Source: Rickettsiales bacterium
Lineage (GTDB): Bacteria; Pseudomonadota; Alphaproteobacteria; Rs-D84
Direction of reading: 5' to 3'
Length of the DNA stretch: 44,461 nucleotides
Assembly: GCA_031288835.1 (NCBI GenBank)
Contig: JAITQO010000004.1
Span: 1 to 44,461 of the forward strand
Shown: in pieces, positions 1 to 44,461 of the stretch
Numbering within the stretch: the stretch's first letter is position 1
Layout of the letters: every line of letters begins with the position of its first letter
Program-made: the position numbers and the translations under genes
Notes under the pieces: model-generated
The model's input: only the letters and a program-made list of their open reading frames with translations
Told to the model about the DNA's origin: nothing
The model's database searches: none

Positions 1-4
1 ACGG

Positions 5-64
5 TTTATAGACCCTATTCCCGCCGGAGTTTACCCCCGCGAAGGCGGGGGCGGGAATGACAAG
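5..64 (+). repeat. Dispersed palindromic repeat, copy 1
   Basis: The copy begins TTTATAGACCCTATTCC and ends GCGGGAATGACAAG. Its inner part holds a GC-rich inverted repeat (CCCCCGC ... GCGGGGG). The same two ends recur in inverted form at 44154-44205, partially at 44312-44339, and as the inverted repeats around the GIY-YIG gene at 18.8-19.3 kb. It is non-coding; the family assignment rests only on comparison inside this window. Confidence 0.7.
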
Positions 65-109
65 TATAAAGGAATGGGAATGACAAGAGGAAAGGCGCCG
101 GAATGACAA
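54..109 (+). repeat. Three GGAATGACAA units at 23-bp spacing
   Basis: The 10-mer GGAATGACAA occurs at 54-63, 77-86 and 100-109, exactly 23 bp apart, with A/G-rich filler between. It extends the end of the dispersed repeat at 5-64 and looks like tandem partial copies of that end. No gene lies between here and the lipoprotein gene ending at 201. Confidence 0.6.
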
Positions 110-200
110 ACCTAAGGGATTTGTTTTAGTTTTCGTTTCCGCTGCTTTTTATCCTTGTCGTTCCGAAGTCCCGCCAGAGGGCGCGAACATCCTCTCCCCG

Positions 201-641
201 TCACTGTCCCAGACCCGCCGGCGTGAAACGCCCGATATTGTTGACCAGCTCCTCTATCATGTTCAGCTCGATCGCCGCGGGAATCGGCGTTTCGTCCTTG
301 TCAATCCATACGTCCGGAAAATCGTCGCCGCCGAGTATTTTCGTCCGCGTGATTTTTCCAGACTTGTCGTCGAACCATACCAGCAACGCCTGCCTGTTGT
401 CATACGTTATGGGAAAAGGCCCGTGATAATTCTCGTCCGCGCCGTAATAAATCCAAACGGAATCTCCGAAAATCGTTCTCGCCTGGGGACTGCCGAACTT
501 TTTTTCCAAATCCGTCGTCGTTTTCACGGCCGCGACCCCCTTTTCCAAATCGCCCGGAAACACAAACCCGCGGTGTTTCGTCTGAAGCGCGCAGGCGGAG
601 CAAGCCATGATTGCAAAAAAATAAGCGGCGATTGTCTTCAT
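201..641 (-). CDS. BamE/SmpA-like outer-membrane lipoprotein
   Basis: A 146-residue protein. The N-terminus is a lipoprotein signal: a short basic start, a hydrophobic stretch and candidate lipobox cysteines at about residues 14 and 17. The mature part carries the pattern of BamE/SmpA/OmlA proteins: a segment ending KKFGSP followed about ten residues later by WIYYG. BamE is a small lipoprotein of the beta-barrel assembly complex on the periplasmic face of the outer membrane. I chose the ATG at 641 because the TTG extension upstream would place 13 extra residues before the signal peptide. No strong Shine-Dalgarno sequence is visible. It is a single gene, separated from the next minus-strand gene by about 150 bp. 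The family match is moderate; it could be another SmpA-fold lipoprotein. Confidence 0.65.
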   Translation of the reverse strand: MKTIAAYFFAIMACSACALQTKHRGFVFPGDLEKGVAAVKTTTDLEKKFGSPQARTIFGDSVWIYYGADENYHGPFPITYDNRQALLVWFDDKSGKITRTKILGGDDFPDVWIDKDETPIPAAIELNMIEELVNNIGRFTPAGLGQ

Positions 642-793
642 TTGCAAGTTAAGTATATTCCATAAATAAAGTTTTCGCAAGCAAACTTTGCCCCCCGTCG
701 TCCCCCGTCACCGGCTTCCGTTTAATAAAAATCTTTGCGCAAGCTTTAATTTGCGCCCGCAATGCGCGCCAAGGATAACGACCGAAACAGCCG

Positions 794-1402
794 CTATTCG
801 CAAGTATAGGTATAATTTCCCTTATTGTCGGAATAGGCCGTGGTTCTATCGGTGACTTCAACCCATCCGTCGCCGCAACCTTCGTTGTCGCCGACAGTCT
901 TTGTCAGAACCATGTCCTCCTCCAAATAACCAAGCGGGCAAGCAACGGCAAGAAGGTAATCCGGGCCGCAAAGCGCGCCGCGAAAATCCGACATCAGCAC
1001 GGCCTCCGCGCAGGCCGCGGCGCAAGACGAATGGCAACCCGCGGAAGTTCCATAATCGGACAGAAACGCATGCGCGCCGACCGCATTGAACACATTCTTC
1101 AGCTGACACCAGCAATACTGCCCGTCCGACGCGGAAGGATTGTTAAGATTGGGGCGGCTGCCGAAGGTATTTGAGCAGCGCCAGATTATTTTTATGTTTC
1201 CGCCGCAGCCGCAATCGTTCACAATCCCGCTCTGCCCGGTTCCAAACGCCCCGGCGCTGGGCATGCAGCCGTTCGCCGCCCCGCTGCCGTAACATGCGGA
1301 GTACCAGTCGCCGCCACCCTGGCAACTGACAAGCGCCCTGCACAATGTTTCGGCGCGCAGATTTGTCATCAGGAAAAACAATGCGAATAAAAATCCCTTC
1401 AT
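794..1402 (-). CDS. Cysteine-rich secreted protein
   Basis: A 202-residue protein beginning MKGFLFALFFLMTNLRAE, a clear signal peptide. The mature part is rich in Cys and Gly, including CGCGG, YCWCQ and CHSSCAAACAE. The many cysteines suggest a disulfide-stabilised exported protein, but I recognise no family. The start is the ATG at 1402, directly before the signal peptide; the longer frame upstream merely overlaps the preceding gene. It lies 20 bp downstream of another secreted, Cys-containing gene on the same strand, so the two are probably co-transcribed. Folding would need periplasmic disulfide formation; a DsbA-like protein is encoded at about 15 kb. Confidence 0.7.
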   Translation of the reverse strand: MKGFLFALFFLMTNLRAETLCRALVSCQGGGDWYSACYGSGAANGCMPSAGAFGTGQSGIVNDCGCGGNIKIIWRCSNTFGSRPNLNNPSASDGQYCWCQLKNVFNAVGAHAFLSDYGTSAGCHSSCAAACAEAVLMSDFRGALCGPDYLLAVACPLGYLEEDMVLTKTVGDNEGCGDGWVEVTDRTTAYSDNKGNYTYTCE

Positions 1403-1422
1403 TTCATCGCTCCCGCCGGGCG

Positions 1423-2004
1423 CTACATTACCGCTCTGACTTGCGCTTCGGTCCACAGCATGCCGTGCGCCGCCGCATCGCTTTCGGCCAGATTGCGTAT
1501 GCTTATCCTTGACATGGCCCGGTCTATATCCTCGCTGGCGGAAGAACAGCAACAGCATTCCAAGCCGCAGCCGCTTGGCCCGCCCGAGACATAAGTTCTC
1601 GGGCTTGACAGCAGCGCGCCGCCGTTTGGTCTTAGGAGATACAGCGTGCCGCTGACCCAAAACGTGCCCTCAGCGTTGCTGCATGCCTGTTTGACGCCGC
1701 CATAAATGGCCACATGATAGCCGCCGGGGATAAACATGCCGTCCGATTTCGCCCTATAATGATGCCAGGCGCTGTCATTATCCCCGGCCCATGTCTCGGT
1801 GGTCACCAAATATAGCCCGCCGATTGGAACCGTTATGACCTCGCCCCACCAATAATATGTATGCCCCCAGCCGGATGACGACGACTGGGAAAAACCTCCG
1901 GTATAATTGACCTGCCATTTCTTTTGGCACAGACGGACAGCCCCGGCGACGCGCATCCCCGCCATTAAAACCGCCAAAAACATAATTGCCCTTTTTATTG
2001 TCAT
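1423..2004 (-). CDS. Secreted protein with CCCC cluster
   Basis: A 193-residue protein with an N-terminal signal peptide (hydrophobic core within residues 7-22, ending around AGA). The middle is rich in Trp, Tyr and Gly, like a beta-sheet surface domain. Near residue 150 there is a run of four cysteines (ECCCCSS), followed by a charged C-terminal helix. I recognise no family. The GCGGGGG directly before the ATG at 2004 may serve as a Shine-Dalgarno sequence. It is the first gene of a probable two-gene operon with the Cys-rich gene ending at 794; both products should be exported. Confidence 0.7.
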   Translation of the reverse strand: MTIKRAIMFLAVLMAGMRVAGAVRLCQKKWQVNYTGGFSQSSSSGWGHTYYWWGEVITVPIGGLYLVTTETWAGDNDSAWHHYRAKSDGMFIPGGYHVAIYGGVKQACSNAEGTFWVSGTLYLLRPNGGALLSSPRTYVSGGPSGCGLECCCCSSASEDIDRAMSRISIRNLAESDAAAHGMLWTEAQVRAVM

Positions 2005-2403
2005 CCCCCGCTCGATTGTCCCGCAGCCTTAGATTTTCACCCTGCGGCAAACCGCCAGGCAGGACGAAAATGGAAAACCGCCGTAGATGGCGGTTGGAGT
2101 TTAGAAACAATCTGAAGAATTGCATGGCTTATTCCATATATTCGCCATCCTCCAACCATTCTGTTGGAGTTTTTTTGCCACTCACGGCACTTCAGACGAG
2201 GTTTCTACGCCCCATACCCACAACTACGGATACTTTCGCATTATAAAAATTATGCGCGATAAAAACAAGGAAAATTTTAGGAAACCTATCATAAAAAAAT
2301 CGGCGAAATCAATTTCGAATATCATGCGGCATGATTTTCTGACTTCCGGCGCTACATTAAAAATACAGGGCTTTTCAGTATCGCATTTACATTTCGCGCA
2401 TCA
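2005..2403. other. Intergenic region with three small inverted repeats
   Basis: I see no convincing gene here. AACCGCC-GTAGAT-GGCGGTT at 2076-2095 forms a 7-bp hairpin followed by a short T-rich run when read on the minus strand, so it could be a leader attenuator for the gene starting at 2004. CGAAAT-CA-ATTTCG (2305-2318) and ATCATGC-G-GCATGAT (2321-2335) are adjacent perfect inverted repeats; the second is followed by TTTTCT on the plus strand. No promoter is clear. Confidence 0.4.
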
Positions 2404-2431
2404 TAAAAAATCCCGCCGGGGCGGGATTTTT
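2404..2431 (-). terminator. Rho-independent terminator of rplY
   Basis: The stem TCCCGCC/GGCGGGA with a two-base loop is flanked by A and T tracts, directly after the rplY stop codon. The U tract required for minus-strand termination is present. The same stem-loop recurs at 19332-19359. Confidence 0.85.
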
Positions 2432-3118
2432 TTATTTCTTCGAATCTTCTTTCTTCGCGGGTTCGGACGCAGCGGACGCCTTCTTGGCGTCAGAGGTTGG
2501 CGTGGCCGCCGCGGGCGCCACTGCGGCCGCCGCAGGCTTTGCCTCCGTCTCTTCCTTCATCTTTCCGGTTATAGTGACGAATGCCAAATCCGCCTGATGC
2601 AATCCCAGCCTGACGCCATCGGGCAGAACCAAATCCCGGCCGTGGACGGTTTCGGTTATATCCAGGTTCGACAAATCCACGTCGATTCTTTCCGGAATAT
2701 CGTCGACCCTTGCCAGCAGGGCGACGCTGCGCACAGCAAAGTTCAAAGCGCCGCCCATTTTAAGCCCGCGCGACGACGACGCGTTCAGCAGGTTGACCGG
2801 CACGCCGACGGCGACAGGCTTTGATACGTCAACGCGCTTGAAATCCACATGCAGCGGCGTATCCTTCACAGGATGATATTGTATGTCCGCCAGCATCGCG
2901 TTTTCTTTCGTCTTGCCCGTGTCAATGACGAACAATTTCGTCCGAAGCCCCGGGCGTTTGACCAATTCCCCGAAATCATGCCCGTCCAGTTCGACGGCCG
3001 TCGGCCCGATTTTATTTCCGTAAATCACGGCGGGGATTTTTTTGTCCAATCTGACCTTGCGCGCGGCCCCCTTGCCTGCGGCATTCCGCAAACCAGCGGA
3101 TATTTCTATTTTTGCCAT
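2432..3118 (-). CDS. rplY: 50S ribosomal protein L25 (Ctc-type, long form)
   Basis: A 228-residue protein. The N-terminal half is the L25 5S-rRNA-binding domain: the segment AARKVRLDKKIPAVIYG is typical of the family, and HVDFKRVD closes the domain. The second beta domain of long Ctc-type L25 follows (residues about 95-185). The final 45 residues are a low-complexity Ala/Lys tail, common in alphaproteobacterial L25. The start ATG at 3118 has AAAGGA upstream. A promoter at 3170-3198 and a terminator at the stop codon suggest a monocistronic unit. The gene that often follows rplY (pth) is absent here. Confidence 0.95.
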   Translation of the reverse strand: MAKIEISAGLRNAAGKGAARKVRLDKKIPAVIYGNKIGPTAVELDGHDFGELVKRPGLRTKLFVIDTGKTKENAMLADIQYHPVKDTPLHVDFKRVDVSKPVAVGVPVNLLNASSSRGLKMGGALNFAVRSVALLARVDDIPERIDVDLSNLDITETVHGRDLVLPDGVRLGLHQADLAFVTITGKMKEETEAKPAAAAVAPAAATPTSDAKKASAASEPAKKEDSKK

Positions 3119-3169
3119 TTTTCAATCCTTTGTTAAACGGTCGCAACCTCCAAGGGTGTTGCGCGGAAA

Positions 3170-3198
3170 ATTATGGCATATTTTTTGCGCGAAATCAA
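3170..3198 (-). promoter_or_regulatory. Sigma-70-type promoter of rplY
   Basis: Read on the minus strand: TTGATT, 17-nt spacer, CATAAT. The -35 box lies next to the autotransporter stop codon, so rplY has its own promoter. The leader is about 45 nt long and includes the AAAGGA ribosome-binding site. Confidence 0.65.
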
Positions 3199-3199
3199 G

Positions 3200-6100
3200 T
3201 CAGAAGCGCATAGACATGCCAAAATGCGCGTTATGCGTTTTGACCGCCGCGTTGTGGTGATACCCGTATCCGACGCCGAACTGCAGTCCGCCGATGGTCA
3301 GAAACTCCACCCCCGCCCTGCCCGTCAGCCACAGCGGGGACGTATCTATTTTATAATCCGAATACGCGTCGCCGCTTGCGAACATGTATTCGATTCTATC
3401 GCCCATGCCCACAATCTCGTATTCCCCGCCGACAGACAGATACGGCCTCATTATAAACGTCGGCTGCAGATAAATCCGCTTTTGAAGCATCAGCGAATAT
3501 CCGGGCGCGACCGTCGCGTATTTGTCCTGTTTTATGCTCATATAATCCGCGCCGCCCGCTGTTTCCGAGAATTCGAACCCTTTGTTCTGCGCAAACCTTA
3601 CCGACACGTTCCCGACCATATACTGCCCGGAAATCGAATGTATTATCCCTATCTCGCCGCCAAAGCCGGACGATTGCCCGTCGCCGCCGATGTTCGCCAT
3701 ATAATCATGCGTTTTGTCGAGGCCGAGCTTATGCGAATAAAAGTTTCCGGAAATATACAATTGCGCCGAATCGGCCATCTTGTAAATCATATATCCGCCG
3801 GCGTTCACAGACGTGCCGCTGGCCTTCGTATTCCGCCCGCCCGTAATGCTTTTCGAGCCATACGACAGGTCCAGCGTCTGCTTTCCGTTGCTGTCCGCCA
3901 TGGTCATTCCGGCATTGAATCCGATAATCAGCCCCCGGCCGATTTGCATATCGTATCCGGCGGCCGCGGACATGGTTTCGTCTTTTATGGAGCCGCCCTC
4001 GGGGCTCGACAACGAACCGATTCCATAGTTCGCGTCCACCCACAATTTGCTTCTCGCGCGGTTGCGCGTCCACAGCGATTCGTCAACCATGCGCTTTTGC
4101 AGACTGTTCTGCGCCATTCTTTCGGCCGAGTTCACCAAATGCGCGAACTGCCCGCCCTCGGTCGGCGCGAACAGGCGCGAAAATTCATGCAGCGGCAGCG
4201 GCTTGTTATCGTTATGGTAAACCTCCATCCGATTATACAATTCTTCCGCCATATTCGAATATATGGTTCCGCGATACGCTTCCTTCAGCGCCTCTATCGG
4301 ATTATTGTTGTAAAACTTCGCCCTAAGCAGCCCGTAATGCGCCCAGTTGTCAATCGCGCCCGCGGAATTGTCGATGTTGAAGTCCGGTTTCAGCGGCTGA
4401 ATCTTCTCGCGAACGGAAAACATTTCTATCAGCCCCCCATACTGCCGGTCGAATACGGCGAACAAAGAATCGCCGTCCTGCCGCATATACACCGGCACCC
4501 CGTTCGGGTCGAATCCCGCGGCGCCCAGATAATCAAAGCACAGCGTCATGTCGGCATTGCAGAAATACACGTTCAAACTGCGCGGCAAAAGGTCGAAGCT
4601 TTTGATTTCAGAAGCCTGCAGCAGCCATACCGCCACATCCCTGTCCTTTACCGTGTCAAAGTCGAATATGGTCAGCCCGATGCTTCCATCCTTAAAATCA
4701 TTCTGGCGCTGCAACGCGTTGTTTGCCCCGTGAAAGTCCAGATTAAACGTGCCGCCGACATCAATAATCGGCTTTGCGTTCGTCGTGTTAAGAACCACGG
4801 CGTTGTTCGCGTCGCGCTCGATTGGCACATAGAAATCATACTGGTTCGGCACGCTGCTGCCTCCATTCCCCTTCGGCAATACAGCAAACAGCAATTTGCT
4901 GCGGTTGTTGAACAAATAGTCTCCGCCGATGCGCATTCTTCCGAGGCCCAAAAACTCCACCCCGCCGGTCACGCTGCCGCCGATGTCGACGTTCAGGAAC
5001 GGCGCCCAGCCGCCCGAGGACGAATAATCGACCCCGTTCGGCAGGCTGCATATGCCGGTCACGCAGCCGGAGAGATAGTTGGTCGCGCTGACGATAATCC
5101 TTCCGCTGTTCGCCGACAGGCTGCCGCCGACATCCAATACGGAGGTGTTCAGCCTCAATGTGTGCCCAAGTTTCCCGGATATGCTGCCGTCCGTGTGCAG
5201 GGTCTTGCCATCGGCCATCGAAATCGTGAAATCATAGCCGCCGTTTATAATTGAAATCGAGCTCGAGCCCCCGGCGACGCCCTGCACGATATGGTTGACC
5301 GATATGTCGCCCAAAGACTTGAATCCGTTTCCGGTTATGCTCAGGCTGCCGGACATGCCGTTTATTCCGCCGATTATCAGCGCGTCCTCCTTGTTCGCCA
5401 GCACGGTGTTCCACACCGTCAGATTCATTGTTCCGGAGTTTACGATTTTCCCAAGCGTCGCCGTGCCGTTGCCCACTTCCAAATTGAACGCGCCGCTGTT
5501 GTCGATATCCGCAATATCCAACAAATCGGCGGCGCCGAATAACAAACTTCCGCTGTTAACAATCCCCTTCCCTACGACGATGCCGTTGCCGGCGGATATG
5601 CTGGTCGAACCGCTGTTCACGAATGTGTTTGTTGCGGTGGACGACGCGCTGCCGGTAATCTTGAAGGTTCCCGCCCCGTCAAGCGCGAAAGACGAGCCGG
5701 CCTGCGCCGAATATGTTTCCGCCGACAATATTTTGCCGCCATACCCCTTTATTTTCGCATTGCCGGAATAAACCGTCAGCGCCCCGGCGACATTCATGTT
5801 GCCGCCGACATCCAACGTCTGCGTTCCGCCGGACGCAGATAATTTCAGCGCGTAGGGGTCCGTAGCGCTGCCGAATGCCAGCCCCCCGGCCAACGCTATG
5901 TCATTCTGCGATTTCAGAGTCAGCCCGTTCCAGTCGATTGACCCGGCGGTATGCGTCAGCGAACCGATTGTAGCGCCGGTCCCGGTCAGCGTCATAGAGC
6001 CGCCGTTCATCGCAATTGCGCCAATCATCCAATAATTGCTCGCATTGGAAATCGCCATGGCGCCGGCATTGTTCGTTATGTCGCCCATTGCCAGCAGCGA

Positions 6101-9100
6101 ACCGGAGTTGTTCGTAATGGTTATCGCGTTGCCGACGCACGACGCGTCCGCGCAATTCACGATATTTCCTATGCTTCCGCCGCCCGCGGTCGTGATTGAC
6201 AAGGCGCCGGCGTTCCCTATTCCGCCAAGGCCGACCGCGCCGGACACCGTAGAAAAAGACAGGGTTCCGTAATTGATTATGCTTCCCGTTCCGCTTATGC
6301 CGCCGCCCGAGTAAATCGACAATTGCTTTCCCGCGCCGACATCCACACCGCCGCCGAATATCAGGCTCGAAGCGCTCACCGACGCGCTGGTGACATTGTC
6401 GTCAATCAGAATCCCCGAAGAATTGCCGACAAGCGCGGCGCTGAAATTGCCGCCGACTCCATTATTGAAATTGATTCCGTTTCCTATATTCGCGGCGCCG
6501 GTCACGTTCAGGTTGCCATATGTCTTGATTACCCCCCTGCCGGACTGGAGCAAAGACCCGGCGGTTGTCTTTCCCGCGTTCAGAATAATGGTGTTGGCGC
6601 CGCCGCCGGCTCCCGCGCCGATGGCGGACAATGCGCCGCCAATCGTTATGCCGCCCGCGTTCGACGACTTCAATTCCAATGTTCTGGCCGTATCGCCGGA
6701 GACCAGCACGCCGCCGCCGATACTAATCGTTCCGCCCCCGACATCAATCGACAGCGACGGATTGGCGCCCGAGACGCCTATGTTCATGTTTCCAGGCGCA
6801 TAACTTACCCCCGTTCCCCATATCAGTTCCTTTGCGACGGACAACGACGCAAACCCATCGTTCGCATAATCCACCTTTATGCCGGAGAGTTCGCCGATTA
6901 TGTTCAAGAATCCGCCCGCGCCGACGGATATTCCGTCGTCGACGGACATTATTCCGGCGCTTCCCCCTATGTCCGCGCGGCCGCCGTTCATTATGATGCT
7001 CTGGAAATGATGGTCTGTCGCAAGGTCCAGAGCGGCGTTATGAAAATAAATATGCGCGGTTCCCGCACCGCTTATAAAATCGCCGGCCATCGCCAGTTTG
7101 TTCACGTCAATCCGAAGGGTTCCGTCATTCTCCAAATACCCCATCGTCAGTTTTTGCGCGCCGCTCTGCCCGGCCTGCGTTCCGACCGCGGTCGTTACGG
7201 TCAACGTCCCGTCGTTATCCACATGTCCCAAAACGGCGCCGCCAACGCCATATATCGACATGATTCCGTTATTCTCAACCCTGCCGGCCGACACAACCGT
7301 CCGCGCCTCCAGCGATATGTTTCCGGAATTGCCTACGGTGCCGGAGATACCCATCGTCTCCGCCCCCAAATACATGCTCATCGAGGCGCCGTTCGTAACC
7401 GACGACGCGCTTATGCCGGCGCCGGCGCCCGTTCCCGTCAGTTTCAGATACAATTTCGACATGGTGTTGCCCAACAGGCTCGCCATATAATCAACGCCGT
7501 CGGTGTTCGTAAACGCAAGCGTCCCCGTTTCCAGATAGAAATCCGACGCGTTCGCCTGATTAAATATTCCGCCGAGCGACGTCTTCCCGCTCACAATGGC
7601 GCGGAACGAGCCGTTGTTGCTGAACGTTCCGTCGATTGTCAGATTGCCGAGCGGAGAAATGAAACTCCATTCCCCGGTGTCGACGCCCTTTGATGGGTCG
7701 AGATTGCTATATGTCCAGTTGCCGTTGCCGTCAGACCAATCCCAGCCGAAATGCATCGAGCCATTCAGCATGTTTATGACATTTCCCTTAAACAAGACAT
7801 CGCCTCCGCCGCGCGCGATGATGATTTTTCCGCCTCCGGAATTGTTCGCGTCCCCCCTCACCTCGATATCCCCGCCGGCGGATAAAACGACGTCGTTCGC
7901 CTTGAGGTTGTATAGATATCCGCCGATTGCCAAATCGCCCCCGGCCGTCAATTTGGTTTTCCCGGTGCTTGCGGTGTCGTTGTTCAGAAAACCGGTTGTC
8001 AAATCATCGTCAGCGTTCAAATCCAAAATCTTTCCGCCGTTTTCGATATTTCCAACAATTATGCCGTTCGTCAGGGTCGTCGCGCCCGCGCTGAGGCCGT
8101 TCGCCGTCTTGACCACAATCTCCGCGTCCGCTGCGTTCGCGATATTTCCCGCGTTGAACGACGCGACCATGCCGCCCGCCTGCCCCGCGGCGCCGACATG
8201 AAGTTTCGCGCCCGCCTCCACGCTTATGTTTCCGAATCCATGGGCGTCAAGCGCCGCCTGCAATTCATCCAGCAATTCCGGCGTCACGGCGCCCGCGTTC
8301 GCCGTCAGAATCGCCGCAACGTCCCCAAAGCCGTTCTGCGTCAAAAGCGTCGCGATTGCCGGCGACATCGCCCCCCCGCTCGCAGTTATCTCGCTTTGCA
8401 ATTGGGACGCCAGCGCGCCCCCGCCCCTCGCGGACAAGATATCCTTGAAGACGCCGAGCACCGAGGACATAGGCGGCGGGGCGCCCGAGAACGATATGCC
8501 GCCGAATTCCATCCCGATTCCGTTGAAATCGATGTCGATATAGTCCGAAGTCGAATTGACGCCGTCGATTTCCAACGTCTTTCCGGCCGCCAATTTCAGC
8601 GCGGTCGCGTTGACCGCCAGCCCGGCGCCGACCAATATGCCGCCGCGGCTGCGAATCACATAGTCGGAACCCGCGGCATTCCCGGCAAGCTCGAACCTGC
8701 CGTTCAGCGTTCCGTCCGCGGCATATCCGACATCCATCCGCCCCTTCGCGTCCAGCCCGCCGATTTTCAAAATATTGTTCCCGATATTCGCGGACAACAG
8801 GGATTTCGCGCCGACGACGATTTTTCCATCGACTTCCAACGTATAGCCGGAATCAAGTACCGAATGCCCGCCGAACGTTATGAAATCCCCGCCGATTTCG
8901 ATTCCGCCGCTCGCGGCGAGGATAATCCCGGCGGTGGAGTTTCCGGCGTTGAACGCGGACGTTCCGTTTTTCGTATTGTTCCAAACGCTGCCCGCAATGC
9001 TTAAATCGCCGGATGAGTTCAGATATACGGACGCAATCGAAACGCCGTTGCCCTTGTAGTCATAATACCGCCAGTTGGAAAGGTTCAGAATCGAAACGCC

Positions 9101-9562
9101 GTTCGCATCGGACCCGTTGACGTCAATCCGTCCGGAATCGATTTTCAACAGCGAGCCGGACGTTTGGCTCTGGGCCGGGTCATAGTCCGCGTTTATCGCT
9201 TCGCCCGCGTCGAACAGATAATTGCCGTTCGCGTCCGCAAAACCCGCGCCGTTCCAAATGAATCCGCCGAGCATGACCCCGCCCGGCGTCCCTCCATCCG
9301 ACGGGGCAAGCTCCAAAATGCCGGCATTCCTAATGCTATTGCGCCCGCCCGACGACGACAGCAAATCCACCGCTTTCAACCCGTTCGCCGCCCCGGTCAA
9401 AGTCGTATTGCCCGTGTTTATCAAATCTCCGTTGGGATTGCCGGCCGGGGCCGTGCACGACAACACGCCGTTCGCGTCAATCGTGCAGTTGCTAGGCAAC
9501 GCGGCGTATGCCCCAATGGGGCTGAACAGCAGCGCCAAAACCAGGATTTTTTTCAACCGCAC
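3200..9562 (-). CDS. Giant type Va autotransporter (surface protein)
   Basis: A 2120-residue protein. The signal peptide is MRKL-like: the chain opens MRLKKILVLALL and a cleavage site follows AYA. Residues about 30-1600 are Gly/Asn/Ser-rich short repeats (many of the form GGxxxxxGxxxNxG), as expected for a beta-helical passenger. A linker with helical character (about 1740-1820) precedes a C-terminal barrel of about 290 residues that ends in SMRF, the terminal aromatic residue expected for BAM-dependent insertion. The start is GTG at 9562 with GGGGAG nine bases upstream; the nearby ATG is out of frame. The passenger has very few cysteines, as usual for autotransporters. The ligand or activity is unknown; no protease triad is evident, so adhesion is the default inference. 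A promoter lies at 9590-9618. Confidence 0.92.
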   Translation of the reverse strand: MRLKKILVLALLFSPIGAYAALPSNCTIDANGVLSCTAPAGNPNGDLINTGNTTLTGAANGLKAVDLLSSSGGRNSIRNAGILELAPSDGGTPGGVMLGGFIWNGAGFADANGNYLFDAGEAINADYDPAQSQTSGSLLKIDSGRIDVNGSDANGVSILNLSNWRYYDYKGNGVSIASVYLNSSGDLSIAGSVWNNTKNGTSAFNAGNSTAGIILAASGGIEIGGDFITFGGHSVLDSGYTLEVDGKIVVGAKSLLSANIGNNILKIGGLDAKGRMDVGYAADGTLNGRFELAGNAAGSDYVIRSRGGILVGAGLAVNATALKLAAGKTLEIDGVNSTSDYIDIDFNGIGMEFGGISFSGAPPPMSSVLGVFKDILSARGGGALASQLQSEITASGGAMSPAIATLLTQNGFGDVAAILTANAGAVTPELLDELQAALDAHGFGNISVEAGAKLHVGAAGQAGGMVASFNAGNIANAADAEIVVKTANGLSAGATTLTNGIIVGNIENGGKILDLNADDDLTTGFLNNDTASTGKTKLTAGGDLAIGGYLYNLKANDVVLSAGGDIEVRGDANNSGGGKIIIARGGGDVLFKGNVINMLNGSMHFGWDWSDGNGNWTYSNLDPSKGVDTGEWSFISPLGNLTIDGTFSNNGSFRAIVSGKTSLGGIFNQANASDFYLETGTLAFTNTDGVDYMASLLGNTMSKLYLKLTGTGAGAGISASSVTNGASMSMYLGAETMGISGTVGNSGNISLEARTVVSAGRVENNGIMSIYGVGGAVLGHVDNDGTLTVTTAVGTQAGQSGAQKLTMGYLENDGTLRIDVNKLAMAGDFISGAGTAHIYFHNAALDLATDHHFQSIIMNGGRADIGGSAGIMSVDDGISVGAGGFLNIIGELSGIKVDYANDGFASLSVAKELIWGTGVSYAPGNMNIGVSGANPSLSIDVGGGTISIGGGVLVSGDTARTLELKSSNAGGITIGGALSAIGAGAGGGANTIILNAGKTTAGSLLQSGRGVIKTYGNLNVTGAANIGNGINFNNGVGGNFSAALVGNSSGILIDDNVTSASVSASSLIFGGGVDVGAGKQLSIYSGGGISGTGSIINYGTLSFSTVSGAVGLGGIGNAGALSITTAGGGSIGNIVNCADASCVGNAITITNNSGSLLAMGDITNNAGAMAISNASNYWMIGAIAMNGGSMTLTGTGATIGSLTHTAGSIDWNGLTLKSQNDIALAGGLAFGSATDPYALKLSASGGTQTLDVGGNMNVAGALTVYSGNAKIKGYGGKILSAETYSAQAGSSFALDGAGTFKITGSASSTATNTFVNSGSTSISAGNGIVVGKGIVNSGSLLFGAADLLDIADIDNSGAFNLEVGNGTATLGKIVNSGTMNLTVWNTVLANKEDALIIGGINGMSGSLSITGNGFKSLGDISVNHIVQGVAGGSSSISIINGGYDFTISMADGKTLHTDGSISGKLGHTLRLNTSVLDVGGSLSANSGRIIVSATNYLSGCVTGICSLPNGVDYSSSGGWAPFLNVDIGGSVTGGVEFLGLGRMRIGGDYLFNNRSKLLFAVLPKGNGGSSVPNQYDFYVPIERDANNAVVLNTTNAKPIIDVGGTFNLDFHGANNALQRQNDFKDGSIGLTIFDFDTVKDRDVAVWLLQASEIKSFDLLPRSLNVYFCNADMTLCFDYLGAAGFDPNGVPVYMRQDGDSLFAVFDRQYGGLIEMFSVREKIQPLKPDFNIDNSAGAIDNWAHYGLLRAKFYNNNPIEALKEAYRGTIYSNMAEELYNRMEVYHNDNKPLPLHEFSRLFAPTEGGQFAHLVNSAERMAQNSLQKRMVDESLWTRNRARSKLWVDANYGIGSLSSPEGGSIKDETMSAAAGYDMQIGRGLIIGFNAGMTMADSNGKQTLDLSYGSKSITGGRNTKASGTSVNAGGYMIYKMADSAQLYISGNFYSHKLGLDKTHDYMANIGGDGQSSGFGGEIGIIHSISGQYMVGNVSVRFAQNKGFEFSETAGGADYMSIKQDKYATVAPGYSLMLQKRIYLQPTFIMRPYLSVGGEYEIVGMGDRIEYMFASGDAYSDYKIDTSPLWLTGRAGVEFLTIGGLQFGVGYGYHHNAAVKTHNAHFGMSMRF

Positions 9563-9589
9563 GCCAAGACTCTCCCCATGATTTGTATC

Positions 9590-9618
9590 ATTTTACCATA
9601 CCGCCAATTTTTTGCCAA
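9590..9618 (-). promoter_or_regulatory. Promoter of the autotransporter gene
   Basis: Read on the minus strand: TTGGCA, 17-nt spacer, TAAAAT, giving a leader of about 20 nt that contains the GGGGAG ribosome-binding site. Confidence 0.6.
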
Positions 9619-9645
9619 ACGAAAAATGCTTGTTTTCATTACTTT

Positions 9646-10236
9646 TCACCTTGTTTTTGAAATAAAATCCATCATTCTTTTATCGAAAATCTCCCCGTCG
9701 GAACTGCACAGCATGAACCAATCCGGATGCAGTCCGGCGCGAAGAAAATCAATCGGATTGCATGTGTTTTCCGTCCTTACGGATATGTCGTTCGGCATGT
9801 TCCGGCGCTTTTCCGCGCACGACAAGTCCGCGGCTGGATTCAAGAAATACGCAATCCTGAAATCATAGCGACGCCCGTTTTCGTCGCACCAGTCAATCAT
9901 CTGCCGGACGTATTTTGGCTCTATCACGTCATAGACCAGATTTTTGTCGCCGTTTCGGAGAATTTCCCGCTTTTCTACGCCATACAGCCATTTCGGCTCG
10001 CCCGGCTTCCAAAACTGCCGGTTCACGAATAGTTTTGCGGCAAACTCCTCCGTATCGAAAAACCGCTCGTCGCGGAAGTAATAATCGCGCCCCTCGGCCT
10101 CGCCTTCGCGCGGCTTCCGCGTGGTTGCCGAGACAAGTTTGCGGAACTTTCCGAGCGGCTTCAGATAATTTTCCCAAAAGTATCCTTTTCCGCTTCCGGA
10201 CATGCCGGTCAGAAACAGCAAAACCTTCCTTTCCAT
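9646..10236 (-). CDS. Guanylate-kinase-like P-loop protein
   Basis: A 196-residue protein. A Walker A motif, GMSGSGKG, lies near residue 10. A guanylate-kinase GMP-binding segment follows (TTRKPREGE, then GRDYYF), and a YGVEK motif corresponds to the Y-G-T/V segment of Gmk. The C-terminal half diverges strongly from canonical Gmk, and RRNMPNDISVRTENT stands where the lid arginines would be. It may phosphorylate a nucleotide other than GMP, or be a specialised paralogue. The ATG at 10236 has no Shine-Dalgarno sequence. A possible -10 box (TATTTT) ends 7 nt before it, fed by the palindrome shared with yraN. A true gmk, if present, lies outside the window. Confidence 0.75.
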   Translation of the reverse strand: MERKVLLFLTGMSGSGKGYFWENYLKPLGKFRKLVSATTRKPREGEAEGRDYYFRDERFFDTEEFAAKLFVNRQFWKPGEPKWLYGVEKREILRNGDKNLVYDVIEPKYVRQMIDWCDENGRRYDFRIAYFLNPAADLSCAEKRRNMPNDISVRTENTCNPIDFLRAGLHPDWFMLCSSDGEIFDKRMMDFISKTR

Positions 10237-10243
10237 ACGGTTA

Positions 10244-10293
10244 AAAATAGCAAAATAAACACCTTGCGCGCAAGGTGTTTTTTGCAATAAGAT
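10244..10293. promoter_or_regulatory. Divergent promoter built on a 22-bp perfect palindrome
   Basis: AACACCTTGCGCGCAAGGTGTT at 10258-10279 is a perfect palindrome. It supplies TTGCGC as a -35-like box on both strands. Rightward, an 18-nt spacer leads to TAAGAT (10288-10293), 6 nt before the yraN ATG. Leftward, an 18-nt spacer leads to TATTTT (10244-10249 on the minus strand), 7 nt before the kinase ATG. A regulator bound to the palindrome would control both genes. Because A and T tracts flank it, it could also act as a terminator stem, but no gene points into it. Confidence 0.45.
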
Positions 10294-10299
10294 AAGCGC

Positions 10300-10644
10300 A
10301 TGAGAAACACATATCGCGCCGGACTTTTCGCGGAATGGCTGGCGCGACAGTATTTGCGCCTGCACGGATTCGGGATTTTGGAGTCGCGGTATGTCACGGG
10401 CAGGCTCACGGGGCGCGCGGAAATCGACATAATCGCCGAAAAGCGCGGCCTGATTCTGTTTGTCGAGGTGAAAAACCGCCCGAACGCCGCCGCCGGACTG
10501 GACGCGATTTCACGCGCGCAGCACGGGCGCCTCCGCGCCGCGGCCGAGGCCTACCTTCGCAGGAAACAACTGCTCTGCCCGGCCCGATTTGACGCGATTA
10601 TAGTCAGCGGCCTTAAAATCAGATGGCTCAAAAACGTCGTGTGA
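10300..10644 (+). CDS. yraN: YraN/UPF0102 family nuclease-fold protein
   Basis: A 114-residue protein matching UPF0102 in length and layout: an N-terminal helix with GLFAEWLARQYL, then the nuclease-like core with E-I-D in AEIDIIA and E-V-K in LFVEVKNR, the residues of a PD-(D/E)xK/Holliday-junction-resolvase-like site. The cellular role of the family is poorly defined. The ATG at 10300 has no clear Shine-Dalgarno sequence; a -10-like box ends 6 nt upstream, so the transcript may be leaderless. It is divergent from the kinase-like gene and convergent with htpX. Confidence 0.85.
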   Translation: MRNTYRAGLFAEWLARQYLRLHGFGILESRYVTGRLTGRAEIDIIAEKRGLILFVEVKNRPNAAAGLDAISRAQHGRLRAAAEAYLRRKQLLCPARFDAIIVSGLKIRWLKNVV

Positions 10645-10662
10645 GTCAAAAATCAACGGCAA

Positions 10663-11601
10663 TCACATATCGTTAAGCCTTTTCACCCGCTCTTCAATCG
10701 GGGGATGCGTCGCGAACAGCCCGGAGAAATTTTTGCGCGGGTCCGCGATAAAAGCCCTGGCCATAGCTCGATTGCCGTCAACGGGACGAACCCGGGGATT
10801 TCCGGAAATTTTGGATAACGCCGACGCCAGCGCGCGGGGATTGCGCGTAATAAAGGCGCCCGTCGCGTCCGCCAAATATTCGCGTTTGCGTGAAACGGCC
10901 ATGTGAAGAATCGGCGCAATGACAAAATTAAAGAGCACAAACGCGCACCAAACCATAAGAAGAACAGCCTGCGCCTGCCCCTTGTTCTTGCCGTTGCTGC
11001 CGCCGCCCGAAAACGCCATTCGCAAAATTATATCCGCAATAAAAATCGTGCAGCCAAGACCCGTGATAATCAGCACGTCCATCCGTATGTCGCGATTTCC
11101 GACATGCGCCATCTCGTGCGCTATGACGCCTTCGAGCTCCGCGCGGTCAAGCGTCCGAACAATGCCGCGCGTGAACGCGACGGACGCGTCGGTCGGCGCC
11201 CGCCCGGTCGCAAACGCGTTCATGCCGTCGTCATCGATTATATAGACCTTCGGCATCGGCAGTCCCGCCGCCAACGCCACGTTTTGAACCGCTTGGAACA
11301 ACGGGCGGTATTCTTTTTCATCTTCATGAATCTGACGCGCGCCAGCGACCGAAAGCATCATGGAATCGCCGAACGCCCACGATATCAGCATCCATATCAG
11401 CGCCGTCCCCGCAACCGGAATCGCGACGGATACGGCGACGGACAGCGCCCCGCCAATCGCGCTTTGACCCGGCTCGGCCGCAAACGAAAGCGCAACGAAA
11501 ACGATTAAAAATATCAATGCTATCAAGACGGTCGGAAACAGCGCCAGCAACAGCATTGTCTTGCGGTTATTGGATTTGATATGTTCATAAACAGTTGCCA
11601 T
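10663..11601 (-). CDS. htpX: HtpX-like M48 membrane zinc metalloprotease
   Basis: A 312-residue protein. Two transmembrane segments lie at about 17-40 and 50-74, the zinc-binding HEMAH is at residues 162-166, a further hydrophobic pair is around 175-230, and the third zinc ligand is the Glu in SRKREYLAD. HtpX degrades misfolded inner-membrane proteins alongside FtsH. SGLFATHPPIEERVKRL near the C-terminus is the conserved HtpX ending. AAGGATGGCGA precedes the ATG at 11601. It lies 46 bp downstream of lemA on the same strand; lemA-htpX is a recurrent bacterial pairing, so both probably share the lemA promoter. Confidence 0.95.
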   Translation of the reverse strand: MATVYEHIKSNNRKTMLLLALFPTVLIALIFLIVFVALSFAAEPGQSAIGGALSVAVSVAIPVAGTALIWMLISWAFGDSMMLSVAGARQIHEDEKEYRPLFQAVQNVALAAGLPMPKVYIIDDDGMNAFATGRAPTDASVAFTRGIVRTLDRAELEGVIAHEMAHVGNRDIRMDVLIITGLGCTIFIADIILRMAFSGGGSNGKNKGQAQAVLLMVWCAFVLFNFVIAPILHMAVSRKREYLADATGAFITRNPRALASALSKISGNPRVRPVDGNRAMARAFIADPRKNFSGLFATHPPIEERVKRLNDM

Positions 11602-11647
11602 TCGCCATCCTTGGGTCCGGGCCTAAAAATCGCCGGACGGCAAGACC

Positions 11648-12214
11648 CTAGAAGCCGATTTTCGGCGCCTTTTCGGCCGCCGCGCGTTCGGTTTTATCCA
11701 GTTCGAACAATTTTTCCCGCCGGATGCCGAACATGCCCGCCACGATGTTGGACGGAAATTGCTCGATACTGGTATTAAGCGCCATGACAACGGTATTATA
11801 AAATTGCCTCGACGCTTGAATCTTGTTTTCCGTATCGGCCAATTCATGCTGCAGTTCGATGAAGTTTTCATTCGCGCGCAGCGCCGGATAAGATTCCGAC
11901 AACGCAAATATATGGCGAAGCGCGCCGGCCAGATTATTTTCCAAAACAGAGGCCTCGCCGGCGTCATGGTCGCCCGCGGCGGCGTTGCGCGCCTTGACTA
12001 CGGCGTCCAAGGTCGACTTTTCATGCGCGGCGGCGCCCTTGACCGCCGCGACAAGATTCGGAATCAAATCATGCCGGCGCTTCAGTTGGGTTTCAACCGT
12101 CGCCCATGCCTCGCGCGCTTGGTTTCGACGCGAAATCAAGCCGTTAAACATGGCAATCGAATAAAGAACGATAACCGCCAGCCCGCCGACTATATACCAT
12201 AGAGTCTGATTCAT
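11648..12214 (-). CDS. lemA: LemA family membrane protein
   Basis: A 188-residue protein. One N-terminal transmembrane helix (about 5-25) is followed by the LemA helical bundle: RRNQAREAWATVETQLKRR, then DLIPNLVAAVKG, and YNTVVMALNTSIEQFPS near the end, all family hallmarks. LemA proteins form an exposed four-helix bundle of uncertain function. The ATG at 12214 has AAGGAGG upstream, one of the best ribosome-binding sites in the window, and a promoter lies at 12239-12267. It is the first gene of the lemA-htpX operon. Confidence 0.95.
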   Translation of the reverse strand: MNQTLWYIVGGLAVIVLYSIAMFNGLISRRNQAREAWATVETQLKRRHDLIPNLVAAVKGAAAHEKSTLDAVVKARNAAAGDHDAGEASVLENNLAGALRHIFALSESYPALRANENFIELQHELADTENKIQASRQFYNTVVMALNTSIEQFPSNIVAGMFGIRREKLFELDKTERAAAEKAPKIGF

Positions 12215-12238
12215 GCAAAACCTCCTTGTCTTTACGGA

Positions 12239-12267
12239 ATTGTAACACGCAATATTTTAATAATCAA
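12239..12267 (-). promoter_or_regulatory. Promoter of lemA-htpX
   Basis: Read on the minus strand: TTGATT, 17-nt spacer, TACAAT. The leader is about 18 nt long and contains AAGGAGG. Confidence 0.7.
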
Positions 12268-12304
12268 TTTATTTTAAGCGGCGGGCAAAGAGGGCATAAC
12301 GCGG

Positions 12305-14539
12305 CTATCTTCCGAATTTCCCGCTTCTTGGAAATCCGACGGGAACGGTGTGCCCCTGCGCGGCGCGGCGTCCCAGCCACGGTTTCCAATCGTCAAGCAT
12401 CGTCGTGCCGCGGCCGGTCGTCCATCCGAATCCGTCCGATTTCACAAAGAACGTCGCATCCATCGCGTATGTCCTGTCGGCGTTGTATTTCTGCAAGACC
12501 ACGCCCTTGCCGCGCGCCATTTCCGGAATCTCGGACGCCTCGAAAATCAACAGCTTGTCATTGCTGCCGACAATCGCGACATAATCGCCCGAAACCTCCT
12601 TGCATATAACGGCCGGATTTTTTTCATCGACGTTCATAATCTGCCTTCCGTTTTTCGTCTGCGCGAGACAATTCTCGCCGGATACGGCGAAACCCGAACC
12701 ATGACGCGACACGACCAGATATTTCGCCTGCGGATTCAGAACAAACGCCGAGATGATTTCGTCGTCCGCGCCCAAATCAATCATCATCCGCACCGATTCG
12801 CCGAATCCGCGCGCGGACGGCAGGTCGTTGGCCGGCAGCGAATACATCTTTCCGTTCGACGCGAATATGTTCACCCTGTCCGTCGTCTGGCAATGGAACG
12901 CCGTCAGAAGCTCGTCGCCTTCCTTGAACTTCATGTCGTCCGTCGCCGCCGGCTCGAGGTGCCCGGCCGCCGCGCGAATCCAGCCCATCTTCGACAGTAT
13001 GATTGTCCGCGGCTCCTTTTCGACGAAATCGTCCGCGTTGATTTCCACGTCGTCCGCGCCGGCCGACGCCCATTCCGAACGCCTGCGCCCAAGGGGCGTG
13101 TTTTTGGCGAACCCTTTTTTTATTTCGGCGAACCATTCCCTGATTTGCGCGTTCTGCTGCTCGTCCGAGGACATCAGCCCCTTCAGTTTTTTCTGTTCCG
13201 CGCGAAGGGCCTTGTCCTCTTTCTTAATCTCCATTTCCTCAAGCTTGCGCAGCGAGCGCAGGCGCGTGTTCAATATCGCCTCGACCTGATTCTCGGTCAG
13301 GTCGAACTCGGCAACCAGAACCGCCTTCGGGTCTTCCTCGTTCCTGATGATTTCAATCACGCGGTCGAGGTTCAGATAAACCGTCAGCAGTCCGCCCAAA
13401 ATCTCGAGCCGCTTCGCTATGTTGCCGAGCCGCCAGCTCGTGCGGCGCCGCAACACCGTCCGCTGGTGGTTTATAAACTCGCTCAGCACGTCGCCGATTT
13501 TCATGACGCGCGGCGCGCCCGAAGAATCGACGACATTGAAGTTCATGCTGAAATTGCTTTGCAAGTCCGTCATCGCGAAAAGATGCGCCATGATTTTGTC
13601 CGGCTCCATATTGCGCGCTTTCGGCGTGATGACAATCCGGATATCCGTCGTCGATTCGTCCGTTATGTCGTCAGCCAGCGGCAGTTTTTTCGCATCAATC
13701 ATCCCGGCGATTTGCTCGACCAATTTCTGCTTTACGATTCCGTATGGTATTTCCGTGACGACGATTTGCCACGCGCCGCGCCCCAGGTCTTCGACCGCCC
13801 ATTTGGCGCGAACGCGAAATACGCCCCTGCCCGCGTCATAGTTCCTCACAATCGCGTCGAAGTCGTCGATGATTGTCCCGCCGGTCGGAAAATCGGGGCC
13901 GACCAATTTTTTCATAATCTGCGCCGTCGTCGCCCCGGGCCTGTCAATCGCGAGCATAAGGGCGTCGCAAATCTCGGCGACATTGTGCGTCGGAATGTTC
14001 GTGGCCATTCCGACCGCGATTCCCATCGCGCCGTTCGCCAGCAGGTTCGGAAACGCGCCCGGCATCACCGACGGCTCGGTCGTCGTGCCGTCAAAGTTCG
14101 GAATCATGTCGACCGAATCCTCGTCGATTCCGGTCATAATCAGCATTGCCGCGTCGGTCAGTTTCGATTCCGTATACCGGTATGCCGCGGACGGGTCGCC
14201 GTCGATATTTCCGAAGTTGCCCTGCCCGTTGACAAGCGGATACCGCACGGAAAAATCCTGCGCCAGCCGCACAAGCGCGTTATATACCGACGAGTCCCCG
14301 TGGGGATGATAATGGCCGAGCACGTCGCCGACGACCATCGCGCACTTGCGGAACGTCGCGTTCGGCGCCAGTTTCTGACGCAGCATCGAATAGAGTATGC
14401 GGCGGTGCACCGGCTTCAGCCCGTCGCGCACATCCGGCAGCGCCCGCGCGACAATCGTGGACACGGCGTATGACAGATAGCGCTCTGACAGAGCGTCGGA
14501 CAACTGCTGCCCGGAAATGTTCTGATTCGCATCCTTCAT
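12305..14539 (-). CDS. parC: DNA topoisomerase IV subunit A
   Basis: A 744-residue type IIA topoisomerase subunit that, with ParE, decatenates daughter chromosomes. The N-terminus carries RALPDVRDGLKPVHRRILY, and the quinolone-region segment is HPHGDSSVYNALVR. The active-site tyrosine lies in AYRYTESKL, and RYPLVNGQGNFG favours ParC over GyrA. The C-terminal domain is shorter than in GyrA, and the ending (GRGTTMLDDWKPWLGRRA, then GFPR) is typical of alphaproteobacterial ParC. I chose the ATG at 14539; the nine-residue TTG extension is not needed. There is no Shine-Dalgarno sequence, and a good promoter ends only 9 nt upstream, so the message may be leaderless. Confidence 0.95.
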   Translation of the reverse strand: MKDANQNISGQQLSDALSERYLSYAVSTIVARALPDVRDGLKPVHRRILYSMLRQKLAPNATFRKCAMVVGDVLGHYHPHGDSSVYNALVRLAQDFSVRYPLVNGQGNFGNIDGDPSAAYRYTESKLTDAAMLIMTGIDEDSVDMIPNFDGTTTEPSVMPGAFPNLLANGAMGIAVGMATNIPTHNVAEICDALMLAIDRPGATTAQIMKKLVGPDFPTGGTIIDDFDAIVRNYDAGRGVFRVRAKWAVEDLGRGAWQIVVTEIPYGIVKQKLVEQIAGMIDAKKLPLADDITDESTTDIRIVITPKARNMEPDKIMAHLFAMTDLQSNFSMNFNVVDSSGAPRVMKIGDVLSEFINHQRTVLRRRTSWRLGNIAKRLEILGGLLTVYLNLDRVIEIIRNEEDPKAVLVAEFDLTENQVEAILNTRLRSLRKLEEMEIKKEDKALRAEQKKLKGLMSSDEQQNAQIREWFAEIKKGFAKNTPLGRRRSEWASAGADDVEINADDFVEKEPRTIILSKMGWIRAAAGHLEPAATDDMKFKEGDELLTAFHCQTTDRVNIFASNGKMYSLPANDLPSARGFGESVRMMIDLGADDEIISAFVLNPQAKYLVVSRHGSGFAVSGENCLAQTKNGRQIMNVDEKNPAVICKEVSGDYVAIVGSNDKLLIFEASEIPEMARGKGVVLQKYNADRTYAMDATFFVKSDGFGWTTGRGTTMLDDWKPWLGRRAAQGHTVPVGFPRSGKFGR

Positions 14540-14548
14540 GATTTGTGA

Positions 14549-14577
14549 AATATAAATGATTTGCAAAGCAGTTGCAA
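14549..14577 (-). promoter_or_regulatory. Promoter of parC (leaderless spacing)
   Basis: Read on the minus strand: TTGCAA, 17-nt spacer, TATATT. The -10 box ends 9 nt before the parC ATG, so transcription should start within about 3 nt of it. The -35 box abuts the terminator of the upstream DsbA-like gene. Confidence 0.65.
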
Positions 14578-14578
14578 T

Positions 14579-14608
14579 AAAAAAATCCCGCTATCGCGGG
14601 ATTTTTTT
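14579..14608 (-). terminator. Terminator of the DsbA-like gene
   Basis: The stem ATCCCGC/GCGGGAT with loop TATC is flanked by A7 and T7 tracts, immediately after the stop codon at 14612. It insulates parC from the upstream gene. Confidence 0.85.
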
Positions 14609-14611
14609 ACT

Positions 14612-15424
14612 CTAACGCAATGCGTTCACGATTTGCGAATATGGAATCGCGCCGGGGAACACATTCTCGCCGATAATCAGATACGGCGTTCCGGTGACGT
14701 TGAAGCGCTGCGCCAGTTCGCGAACCTGCGCCAGCTCCTGCGCGACTTCCGCGCCGTTGATGTCTTTTTCCAGCTTCGCGACATCAAGCCCGAGCTCCTT
14801 CGCATACTTCTTCATGTTTTTGGTAACAATCTTCATGTCGCTGCGATTCTTGTCGTCCCAATACGGCTTGTCCATGATTTTCTCATACAAGGCGGCCGCT
14901 TTGGCGTTGCTCTGCAATTTCGCGGCTATTGTCCAGCGTCCCGGAATGTCCGAGATTTCGCCATGAACCGGAAAATTCTTTATGACTACGCGGACGTCCT
15001 TGTTTTCCGCCAAAACGCGCGACAGCTCGACGTGAACACGGCGGCAATACGGGCAGTCGGCCGCACTCCATACGAATATCGTCTTGGACGCGTTTTCGTT
15101 TCCAAGAACCGGCGCCCATTTCGCCATCTCGTCTCCGTGCTTCCGAACATACGACTTGACCTCGCGCGAAGACTTTTCGCGTTCCTGATTCTGCATATTG
15201 TTCGCCATTTCCTGCAAAATGGCCGGATTGGATTCCGCCAAATAATACGAAGTGCCAAGCCCCAGGCGGTTTACGCCGACCACCAGCAGAATAATTGACA
15301 CAAGATTCGCGCCCTTTATAACAAGATGCGCCGCCGGCGTTGGCTTTTTCTCCGCCTTTACGAGTTTTCCCGCAAAAACATAGAGAATTATCGCCACGGC
15401 CAGGATAAGTATTGTCCAAGTCAT
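14612..15424 (-). CDS. Membrane-anchored DsbA-like thiol oxidoreductase
   Basis: A 270-residue protein. Two hydrophobic segments (about 3-20 and 38-52) precede a periplasmic thioredoxin-fold domain with a helical insert, as in DsbA and DsbG/BdbD-like proteins. The redox motif is CPYC at about 124-127, within SAADCPYCRR, and the cis-proline loop is GTPYLIIG near residue 248. The likely role is disulfide formation or isomerisation in exported proteins, several of which in this window are cysteine-rich. I chose the ATG at 15424, with AAAGGAG at ideal spacing; the longer frame adds 20 unlikely residues. It has its own promoter (15457-15484) and terminator, so it is monocistronic. Confidence 0.88.
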   Translation of the reverse strand: MTWTILILAVAIILYVFAGKLVKAEKKPTPAAHLVIKGANLVSIILLVVGVNRLGLGTSYYLAESNPAILQEMANNMQNQEREKSSREVKSYVRKHGDEMAKWAPVLGNENASKTIFVWSAADCPYCRRVHVELSRVLAENKDVRVVIKNFPVHGEISDIPGRWTIAAKLQSNAKAAALYEKIMDKPYWDDKNRSDMKIVTKNMKKYAKELGLDVAKLEKDINGAEVAQELAQVRELAQRFNVTGTPYLIIGENVFPGAIPYSQIVNALR

Positions 15425-15456
15425 GAGTATCTCCTTTCTTTTATTGAACAAGCGCA

Positions 15457-15484
15457 ATTGTATCAAAAAAAATATTCTATGCAA
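15457..15484 (-). promoter_or_regulatory. Promoter of the DsbA-like gene
   Basis: Read on the minus strand: TTGCAT, 16-nt spacer, TACAAT. The leader is about 27 nt long and contains AAAGGAG. Confidence 0.65.
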
Positions 15485-15646
15485 GGACTTTTTTGATAAT
15501 TATACGGATATTAGACCAGAACATTAGAATCCACCGCTACGCGACCATAGGCGGATTGCAAATATACGATTTGCGCCGATAAACACATAATTGCCAACAA
15601 AATCCTTGCAATTTCCGGCGCAGCATGTAAAATTCTGTCTGCATCC

Positions 15647-15710
15647 GGGATGCAGCCCAATTGATGGCGCAGCCGGTTCGCAATCAGAAGGTTGTGGGTT
15701 GCCACCACCA
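15647..15710 (+). pseudogene. Degenerate tRNA-like 3' remnant
   Basis: The stretch contains a D-arm-like GGCGCAGCCGGTT. It then runs TTCGCAA-TCAGA-AGGTT-GTGGG-TT, which reads like an anticodon loop, 3' anticodon stem, variable loop and T-stem, and it ends in CCACCACCA. The 5' anticodon strand and most of the T-loop are missing (GTGG-GTTG-CCAC instead of a 7-base loop), so it cannot be a working tRNA. It sits just before an A+T-rich orphan gene and could be a remnant of an integration site. The resemblance may be partly chance. The rest of 15485-15730 shows nothing clear. Confidence 0.3.
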
Positions 15711-15730
15711 AATAAAAAAAGGATGACGCT

Positions 15731-16243
15731 ATGGACAGCTATTATGGAAGCACACTCAGGCAGGAAAAGGAAGCCAGATATCATGACATGCTCATGCGGG
15801 AGGGCGGCCCCGCTTTCGGCCCGTGCCAATGTCTTGCAAACCTATATTCAAGCGAATATTACCCGTGCGGCGCTTATGTGAAGATAATACGCGTGTCGAA
15901 AATTTATATAAATTATCTCTGCAATAATTTGCATGTCCAAGGGGACATAAATAGGATTAGTTGGGGTTTTGGGCTTTATTGTTGGGCTGATGAAAAATCA
16001 ATCAGGGATTATATCGAATTACATGACAATCTTTATGAATGGAAAGATGAGTCAAAGACTCTGCTTAGGCTAAGACCAGCATATTATGGAAAATTGAATC
16101 TCCACACTATTAACGAGCGATGGCCTGAATCTTTAATCAGATGGGCAGCCGATGTTTACATGCTGGCTTTTAAAGATGACCTGGTGTATGCCAGCGACCA
16201 CGAATCTCGGTTATGCAAGGACAGAGCCCAAAAACAAATATGA
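15731..16243 (+). CDS. Orphan protein of unknown function
   Basis: A 170-residue protein beginning MDSYYGSTLRQEKEARYHD. It has no signal peptide or clear transmembrane segment. It is rich in Tyr, Trp and Asp, with several cysteines (GPCQC, YYPCG, YLCNN, LYCWAD). I recognise no family. AAGGA lies eight bases before the ATG, which supports translation. Base composition is clearly more A+T-rich than in flanking core genes, and a tRNA-like remnant precedes it, suggesting acquisition by transfer. It is followed by an independent promoter for the next operon. Confidence 0.55.
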   Translation: MDSYYGSTLRQEKEARYHDMLMREGGPAFGPCQCLANLYSSEYYPCGAYVKIIRVSKIYINYLCNNLHVQGDINRISWGFGLYCWADEKSIRDYIELHDNLYEWKDESKTLLRLRPAYYGKLNLHTINERWPESLIRWAADVYMLAFKDDLVYASDHESRLCKDRAQKQI

Positions 16244-16310
16244 CCGCATGATTGCCACTTTTTCGCCGGCCGAGACTCTGGTTCCGCGTCCGGCGGATTC
16301 CGAAAATGCC

Positions 16311-16340
16311 TTGACTGCAATATCGAAACTTTTCTATAAT
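16311..16340 (+). promoter_or_regulatory. Promoter of the lipoprotein/bitopic-protein operon
   Basis: TTGACT, 18-nt spacer, perfect TATAAT. The predicted start is near 16347, giving a leader of about 17 nt that contains GAGGGGGG before the ATG at 16364. Confidence 0.75.
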
Positions 16341-16363
16341 TAGAGAAAACGAGGGGGGTTGCC

Positions 16364-16510
16364 ATGAAGAAATTGTTTACTTTGACCGTTTTGGTTTTGT
16401 GCATTGCCGGATGCGGACAGGTTTATGACCGCGAGCCGGTCGGAATAGGATACGACAACGACGAACTGAAATTGTCGCCGTGCGCATGCATGAAGGTTTA
16501 CAGGGGGTAA
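16364..16510 (+). CDS. 48-residue lipoprotein
   Basis: MKKLFTLTVLVLCIAGC is a classical lipoprotein signal peptide with lipobox I-A-G-C at residues 14-17. The mature peptide is only about 32 residues long and contains EPVGIGYDNDELKLSPCAC, with two further cysteines near the C-terminus. A strong promoter and a GAGGGGGG ribosome-binding site support it as a real gene. The size and position before two bitopic membrane proteins recall VirB7-type lipoproteins of type IV secretion systems, but I see no diagnostic VirB7 sequence. It could be an anchor for the downstream products. Confidence 0.72.
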   Translation: MKKLFTLTVLVLCIAGCGQVYDREPVGIGYDNDELKLSPCACMKVYRG

Positions 16511-16516
16511 TAAGTG

Positions 16517-16624
16517 TGAGTTATAAGCCATAAGTTATAAGCCGCTGCGGCAGAGAGGCGCGTTTTTACAGAAAATGCGCCGCCATAAATCAGCTCCGGC
16601 TTGTAGCTTGCAACTTATAACTCA
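16517..16624. repeat. 108-bp fold-back (inverted-repeat) element
   Basis: 27-bp arms at 16517-16543 and 16598-16624 are complementary at about 21 of 27 positions; the outer 11 bases (TGAGTTATAAG/CTTATAACTCA) match perfectly. An inner GGCGC/GCGCC stem closes most of the remainder. It fills the gap between the lipoprotein gene and the first bitopic-protein gene, so the transcript would form a long hairpin there. It may be a MITE-like insertion or an RNA stability/attenuation element. Confidence 0.6.
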
Positions 16625-16637
16625 TGACTCGAAGAGT

Positions 16638-17306
16638 ATGGAATATCCGCAGCGTTTTTTTCAGAGAATGTTCGCATGGGGGCGGCCGCTTGAACTGTCG
16701 CGGCGGTTCGCGATATACTCGTGCGCGCTGATGCTGCTGATTGCCGCGACGGCGGGCGCGATTGTGTGGGCGCGCCGCAGCCAGAGCGCGAAGCCGTATT
16801 TCCTTTATATAACGCGCGACGGCGAATGGGTTGTCTATTCCGAACGCCTGCGCGCGCAGGACTCCGAGCTGCCGTGGCACCGCCTGCTGCAAGAATCAAT
16901 CGCGGTCAAATACGCCCGGGATTATATGCGCGTCACGAACAATCTTGCGGAGTCCGCGGAAGTTCTTTGGTGCAGATGCAAAGATAACTGCGACGGCAGT
17001 TGGAACCAGTGCAGAATATGCTGCATGTCCGACGCCGGAGTATTCAATAATTTCGAGAATTTCATCATGCCGGAATGGCGGAAAAAGTTCGGCGGGGGCG
17101 AAACGCTAGAACTTGCGGACGTCGCGGCGGCGGCGATGGGGGAAATCGAAGAGCGCGGCGGAACATGGAAGCTGACCGGCACTTTGATATCGAACAAATC
17201 CGACGCGAAAAGAATCACGGCGTTTGTAAAAATAGAACGCATGCGCAGCGGGCATGCCCAGACGCTGGGATATTACGTCAGCGGATTCGATTTTTATTTG
17301 GAGTGA
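16638..17306 (+). CDS. Bitopic inner-membrane protein A, VirB8/IcmL-like architecture
   Basis: A 222-residue protein: a short cytoplasmic N-terminus, one transmembrane helix at about 25-45 and a periplasmic domain. A cluster of six cysteines occupies about 112-129 (WCRCKDNC, then CRICC). The remainder is beta-rich (GGTWKLTGTLIS). Size and topology match VirB8, IcmL/DotI and TrbF proteins, but I see no family signature, so this is architecture only. FENFIMPEWRKK resembles WESEVMPELRKM in the next gene, so the two may be distant paralogues. I chose the ATG at 16638, where the membrane protein begins, with GAAGAG upstream. The next gene starts 3 nt after the stop codon. Confidence 0.7.
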   Translation: MEYPQRFFQRMFAWGRPLELSRRFAIYSCALMLLIAATAGAIVWARRSQSAKPYFLYITRDGEWVVYSERLRAQDSELPWHRLLQESIAVKYARDYMRVTNNLAESAEVLWCRCKDNCDGSWNQCRICCMSDAGVFNNFENFIMPEWRKKFGGGETLELADVAAAAMGEIEERGGTWKLTGTLISNKSDAKRITAFVKIERMRSGHAQTLGYYVSGFDFYLE

Positions 17307-17309
17307 TTG

Positions 17310-17957
17310 GTGAGAAAACTGATTGGATTCTTTGCATGTCTTGCGATTCTGGCGCTGATTTTCGCGTCCGTCCGGGTATGCATGCAGATTTACAACTACG
17401 CGGGCAATTCCCGCATAGATTCCGTACTGATGCAGCCGGCGGAATTGTGGCAGAACAGAATCGCCGCGCCCGTGCCGCTGGAAAAAATAGCGGACGATTA
17501 TATCAGGAACCAATTGATTGCAAAGTTCGCCGCGGCCTATCTGGAGGTCGCGCCGTCGACCGCCGAACTGGAAAGCCGCGCCGCATCGCGCGGGGCGCTG
17601 CGCATGATGGCCGCGCCGGCGGCGCTGTCCGCATGGGAAAGCGAAGTAATGCCGGAATTGAGAAAAATGGCGAACGAGAAAAAATTTAGGAAAATAACCG
17701 TCCGCGCGCGCGACATAGAGCAGCGGGGGGATTATTTCGTTGTTCCAATCGCAACGAAAACATGGAACGCCCCGAACGATATAAACGCGCTTCCCGTTGT
17801 CGAGCGGGGAAAGGAGTTGTATCTAAAACTGCGGTTCAACAAAAAAATCCGCGAAACGCTTCAGGGACGCGATTTCAACGCGGGCGCGTTTATGGACAGG
17901 GGCGGGCCGCCGGCCGCGATTTTCGAGTTCATGGTCGACGAGGCGGTAATAAAGTAA
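17310..17957 (+). CDS. Bitopic inner-membrane protein B, related to A
   Basis: A 215-residue protein with one N-terminal transmembrane helix (about 4-23) and a periplasmic domain. The segment IRNQLIAKFAAAYLEV, followed by WESEVMPELRKM, parallels IAVKYARDYMRV and FENFIMPEWRKK in protein A, so both probably share one fold (NTF2-like if the VirB8 comparison holds). It lacks the cysteine cluster of A. The start is probably GTG at 17310 with TTGGAG upstream, overlapping the end region of gene A. The pairing of two bitopic proteins recalls DotI/DotJ, but no T4SS ATPase or core gene is in the window. Confidence 0.68.
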   Translation: MRKLIGFFACLAILALIFASVRVCMQIYNYAGNSRIDSVLMQPAELWQNRIAAPVPLEKIADDYIRNQLIAKFAAAYLEVAPSTAELESRAASRGALRMMAAPAALSAWESEVMPELRKMANEKKFRKITVRARDIEQRGDYFVVPIATKTWNAPNDINALPVVERGKELYLKLRFNKKIRETLQGRDFNAGAFMDRGGPPAAIFEFMVDEAVIK

Positions 17958-17979
17958 TCGGGGACGGAGAATATAAAAA

Positions 17980-18792
17980 ATGAAGAAATCATTGCTTATG
18001 CTTTTGACATGCCTGTCCATCTGTCCGTTGTCCCTTGTCCATCGCCCATTGCACGCGGAGGACGAATTCGGGCTTGGCGACGACGACGCGCTGCCCGAGG
18101 GCGTGGTTATAAACGCGACCGGAATCGAGCTTGGCCAAATCGAGGCCGTCGTGCTGAACGAAGACATGGATTACGCCGACGTTGAAAACATGGACATATC
18201 GGGCGCGATGCTGGGCATGCCGTTCGAGGATATTCAGACTTTGTTTTTCAAGACGAAAACCCTTTACACGCCGCGCAAAGACAACAGCATAATATACACA
18301 ATCGCGACCGACTGGCGATATAATCTGGATTACGAATGCCGGCAGCAGGGCGTGATTGTTCCGGACAAGCTGGAAAAATGCGTCTTGTCGCTGGCGCGGG
18401 CGCGCGGATTGCTGTATCCTTCGGAACTGCGCTTGGCGCGGCCGTCGACCGGCGAAACGATTGACATTTATTTCACCAGCAACGCGACCGATAATGTCGT
18501 TTGGAAAATCGTATACAACAACGACGCGAACGAAACCGAGGGCGCGGGCGCGAAGTTCGAAAACCAGCGGGAAAAAAAGATTCTGGCGTTTTGGGAAAAC
18601 GTATTGGAAAAATACGCTGCGCCGAACAGCGGCAACGACAAATGGGTTTCAAGCGACAATTCGTTCGACCCGATGATGACGGCGTATTACGGGCGGCTGG
18701 AGCTGACGGATTTGGGGCTTGCCGGACGCGACGCGGCGTTAAACGTCAAACAATCGAAAGAAAACTTCCGCCCAAAACCGTATTCGTTTTAG
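17980..18792 (+). CDS. Exported protein of the same operon
   Basis: A 270-residue protein with a signal peptide (residues about 1-27, ending around LHA). An acidic linker (DEFGLGDDD) is followed by a globular domain containing LGMPFEDIQTLFFKTK, two cysteines around 112 and 125 that could form a disulfide, and TIDIYFTSNATDN. The C-terminal part carries DPMMTAYYGRLEL and ends RPKPYSF. I recognise no family. GGAGA lies upstream of the ATG at 17980 and only 22 bp separate it from gene B, so it is the last gene of the operon. By position it may be a periplasmic or outer-membrane partner of A, B and the lipoprotein. Confidence 0.72.
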   Translation: MKKSLLMLLTCLSICPLSLVHRPLHAEDEFGLGDDDALPEGVVINATGIELGQIEAVVLNEDMDYADVENMDISGAMLGMPFEDIQTLFFKTKTLYTPRKDNSIIYTIATDWRYNLDYECRQQGVIVPDKLEKCVLSLARARGLLYPSELRLARPSTGETIDIYFTSNATDNVVWKIVYNNDANETEGAGAKFENQREKKILAFWENVLEKYAAPNSGNDKWVSSDNSFDPMMTAYYGRLELTDLGLAGRDAALNVKQSKENFRPKPYSF

Positions 18793-18805
18793 CCGGCGCT
18801 TTCTC

Positions 18806-19266
18806 CTTGTCATTCCGGCGGAGGCCGTAATAGGGTCTTGAAAAATTTTTCATCTTTATTTACAATGATGTCCGCGGCAAGAAAATACAATTTCCGGGTT
18901 CACATGCTCTTTAATGAAAAAGCAAGGGCGATACGCATAGGAATGACAAACGACTTGGAAAAAAGAATGATTGAGCATAAAATGGAATTGGTGCCCGGCT
19001 ATACCAAAAAACATAACATAAAGAAATTGGGATACTATGAATATCATCAATATGCGGACAAAGCAATCGCGCGCGAAAAGACGTTAAAAGAATGGAAACG
19101 TGCATGGAAATATAGACTGCTCGAAACGACGAATCCAGAGTGGAAAGATTTGGCGTCATTTTTGGATGAATATATTGCCCATATGCCAGAACCCTATAAA
19201 ATGCCAGATAATGCGTTCGCAAATAAAGGTTTCAAGACCCTATTCCGGCCTTCGCCGGAATGACAA
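18806..19266. mobile_element. GIY-YIG cassette with 37-bp inverted ends
   Basis: The left end (18806-18843) and right end (19230-19266) are inverted copies differing at only two of about 37 positions; each contains an inner GGCC/GGCGAAGGCC-type palindrome and ends in AATGACAA. The enclosed gene's last codons and stop lie inside the right end. Related ends occur at 5-64, 44154-44205 and 44312-44339. No target-site duplication is obvious. This suggests a small mobile or formerly mobile unit whose ends also spread on their own. Confidence 0.65.
18868..19263 (+). CDS. GIY-YIG nuclease-family protein, catalytic tyrosines lost
   Basis: A 131-residue protein of the small GIY-YIG family related to UPF0213/UvrC-like nuclease domains. 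IGMTNDLEKRMIEHK, GYTKKHNIKKLGYYE, AIAREKTLKEWKRAWK and NPEWKDL match the family layout. The two hallmark tyrosines are replaced: the usual V-Y-x-L reads VHML and the usual I-Y-I-G reads IRIG. The catalytic-type Arg (EKR) and Glu (AREK) remain. It may be inactive or decaying. Start ATG at 18868, or the adjacent ATG at 18865. The last 11 residues are encoded by the right inverted repeat. No ribosome-binding site is visible. Confidence 0.8.
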   Translation: MSAARKYNFRVHMLFNEKARAIRIGMTNDLEKRMIEHKMELVPGYTKKHNIKKLGYYEYHQYADKAIAREKTLKEWKRAWKYRLLETTNPEWKDLASFLDEYIAHMPEPYKMPDNAFANKGFKTLFRPSPE

Positions 19267-19331
19267 AAAAAGGCCGGAACGGCAAAAATCCCACATGGAG
19301 TTTTGTAAAAAACATGCCTGATATGACGAAG

Positions 19332-19359
19332 AAAAAATCCCGCCGGGGCGGGATTTTTA
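19332..19359 (-). terminator. Terminator of the repeat-rich surface protein gene
   Basis: The stem AATCCCGCC/GGCGGGATT is flanked by an A6 tract (the U tract on the minus strand), directly at the stop codon of the gene ending at 19360. It is the same stem-loop as the rplY terminator. Confidence 0.85.
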
Positions 19360-22062
19360 TTATCTTACCACAAACGGCTCGCTGTATGACGCGGTGCCGG
19401 ATTGGCCGTATGTGCATTGGATGGATTTGCGCCCCGATTCCAGCTGCGACTTTTTCATCAGGGAATTGGTCAGAACACCCGCGGTTGTGCCGACCACCGC
19501 CGCGCCGGCCGCATCAATGCCCAGACGCATCCAATTGAATCCGCTGCCGTCTTTGCTTGTCCAGCCCGACAGATTGAAGTACTTATCATCTTTCTCCATC
19601 GCCTGAATCTCATTCAACAATGCGTCGGCCTTGGACGGCACCACGGGCGGCACATCTTCTCCAGCCGGCTGAACGGCGGCATTCGTAACGGCTGTGAGAG
19701 GGCCAGCATACGACTCGTGATTTACAAATACTCTCAATCTATAACCAATATCTTCTTCTTTTGGCGTATATGTATTTGCATATGCCCCATCAATTTTTTC
19801 AAGCGTGATTCCATCGGGACCAACATGATGCCACGAGAAAGTCAAACCACCTATTGCGCTTGCTGGAATATTGTTAGTATTCACAGTCAAAGTCCGACCA
19901 ACCTTCGGGACATCGCCGCCAACAATACTGACCTCGACTGGCGGCAGTCCGGCAGCTGTAATAGGTCCGATATAACTACTATATCTTGTCTGACCAAATG
20001 AACCCTGAGAATGAGTTACTTTTACTCTAATCCTAGAATCTACATCATCAGGCCTTATTTGATATGTATTACCACCAGACCTACTGGTTGTAGCTCCATT
20101 CTTTTCCAACTCCCACTCATATGTCAAAGAGCCACTACTAGGAGGATTATGGATAATAGCTGTCAAGGTTTCTCCGACCTGCGACACCCCGTTAATAGTG
20201 ACGGTGAACTCCATGGCACTTCTAGCTTGTGCACCAACAGGCTCACTTGTGAGAGACCCATTACCATAATATACTGTCACTTTGATGTTAGAACCAACAT
20301 CATCAAGCTTTATTGTATATATACGGCCATTACCAATATCATCATCTCTTCCTGATATTGTTTTACGCCACTTATAAGTAGGATTGCCTACTCCTCCAAC
20401 AACTTCACCAATATTAATATGCAATTCTTCCCCAACTTGCGCTGTATTAACCATTTGCCCGTTACTATTCATAATTTTAACGACCCCGCTCAATCCTGTC
20501 GACTGTTGCTGTTTCCATTGCGCAGTCATTGTATATGCAATCGCCTCTGTCCCTGTAAATGAGTTGCCAGCGGAATATTTTATACCACCTGATAACCAAC
20601 CATCAAAAATATTGTTACCATTTACGCATCCACCTTGGCCGGCAAGAACAGTAGGACTATTAATGTTTGTCGGCGGCGATTGATATGGCGGCGTGCCGCT
20701 ACCACCAGTGCCGCAATCATATTTAACAGTATACTGCCGCTGCCCTGATGGCGCATCACAATAACTCATGTCGACTATAATATGATATTCGCCATCGATT
20801 CCTCTAGCCCAAGTCGCATCATCAGACAATCGTCTGTATCTTTCATTACCGCGAGCCACCGAATTGCTATCAGTACACGTTACAAGATCCCCCCCTGCTC
20901 TATTTTTAACGCCGCATTTCACACAGACATCACCTCTGGCTGTTGGCGTACGAACAGCATACACAGTGGAGTTCACGCTAAATACACCTTGTAATGGAGG
21001 CTTATTGTCACCGCTCTCTAATGCCCACTTCCCAGAGAATGTATATCCGTTTAAGCTTAAAACCGACGCATTAGGTAGATTACATACACTATCTTTCGGG
21101 CACTGAACACTATTTGGGATACTTCCAGTTCCGCCATTCTTATTCAATGTCACCGTAATTGGATTCGCTGGCGGCGATAATGACTCCCACACTGCAGTTA
21201 CCGTCGCGGTAGTTCCACTCCCGAATTTCAAGTTTGCTTCTGTGCAAGCTATTGATGTTGTTCCCCCGACTGCAACTGGAACTGTAACTCTATTTGGTAA
21301 TTTCCAACCTAAAAATTTATAGCCGCCCCTCGCCTCCAACGGCAATACAAGCTGCCCGTTTTCTATGCAGTTCGCTGTAAAGGTTTTACCTTCATAATCT
21401 AGGTCATGTGTTACAGTTATGACTTTTTCCGCAGCCGATGATGACCGCCATTTTGCATATAACACCAAGCCATTTACCCTTGGTAATGTATCACCAGGAT
21501 TATAACTTGTGCCTGTTCCATCAACCTTATCATTCCACTCAGAAAATGTATAACCCGGACGATTATATCCATTACTGGCGGCAACACACTGTGAAGTCGT
21601 CCCCCGGCATACTGTAGGACTCGTAGTCCCCGTCCCACCATTAGGATTATACGTTATTGTATATGTTTGCACCGCAGGAGGCACTCTTCCGTATGGAAGC
21701 GAAGGATTAGCTATACGCACCCCATTTTGACCTACTTGACAGATAGTATCGGTTACCCTTGTAGCACCTCCAGCACCACCAAAAGTTTTAGTTATAATTG
21801 CAGCAACTTGCGCGGAAGATTTACCTCTTTGTGTTGATTTTGTTGTGTCAGCATAATCCATATCTTTTGGTATACTAGGGTACCAATAATAAAACCAATC
21901 ATTATTATTTGCGCTGGAAGCACACAATTCTGAAGCGTTATAACAGCCTGCGCGAACTTTGGGCGTCCCCACACTATAATATGGCTTATCTTGATTACAC
22001 TGTTCAGCAAAAATATTCCCAATTAAAAACACACCGAAAATAGCGAATATGATTTTTTTCAT
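19360..22062 (-). CDS. Secreted surface protein with Listeria-Bacteroides repeats and Ig-like modules
   Basis: A 900-residue protein with a signal peptide (residues 1-19) and an N-terminal Cys-containing region (to about 130). Four InlB-B/Listeria-Bacteroides-type repeats follow at about 134-206, 215-293, 302-370 and 443-517 (hallmarks ITYNPNGGTG, GYTFSEW and LYAKW). Three Ig-like repeats follow at about 527-606, 617-702 and 708-797, each with a VGETL-type strand, a central W and D-D/I-x-V. The C-terminus has a Gly/Ala hydrophobic segment (about 845-866) and a late cysteine. The likely location is the cell surface; adhesion is inferred. The ATG at 22062 has AAAGGGA upstream. Composition is more A+T-rich than core genes. 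It probably forms an operon with the gene 14 bp upstream. Confidence 0.85.
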   Translation of the reverse strand: MKKIIFAIFGVFLIGNIFAEQCNQDKPYYSVGTPKVRAGCYNASELCASSANNNDWFYYWYPSIPKDMDYADTTKSTQRGKSSAQVAAIITKTFGGAGGATRVTDTICQVGQNGVRIANPSLPYGRVPPAVQTYTITYNPNGGTGTTSPTVCRGTTSQCVAASNGYNRPGYTFSEWNDKVDGTGTSYNPGDTLPRVNGLVLYAKWRSSSAAEKVITVTHDLDYEGKTFTANCIENGQLVLPLEARGGYKFLGWKLPNRVTVPVAVGGTTSIACTEANLKFGSGTTATVTAVWESLSPPANPITVTLNKNGGTGSIPNSVQCPKDSVCNLPNASVLSLNGYTFSGKWALESGDNKPPLQGVFSVNSTVYAVRTPTARGDVCVKCGVKNRAGGDLVTCTDSNSVARGNERYRRLSDDATWARGIDGEYHIIVDMSYCDAPSGQRQYTVKYDCGTGGSGTPPYQSPPTNINSPTVLAGQGGCVNGNNIFDGWLSGGIKYSAGNSFTGTEAIAYTMTAQWKQQQSTGLSGVVKIMNSNGQMVNTAQVGEELHINIGEVVGGVGNPTYKWRKTISGRDDDIGNGRIYTIKLDDVGSNIKVTVYYGNGSLTSEPVGAQARSAMEFTVTINGVSQVGETLTAIIHNPPSSGSLTYEWELEKNGATTSRSGGNTYQIRPDDVDSRIRVKVTHSQGSFGQTRYSSYIGPITAAGLPPVEVSIVGGDVPKVGRTLTVNTNNIPASAIGGLTFSWHHVGPDGITLEKIDGAYANTYTPKEEDIGYRLRVFVNHESYAGPLTAVTNAAVQPAGEDVPPVVPSKADALLNEIQAMEKDDKYFNLSGWTSKDGSGFNWMRLGIDAAGAAVVGTTAGVLTNSLMKKSQLESGRKSIQCTYGQSGTASYSEPFVVR

Positions 22063-22076
22063 CTCATTCCCTTTTA

Positions 22077-22931
22077 TTATTTGGCGCTTCCATTGGCGCC
22101 TTCAATGGCGTTGATTTTCACCAGCGTGTTATAAACCTCGATTGCATCGGGATTTTTGCAACTTTCGATAGAGTCTTTACCCCCAATCACTCCGCCACAC
22201 GCATCATGCCATTCCTTGTATTTGGCGGCATATGCCTTAAGTTTTACATCATTCCCGTTTTTTGAATCCCTTTGCATCGACCTATAAAACTCTTCCTTTT
22301 CCTTATCTTTATCCAACTCACCTTGTCCGCCGAATCCGTTTTTTATAATCTTTCGTCCAAATACATCCGTCAATACCGCCCCAGTCCCGGCGCCAGCGAT
22401 AGACGCCGCAATCGTCCATCCCGTGCGCGAGCCCTTCTTCGCATCCAATATCGCGTCGTCCAACGCCGCGCCGTCCAGCCACGAACCGCAATTAAGCGTG
22501 CGCCCGGTTTGGAAATACCGCGCCGGAAAAAACCGCCCCATGTCCTTGATTTCGGACGACTTAACAGACACCAGCGAATAGCACGTATTATCCCCGGGAC
22601 TCGCGGCCTCGGTCAAAAACGAACTCGCAATCACGCCGTCCGGCGCCGCGTATGACTTGTTCGCCCACACGTTGCCGTATGTTCCGACGCACGCACTACG
22701 TTCGGCATCCAATTCGACATCATATGTTTGCTTCGATTCATTCGTCAGATTCGTCTCGGGAATATGCGTGCTTGTCGTGTTTGTCACCGTCACCGGCACG
22801 GTAGGACGATACAGCGACGCCGCCGGGCCGATTGCCTTCGCCTGCACCCCGACGCGACCGGTCACATACTCCGCCGGGGCCGCGCCCAGCGCAACCGGCG
22901 CAAAAAATAATAAAAGAACAAGTTTCTTCAT
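22077..22931 (-). CDS. Exported protein with Gly/Ala hydrophobic segment, partner of the surface protein
   Basis: A 284-residue protein starting MKKLVLLLFFAPVALGA, a signal peptide. The mature part has cysteines near 80, 116, 147, 245 and 259. A hydrophobic GWTIAASIAGAGTGAVLTD segment lies near residues 170-188, followed by a charged helical stretch (KDKEKEEFYRSM). I recognise no family. The Gly/Ala segment resembles the C-terminal LGIDAAGAAVVGTTAGVLT of the 900-residue protein encoded 14 bp downstream, which suggests a shared membrane-association or export feature. The start is the ATG at 22931 with GGGAG upstream; the longer frame runs into tRNA-Glu. Confidence 0.75.
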   Translation of the reverse strand: MKKLVLLLFFAPVALGAAPAEYVTGRVGVQAKAIGPAASLYRPTVPVTVTNTTSTHIPETNLTNESKQTYDVELDAERSACVGTYGNVWANKSYAAPDGVIASSFLTEAASPGDNTCYSLVSVKSSEIKDMGRFFPARYFQTGRTLNCGSWLDGAALDDAILDAKKGSRTGWTIAASIAGAGTGAVLTDVFGRKIIKNGFGGQGELDKDKEKEEFYRSMQRDSKNGNDVKLKAYAAKYKEWHDACGGVIGGKDSIESCKNPDAIEVYNTLVKINAIEGANGSAK

Positions 22932-23038
22932 TTCTCGCATCTCCCAATTTGGAATGATTATATCACATTTCACATGCAAATAAAAAGAAAAAAACAATAT
23001 CTTATAAGATTTTCGCCCGCGGCGAAAAAAATTAAACT

Positions 23039-23113
23039 TGGCAGTCCCACCGGGAATCGAACCCGGGTTTTCAGAATGAGAATCTGACGTCCTGACCGCT
23101 AGACGATGGGACC
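23039..23113 (-). tRNA. tRNA-Glu (CTC)
   Basis: A 75-nt cloverleaf. The acceptor GGTCCCA pairs with TGGGACT (one G-U), the discriminator is G and CCA is encoded. The anticodon stem TCAGA/TCTGA encloses the loop TTCTCAT, giving anticodon CTC. The T-arm contains GGGTTCGATTCCC. Confidence 0.95.
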
Positions 23114-23127
23114 GGAAAGCAATCGGA

Positions 23128-23149
23128 TAAAAAAACGCCTTCGGCGTTT
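23128..23149 (-). terminator. Minus-strand terminator with no assigned gene
   Basis: Read on the minus strand, AAACGCC-GAA-GGCGTTT is followed by a run of T. It lies 14 bp upstream of tRNA-Glu. No minus-strand gene ends into it; the 130 bp beyond it, up to the creD start, carries no recognised minus-strand gene. Confidence 0.6.
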
Positions 23150-23277
23150 CACACCCGGCGGGAAATCCCGGCCTGTGCAAGCATATCAGGGAATACGGGT
23201 CTTTTCAAGTCCAAATATGCAATTTTTTTGACTTTGCGAAAACAATATGCAACCATTCGGAAAACAAAAGAGCGAAA

Positions 23278-24639
23278 ATGAGCGACACAAAAAACGGCAA
23301 GATAAACTTCAAAATCATTTGGAAACTTCTGACCATCGGCGCATTGGTCTTGGTCATGCTGATTCCGCAATTGTTCGTTTCCGGCACGCTTGACAACCGC
23401 ATGGCATACAAGGACGAGGCGACGCAGAAAATCACGGACGCATGGGGCGGCGATATTATCGCGGCCGCGCCGATACTCAACGTTCCGTATGCGGAGAAGA
23501 AAGCCAAAAGCGCGGAATACGAGATAAAATACCTTAAAATCGCGCCGAAAACCGCAACTACCTTCGTGGATATAAAAACCCAAACGCGATATATCGGCAT
23601 ATTCAAGGTGCCGGTGTTCACCGCGGACGTAACCGTCAGGGGGCGGTTCGAAAAGCCAGGCGCCGGGATAAAGGAAAACACAAAACTGGACGCGGCGTTC
23701 GTGACGCTGGAATTGAACGACCTGAAGGGCGTGGCATCGCCGCCGGTATTGAAATGGAACGGCGCCAGCCGCGAATTCGAACCCCTGACCCGGGGCTTCG
23801 CCGCGAAAATAAAGGCGCAAAGACCGGCGCGCTTCGGCGGCGGAGCATTCGAACGGCAGTCGTATAATCCATACCGCGACATGGAATTGAAGGCGCTCAG
23901 TTCCGACGTCAGATTCGGAAACGGCGGCGCGGAATTCGAGATGAAGTTCAAATTGAAAGGCAGCAACAGCATATCATTTGTGCCGGTTGCAAAAAACAGC
24001 GTGGTTGAAATGAAATCCGACTGGCCCAATCCCAGTTTTTCGGGAAACTTTCTGCCGGATAAGAAAGAGATAAACTCCAAGGGCTTCGCGGCGCGATGGG
24101 ATATAAATTATCTGGCGTCCGGAATACCCGCGGCGGGGCTGGAAAACGCGGATTTAAGCAGCGCGGCGTTCAAGACCTCGCTGACCGTGCCGGTGGATAA
24201 TTACCGCAGCGCCGAACGCGCGATGAAGTATGGAATCCTGTTCATCACCCTGACATTTCTGGCGTGCTTCATATTCGAACTGGCGGGCGGGCGGCCGATA
24301 CATCCGTTCCAGTATCTGCTGGTCGGATTCGCGATGGCGCTGTTCTACCTTCTGCTGCTATCCATATCGGAGTTTATGCCGTTCTCGGCGGCGTATCTTA
24401 TCGCGGCGCTCGCGACCATCGGGTTGCTGACGACATATATAAAGACGGCGATAATTAAAAACATGAACGCGCGGCGTCTCATGATTGTGTTCGGGGCGTT
24501 CGCCGCGCTTTACGCATACCTGTATATCCTGCTCGTGCTGCAAGACATGGCGCTGATATTCGGCTCGCTCGGGTTATTCGCGGGTCTGGCGGCGGCGATG
24601 CGCGCGACCAAAAATATAAAATGGTATGACAATAACTAG
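23278..24639 (+). CDS. creD: CreD-like inner-membrane protein
   Basis: A 453-residue protein. One N-terminal transmembrane helix (about 14-37) is followed by a large periplasmic domain (about 40-315) and a C-terminal group of five to six transmembrane helices. The segment GGRPIHPFQYLLVGFAMALF is diagnostic of the CreD/CETS family. In E. coli CreD is linked to envelope stability and colicin E2 tolerance under CreBC; no creBC genes are nearby, so regulation may differ here. The ATG at 23278 has AAAGAG upstream. It is transcribed alone, divergent from tRNA-Glu. Confidence 0.9.
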   Translation: MSDTKNGKINFKIIWKLLTIGALVLVMLIPQLFVSGTLDNRMAYKDEATQKITDAWGGDIIAAAPILNVPYAEKKAKSAEYEIKYLKIAPKTATTFVDIKTQTRYIGIFKVPVFTADVTVRGRFEKPGAGIKENTKLDAAFVTLELNDLKGVASPPVLKWNGASREFEPLTRGFAAKIKAQRPARFGGGAFERQSYNPYRDMELKALSSDVRFGNGGAEFEMKFKLKGSNSISFVPVAKNSVVEMKSDWPNPSFSGNFLPDKKEINSKGFAARWDINYLASGIPAAGLENADLSSAAFKTSLTVPVDNYRSAERAMKYGILFITLTFLACFIFELAGGRPIHPFQYLLVGFAMALFYLLLLSISEFMPFSAAYLIAALATIGLLTTYIKTAIIKNMNARRLMIVFGAFAALYAYLYILLVLQDMALIFGSLGLFAGLAAAMRATKNIKWYDNN

Positions 24640-24753
24640 CGGAAGGCTTCAAGACCGCCCGCCATCGCCGTTTTAAAGAACTTGGAAAGTGGAAATAGAA
24701 AATATCGGGGCAAAAAATCACTTTTGGCGCCGACGACTTCGCTAAGGCAAAAT

Positions 24754-26655
24754 CTATCGTTCGTTATCTTTTTCGACTTGAATTCGTGCAAATCTTCCAA
24801 TGTGCTCGCTTTTGGCTTTATAAAACGCGCCTTTCGGATTTCCCAATAAATCTTCCGGACGCCCGTCATCGACAATCTTTCCTTCTTGCATAAAGACAAT
24901 TCTATCAAATTGTTCCGCAACGGCGGGGTCGTGCGTAATAACAATTGCGGTCTTTCCTTTTGAGAAATCCAAAATACCGTTTATAACCATTCGTTTCGTG
25001 TTCGTGTCCAAATCCGATGTCGGTTCGTCGAATACCATAACCGGGGCATCGCCAAGAAATGCGCGGGCCAATCCAATTCTATGTTTTTGGCCGCCGGAGA
25101 AAGAATTTCCGCCATAACCCATTTTTGTATCCAATCCGCCTTGTTCTTCCACGGCTTCCAAAACCTTGGCGCTTGCCAACGCTAATTTCAACTCTTCATC
25201 TGTTGCGTCCGGTTTTACCAAAAGCAGATTTTCACGCACGCTGCGATTAAGGAATCCGTCTGCTTGCGGGATATACCGAACAGCGCGGCGCAACGTTGAT
25301 AAGGTCACATCATCGTTTTTGCGTCCGTCAATCCAAATCTCGCCCGATTGCCGTTCATATTCACGCAACAACAAAGACAACATTGTCGTCTTGCCAATTC
25401 CGGACTCGCCCATAATCGCAACTTTCTCCCCGCCTCTAAGAACCAGATTCAGATTTTCAAGAACATTCTTCGGCTCTTCCCCATCGTCTTTATCCTCGCC
25501 ATCTTTATTTTTCTTTCTCTTGGGATATTTGAAGGTCACATCCTTGAATTCTATCAACGGCGGATTTTTACGAAGGTCGTCTATATCCAACGGCACGGCA
25601 TTCGGTTTGTCTTCCCGGACAGTCCTTGAGTTCAGAATTTCCAGCGCTTCGTAATATTCCGACAAACTTTTCTTGATGCTTGAGAATATGCCCGCCAAGT
25701 TTGTCGCCGCATTACTAAGCTGCATAGTATTATCAATTGATGTCAAGACTGTTCCTATCGGCAGGTTTGTCGCCCGCGCGATAAGGAAAGCGCCGACGGC
25801 CGCCGCCGCATTTGCAATGGAAGTCAAAGAATTTCTTTTTATATAAAACGCCCAGTCTTTGAAGTTTAGCCTTATATTATTTTTATGGGTTTGCACCAGC
25901 TCTTCGCTGACAACTTCCTTATATTTTTCTTCGTTTGATGTGCGTTGTATTATAGACACATTCGAGGCTATGTCGCCGATTCTATTGTGCGCCTCTCTTG
26001 ATTCCTTGCGGTGTTCTTTATACAGAGGCAGCATTTTTCCCTGATGCGCCATCGACCAAGCGATATTTATAATGCCAAATCCTACCAAAGATAAAAAAAT
26101 AGGTTTGTTAATCCCAAATAATACCGCCCCGGCGGCAACTCCCTTTGAGCCGGTCGAAGCGAGACGAATTGTTTCTTGCGCGAATCTTGACATGGCGTTT
26201 GCCGCGGTGTTAGCCGCTTGATTGAATGACGGCAACGGGGTATAAAGTCTAAATGCCGGGTCCGCATCCATAAATAACCTTGTGGCATATTCGTCAAAAT
26301 TCCGTCTGATTTGCGCGTCAAGCCTATATCGGTTTTTATCCTCGGATTCCCATAACCTATCGCTGATAAAATCTGTAATAAACCATAGGCCGCCGAATAC
26401 GGGCACCATAGGATTTGACAATCCGGATAGTCCCGCCGCATTTACCATATTGCCGCGGAATAAAGGATTGATTCCGTCCATCGCGCCGCGGGCGGCGGCA
26501 ACAATCACTTGCTTAATAAACTGACGCTTTAGGCGCTGGTCTTTTGGTTTGTCCGCATCCATTAGTTTGAATGTCTCAAAAATGGATTTCAGCACTTCTG
26601 ACGCACGGTATGTTTTTACTTCGTCTATTTTCCTATCTTTTGATGATTTGACCAT
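24754..26655 (-). CDS. ABC transporter, fused membrane and ATPase domains
   Basis: A 633-residue half-transporter of exporter type. The N-terminal 350 residues carry several hydrophobic segments, although few are strongly so. The ATPase domain has Walker A GESGIGKTT (about 414-422), a Q-loop in YIPQADGFLNRSV, the signature FSGGQKHR (about 516), Walker B VMVFDEPTSDLD and the H-loop in VITHDP. An acidic/basic insert (KRKKNKDGEDKDDGEE) lies just before Walker A. The substrate is unknown and no accessory gene lies alongside. I chose the ATG at 26655 with AAAGGGA upstream. The gene is more A+T-rich than the local core genes. A small open frame ends one base before its start codon. Confidence 0.88.
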   Translation of the reverse strand: MVKSSKDRKIDEVKTYRASEVLKSIFETFKLMDADKPKDQRLKRQFIKQVIVAAARGAMDGINPLFRGNMVNAAGLSGLSNPMVPVFGGLWFITDFISDRLWESEDKNRYRLDAQIRRNFDEYATRLFMDADPAFRLYTPLPSFNQAANTAANAMSRFAQETIRLASTGSKGVAAGAVLFGINKPIFLSLVGFGIINIAWSMAHQGKMLPLYKEHRKESREAHNRIGDIASNVSIIQRTSNEEKYKEVVSEELVQTHKNNIRLNFKDWAFYIKRNSLTSIANAAAAVGAFLIARATNLPIGTVLTSIDNTMQLSNAATNLAGIFSSIKKSLSEYYEALEILNSRTVREDKPNAVPLDIDDLRKNPPLIEFKDVTFKYPKRKKNKDGEDKDDGEEPKNVLENLNLVLRGGEKVAIMGESGIGKTTMLSLLLREYERQSGEIWIDGRKNDDVTLSTLRRAVRYIPQADGFLNRSVRENLLLVKPDATDEELKLALASAKVLEAVEEQGGLDTKMGYGGNSFSGGQKHRIGLARAFLGDAPVMVFDEPTSDLDTNTKRMVINGILDFSKGKTAIVITHDPAVAEQFDRIVFMQEGKIVDDGRPEDLLGNPKGAFYKAKSEHIGRFARIQVEKDNER

Positions 26656-26656
26656 T

Positions 26657-26842
26657 TTAATCCCTTTGTCCGATTTTATCATATTCCATTTGAAATTTAC
26701 CAAAAAAAGCCACTAATACGAAGTTGGTGGCAAGAGGTTGATTACTATAACGTTTAGAAAATAGTCCAGAGTATTCGATATATTCCTCCGGCCTCTTGCC
26801 ATAAGCAAGAGGTTTTGTATCGTCAAACCGGACGCTAAACAT
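26657..26842 (-). CDS. Possible 61-residue leader peptide before the ABC transporter
   Basis: An open frame starting MFSVRFDDTKPLAYGKRP and ending in a TAA one base before the ABC transporter ATG, an arrangement suited to translational coupling. It spans a CCTCTTGC/GCAAGAGG inverted repeat. The codons are A+T-rich, the ribosome-binding site is weak and no family is recognised, so it may be fortuitous. Confidence 0.25.
   Translation of the reverse strand: MFSVRFDDTKPLAYGKRPEEYIEYSGLFSKRYSNQPLATNFVLVAFFGKFQMEYDKIGQRD
26792..26812. other. Hairpin in the leader of the ABC transporter gene
   Basis: CCTCTTGC-CATAA-GCAAGAGG forms a perfect 8-bp stem, followed by TTTT on the plus strand. It lies within the 388-bp A+T-rich gap between tRNA-Gln and the ABC gene. 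A further partial copy, GGCAAGAGG, occurs at about 26729. From 26843 to 27043 I see no other feature. Confidence 0.45.
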
Positions 26843-27043
26843 TTAAGAGTAATCACACTCTAAACCCACAATCCGCGGATTCGCCATCATTATACCACTC
26901 CCATTAATGGAAAAATAATGTGGAGTTCGCGCACAGGCGCTTTTGGGATTGATTCTCGCGAACCCGGTCTTGGAAGAAAAAATCTTAGATTTTCAGCGCT
27001 TCCGCCTTTTGACAAGCTCTTAAAAACGCCTGTCTTCGCAAAA

Positions 27044-27117
27044 TGGTTGGGGCAACTGGATTCGAACCAATATATACGGAGTCAGAGTCCGTTGTTCTAC
27101 CGTTAAACTATGCCCCA
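27044..27117 (-). tRNA. tRNA-Gln (CTG)
   Basis: A 74-nt cloverleaf. The acceptor TGGGGCA pairs with TGCCCCA, the discriminator is A and CCA is encoded. The anticodon stem ACGGA/TCCGT encloses CTCTGAC, giving anticodon CTG. The T-arm contains TGGTTCGAATCCA. Confidence 0.95.
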
Positions 27118-27130
27118 ATCAGGCCCAAAG

Positions 27131-27158
27131 ATTATAAAGCATAACAAACGAATTGCAA
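27131..27158 (-). promoter_or_regulatory. Promoter of tRNA-Gln
   Basis: Read on the minus strand: TTGCAA, 16-nt spacer, perfect TATAAT, ending 13 nt before the mature tRNA. Confidence 0.7.
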
Positions 27159-27275
27159 GAAAAAACAAAAAACATGCGAAACGCGACATGTAAAAAGTGA
27201 TTCGCGATATGCTTTTTTGTTTGTTGGCAGCGCGTTAAACCACGCATATTTTCACCCAGTATCACATTTCACATA

Positions 27276-28160
27276 TCACCTTTTCTCGAACGCGCTGGCC
27301 AGCTCCCAATGCGTGCTGCCAGGGAACTGGTCAACAGCGACGAGGTGAACGCATTTGTATCCGGTATTCTCAAGAATTTTTCTATCCCGCGCCCATGTTT
27401 TCGGATTGCAGGAAACATAAACCACTGGCGCGGAGGCCTTCGCAATCCTGATGCATTGCTCTTTCGCGCCCGCCCGCGGCGGGTCGAGGACAATCGCATC
27501 GTATTTTCTCAATTCCTTCGCGGATAAAGGATTCCTGAACAAATTGCGGATATTGCCCTGCCCGTTGTCAAAGATATCGAATCCATCGGCGTCCAGCCCC
27601 ATGGTCAATGTCCCAATCCCGCAAAACAAGTCGGCGATTTTTCCGCGCGCATGCATGGCCGTAAAAATCCGCAGAACGTTTTCGCCTTCTTTCGTCGGCT
27701 GCAAAAAACCGTTCGGCCGGAACATGCGCCCGAACACAAGCGGATTGCCGTCCCGGACGATTCTATTATTCCAAGTTACGCGCCCGGCGTCCGCGTCCTT
27801 CAATTCCGGCGGATAAAACCGCACGGAGGAATTGACGTCAATCGCGATTCCGTTATCGCATTTGGTAATCAGAACGCCGCCCGTGCCGGGAAGCGTCGGA
27901 AGGCCACGCAGCGCGGCGTTGATTTCTTCGCACAACATCGGACATACGGCAATCGGCACAATATCGTTCGTTCCGCGCGCGAAAAATCCGATTTCGCCAT
28001 CCAGAAACGAAAATTCGGCGCGACGCCTCTTGTCCTCAATCCAAACGATTTCATCCGGCTTCGCATCGCCGAGCAATTTCAACTTTTCCGCGCGGTATCC
28101 CGCTTCCGAAAAATCAAGCCGGCATCCGCCGCATTTTCCAAAAAACGGGCAGGCGTTCAT
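27276..28160 (-). CDS. RlmD/RlmC/TrmA-family m5U RNA methyltransferase
   Basis: A 294-residue SAM-dependent enzyme that methylates C5 of uridine in rRNA or tRNA. The [4Fe-4S] ligands are visible as Cys4, Cys10, Cys13 and Cys73 (CPFFGKCGGC, later AVCPMLC). SAM motif DLFCGIGT lies at about 177-184 and VLDPPRAG at about 224. The nucleophile is Cys251 in VSCNPKTWARD, and the general base is the Glu of THWE near the end. It is shorter than RlmD and lacks the N-terminal TRAM domain. The exact target (23S U747, U1939 or tRNA U54) cannot be told. It starts 10 bp after the upstream outer-membrane protein gene, so it is probably the third gene of that operon. Confidence 0.9.
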   Translation of the reverse strand: MNACPFFGKCGGCRLDFSEAGYRAEKLKLLGDAKPDEIVWIEDKRRRAEFSFLDGEIGFFARGTNDIVPIAVCPMLCEEINAALRGLPTLPGTGGVLITKCDNGIAIDVNSSVRFYPPELKDADAGRVTWNNRIVRDGNPLVFGRMFRPNGFLQPTKEGENVLRIFTAMHARGKIADLFCGIGTLTMGLDADGFDIFDNGQGNIRNLFRNPLSAKELRKYDAIVLDPPRAGAKEQCIRIAKASAPVVYVSCNPKTWARDRKILENTGYKCVHLVAVDQFPGSTHWELASAFEKR

Positions 28161-28170
28161 GTTTTATCTA

Positions 28171-28821
28171 TCAAAAGTTCATCCTGAAACTGATGGCAAA
28201 ATTATGGCCGGACGGCGCGAATCCCTTGAATACATCCGTTCCTATTGTCAGTTTGTTCGGAAGCAGCTTCATATATTTATACGCCAGTTGGAACGCGATT
28301 GTCCTGTTGACCTCGACCGACACGCCGCCAATCAGATTATATGCGCCCAAAAAACGACCGCCCAATTCCGCGCCCTTTCCAATGTCCGGCATGCCGCCGC
28401 CAACGCCGAACCCGGCGAACGCCACAAACGGATTCTGCTTGAAAATCCTGTAATCGGGCGGCAGCTTCGCGTCGAAAATGAAGTTCAGAAATCCGAAGTT
28501 CCCGCCGACCTTTTCGCCATTGTATTCGTCCCGCATGTTTTCATACGACAGTTCCGCGCGCCAAGATTCGGAAATGAATAACCCGACGGCGCCGGTCAAT
28601 CCGTCCCTGCCGGATGACTTCAGACCGTCCAAATCATTCGGAAAATGAAAGTTGTATCCGCCGGAAACATAAAACCGTTTCAGCCGCTCGCCCTCGTCGA
28701 CCGCCGCCGCCTTCTCGGCGTCCTTCGGCGTGCCGTTGCGCCCGACGATATATTTCACTTCGGCGAGCGCCGGAAGCGAAAAGAGACACGAGGTAAGAAA
28801 CAAGAGACAATATTTTTTCAT
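28171..28821 (-). CDS. Outer-membrane beta-barrel protein
   Basis: A 216-residue protein with a signal peptide (about 1-21, ending PALA). The mature part shows alternating amphipathic strands (RFYVSGGYNFHF, RAELSYENM, NPFVAFAGFGVGGG) and ends NFAISFRMNF, with the terminal Phe typical of barrels. It resembles small OmpA-like or surface-antigen porin barrels, probably with eight strands. I chose the ATG at 28821 with AGGAATTG upstream. It lies 23 bp downstream of a second barrel gene and 10 bp upstream of an m5U methyltransferase gene. Confidence 0.82.
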   Translation of the reverse strand: MKKYCLLFLTSCLFSLPALAEVKYIVGRNGTPKDAEKAAAVDEGERLKRFYVSGGYNFHFPNDLDGLKSSGRDGLTGAVGLFISESWRAELSYENMRDEYNGEKVGGNFGFLNFIFDAKLPPDYRIFKQNPFVAFAGFGVGGGMPDIGKGAELGGRFLGAYNLIGGVSVEVNRTIAFQLAYKYMKLLPNKLTIGTDVFKGFAPSGHNFAISFRMNF

Positions 28822-28844
28822 CAATTCCTAATTCCTATTCCAAT

Positions 28845-29543
28845 TTAAAAACTAGACCTCCAAGAAATTGTCGCGCCGGCGTTTCTGAACTTTTTAACTG
28901 TGTCCCAACCGAACCCGCGGCCGAACAAATAGTTATACGAAAAAGTGAAATCGATAGCATTCGTTTCCGTGAATGCGAACGAAATTCCGGCTATTCCGTG
29001 CGCGCCGTATGCCCATCCGTCCTTACCGCCCTTGTTGAAATCAACGTATCCGCCGATACCCCCGATTCCGAAGAACGGAACAAAACGCCTGCGATACATG
29101 ATGTCGCCGCGCATGACATGACGCCGCGCCAGGTCGAATATCAATGTCAGGTTCGCCGTGTCCAAGTCCGCGTTTCTGCCGCCGCCGAACCGCATGTCGG
29201 AGTGCGTCCAGCCCAGTTCTCCGCGGGCGAAAGACACGAAATTCCACCCTATGCCAAACTGCTCGACCAGCCCCCATTCGTAATCAAGCGAACTTGCTCC
29301 CCCGATATTCGCGCCCGCGCCCAGACGGATATAATCGGTTGTAGGAATAAAAATATCGTATGAATCCCTGACTTTTTCGGAATAGACGGTTTTTCCCAAT
29401 TCGCCGTCGGGGGCATGCCCCATCGACTCGGCCGCGACATAGTCCAATCCGTCCCTTGCCTCGGACTTGAAGGCATCATATTTTGCGCCGGCGCTGCCGG
29501 CGCAAAATATCAGGAGAGAAAAAAATACGAAGATTTTTTTCAT
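28845..29543 (-). CDS. Outer-membrane beta-barrel protein
   Basis: A 232-residue protein with a signal peptide (about 1-20, ending SAGA), an acidic N-terminal mature segment, then strand-like stretches (DYIRLGAGANIGG, FVPFFGIGGIGGYVDF) and a terminal aromatic (WRSSF). It probably forms a small porin-like barrel related to the next gene downstream. It is the first gene of a three-gene minus-strand operon. The ATG at 29543 lacks a Shine-Dalgarno sequence and a TAAAAT box ends 7 nt upstream, so the transcript may be leaderless. It is divergent from lpxI over only 38 bp. Confidence 0.82.
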   Translation of the reverse strand: MKKIFVFFSLLIFCAGSAGAKYDAFKSEARDGLDYVAAESMGHAPDGELGKTVYSEKVRDSYDIFIPTTDYIRLGAGANIGGASSLDYEWGLVEQFGIGWNFVSFARGELGWTHSDMRFGGGRNADLDTANLTLIFDLARRHVMRGDIMYRRRFVPFFGIGGIGGYVDFNKGGKDGWAYGAHGIAGISFAFTETNAIDFTFSYNYLFGRGFGWDTVKKFRNAGATISWRSSF

Positions 29544-29545
29544 AC

Positions 29546-29578
29546 TTGATATTTTAACATAAAAAATGCAAAATACAA
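29546..29578. promoter_or_regulatory. Overlapping divergent promoters of lpxI and the porin operon
   Basis: Rightward: TTGATA, 17-nt spacer, CAAAAT, ending 7 nt before the lpxI ATG. Leftward: TTGTAT, 16-nt spacer, TAAAAT, ending 7 nt before the barrel-protein ATG. The two promoters occupy almost the same DNA, so they should compete for RNA polymerase, and both imply near-leaderless transcripts. Confidence 0.55.
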
Positions 29579-29581
29579 CTT

Positions 29582-30391
29582 ATGATAAGAAATCAAAAAA
29601 TCGCGCTCGTTGCCGGCGCCATGAGGCTGCCGTTCTTGGTTGCCGAGGACTTGCGAAGGCAAGGATACGACGTCTTCGCAATAGGCATCAAAAACTTTTG
29701 CAATCCGGCGTTGAAACCGGATTTATGGATTCGCCTGGGCGCGGCCGGAACGGCGCTTAAAGAGTTGAAAAAACGGAAAATCCAGAAAATCACGATGGTC
29801 GGCGCGCTCGGTCATCCGAACCTGTCGGACATACGGCCGGATTTTGCGTCAATCGGGATTCTGGCGCGGGTCATAAGAAACCAAAAAGGATACGATTCCA
29901 TGTTGGCGGCATTGATAGCCGAGATTGAAAAACTTGGATTTTCCGTCGTCGCCGCGCAAAAACTGTGCCCGTCTCTGACATTCGGCAAGGGCGTTCAGAC
30001 AAGGCGCAAGCCCACCAAAGACGATTTGAAGGACATCGGGCGCGGGACAGAGGTATCCAAAGCGATTGGAAAACTCGACATCGGGCAAAGCGTGGTTGTG
30101 CACGGGCAGGTTATGGCTGTCGAGGCGGCCGAAGGCACGGCGAAAATGCTGTCGCGAGTGTTCGACCTGCAGAGGGGTTATAAAAAACGCGGCGGCGTTT
30201 TGGTGAAATTGGTAAAGCCGGGGCAGGACTTGCGGGCGGATATTCCGGCAATCGGCGCGCAAACGGTGATTGACGCCGCGGATGCGAAGCTGAACGGAAT
30301 CGTCGTCGATTCCAAGAATTGCTGGGCAATCGACAAGGACGAAATCATCAGAATCGCCAACAAACGAAAAATTTTCATCGTCGCGGAATAA
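29582..30391 (+). CDS. lpxI: UDP-2,3-diacylglucosamine pyrophosphatase LpxI
   Basis: A 269-residue protein of the LpxI (DUF1009) family, which hydrolyses UDP-2,3-diacylglucosamine to lipid X in lipid A synthesis; Alphaproteobacteria use it in place of LpxH. The N-terminal segment runs IALVAGAMRLPFLVAEDL, followed by MVGALGHPN. The C-terminal domain has GQSVVVHGQVMAVEAAEGT and GVLVKLVKPGQDLRADIPAIG, both characteristic. In many relatives lpxI lies between lpxA and lpxB; here it stands alone about 9 kb away while lpxA and lpxB directly overlap. The ATG at 29582 has no Shine-Dalgarno sequence. Confidence 0.93.
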   Translation: MIRNQKIALVAGAMRLPFLVAEDLRRQGYDVFAIGIKNFCNPALKPDLWIRLGAAGTALKELKKRKIQKITMVGALGHPNLSDIRPDFASIGILARVIRNQKGYDSMLAALIAEIEKLGFSVVAAQKLCPSLTFGKGVQTRRKPTKDDLKDIGRGTEVSKAIGKLDIGQSVVVHGQVMAVEAAEGTAKMLSRVFDLQRGYKKRGGVLVKLVKPGQDLRADIPAIGAQTVIDAADAKLNGIVVDSKNCWAIDKDEIIRIANKRKIFIVAE

Positions 30392-30652
30392 ATCCGCAAG
30401 CTTGGCGATATAAATATCACCAAAGTATACCCCCTACTATTGCAGGAACATTTTGTCGTCTTATTTTTAGAGACGCACCTAATTTTGGATAAGCAGCGAA
30501 ACACTCGCCATCGGTAGTATTTCACAAGAATATGCTCATGAAAGTCAACAAGTAATTAGCGATTATTTCAGGGGCTGAGATTCGAAATCCGGAAATTGTC
30601 ATTTCTGAATCGCGCCGCAAGGCGGGACACCGAACTAGGAGCGCGAACCGCG
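30392..30652. other. Intergenic region, nothing recognised
   Basis: 261 bp between lpxI and the convergent aspartate-kinase-like gene. I find no gene, strong terminator or repeat. Confidence 0.4.
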
Positions 30653-31411
30653 TTATTTATAAAACTCCGTTTGCTTTTTGCAAATCGTTGTGAATTGCGT
30701 CTGCGACAGATTGAAATTGCGGATGATTATCTCCGGATTTTGCTCGGCAAACATTTTGCCGCACAATTTCAGGGCCTTCTCGTGAATAATCCCGGATGTC
30801 TCGCCGTTCAGGACATCTTTGTAATTCAGATACCTATACAGCCGCGCATCCGGATGGTCTTTCGGATTTTTATCATAAACGCCGTTCACATCCTTGTATA
30901 AAGTGCACGACAAAGCGTTGAAATAATACGTCAGATAGAACGCCGTCGTGTCGCTGCCGTTGCGCCCGAGCGTGGTGATGTCGCCGGATTTTGTCTCGCC
31001 CTGGAATCCGGCGACCACCGCGACATCGTTCTTTTTAAGAAACTTCCGCAGCCTTTCCGTCTTGATATCCGTGATGCTCGCGTCGCCGAATCTGCCGTCG
31101 GTGACGATTCCGGACTGGCCGCCGGTAAAGGGCTGCGCGAGGACGCCGTCCTTGACCAGCGCATCGGCAAGCAGCGCGGCGGCAACCGTCTCGCCCGTCG
31201 ACAGCAGCATGTCGCGCGAAACCGGATTATGGCGCCCCCCGTCCATCAGCGCCAGCAAGTTGTCCGTGGAATGCCCCATCGCGGAAACGACAACCATCAG
31301 CTTCGAACCGCCGTCCATTTCATGACGAATGATATTCGTGATATGGGGCAGCATATACTGGTCTTGGAAAAAGACGCCGCCGATTTTAAGAACCTTCAAT
31401 ACTTGCTGCAT
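30653..31411 (-). CDS. Aspartate-kinase-like amino-acid kinase without ACT domain
   Basis: A 252-residue protein covering only the catalytic amino-acid-kinase domain. Recognisable motifs are VVVSAMGHSTDNLLALMD, LSTGETVAAALLAD, VAGFQG, TTLGRNGSDTTA and DVNGVYDKNP, all as in aspartate kinase. The usual start K-F-G-G-T/S-S reads KIGGVFFQD, a notable change near the phosphate-binding lysine. ACT domains, which mediate Lys/Thr feedback, are absent; ordinary aspartokinases have about 400 or more residues. It may be feedback-insensitive or a specialised paralogue. I chose the ATG at 31411 with AGAGGG upstream. No other lysine/threonine pathway gene is nearby. Confidence 0.8.
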   Translation of the reverse strand: MQQVLKVLKIGGVFFQDQYMLPHITNIIRHEMDGGSKLMVVVSAMGHSTDNLLALMDGGRHNPVSRDMLLSTGETVAAALLADALVKDGVLAQPFTGGQSGIVTDGRFGDASITDIKTERLRKFLKKNDVAVVAGFQGETKSGDITTLGRNGSDTTAFYLTYYFNALSCTLYKDVNGVYDKNPKDHPDARLYRYLNYKDVLNGETSGIIHEKALKLCGKMFAEQNPEIIIRNFNLSQTQFTTICKKQTEFYK

Positions 31412-31536
31412 TTTGTCAACCCTCTTATTTTTGTCAATTGTATACACGATTTCTCGATTTGCAACATTATTTATAAAAAAATGCGACTGCCAGAAAAGCG
31501 AAAAGAAACGAGTCAAACAACCCGCCCAACAGCTAT

Positions 31537-32079
31537 TTATTCCAAAACCGGCAGGAGTTGATGAAACTCTGCAAAACCGCTCTCAGAGTTCAGATGACCG
31601 CCGTTTGCAATAATCGTGATAGGAACGCCAAGTTTTCCGCCTAAATATTCGGCCGCCGAACGCGGAACATAAGGGTCATTGTCGCCGTAAAACACTGTCG
31701 ACGCGCCCATATTGTTTTTGATTCTGTCCCATTCGAATTCGCATTCGACAAAGGTTTTGTTAGGCGCATCAAAATCATTGCCCAATTTCTGCGCAAAACC
31801 GCTGACGAAAACGGATTTGGCAATCGGCTTATTCAACCTCTGCAGAATATGCAGCAGATACGCCGCGCCGCAGCTGTGCCCGATAACTGCGGTATTTTTC
31901 CCGAACTCGCGCGCCGACATGCCCAGCGCTTTGTCCCAATTCTCGACAGACTGCCCTTCAGGAGTAGGTAATTGCGGAATATAAACATCATGTCCGGCGG
32001 ATTCCATTCGTTTTTTCAGCCAAGGAAACCAATTCCCCTCCGGCGACCCGCACGTGCCGTGCAATATTATTATATTCAA
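31537..32079 (-). CDS. RBBP9/YdeN-family serine hydrolase
   Basis: A 180-residue alpha/beta hydrolase. IIILHGTCGSPEGNWFPWL opens the fold, the nucleophile serine is in IGHSCGAAYL, the acid is in YGDNDPYVP and the base is in NGGHLN, so the catalytic triad is complete. The family consists of small serine hydrolases of uncertain substrate. I prefer the TTG start at 32079, which has AGAGGT six bases upstream and yields the usual N-terminus; the only upstream ATG (32109) lies inside tRNA-Val. It therefore follows tRNA-Val and may share its transcript. Confidence 0.85.
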   Translation of the reverse strand: MNIIILHGTCGSPEGNWFPWLKKRMESAGHDVYIPQLPTPEGQSVENWDKALGMSAREFGKNTAVIGHSCGAAYLLHILQRLNKPIAKSVFVSGFAQKLGNDFDAPNKTFVECEFEWDRIKNNMGASTVFYGDNDPYVPRSAAEYLGGKLGVPITIIANGGHLNSESGFAEFHQLLPVLE

Positions 32080-32096
32080 TCCGGCACCTCTTATAT

Positions 32097-32173
32097 TGGT
32101 GGATGACATAGGACTCGAACCTACGACCCCTTCGATGTGAACGAAGTGCTCTAACCAACTGAGCTAGTCATCC
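32097..32173 (-). tRNA. tRNA-Val (CAC)
   Basis: A 77-nt cloverleaf. The acceptor GGATGAC pairs with GTCATCC and CCA is encoded. The anticodon stem CTTCG/CGAAG encloses TTCACAT, giving anticodon CAC. The T-arm contains AGGTTCGAGTCCT. Confidence 0.95.
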
Positions 32174-32185
32174 AGCGCATGCGAC

Positions 32186-32213
32186 ATTATATCAGCCAAC
32201 GTAAAAAATGCAA
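32186..32213 (-). promoter_or_regulatory. Promoter of tRNA-Val
   Basis: Read on the minus strand: TTGCAT, 16-nt spacer, perfect TATAAT, ending 12 nt before the mature tRNA. Confidence 0.7.
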
Positions 32214-32254
32214 CAACAAAACCCGCATAGCGCGGCTGCGGCGGAGAAAACCGA

Positions 32255-32887
32255 TTATCTAGAATAGAACTCAATCACCAAATCCGGCTGCATTTGAACC
32301 GGATACGGAACCTCGTCGAACGACGGCACACGGACGAACGTCGCCGTGAAAGACGACTTGTCAACCTTCACATAGTCGGCAAAATCGCGCTCGGGCGATT
32401 CCAACGCCAAAACCACGAGCGGCATTTGCTTCGCCTTTTCGCTGATTGTCACGACGTCGTTTGGTTTCACGCCGCACGACGCGATTTTGACGCGCTTGCC
32501 GTTGATATAGATGTGCCCGTGCGACACCAGCTGCCGCGCGGAGAAGACCGTCGGGGCCAACTTCGAGCGATATACGACGGCATCCAGGCGCGATTCCAAC
32601 AGGCCTATCATGTTCTCGGGCGTATCGCCCTTCATATTGGACGCCTCGTCATAATACTTGCGGAACTTTTTCTCGCCGATGTTGCCGTAGTATCCCTTCA
32701 GCAATTGCTTCGCACGCAATTGTTTGCCGTAATCGGACAGGTTGCCGGCGCGCGCGGTCGGACCGTGCTGTCCGGGCTTGTATTTTCGTTTATTAAACGG
32801 GGATTTGGCCTGCCCCCACAGATTGACGCCCCAATGGCGTCCGATTTTGAGTTTCCTCGTGCTGCGCTTCGCGCCCATTCTTGCCAT
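32255..32887 (-). CDS. rpsD: 30S ribosomal protein S4
   Basis: A 210-residue protein. The N-terminal RNA-binding region contains KSPFNKRKYKPGQHG. The S4 RNA-binding domain follows at about 98-160, with LESRLDAVVYRSKLAPT and ARQLVSHGHIYINGKRV. The protein ends VIEFYSR, as in other S4 proteins. It nucleates 30S assembly on 16S rRNA. The ATG at 32887 has TAGGAA upstream. It stands outside any ribosomal-protein operon, as in many Alphaproteobacteria. A 14-bp palindrome (AATCAGTTCTGATT, 32978-32991) lies in the divergent gap before lptE. Confidence 0.97.
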   Translation of the reverse strand: MARMGAKRSTRKLKIGRHWGVNLWGQAKSPFNKRKYKPGQHGPTARAGNLSDYGKQLRAKQLLKGYYGNIGEKKFRKYYDEASNMKGDTPENMIGLLESRLDAVVYRSKLAPTVFSARQLVSHGHIYINGKRVKIASCGVKPNDVVTISEKAKQMPLVVLALESPERDFADYVKVDKSSFTATFVRVPSFDEVPYPVQMQPDLVIEFYSR

Positions 32888-33011
32888 AATCGATTCCTAT
32901 GGTTTTGCATTGAACATGGGCCGGCCATTCGACAGAATCCTTATCGTCCGCCTCGCGCCATAGGACGGAACGGACTTAATCAGTTCTGATTAGCCGACAG
33001 CGCTATTTTAC

Positions 33012-33040
33012 TTGTTTTTTCAAGATTTGCAAGTTATAAT
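33012..33040 (+). promoter_or_regulatory. Promoter of lptE-holA (leaderless spacing)
   Basis: TTGTTT, 17-nt spacer, perfect TATAAT. The -10 box ends 9 nt before the lptE ATG, which has no Shine-Dalgarno sequence. Confidence 0.65.
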
Positions 33041-33049
33041 TTTTCCGCA

Positions 33050-33538
33050 ATGAAAAAGTTTCCGCTTCTGGCTTCCTGCCTTCTGCTTCTCTCGTCCTGC
33101 GGCTTTTCCCCGATGTACTCGGACAACGCGGCGCTGCAGAAAGAGCTGGCGGACATTTACATAGCGCCGATTGCGGGAACAAACGGAATAGGCCTGCGCA
33201 ATCGCCTGATTCTGGCATGGAACACGGCGAACGAGACGGCGGCGAAATATCATCTGTCCGTAAAATTGAACGAACCGGAAACAATTTACAAAGGCCTGCA
33301 GCGCTCCGGCGACGCGACATGGGAGGAAGTTCGCATAAGGGCGGCGTGGGAACTAAAGTCCGGCGGCAAAACAATCGCGAAATCATCCGAGACCGCGTCG
33401 GAATCGTATACGTTCGTATCCGACCTGGTGTCGGCGAACGCGTCTAAAATATCGGCCATTGATAATGCGATTCAGGAAATAGGAAACCAGATTGAACTGA
33501 AAGTGAACGCGAAATTAAAACGCGGCGACGCGCGATGA
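33050..33538 (+). CDS. lptE: LptE-type LPS-assembly lipoprotein
   Basis: A 162-residue lipoprotein: MKKFPLLASCLLLLSSCGF has a clear lipobox (L-S-S-C, Cys17), and GFSPMY directly after it is the alphaproteobacterial LptE hallmark. LptE plugs the LptD barrel that inserts LPS into the outer leaflet. Sequence conservation is otherwise low, as usual for LptE. Position supports the call: the stop overlaps the holA start (ATGA), and lptE-holA is a conserved neighbourhood that usually follows leuS. Here leuS is absent and a perfect -10 box precedes lptE. Confidence 0.88.
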   Translation: MKKFPLLASCLLLLSSCGFSPMYSDNAALQKELADIYIAPIAGTNGIGLRNRLILAWNTANETAAKYHLSVKLNEPETIYKGLQRSGDATWEEVRIRAAWELKSGGKTIAKSSETASESYTFVSDLVSANASKISAIDNAIQEIGNQIELKVNAKLKRGDAR

Positions 33539-34542
33539 CCGGTATGAAAATTAAAGAAACCGATTTTCCAAACATTTTGAAAAACAACCTGGCGGGCGTG
33601 CCGGCGATTTTGATATACGGCCCCGACAACGGGAAAATCGGGGATTTCGTGGATAAGATTATAGATAGGCTCGAAGTGCCGGCGGACAATATAATTTCGG
33701 CGGACGGCATGACGTTCAGGGACAAATACGACGCGTTTTATGCCGACGCGTGCTCGGCCTCGATGTTCGGGGGAAATAAACTGCTGCTGGTTCACGACCC
33801 GGACGGACGGGATTTCGCACTGCTGGAAAATCTGTGCGAATCCCCGTCCCTGTGCGCGCCGGTGATAATAACCTGCGGGGAACTGGACGGCAAAAGCACC
33901 CTGCGCAAATATTTCGAGGAACACGAAAGATGCGCCGCCCTGCCCCTTTACGCAGACAGCGAGCAGTCGTTGGGCACGCTGATTCGCGCGGAATTGTCAA
34001 AACACGGCGTCAAGCAAATCGAAGGCGACGCGATGTCTTACATGCTTCAGCACCTGGGCAAAGACCGCGGAATCGCGCGCGGATTTTTGGAAAAAATCGC
34101 GCTGTATGCCGACGACAAGAAAACCGTTTCGCTCGAAGACGCGCAGATGTGCCTGCCCGACGCCGGAGCGGCCAGCATCGATGATTTCAAGTTCAATCTG
34201 ACTGCGGGAAACATATCGCTTACCTTGCGGGCGCTGGACAGACTGTTTGCGGAAAACGTGAATGCGGCGCAATTGGTGCGCGTGATGGGCGGCCATTTCA
34301 AAGACCTGACGAACTGCGTCGCCGGGGGAATCATGCCGCGCGTTTTCTGGAAATACACCGGCCTGTTCGACGCGGCGAGGAAAATATGGACCGAGCCGGA
34401 ATTGTCGGCGGTTCTCGTGAAACTGAACAAATTGGAGAGCGACACGCGCAGCGGCCTGAACGCCGAGATAATATTCCGAGACTTTGCGCTGAAACTGGCG
34501 ACGCACACATACAAATTGGCAAATATAAGAAAAAAGAAATAG
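33535..34542 (+). CDS. holA: DNA polymerase III subunit delta
   Basis: A 335-residue clamp-loader delta subunit that opens the beta clamp. The N-terminal segment AILIYGPDNGKIGDFVDKII and the mid-region ASMFGGNKLLLVHDPD match the HolA fold, and GGHFKDLTNC with the late helical collar completes it. It overlaps lptE by four bases (ATGA); a second possible start is the ATG at 33544. It is co-transcribed with lptE. Confidence 0.92.
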   Translation: MTGMKIKETDFPNILKNNLAGVPAILIYGPDNGKIGDFVDKIIDRLEVPADNIISADGMTFRDKYDAFYADACSASMFGGNKLLLVHDPDGRDFALLENLCESPSLCAPVIITCGELDGKSTLRKYFEEHERCAALPLYADSEQSLGTLIRAELSKHGVKQIEGDAMSYMLQHLGKDRGIARGFLEKIALYADDKKTVSLEDAQMCLPDAGAASIDDFKFNLTAGNISLTLRALDRLFAENVNAAQLVRVMGGHFKDLTNCVAGGIMPRVFWKYTGLFDAARKIWTEPELSAVLVKLNKLESDTRSGLNAEIIFRDFALKLATHTYKLANIRKKK

Positions 34543-34577
34543 AAAATCCCGCCAGGCCTTGAAATTATTCGGCGAAA

Positions 34578-35285
34578 TTATCTTTCGTTTACGATTTTTC
34601 TCATCACCGGTTCTACAAACGGAGAATGGCATTTCGACCTTGCGGTTTTCGGAGTCGTGTTAGTCTCTTTAGCGAATTTCTTTACGAATTCGTAATGTCT
34701 CGGAAAATATCCTTGCGCACCAATGGTAATCTCTCCGCTGACGAAACGTCGGGCGGCCCGGATTTCAAGGCTGCGCGCTTTATTGCTTATCTTTTCATAA
34801 TGCGACATATCAAAATACCCGTCCGTCATCAACTTTTTTACGCCATCCATAACGATTTGCGAAAAATGCGGTTTGTCCTGTTCGTATAACATGCTGCGGA
34901 AGACATCCTCGCTGACCTTGACATGCTTCGCGACCGCGGCGTGCAAGTCGGATATCGAAAGAAACGTTCCGTCCAATCCTGATGCCGACAATTTATCCAA
35001 AACTTGCTTGATTTGCACTTCCTTGAATCCATATTTTGGAGACAAATCCAGGTTCAGGTATTCCGAATCAATCAGGTCGGCAATTCGCCTTTTTACGGCA
35101 AACACCCCGCGTTTTGGCGAATTTAGGCAGCATTTTCCGCGCATAGTGCCAATCTTCGCGGCCGGATTCAGCGTATTGATGGCGCGGAACGCTTCCTCAT
35201 ACGTGCAGAACTTCGGCATTTCACCCAAAACCTGCAATTCAAGCAAGACCTCCGCAGCATCCATGATAATTTTAATCGTATCCAT
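34578..35285 (-). CDS. Unknown cytoplasmic protein with strong divergent promoter
   Basis: A 235-residue protein with no signal or transmembrane segment. It is helical and Lys/Arg-rich with TYEEAFRAINTLNPAAKIG, a KCCLNSPKRGVFAVKRRI segment and a C-terminal NTTPKTARSKCHSPF segment, possibly a nucleic-acid-binding fold. I recognise no family. The gene is more A+T-rich than its neighbours. The ATG at 35285 is only 10 nt from a perfect TATAAT and lacks a Shine-Dalgarno sequence; a second ATG is at 35264. It is divergent from a structured RNA gene and convergent with holA. Confidence 0.65.
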   Translation of the reverse strand: MDTIKIIMDAAEVLLELQVLGEMPKFCTYEEAFRAINTLNPAAKIGTMRGKCCLNSPKRGVFAVKRRIADLIDSEYLNLDLSPKYGFKEVQIKQVLDKLSASGLDGTFLSISDLHAAVAKHVKVSEDVFRSMLYEQDKPHFSQIVMDGVKKLMTDGYFDMSHYEKISNKARSLEIRAARRFVSGEITIGAQGYFPRHYEFVKKFAKETNTTPKTARSKCHSPFVEPVMRKIVNER

Positions 35286-35295
35286 AACAACATCA

Positions 35296-35325
35296 ATTAT
35301 ACTATACCAAATATAACTCTGTCAA
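35296..35325 (-). promoter_or_regulatory. Near-consensus promoter of the unknown gene
   Basis: Read on the minus strand: perfect TTGACA, 18-nt spacer, perfect TATAAT. The -10 box ends 10 nt before the ATG, implying a leader of only a few bases. Confidence 0.75.
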
Positions 35326-35374
35326 TATTTTTGTCCATCATTATGAATGCGACAAAAAACTTTCAACAAGATAC

Positions 35375-35403
35375 TTGACAAATATGATTTTGTGTATTAT
35401 ATT
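35375..35403 (+). promoter_or_regulatory. Strong promoter of the structured RNA
   Basis: Perfect TTGACA, 17-nt spacer, TATATT. The predicted start is near 35409-35411, just where the first helix of the RNA begins. Confidence 0.75.
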
Positions 35404-35409
35404 TTCGAC

Positions 35410-35593
35410 AATCAAGGGGAACCTAGACTCCCTCCTACATTCTCTCTCCTCTAGCCCCCTTGATTACTTAGAGGATAGAGAGCGGCGAGAGTTTTGGGAC
35501 AACCTTTTTTGCTCTTTTTGTAAAAAGAGCGTTTTCTCCTTTCCTTCCTTTTGTAGGTTGTCCCATAAAAATCGGCTTCGGCCGATTTTTATT
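35410..35593 (+). ncRNA. Structured small RNA, class unknown
   Basis: About 185 nt from its own promoter to an intrinsic terminator. Helix A: 35410-35419 pairs with 35456-35465 (10 bp, perfect). Helix B: 35441-35452 pairs with 35470-35481 (11 of 12). A and B interlock, forming a pseudoknot or two alternative folds. Helix C: 35495-35505 pairs with 35555-35565 (11 bp, perfect) and encloses hairpin D, GCTCTTTTT/AAAAAGAGC, at 35511-35530. The terminator has a UUCG loop. C/U-rich stretches (CTCCCTCCT, TCTCTCTCCTCT, TCTCCTTTCCTTCC) could pair with Shine-Dalgarno sequences. It does not fit 6S, SRP, tmRNA or RNase P RNA. It ends about 225 bp before rne and contains no convincing open frame. Confidence 0.7.
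35567..35593 (+). terminator. Intrinsic terminator with UUCG loop
   Basis: AAAAATCGGC-TTCG-GCCGATTTTT: a 10-bp stem with a UUCG tetraloop and U tract at the end of the structured RNA. Confidence 0.9.
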
Positions 35594-35639
35594 GGAAAGA
35601 ATGAAGGTTTTTGTTCGCATGATTGCTTATGCATCTTGC

Positions 35640-35668
35640 TGGACAAACCAGAAAATTTATGCTAAACT
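35640..35668 (+). promoter_or_regulatory. Probable rne promoter
   Basis: TGGACA, 17-nt spacer, TAAACT, preceded by a TG-like extended -10 base pair. This would give rne a leader of about 145 nt with AAAGGA before its ATG, independent of the upstream RNA terminator. I see no other feature between 35594 and 35820. Confidence 0.45.
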
Positions 35669-35819
35669 CCTAAAATCAGCAAAAACATGGTGCAAATGTT
35701 TGCAATTTTTTGTCTTTTGGCGATGATTGTTATCACAGCGCTGATTCCAACAATGGCGGTTGCCTGCGGAATCCAAAAGATACGGCCGTGCTTTATGCTG
35801 AAAAACAAAGGATTTGATT

Positions 35820-37613
35820 ATGAAAAATATTTATATAGATGCGGCCCACCAGGAGGAGACCCGCGTCGTCGTGATGGATGGAAACAGGGTATCTGACTTT
35901 GATATAGAAACCACAACCAAGCCGCAAATCAAGGGAAACGTTTATCTGGCAAAAGTCACGCGCATAGAGCCGTCGTTGCAGGCCGCGTTCATAAACTACG
36001 GCGCCGACAAGAACGGATTTCTGCCATTTTCGGAAATACATCCGGATTACTATCAGGTCGATACGGAAAAGAAAAAACGCATTCTGGAACTGGCGCATGC
36101 GAATATTGTCGACGACGATGAAGATTTTGACGACGAAAACGCCGATGTCGCCGAATACGACGACGAGTCGGCGGGCGAAGACAACAAAGAGCTGACCAAA
36201 CGCGCCAGCGAGTTCAAGATTCAGGATGTCATAAAAACCAACCAACTCATTCTGGTTCAGGGCGTGAAGGAAGAGCGCGGAAACAAGGGCGCGTCAATGA
36301 CGACATTCCTGTCGCTGGCGGGACGATTCGCCGTTTTGATGCCGAACAGCCGCAAACGGAACGGATACGGAATCTCCAAGAAAATCTCGGACCGGGCCGA
36401 AAGGGCGCGCCTGCGCGATATTCTGCACAAATTAAAGATTCCGAAGGGGATGACCCTGGTTCTGCGCACGGCCGCGTTCGGCGCGGACGCGGGGGAAATT
36501 GAAAAAGATTACGACTTTCTGGTCAGCGAATGGAATGAAATCAGAAAGAACACCCTGGAGTCGACGGCGCCGTCAATCATTCATGCCGAGGATTCGCTGC
36601 TGGTGCGCGTGATTCGAGACTTCATAACCGACCCGAACGACGCCTTGACGATACAAGGAGACGAGGCGCTTGATTCGGCGATTCGATATTACCAGCAGTT
36701 ATACGGGAAAAAACCCGGGAAAAAACAGATTGTCAAATACAACGACCTGGCGAAGCCGCTGTTTTCGAGAATGGGAATCGAGCGGCAGCTGGAAGGGCTT
36801 CACGGCCCGTATGTGACGCTGCCGAGCGGCGGTTCGCTGGTCATCAACCAGACCGAGGCGATGGTGACGATTGATGTGAACTCTTCCAAAGCAATTAACG
36901 AAACGGACATCGAGAAGACCGCAATCGCCACGAATATGGAGGCGGCCGAGGAAATAGGGCTGCAATTGCGGCTGCGCGACCTGGCCGGAATAATCGCAAT
37001 CGACTTCATCGACATGGAGGACGAGCGCAACAACCGGAAACTGGAGCAAAAAGTGCGCGAGGTCATGCGGCGCGACCGCGCAAGGACGCAGGTGTCGAAA
37101 ATAAACTCGTTCGGCGTCCTGATGCTGTCGCGCCAGCGCATGCGCTCGTCGTTCATAGAAAGTTCGTACGTCCAATGCCCGTATTGCAGGGGCTCCGGCA
37201 TAGTACCCAGCATACAGACGGCCGCGCTGATACTGTTCCGGCATTTGCAGGACAAAATCGCGGCGAAAACGGCGGGCAAGTTCATAATGACGGTTCCGAC
37301 CGACATAGCGATTTACCTGTTGAACCAAAAACGCGCGGAGATAAACGAATTAGAGCAGGAGTTCGGCACGGAAATCGCGATTGTCGGAGATGATTCGATG
37401 CTGAACATCGCGGACTATACGATTCAGCGCGCCGGAAAGGACGAGCCGAAGACGGACGACCTGCTGAGCGCGCACAAGCCGGCGACAGAGGTGAAAAAGA
37501 AAAACGAATCGCATCAGAACGCCAGGAGAACCGTGATAGAAACCCGCAGAAAGATAAAACCGAAACAGAGGCAGAAAAAGAAAAATAGCATCTGGCGGAA
37601 AATCATTGGATAA
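35820..37613 (+). CDS. rne: Ribonuclease E/G
   Basis: A 597-residue endoribonuclease of the RNase E/G family. The S1 region (about 35-165) is interrupted by an acidic insert (VDDDEDFDDENADV), as in alphaproteobacterial RNase E. The catalytic aspartates lie in TIDVNSSK (about 351) and IAIDFIDM (about 395). The zinc-link motif is QCPYCRGSG (about 452). The C-terminal extension is short and Lys/Arg-rich, so the long scaffold that binds degradosome partners in larger RNase E proteins is missing or very reduced. I chose the ATG at 35820 with AAAGGA seven bases upstream. The BepA-like protease gene follows after about 80 bp on the same strand. Confidence 0.93.
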   Translation: MKNIYIDAAHQEETRVVVMDGNRVSDFDIETTTKPQIKGNVYLAKVTRIEPSLQAAFINYGADKNGFLPFSEIHPDYYQVDTEKKKRILELAHANIVDDDEDFDDENADVAEYDDESAGEDNKELTKRASEFKIQDVIKTNQLILVQGVKEERGNKGASMTTFLSLAGRFAVLMPNSRKRNGYGISKKISDRAERARLRDILHKLKIPKGMTLVLRTAAFGADAGEIEKDYDFLVSEWNEIRKNTLESTAPSIIHAEDSLLVRVIRDFITDPNDALTIQGDEALDSAIRYYQQLYGKKPGKKQIVKYNDLAKPLFSRMGIERQLEGLHGPYVTLPSGGSLVINQTEAMVTIDVNSSKAINETDIEKTAIATNMEAAEEIGLQLRLRDLAGIIAIDFIDMEDERNNRKLEQKVREVMRRDRARTQVSKINSFGVLMLSRQRMRSSFIESSYVQCPYCRGSGIVPSIQTAALILFRHLQDKIAAKTAGKFIMTVPTDIAIYLLNQKRAEINELEQEFGTEIAIVGDDSMLNIADYTIQRAGKDEPKTDDLLSAHKPATEVKKKNESHQNARRTVIETRRKIKPKQRQKKKNSIWRKIIG

Positions 37614-37690
37614 CCGCGCGGCGCGCTTTTCCTCATTATTTGGAAAGGCGCGGCGCGAACAGGCAAATAGCTCGGCGTCTCCGAAAAAAG

Positions 37691-38956
37691 ATGAGAAAAC
37701 TTTTTTTCTTTTTGTCATATGTCTTCTTTTTTCCCGCTCTTTTCGCCGCCACGGAAATCCGCGATACGAAAATAGAATCCGCACTGGAGGAAATAATCCG
37801 CCCGATTGCGGCAGCTGCGAACATAAAGCCGAAAATTCATGTTGTTTCGGACAACGCGTTCAATGCCTCCACAGAGGGCGGCGCGGATATATTCATAAAT
37901 ACCGGACTTTTGGTCAAGATTGACACCCCGGCGGAGTTGCAGGCGGTGCTGGCGCACGAAATCGGACACGTAAATCTGGGACACATCGCGCAGATGGGGG
38001 CAAAGGCGCGGGCGGAAACGTCGCGCAGCATGGCAGTGCAGGCTCTGGGGGTCGGGCTGATTGCGCTGAACCCGCAGGCGGCAATCGGCGTGATAATGGG
38101 CGCGGGCGGAATGGCGCTTCAATCGATGTTGGCGTTCACCAGGGACGAGGAACGCGCGGCGGATGACTATGCGGTGAAACTTTTGTCAAAGGCCGGCAGC
38201 GCCCCGGATGCCCTGCTTTCCGTTTTCAGAAAAATGCAAAACTCGCAGGAAAGCAAAATTAACCCGAACAACATCAACCATCCCCTCACCGAAGAGAGAA
38301 TAAAAAATATAAAACTTCAGATAGAAAACGAAGCGGGGGAAAAAAAGAAAAACAATGGGGCATCTGCAACCGCGTCATTACGGCTTGTCCAGGCGAAACT
38401 AATTGCCTATCTCGAGCCGAATCGGGTCAAAACATTGTATCCGGATTCCGATAAAACGGACAAGGCGCTATACGCGCGGGCAATCGCCAGGATGCGCGGA
38501 GGAGATTTGGATTCGGCGAAAACTGGAACACTGACGCTGATTTCGCGGCACAAGGAAAATCCTTATTTTTACGAGCTTCTCGGCGACATAGAGTTTCAGT
38601 TCGGACACTATGACGACAGTATTCGCGCATATGAAGAATCGCTGCAAAAACTTTCCGGAAACAAAATGCAAATCGAAACCGCGCTGGCGCTGGTTTTGTC
38701 CGAACGAAGAAAGCCCGGCGATTTGGAACGCGCCGGCGCGCTTTGCAAAAAATCAGTCCTGGCCGAACCGATGCCGCTGGCATACTGGGTTTTGGCCAAG
38801 GCGGACGAAAAGCGCGCGGATTATTATCTGGCGGAATACCATTATCTCGCCGGCGACAAGAAGCGCGCGAAACAATACGCGAAACAGGCGGTTAAAAAGT
38901 TAAAAAAAGATTCCCCGGAGTACTTGAAAGCCAAAGACATCGCGGAATTGGAATAA
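37691..38956 (+). CDS. BepA/YfgC-like periplasmic M48 metalloprotease with TPR repeats
   Basis: A 421-residue protein with a signal peptide (about 1-20). The zinc site HEIGH is at 89-93, inside LAHEIGHVNLGH, with the third ligand Glu in DEERAADDYA. The second half (about 250-415) is made of TPR-like helices (YFYELLGDIEFQFGHYDDS). BepA-type proteases degrade or assist stalled outer-membrane barrels such as LptD at the BAM complex, which fits the many barrel, LPS and BamE-like genes in the window. I chose the ATG at 37691, directly before the signal peptide. It probably shares a transcript with rne. Confidence 0.88.
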   Translation: MRKLFFFLSYVFFFPALFAATEIRDTKIESALEEIIRPIAAAANIKPKIHVVSDNAFNASTEGGADIFINTGLLVKIDTPAELQAVLAHEIGHVNLGHIAQMGAKARAETSRSMAVQALGVGLIALNPQAAIGVIMGAGGMALQSMLAFTRDEERAADDYAVKLLSKAGSAPDALLSVFRKMQNSQESKINPNNINHPLTEERIKNIKLQIENEAGEKKKNNGASATASLRLVQAKLIAYLEPNRVKTLYPDSDKTDKALYARAIARMRGGDLDSAKTGTLTLISRHKENPYFYELLGDIEFQFGHYDDSIRAYEESLQKLSGNKMQIETALALVLSERRKPGDLERAGALCKKSVLAEPMPLAYWVLAKADEKRADYYLAEYHYLAGDKKRAKQYAKQAVKKLKKDSPEYLKAKDIAELE

Positions 38957-39216
38957 CATCCGGCATGACATTTTCCCCTTGTCATGCAGAAATACCCACG
39001 TCTTTCCAATATGCGTACCTGTCATTCTGCACCAACAGTTCAGGTGAAGTATCAACCGATTCCAACCACTGCCGATATTACTGCATATGACAACTCTGAC
39101 ACTCAAAGAAGAGGTCTTTACACTTCGAATCCAGACAGGCGTCATTATACCCGAGTTCATTGTCAAACACAAAGGAAATAAGTAATTTGAGTATTGATGC
39201 GAATCGCACTCACAAA
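38957..39216. other. Intergenic region with degenerate GTCATNC motifs
   Basis: 260 bp between two convergent genes. TTGTCATGCAGAAA (38980s) and CCTGTCATTCTGC (39020s) are degenerate copies of the TGTCATTC end of the dispersed repeat. The short open frames here lack ribosome-binding sites. No terminator is clear. Confidence 0.35.
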
Positions 39217-40305
39217 CTAATTAGCAACCAACGCATCGGCCACGATTCGCATCGGCGATTTATCGCCGCGGTGCCACAAATGGTCGACGTTCTCTAACTC
39301 CGAAATTATTTTCTCAGAATCAACCCTCTCGGCTTCGGCGATTATATTTTCCGCCGTGACCTCCCTGCCGTTCAATTCCGGATAAATCTTCTTTCCGGCG
39401 AGTATGTTCACCAAACTTTTCCATTTGATTTTCAGCACGAATCTTGAAACCACCGCCGTCAGCCAGCTTGGACGCCAGACCACCACCGCCGGAACGCGCA
39501 TAATCGCCAATTCCGCCGTCGCGGTTCCGATGACCGATACCGCAAACCTCGTTTCGTTATACAAATCATACCTTTTGGCGAACGGAATCAGCCTGGGCTT
39601 CACGCGCCACGATTTCGTTTCGCGCCCGATGAAATCCCGCGTCGTTTCGGTTACGGGAATCGCATAGTCATATTCTGGACGCCGCGCCGTGACCGCGGCA
39701 TAAATCGGCAACACCTTCGATACCTCGCCCATTCTGCTGCCCGGCAGCAAAGCGATGTATTTTTTATCCGCGTTTCTCATCTCGCGGCGAACGATTCCGT
39801 AAATCGGATATCCTATCACCTCGGTATCCAATCCGTATTTCTCAAAATACGATTTTTCAAAATCAAAAAAACAGAACAGCCTGTCAAAAATCTTCGCGTA
39901 TTTTTTCGCGCGCCTTGCGCCCCACGCCCAAACCATCGGCGCGACAACATGATAGAACTTCGTTCTCGCTCCGGCCCGTCGCGCCCGTTTTATAACGCGC
40001 GACGCGAACGACGGGCTGTCAACCGTCAGAACGACATCCGGCTTCTCCGAAGCAATCGCGGCCGCCGCGCGCCTGATTCGTTCCAGCAGAGTCCGCGATT
40101 TTCTCATCACTTCGCCCACGCCCATCACCGACAAATCCGAGATAGAAAACAATGTCTTCAGCCCGGCGGCCGCCATCATGTCGCCGCCGATTCCGACAAA
40201 ACGCATGTCCGGATTTTTTTCCAGCGCGACGCGCATTAATTCGCCGCCCAAGACATCCCCGCTGACTTCGCCCGCAATGATGAAAACTTTTTTCCCGCGC
40301 GTCAT
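39217..40305 (-). CDS. lpxB: Lipid-A-disaccharide synthase
   Basis: A 362-residue GT-B glycosyltransferase that joins lipid X to UDP-2,3-diacylglucosamine. The N-terminus has IIAGEVSGDVLGG, followed by FVGIGGDMMAAAGL, SVMGVGEV, PMVWAWGARRAKK and LLPGSRMGEV, all diagnostic. It starts at 40305, overlapping the lpxA stop by four bases (ATGA), so translation is coupled. lpxI, which often stands between these two genes, is elsewhere in this genome. Confidence 0.96.
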   Translation of the reverse strand: MTRGKKVFIIAGEVSGDVLGGELMRVALEKNPDMRFVGIGGDMMAAAGLKTLFSISDLSVMGVGEVMRKSRTLLERIRRAAAAIASEKPDVVLTVDSPSFASRVIKRARRAGARTKFYHVVAPMVWAWGARRAKKYAKIFDRLFCFFDFEKSYFEKYGLDTEVIGYPIYGIVRREMRNADKKYIALLPGSRMGEVSKVLPIYAAVTARRPEYDYAIPVTETTRDFIGRETKSWRVKPRLIPFAKRYDLYNETRFAVSVIGTATAELAIMRVPAVVVWRPSWLTAVVSRFVLKIKWKSLVNILAGKKIYPELNGREVTAENIIAEAERVDSEKIISELENVDHLWHRGDKSPMRIVADALVAN

Positions 40306-41102
40306 GTATAATTCAATTTCGCGCCTGCGGTGATTCCGCGTCCCGAACGGTTCTCAATAAAATCCAGCGCGTTCATCGCATGCCTGTTGTCCCTGACCTG
40401 TTTTCTCAGTTTTGCAATTTTGTCCGCCAATTCCCCCGGCTCGTTCCCAAGAATTGAAGAATATACCATATGAATCGCATGCATATCCTCGTTCGTAAAT
40501 CCGTGCCGCGCAAGCCCGACCCTGTTGATTGTCCGATACCGCGCCGGCAGCCCCTCGTAAATCACATACGGCGGAATGTCCACCGGCGTTCCGGACATCG
40601 CGCCCAAGAACGCGTAGCAGCCGATGTGGCAGAATTGGTGCACCGCCGACATCGCGCTGATGATTGCAAAATCCTCGATTTCCACATGTCCTGCCAGCTG
40701 AACCAAATTGGACAGGACAATATTATTGCCCAGCTGGCAGTCATGCGCGACATGGGCGTTGACCATAATCTGGCAGTCATCGCCGATTTTCGTCCCCTTG
40801 CTTGCCGGGGTCCCGGATTGGATTGTGGCGTATTCGCGTATCCTGCAGCGCTTCCCGATTTTCAGGCCCGTCATTTCGGAATCATCCTGAAACTTCAGGT
40901 CCTGCCCCTTGACGCCGACTGCCGCGAAAGGATAAATAATCGTATCGTCGCCAATTTCGGTCTTGCCGCCGACAACCACATGCGAAACCAATTCCACACG
41001 GTCGCCGAGCTTGACATCCCTGCCGACAACGCAATACGGGCCGACTTTGACATCCTTGCCAAGAACCGCGCCTTCCTCGATAATAGCAGTCTTATCTATC
41101 AT
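40302..41102 (-). CDS. lpxA: UDP-N-acetylglucosamine acyltransferase
   Basis: A 266-residue hexapeptide-repeat enzyme, close to the usual 262, that performs the first step of lipid A synthesis. The left-handed beta-helix runs to about residue 190. NAHVAHDCQLGNN contains the catalytic His, and GLARHGF with the C-terminal helices completes the fold. I chose the ATG at 41102; an upstream TTG frame would add 14 residues not found in the family. No Shine-Dalgarno sequence is visible and a perfect TATAAT ends 9 nt upstream. It is the first gene of an lpxA-lpxB unit; lpxD and fabZ are not adjacent. Confidence 0.96.
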   Translation of the reverse strand: MIDKTAIIEEGAVLGKDVKVGPYCVVGRDVKLGDRVELVSHVVVGGKTEIGDDTIIYPFAAVGVKGQDLKFQDDSEMTGLKIGKRCRIREYATIQSGTPASKGTKIGDDCQIMVNAHVAHDCQLGNNIVLSNLVQLAGHVEIEDFAIISAMSAVHQFCHIGCYAFLGAMSGTPVDIPPYVIYEGLPARYRTINRVGLARHGFTNEDMHAIHMVYSSILGNEPGELADKIAKLRKQVRDNRHAMNALDFIENRSGRGITAGAKLNYT

Positions 41103-41111
41103 AGTGCAGGC

Positions 41112-41117
41112 ATTATA
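41112..41117 (-). promoter_or_regulatory. -10 box of lpxA
   Basis: A perfect TATAAT on the minus strand, 9 nt before the lpxA ATG. No clear -35 box at 16-18 nt, so another factor or an extended contact may be needed. Confidence 0.4.
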
Positions 41118-41196
41118 ACCAATTGCATCCAAACCGGCATTCAATGTTTATAACCAATTATAACAAACAGCGGCAAATTCTCAATCTTTCGCCCAC

Positions 41197-42216
41197 TTAT
41201 CTAAACGAACTGGAAACCTTCTGCCAAAATGCCCGCGTGCCGTTACTTTTCCAACACAGGATTCCGATAACCGTGAGCGTCGGCATGACAGTTATGCTTC
41301 CGAACAGGCACAGCATTGCGGCCCACAGGTTTCCGGACAGGACAAATACGTCCGTCCCCTTCGGCAAATGCTTCACCGCGAACCATGCCGTCGCAAGAAC
41401 GCCGAGTCCGAACGCCAGTAACGCAGGGACGGCCTCGGTCATGACAAATAGTATGAATACCAGCAGCGTGCCAAGCCGCATGAACCATTTTATGTATTGA
41501 TAATGGTTGTCCTTTATGAATCCTGCCGGCGCGAAGTTTCGCAGCGCGAAAATCAGCGCGCCGATTTTCACAATCCCGGCCACGGCCGCCAAATGCAGAA
41601 ACGTCAGCCGCCCCAATTGCCCGAATCTGAAATACTCGGGCTGCATGGTTATGCCGACGGTCAGAAAAATCATCACGAAAACCATGTAATTCAGCGGCGG
41701 AGACGCCTTGCGCCCGAAATACCCGGCGGCGATTCCGAACAGACATCCCGAGATTTGCAGCGCGATGAATCTGAACTCCTGAACCGTGCTCAAGCCGAGA
41801 ATGGCTACAAACACCAGCAGTGCGCCGATTTTCAGCCATCTTCGCGTGGCGCCGTCGAACGACGTCCTCCACCATTTCGGCATCCTCGGATTCTGTTCCC
41901 AAAGACGCGCCGTCGCGTCCCTTGCCACCAAAAACAAAACCGCCGACAAAAGATACGGCAAGAATCCCACGCCGTCTCTCAGCGTTTCCCAATTGCCGTG
42001 CCCGAAGACGAGCCATATGGCAATCAGCGCCTCGGCAATAAAAGCGAAGTTATAATCGCGGCTTTTTTTGACGGGGAAAAAAATAGCCAGGATTTCCGCC
42101 GACATTTTCCAGACGATGAAAAAAACCGGCGTCATCATGACGGATGTCCAAAAGAACCCCGGCAAGGCCAGAGCGGAGTTGTTGAAACTTGCGATTGCCG
42201 ACGCGACTATTCCCAT
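41197..42216 (-). CDS. Polytopic inner-membrane protein, unknown
   Basis: A 339-residue, strongly hydrophobic protein with about nine or ten predicted transmembrane segments. Short charged loops separate them, including one of about 30 residues around 100-130 with WEQNPRMPKWWR. I recognise no transporter or enzyme motif. I chose the ATG at 42216; the frame extends by two codons to a TTG. It is divergent from the TrmN6-like gene and 95 bp upstream of lpxA on the same strand, so it might be linked to envelope function, but that is only positional. Confidence 0.72.
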   Translation of the reverse strand: MGIVASAIASFNNSALALPGFFWTSVMMTPVFFIVWKMSAEILAIFFPVKKSRDYNFAFIAEALIAIWLVFGHGNWETLRDGVGFLPYLLSAVLFLVARDATARLWEQNPRMPKWWRTSFDGATRRWLKIGALLVFVAILGLSTVQEFRFIALQISGCLFGIAAGYFGRKASPPLNYMVFVMIFLTVGITMQPEYFRFGQLGRLTFLHLAAVAGIVKIGALIFALRNFAPAGFIKDNHYQYIKWFMRLGTLLVFILFVMTEAVPALLAFGLGVLATAWFAVKHLPKGTDVFVLSGNLWAAMLCLFGSITVMPTLTVIGILCWKSNGTRAFWQKVSSSFR

Positions 42217-42264
42217 ATTCAATTTTTTTTGCTTTTTGTCCTTTCATGTTATATTATTAAAAAC

Positions 42265-42903
42265 ATGGGGAAAAAACAAGATTTTTTTACAATCAAAAAC
42301 GGAAGGCTTAAAATGCTAGGCGAAGGATACAGAACAACTGGCGACGCGATTGCGCTCGCCTGCGCGGTCAAGGCAAAGAAAGGCGCGGCGGTCCTCGACG
42401 CCGGAATCGGGGCGGGCGGGGTTTCGCTGGCCCTGCTGGATGCGAATTCCAAACTGAAAATCACCGGCATAGATATTTCCGCCGACATGCTGACGCACGC
42501 GATGATAAACGCGGCGGCGAACAAACGCGAGATTGAACTGCTGCAGGCGGATGTTTTCAATTTCAAGACCAGCCGGCTGTTCGACGTCGTTGTGACCAAT
42601 CCGCCCTATTCTTCCGGAACGCCGCGCAAGGACGCCGCGCATCACAACGCCGACATTTACAAATGGACGGCCGCGTGCGCAAAACGGATGAAGGCGCGGG
42701 GAATGTTTTACGCAATCGCCGCGCCGGACGTCATGGACAAGATTATCGCCGCGCTGCACGACTCCAAATGCGGGGAAATCTCGGTTCAGCCGCTTGCGAC
42801 AAAGAAAGGAATCGAGCGCGTGATTATATCCGCGCGCCTAGGGGTGAAGACGCCCGCGCGGATATTTTTTCCTGTTGACTTGAATACTGATAAAAAGATA
42901 TAA
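42265..42903 (+). CDS. TrmN6-like N6-adenine tRNA methyltransferase
   Basis: A 212-residue Rossmann-fold methyltransferase. SAM motif VLDAGIGAGGVSLALL at about 43-58, GIDISADM at about 68-75, and the amino-methyltransferase motif TNPPY at 111-115. The opening DFFTIKNGRLKMLGEGYR and the GDAIALA segment are typical of the TrmN6/YfiC-like (PRMC-related) group that modifies A37 of tRNA-Val in E. coli; the exact target here is inferred. I chose the ATG at 42265; the very long upstream frame is antisense to the membrane-protein gene. There is no Shine-Dalgarno sequence, and TATATT ends 9 nt upstream. Confidence 0.85.
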   Translation: MGKKQDFFTIKNGRLKMLGEGYRTTGDAIALACAVKAKKGAAVLDAGIGAGGVSLALLDANSKLKITGIDISADMLTHAMINAAANKREIELLQADVFNFKTSRLFDVVVTNPPYSSGTPRKDAAHHNADIYKWTAACAKRMKARGMFYAIAAPDVMDKIIAALHDSKCGEISVQPLATKKGIERVIISARLGVKTPARIFFPVDLNTDKKI

Positions 42904-42904
42904 T
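42875..42904 (+). promoter_or_regulatory. Promoter of the TPR protein gene
   Basis: TTGACT, 18-nt spacer, perfect TATAAT, overlapping the 3' end of the methyltransferase gene. The leader is about 30 nt long and contains GAGGAGA before the ATG at 42943. Confidence 0.7.
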
Positions 42905-42942
42905 TGATACGAGAATGTGATTGGGGGATAGAGGAGAGAACT

Positions 42943-43923
42943 ATGCCAACAAAAAAAACAAAGAAAATCAAAATCGTTTCCGTCGGGGAATCCGTCGCGA
43001 AAGAAACTGCGAAAAAGACAAAATCGCGCGTTGTGATTTACCTATACTGGGTGGCAATCGCATTGTTCGTCGGGGCGACGTGCTATATGCTGTATGTCAA
43101 GAAGAGCAGCAAGGACAATGTTGAGATTATTGATTCGTCGATGCCGACGGAAGAGCCGCTGAAAGGAGAAGGCGACGAATCGGCGGCATACCGCGAGATG
43201 GGAAAGCAGAAATTGCTGGATGGCGACACAGTCGGCGCGCTGAACGACTTTACGATTGCGATTGAGAAAAACGCGAATGAACCGTTCAACTATATATACA
43301 GGGGCGAGGTCTTGATGACAGGCAGCAATTTCGATGCGGCCATCGCGGACTTTGATACGGCGTCCAGAATCGACCCGAAAGCGACAGCGGCGTATTATGA
43401 CCGAGCGCTCGCGAATATAAAACTCGAAAAACTGCATGAAGCAAAGAGCGATTTGGACAAGGCGCTGGACACGCTCGATTACAACGAAACGTCGGATATT
43501 TCCGCGCATGACGTTTATGCAAAGCGCGCCCAAGTCAATCTGTGGCTGCGCGACTGGAACGCGGCCGAGGCCGACTATACGGCCGCGATTGCGAAAAACA
43601 CGGGCGAATTGGATTGGACGGATTACACAGGCCGTGCCGAGGCGCGCACGAATAAAGGAGATTACGAGCGCGCAGTTGCCGACTATATCTCGTCTGTAAC
43701 GATTATTTCGGACAAAATACAAAAGACACCGGATGACAAAACGCGTGAAAATATGTCGCGCCAAGCGATGGGGTATTTCGAGAAAAGCGGAGCGCTGCGC
43801 GTAAAACTCGGACAGATGGACTTGGCGCTGCAAGATTTGCAGGCGGCGCACACATTGGCGATTGCATTGGGAGACGAGGAAAATCGCATGCGTTTGCAAA
43901 TATTAATGTCAAGCATAAAGTAA
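42943..43923 (+). CDS. Membrane-anchored TPR protein
   Basis: A 326-residue protein: a Lys-rich cytoplasmic N-terminus, one transmembrane helix at about 30-52, then four to six tetratricopeptide repeats from about 80 to the end (AAYREMGKQKLLDGDTVGAL, NFDAAIADFDTASRIDP and YYDRALANIKLEKLHEA are typical units). The TPR part should lie in the periplasm and serve protein contacts. The partner is unknown. The ATG at 42943 has GAGGAGA upstream, a rare strong ribosome-binding site here. It is the last complete gene before the repeat-rich end of the window. Confidence 0.85.
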   Translation: MPTKKTKKIKIVSVGESVAKETAKKTKSRVVIYLYWVAIALFVGATCYMLYVKKSSKDNVEIIDSSMPTEEPLKGEGDESAAYREMGKQKLLDGDTVGALNDFTIAIEKNANEPFNYIYRGEVLMTGSNFDAAIADFDTASRIDPKATAAYYDRALANIKLEKLHEAKSDLDKALDTLDYNETSDISAHDVYAKRAQVNLWLRDWNAAEADYTAAIAKNTGELDWTDYTGRAEARTNKGDYERAVADYISSVTIISDKIQKTPDDKTRENMSRQAMGYFEKSGALRVKLGQMDLALQDLQAAHTLAIALGDEENRMRLQILMSSIK

Positions 43924-44153
43924 CTGTCATTCCACAGGGACAAAGGTGTGTGAATTCCATTCGCTGACGAAAGGAGCGAAGTGAGCGGACAGAAGTGCGT
44001 GAAGCATAATGCATGATAACTCACTGCAAGGCGCGAACGCCGGAATCCAGCCAATAAAAACAAACAACAAAGTCATTTGTCATTCCCGCGAAAACCGATG
44101 CCGTAACGAAAACAAAATCACAAAGTGATTTTGTCATTTGGGCGCCTCTCTCA

Positions 44154-44205
44154 TTGTCATTCCCGCTCCCGCCTGCGCGTGATTAAACTCCGGCAATAGG
44201 TCTCC
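44154..44205 (-). repeat. Dispersed palindromic repeat, inverted copy
   Basis: On the minus strand it reads GACCTATTGCCGGAGTTTA...GGCGGGAGCGGGAATGACAA, aligning over its length with 5-64, with substitutions and small gaps. It thus lies in inverted orientation to the copy at the start of the window. Confidence 0.7.
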
Positions 44206-44311
44206 TTCAATCTGCATATAAAAACTTTGTCCGAACGAAAGCAAAATGTGCAAACATATAAATCATGCCCGTTCTTTGCTTTCTAACAAAAGTGCCTCAC
44301 TTCGCTCGCAT

Positions 44312-44339
44312 TTTATAGACCCTATCCCGGAACGACAAG
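44312..44339 (+). repeat. Dispersed repeat, short copy
   Basis: TTTATAGACCCTATCCCGG followed by AACGACAAGG: the left end of the copy at 5-64 joined almost directly to a degenerate right end. Confidence 0.6.
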
Positions 44340-44345
44340 GAGATT

Positions 44346-44461
44346 ATGGCAGCGCGAGGACGGCGGAGCGAGCGCACGAATGGTGCGTGCCGTACAGAAC
44401 GCAACTCGCGCAGTAGTACGCGCAGTAGTTCGCGCAAACAGCCGCCGACGAATACGAGTAC
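44346..44461 (+). CDS. Possible partial gene running off the window
   Basis: The ATG at 44346 is preceded by AAGGAG (spacing only 3 nt). The frame stays open to the end of the window (38 codons): MAARGRRSERTNGACR, then Arg/Ser-rich repeats. A 13-bp unit, CGCGCAGTAGTNC, occurs twice in tandem. The product is extremely basic and low-complexity, so this may be a repeat rather than a gene. Confidence 0.2.
   Translation, partial: MAARGRRSERTNGACRTERNSRSSTRSSSRKQPPTNTS

Follow-up and report, generated by a model that had tools for sequence, protein, structure and literature searches.

Within the window (the whole stretch of DNA analysed here, 44,461 nucleotides), positions 35375-35593 are predicted to form a complete transcription unit, in which a structured RNA about 185 nt long is flanked by a promoter and a terminator with a UUCG loop. 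We think it probable that its product is a stand-alone, trans-acting small RNA (sRNA), which acts independently of Hfq and whose pyrimidine loops block the Shine-Dalgarno (SD) regions of a set of mRNAs. The basis for this reading is the anatomy of the RNA, covariation, conservation across the order, the absence of Hfq and an excess of complementary ribosome-binding sites (RBSs). The features of the unit are as follows:

35375-35403, forward strand: sigma-70-type promoter, TTGACA (35375-35380), 17-nt spacer, TATATT (35398-35403), 11 of 12 consensus matches
35409-35592, forward strand: predicted small RNA, starting roughly 7 nt past the -10 box and ending with the terminator
35410-35465, forward strand: hairpin A, stem 35410-35419/35456-35465 (10 bp) plus 35423-35427/35450-35454
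35427-35450, forward strand: loop 1, ACUCCCUCCUACAUUCUCUCUCCU, two anti-SD segments; 22 unpaired nt and the closing pair
35468-35482, forward strand: 3' side of helix B, TTAGAGGATAGAGAG, which could mask loop 1 in the window species
35496-35564, forward strand: hairpin C, stem 35496-35505/35555-35564 (10 bp)
35510-35531, forward strand: inner hairpin of hairpin C, 9 bp, 35510-35518/35523-35531
35532-35552, forward strand: loop 2, UUUUCUCCUUUCCUUCCUUUU, second anti-SD segment
35565-35592, forward strand: intrinsic terminator, UUCG loop, 12-bp stem 35565-35576/35581-35592, U-rich 3' arm

Both ends of the unit had been recognized in the original prediction, which was made from the window alone: the near-consensus promoter and the UUCG-loop terminator are present as described, and helix A, helix C and the terminator had been placed accurately to within a base or two. 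A TTGAC-type -35 box and a -10 box are found at the matching place in all RNA members listed, and every complete member has a terminator at the same place, consisting of a GC stem and a U run, with differing stem sequences. The 187-nt RNA of the window folds with -65.4 kcal/mol (z = -4.85), a value equalled by none of 200 shuffles. Members from outside the window's genus usually carry one additional 5' hairpin.

Helix A has the predicted length of 10 bp and is extended by CUAGA/UCUAG around loop 1. Across 25 members, 13 of its 17 pairs show compensatory changes, and 87% of its cells are paired; sliding the partner reduces this share to 53% or less. A long-range helix enclosing a hairpin had also been proposed; helix C and its inner hairpin are indeed present, and both sides change in all eight modelled pairs across members, but the helix comprises 10 bp instead of 11. 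The C/U-rich stretches noted at the outset are confirmed, and two of them show the strongest conservation anywhere in the RNA. Loop 1, ACUCCCUCCUACAUUCUCUCUCCU, is identical in all aligned members of the window's family, its core CUCCCUCCU-N4/5-UCUCUCUCCUC is common to other families too, and its reverse complement includes GGAGAGAGAAUG. In loop 2, a CUCCUUUCCUUCC-type motif is retained in nearly all members. Both loops are composed of pyrimidines only and resemble the anti-SD end typical of 16S rRNA.

A third helix, of 12 bp and interlocking with helix A, had been suggested as a possible alternative state. Helix B does exist in the window, as 6+8 bp (35440-35454/35468-35482), and only 0.3% of shuffles pair equally well. 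It was sought and found absent in the congeners L004 and L005 and was not seen in the folds of other genera; in the congener L003, loop 1 has a different pairing (1% of shuffles). The interlocking of A and B is thus not a conserved architecture, and an A-B pseudoknot or switch was rejected as a property of the family. Across the family, the predicted folds show an unpaired loop in helix A. For the window RNA, the predicted energy of the B-state (-65.4 kcal/mol) is 5 kcal/mol below that of the A-state (-60.4 kcal/mol), so that a self-sequestered form is possible at the species level. Such an RNA would be a switch, in which helix B masks loop 1 and a target or signal is needed to expose it; the energy difference, a pairing that beats 99.7% of shuffles and the alternative pairing in L003 all speak for it, but we consider it rather unlikely, as the absence of helix B in two congeners and other genera shows that masking is not a family property.

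The RNA occurs in uncultured alphaproteobacteria of rumen, gut and termites, whose genomes measure about 0.6-1.1 Mb and whose order may be RF32 of GTDB; the window's congeners are metagenome assemblies and may be termite-derived. A plain DNA search gave matches to the RNA in 33 of 60 relatives, all belonging to the same family. The covariance model from homologous loci, which had been suggested as a check, was built from 25 members; it matches the window at 35403-35593 with 104.5 bits. Of 201 genomes in the order, 170 contain the RNA according to this model, with few exceptions as a single copy, and about 280 alphaproteobacteria sampled outside the order gave no match. When the model was used with strict filters on 289 genomes sampled across the class, no match was obtained outside the window's family; laxer filters and inspection by eye added homologues from four or more families of the order beyond the window's own (f2-f5), where the same loop is carried on unrelated stem sequences:

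Family f2: L062, L072
Family f3: L064
Family f4: L066, L068, L070
Family f5: L063

Weak model matches in f1, f4 and f6 (e.g. L065, L067, L069, L083 and L085) were also inspected and are not members. A comparison with Rfam, as initially advised, gave no family match: the window RNA is without a match at gathering score, and no credible sRNA family of this kind is found among matches up to E = 10.

The gene that follows the RNA in the window encodes an RNase:

35814-37613, forward strand: rne (RNase E/G; PF10150, 6e-84), a neighbour that is not part of the RNA unit

In E. coli, rne is autoregulated through its own 5' leader, and the original prediction had considered the RNA as a possible regulated leader or attenuator of rne. 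The two adjoin each other, with rne 3' of the RNA and on the same strand, in two of four congeners (the window and L005), but rne is not adjacent in L003, L004 or any other genus examined, where the conserved RNA has other neighbours. In addition, the strong terminator and a promoter-like site at 35640-35668 (9 of 12 consensus matches) separate the RNA from rne. We therefore regard the leader reading as extremely improbable; as an identity for the RNA it is contradicted by synteny, since homologous loci are mostly without an adjacent rne. The alternative offered alongside it, a stand-alone sRNA with anti-SD stretches, has gained from the same comparison: the RNA has its own promoter and terminator, covarying hairpins and conserved C/U loops, and is conserved apart from its neighbours, as expected for a trans-encoded sRNA gene. 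On the other side of the RNA, a perfect TTGACA-18-TATAAT promoter (35296-35325, reverse strand) lies ahead of a divergent gene (34578-35285), whose 235-aa product has no Pfam match.

Hfq was found in none of 54 genomes of the order and in all six alphaproteobacteria of other orders used as outgroups; ProQ was not detected in the order, and the outgroups were likewise negative. With neither protein detected, the mechanism that we propose is an Hfq-independent block of translation initiation similar to that of alpha-r14. In the proposed model, two stable and freely drifting stems would present two nearly invariant pyrimidine loops: loop 1 would pair with (AGA)GGAGAGAGA-AUG RBSs, and the partners of loop 2 would probably be AAGGAAAGGAGAA-type sites. 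Such pairing would stop 30S binding without Hfq, and decay of the mRNA might follow, a step that is purely conjectural. The predicted targets comprise a small Cro/C1-type helix-turn-helix (HTH) regulator, several envelope proteins and, from a phage-derived cluster, a histone-like gene (HC2). We infer from sequence that the RNA is expressed, that it pairs in the cell and in which direction it regulates.

Several known sRNAs combine conserved unpaired motifs with variable stems. The best match in design is provided by alpha-r14/NfeR1 (SmelA075), which, like SmelA099, is an sRNA of Rhizobiales (PMC10746234, PMC3927594). It is Hfq-independent, measures 120-190 nt and carries ultraconserved anti-SD loops on several hairpins whose stems vary greatly; it has multiple mRNA targets and a feedback with a transcription regulator (PMC10746234, PMC3927594). 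Alpha-r14 is defined by three hairpins each with an identical CCUCCUCCC loop (PMC10746234), and in these Rhizobiales RNAs the loop recurs unchanged in three or four hairpins. The RNA described here is also alphaproteobacterial and has variable stems and conserved anti-SD loops, but in place of repeated CCUCCUCCC loops it has the long two-part ACUCCCUCCUACAUUCUCUCUCCU and the distinct UUUUCUCCUUUCCUUCCUUUU; it belongs to another order, matches no described sRNA family in Rfam and is linked to a phage-derived cluster in other families. Its loop sequence and the Rfam result thus place it outside alpha-r14, and it appears to work like alpha-r14 yet to form a separate family. Yfr1/Yfr10 of cyanobacteria is an almost universal sRNA with an ultraconserved single-stranded pyrimidine-rich motif, drifting stems and many targets (PMC6778093). 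It resembles our RNA as a near-universal single RNA with these traits but differs in phylum, motif and size, and Rfam suggests no homology. The alphaproteobacterial trans-sRNAs AbcR1/AbcR2 also use anti-SD segments and act on translation initiation regions (PMC8844928, PMC3927594), have been contrasted with the Hfq-independent NfeR1 (PMC10746234) and have no sequence match to this RNA. As a near-universal single-copy RNA with a conserved 22-nt loop and predicted targets, the RNA of this order offers a direct way to test how base-pairing sRNAs function in bacteria that lack Hfq and ProQ.

Complements of loop 1 are overrepresented at start codons. In the near-complete genomes G035 and G014, GGAGAGAG is the outstanding word of its own composition upstream of start codons, with 8 occurrences in G035 (mean of same-composition words 1.1) and 11 in G014 (mean 1.6), and the surplus is upheld by whole-genome counts. 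Across 54 genomes of the order there are 168 GGAGAGAGA-N0-4-ATG sites, or about 136 after subtraction of one self-match per RNA-bearing genome of the window's family, compared to 19 and 20 occurrences of two same-composition words, the only two controls counted in this cross-genome comparison. In the six outgroup genomes the three words give 14, 16 and 17, with no excess of GGAGAGAGA; the difference between order and outgroups has a Fisher p = 2e-9, a value that ignores shared descent. Other tests are less distinctive: when loops were permuted with the core preserved, 2-5 of 40 permutations equalled the pairing energy of the 3' half of loop 1, which is only suggestive; conservation of the target word between orthologues is real, yet no stronger than that of ordinary SD (control) words; and hydrophobic N termini among the targets are a trend only (p = 0.06 and 0.13). 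The surplus also bears on the idea that the RNA mainly binds a protein or the ribosome as a decoy (e.g. ribosomal protein S1 or a cold-shock protein) and not mRNAs. The invariance of the 22-nt loop, which exceeds the needs of a short seed, and the pyrimidine-only loops would fit such a role, but it fails to predict exact loop complements at start codons, and we think it unlikely. As a side observation, one 95% complete genome (G006; family f1, genus g3), in which no RNA was found, keeps the split terminase described below and has a single GGAGAGAGA-N0-4-ATG site, making it a possible natural knock-out for comparison.

For the mRNA-directed sRNA that we favour, the clearest single predicted target, and a recurrent candidate, is the small Cro/C1-type HTH gene, which in genera g10 and g7 lies divergently about 260 nt upstream of the RNA. 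Its domain match (PF13443, E = 0.0035) is just below Pfam's cut-off. In many members its RBS is AGAGGAGAGAGAAAAATG, complementary to loop 1, and the pairing reaches -22.9 kcal/mol, with the best 1% of all genes beginning at -19.6; in about half of the species the site pairs weakly with the RNA. In G014 the HTH homologue is located on a different contig from the RNA, and its RBS still contains AGGAGAGAGAAATG. Within the window, a predicted target is found downstream of rne:

42933-43920, forward strand: membrane protein with TPR domains, AGAGGAGAGA just upstream of its ATG at 42943

Here, AGAGGAGAGA is a 10-nt complement of loop 1, and orthologous start regions pair with the RNA at -18.4 (G035) and -13.9 kcal/mol (G014). 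Further candidates include OMP barrels, an OmpA-domain protein, a TrkA-domain Na/H exchanger and a secreted protein about 900 aa long. In f4 and G014, the phage-derived cluster contributes another candidate, an HC2 histone-like gene. This last, lysine-rich (histone H1/HC2-like) gene has an RBS complementary to the RNA loop at the following places:

L259:17017, reverse strand
L261:2606, forward strand
L268:3680, forward strand
L360:7233-7844, reverse strand

The phage-derived cluster is present across the order and includes T7-like scaffold, capsid, tail, tail fibre, terminase and portal genes. The ATPase half of the terminase large subunit is a separate open frame in most genomes of the order; in one outgroup genome the terminase is unsplit. 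The cluster with its terminase split into ATPase and nuclease halves is found at:

L257:1907-13845
L259:4553-18319
L258, L260, L261, L262, L256 and L265

In f2, f4 and f5, about 100-190 nt separate the stop codon of the ATPase half from the RNA loop downstream. The RNA sits between the two halves in f2 and f5, where the nuclease half comes immediately afterwards; in f4 the nuclease half is several kb further on, and in f3 the RNA is within the same cluster. In genera g10 and g7 of f1, RNA and terminase are about 8 kb apart, and in G014, G001 and other genomes the two are on different contigs. The cluster looks like a domesticated, gene-transfer-agent-like element, for which our literature search found no description in this bacterial group. 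It may be compared to FpGTA of Faecalibacterium, a podovirus-like gene transfer agent (PMC12946183). As in gene transfer agents, a phage-derived structural cluster is kept vertically and no replication genes are present in the part seen; it differs in being T7-like and alphaproteobacterial, with a split terminase and an adjacent RNA gene.

The packaging RNA of phi29 relies on loop-loop contacts. A structural or packaging role of this kind in the T7-like cluster is suggested by the position of the RNA past the ATPase half or within the cluster in f2-f5, but we consider it very improbable: both loops are pyrimidine-only and so cannot pair with each other to build an RNA-RNA ring, terminase and RNA are unlinked in several genera, and the surplus of complementary RBSs would be left unexplained. 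We tentatively raise the possibility that the RNA is the ancestral regulator of the domesticated, T7-like split-terminase cluster of the order, repressing the cluster-linked Cro/C1-type regulator and HC2, and that it subsequently took on a wider role in envelope regulation in bacteria without Hfq. Lying, in other families, next to the split terminase of a T7-like cluster that is passed on vertically, the RNA hints that RNA regulation and a podovirus-type, gene-transfer-agent-like element might be connected; if the ancestral role holds, a small RNA would be wired into such an element, an arrangement undescribed in the literature searched.

Two further arrangements were observed at these loci. 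In f1, a dnaB-like helicase gene and two other genes on the opposite strand lie between the terminase halves, yet both halves stay open:

L265:4064-8846
L256:3584-7835
L270:14342-19144

In f4, the ATPase half is followed by at least two RNAs arranged in tandem; their anti-SD loops are similar, and each seems to have a promoter and a terminator of its own:

L267, around 8745-9774
L261, 9354-9481
L259, 10088-10229
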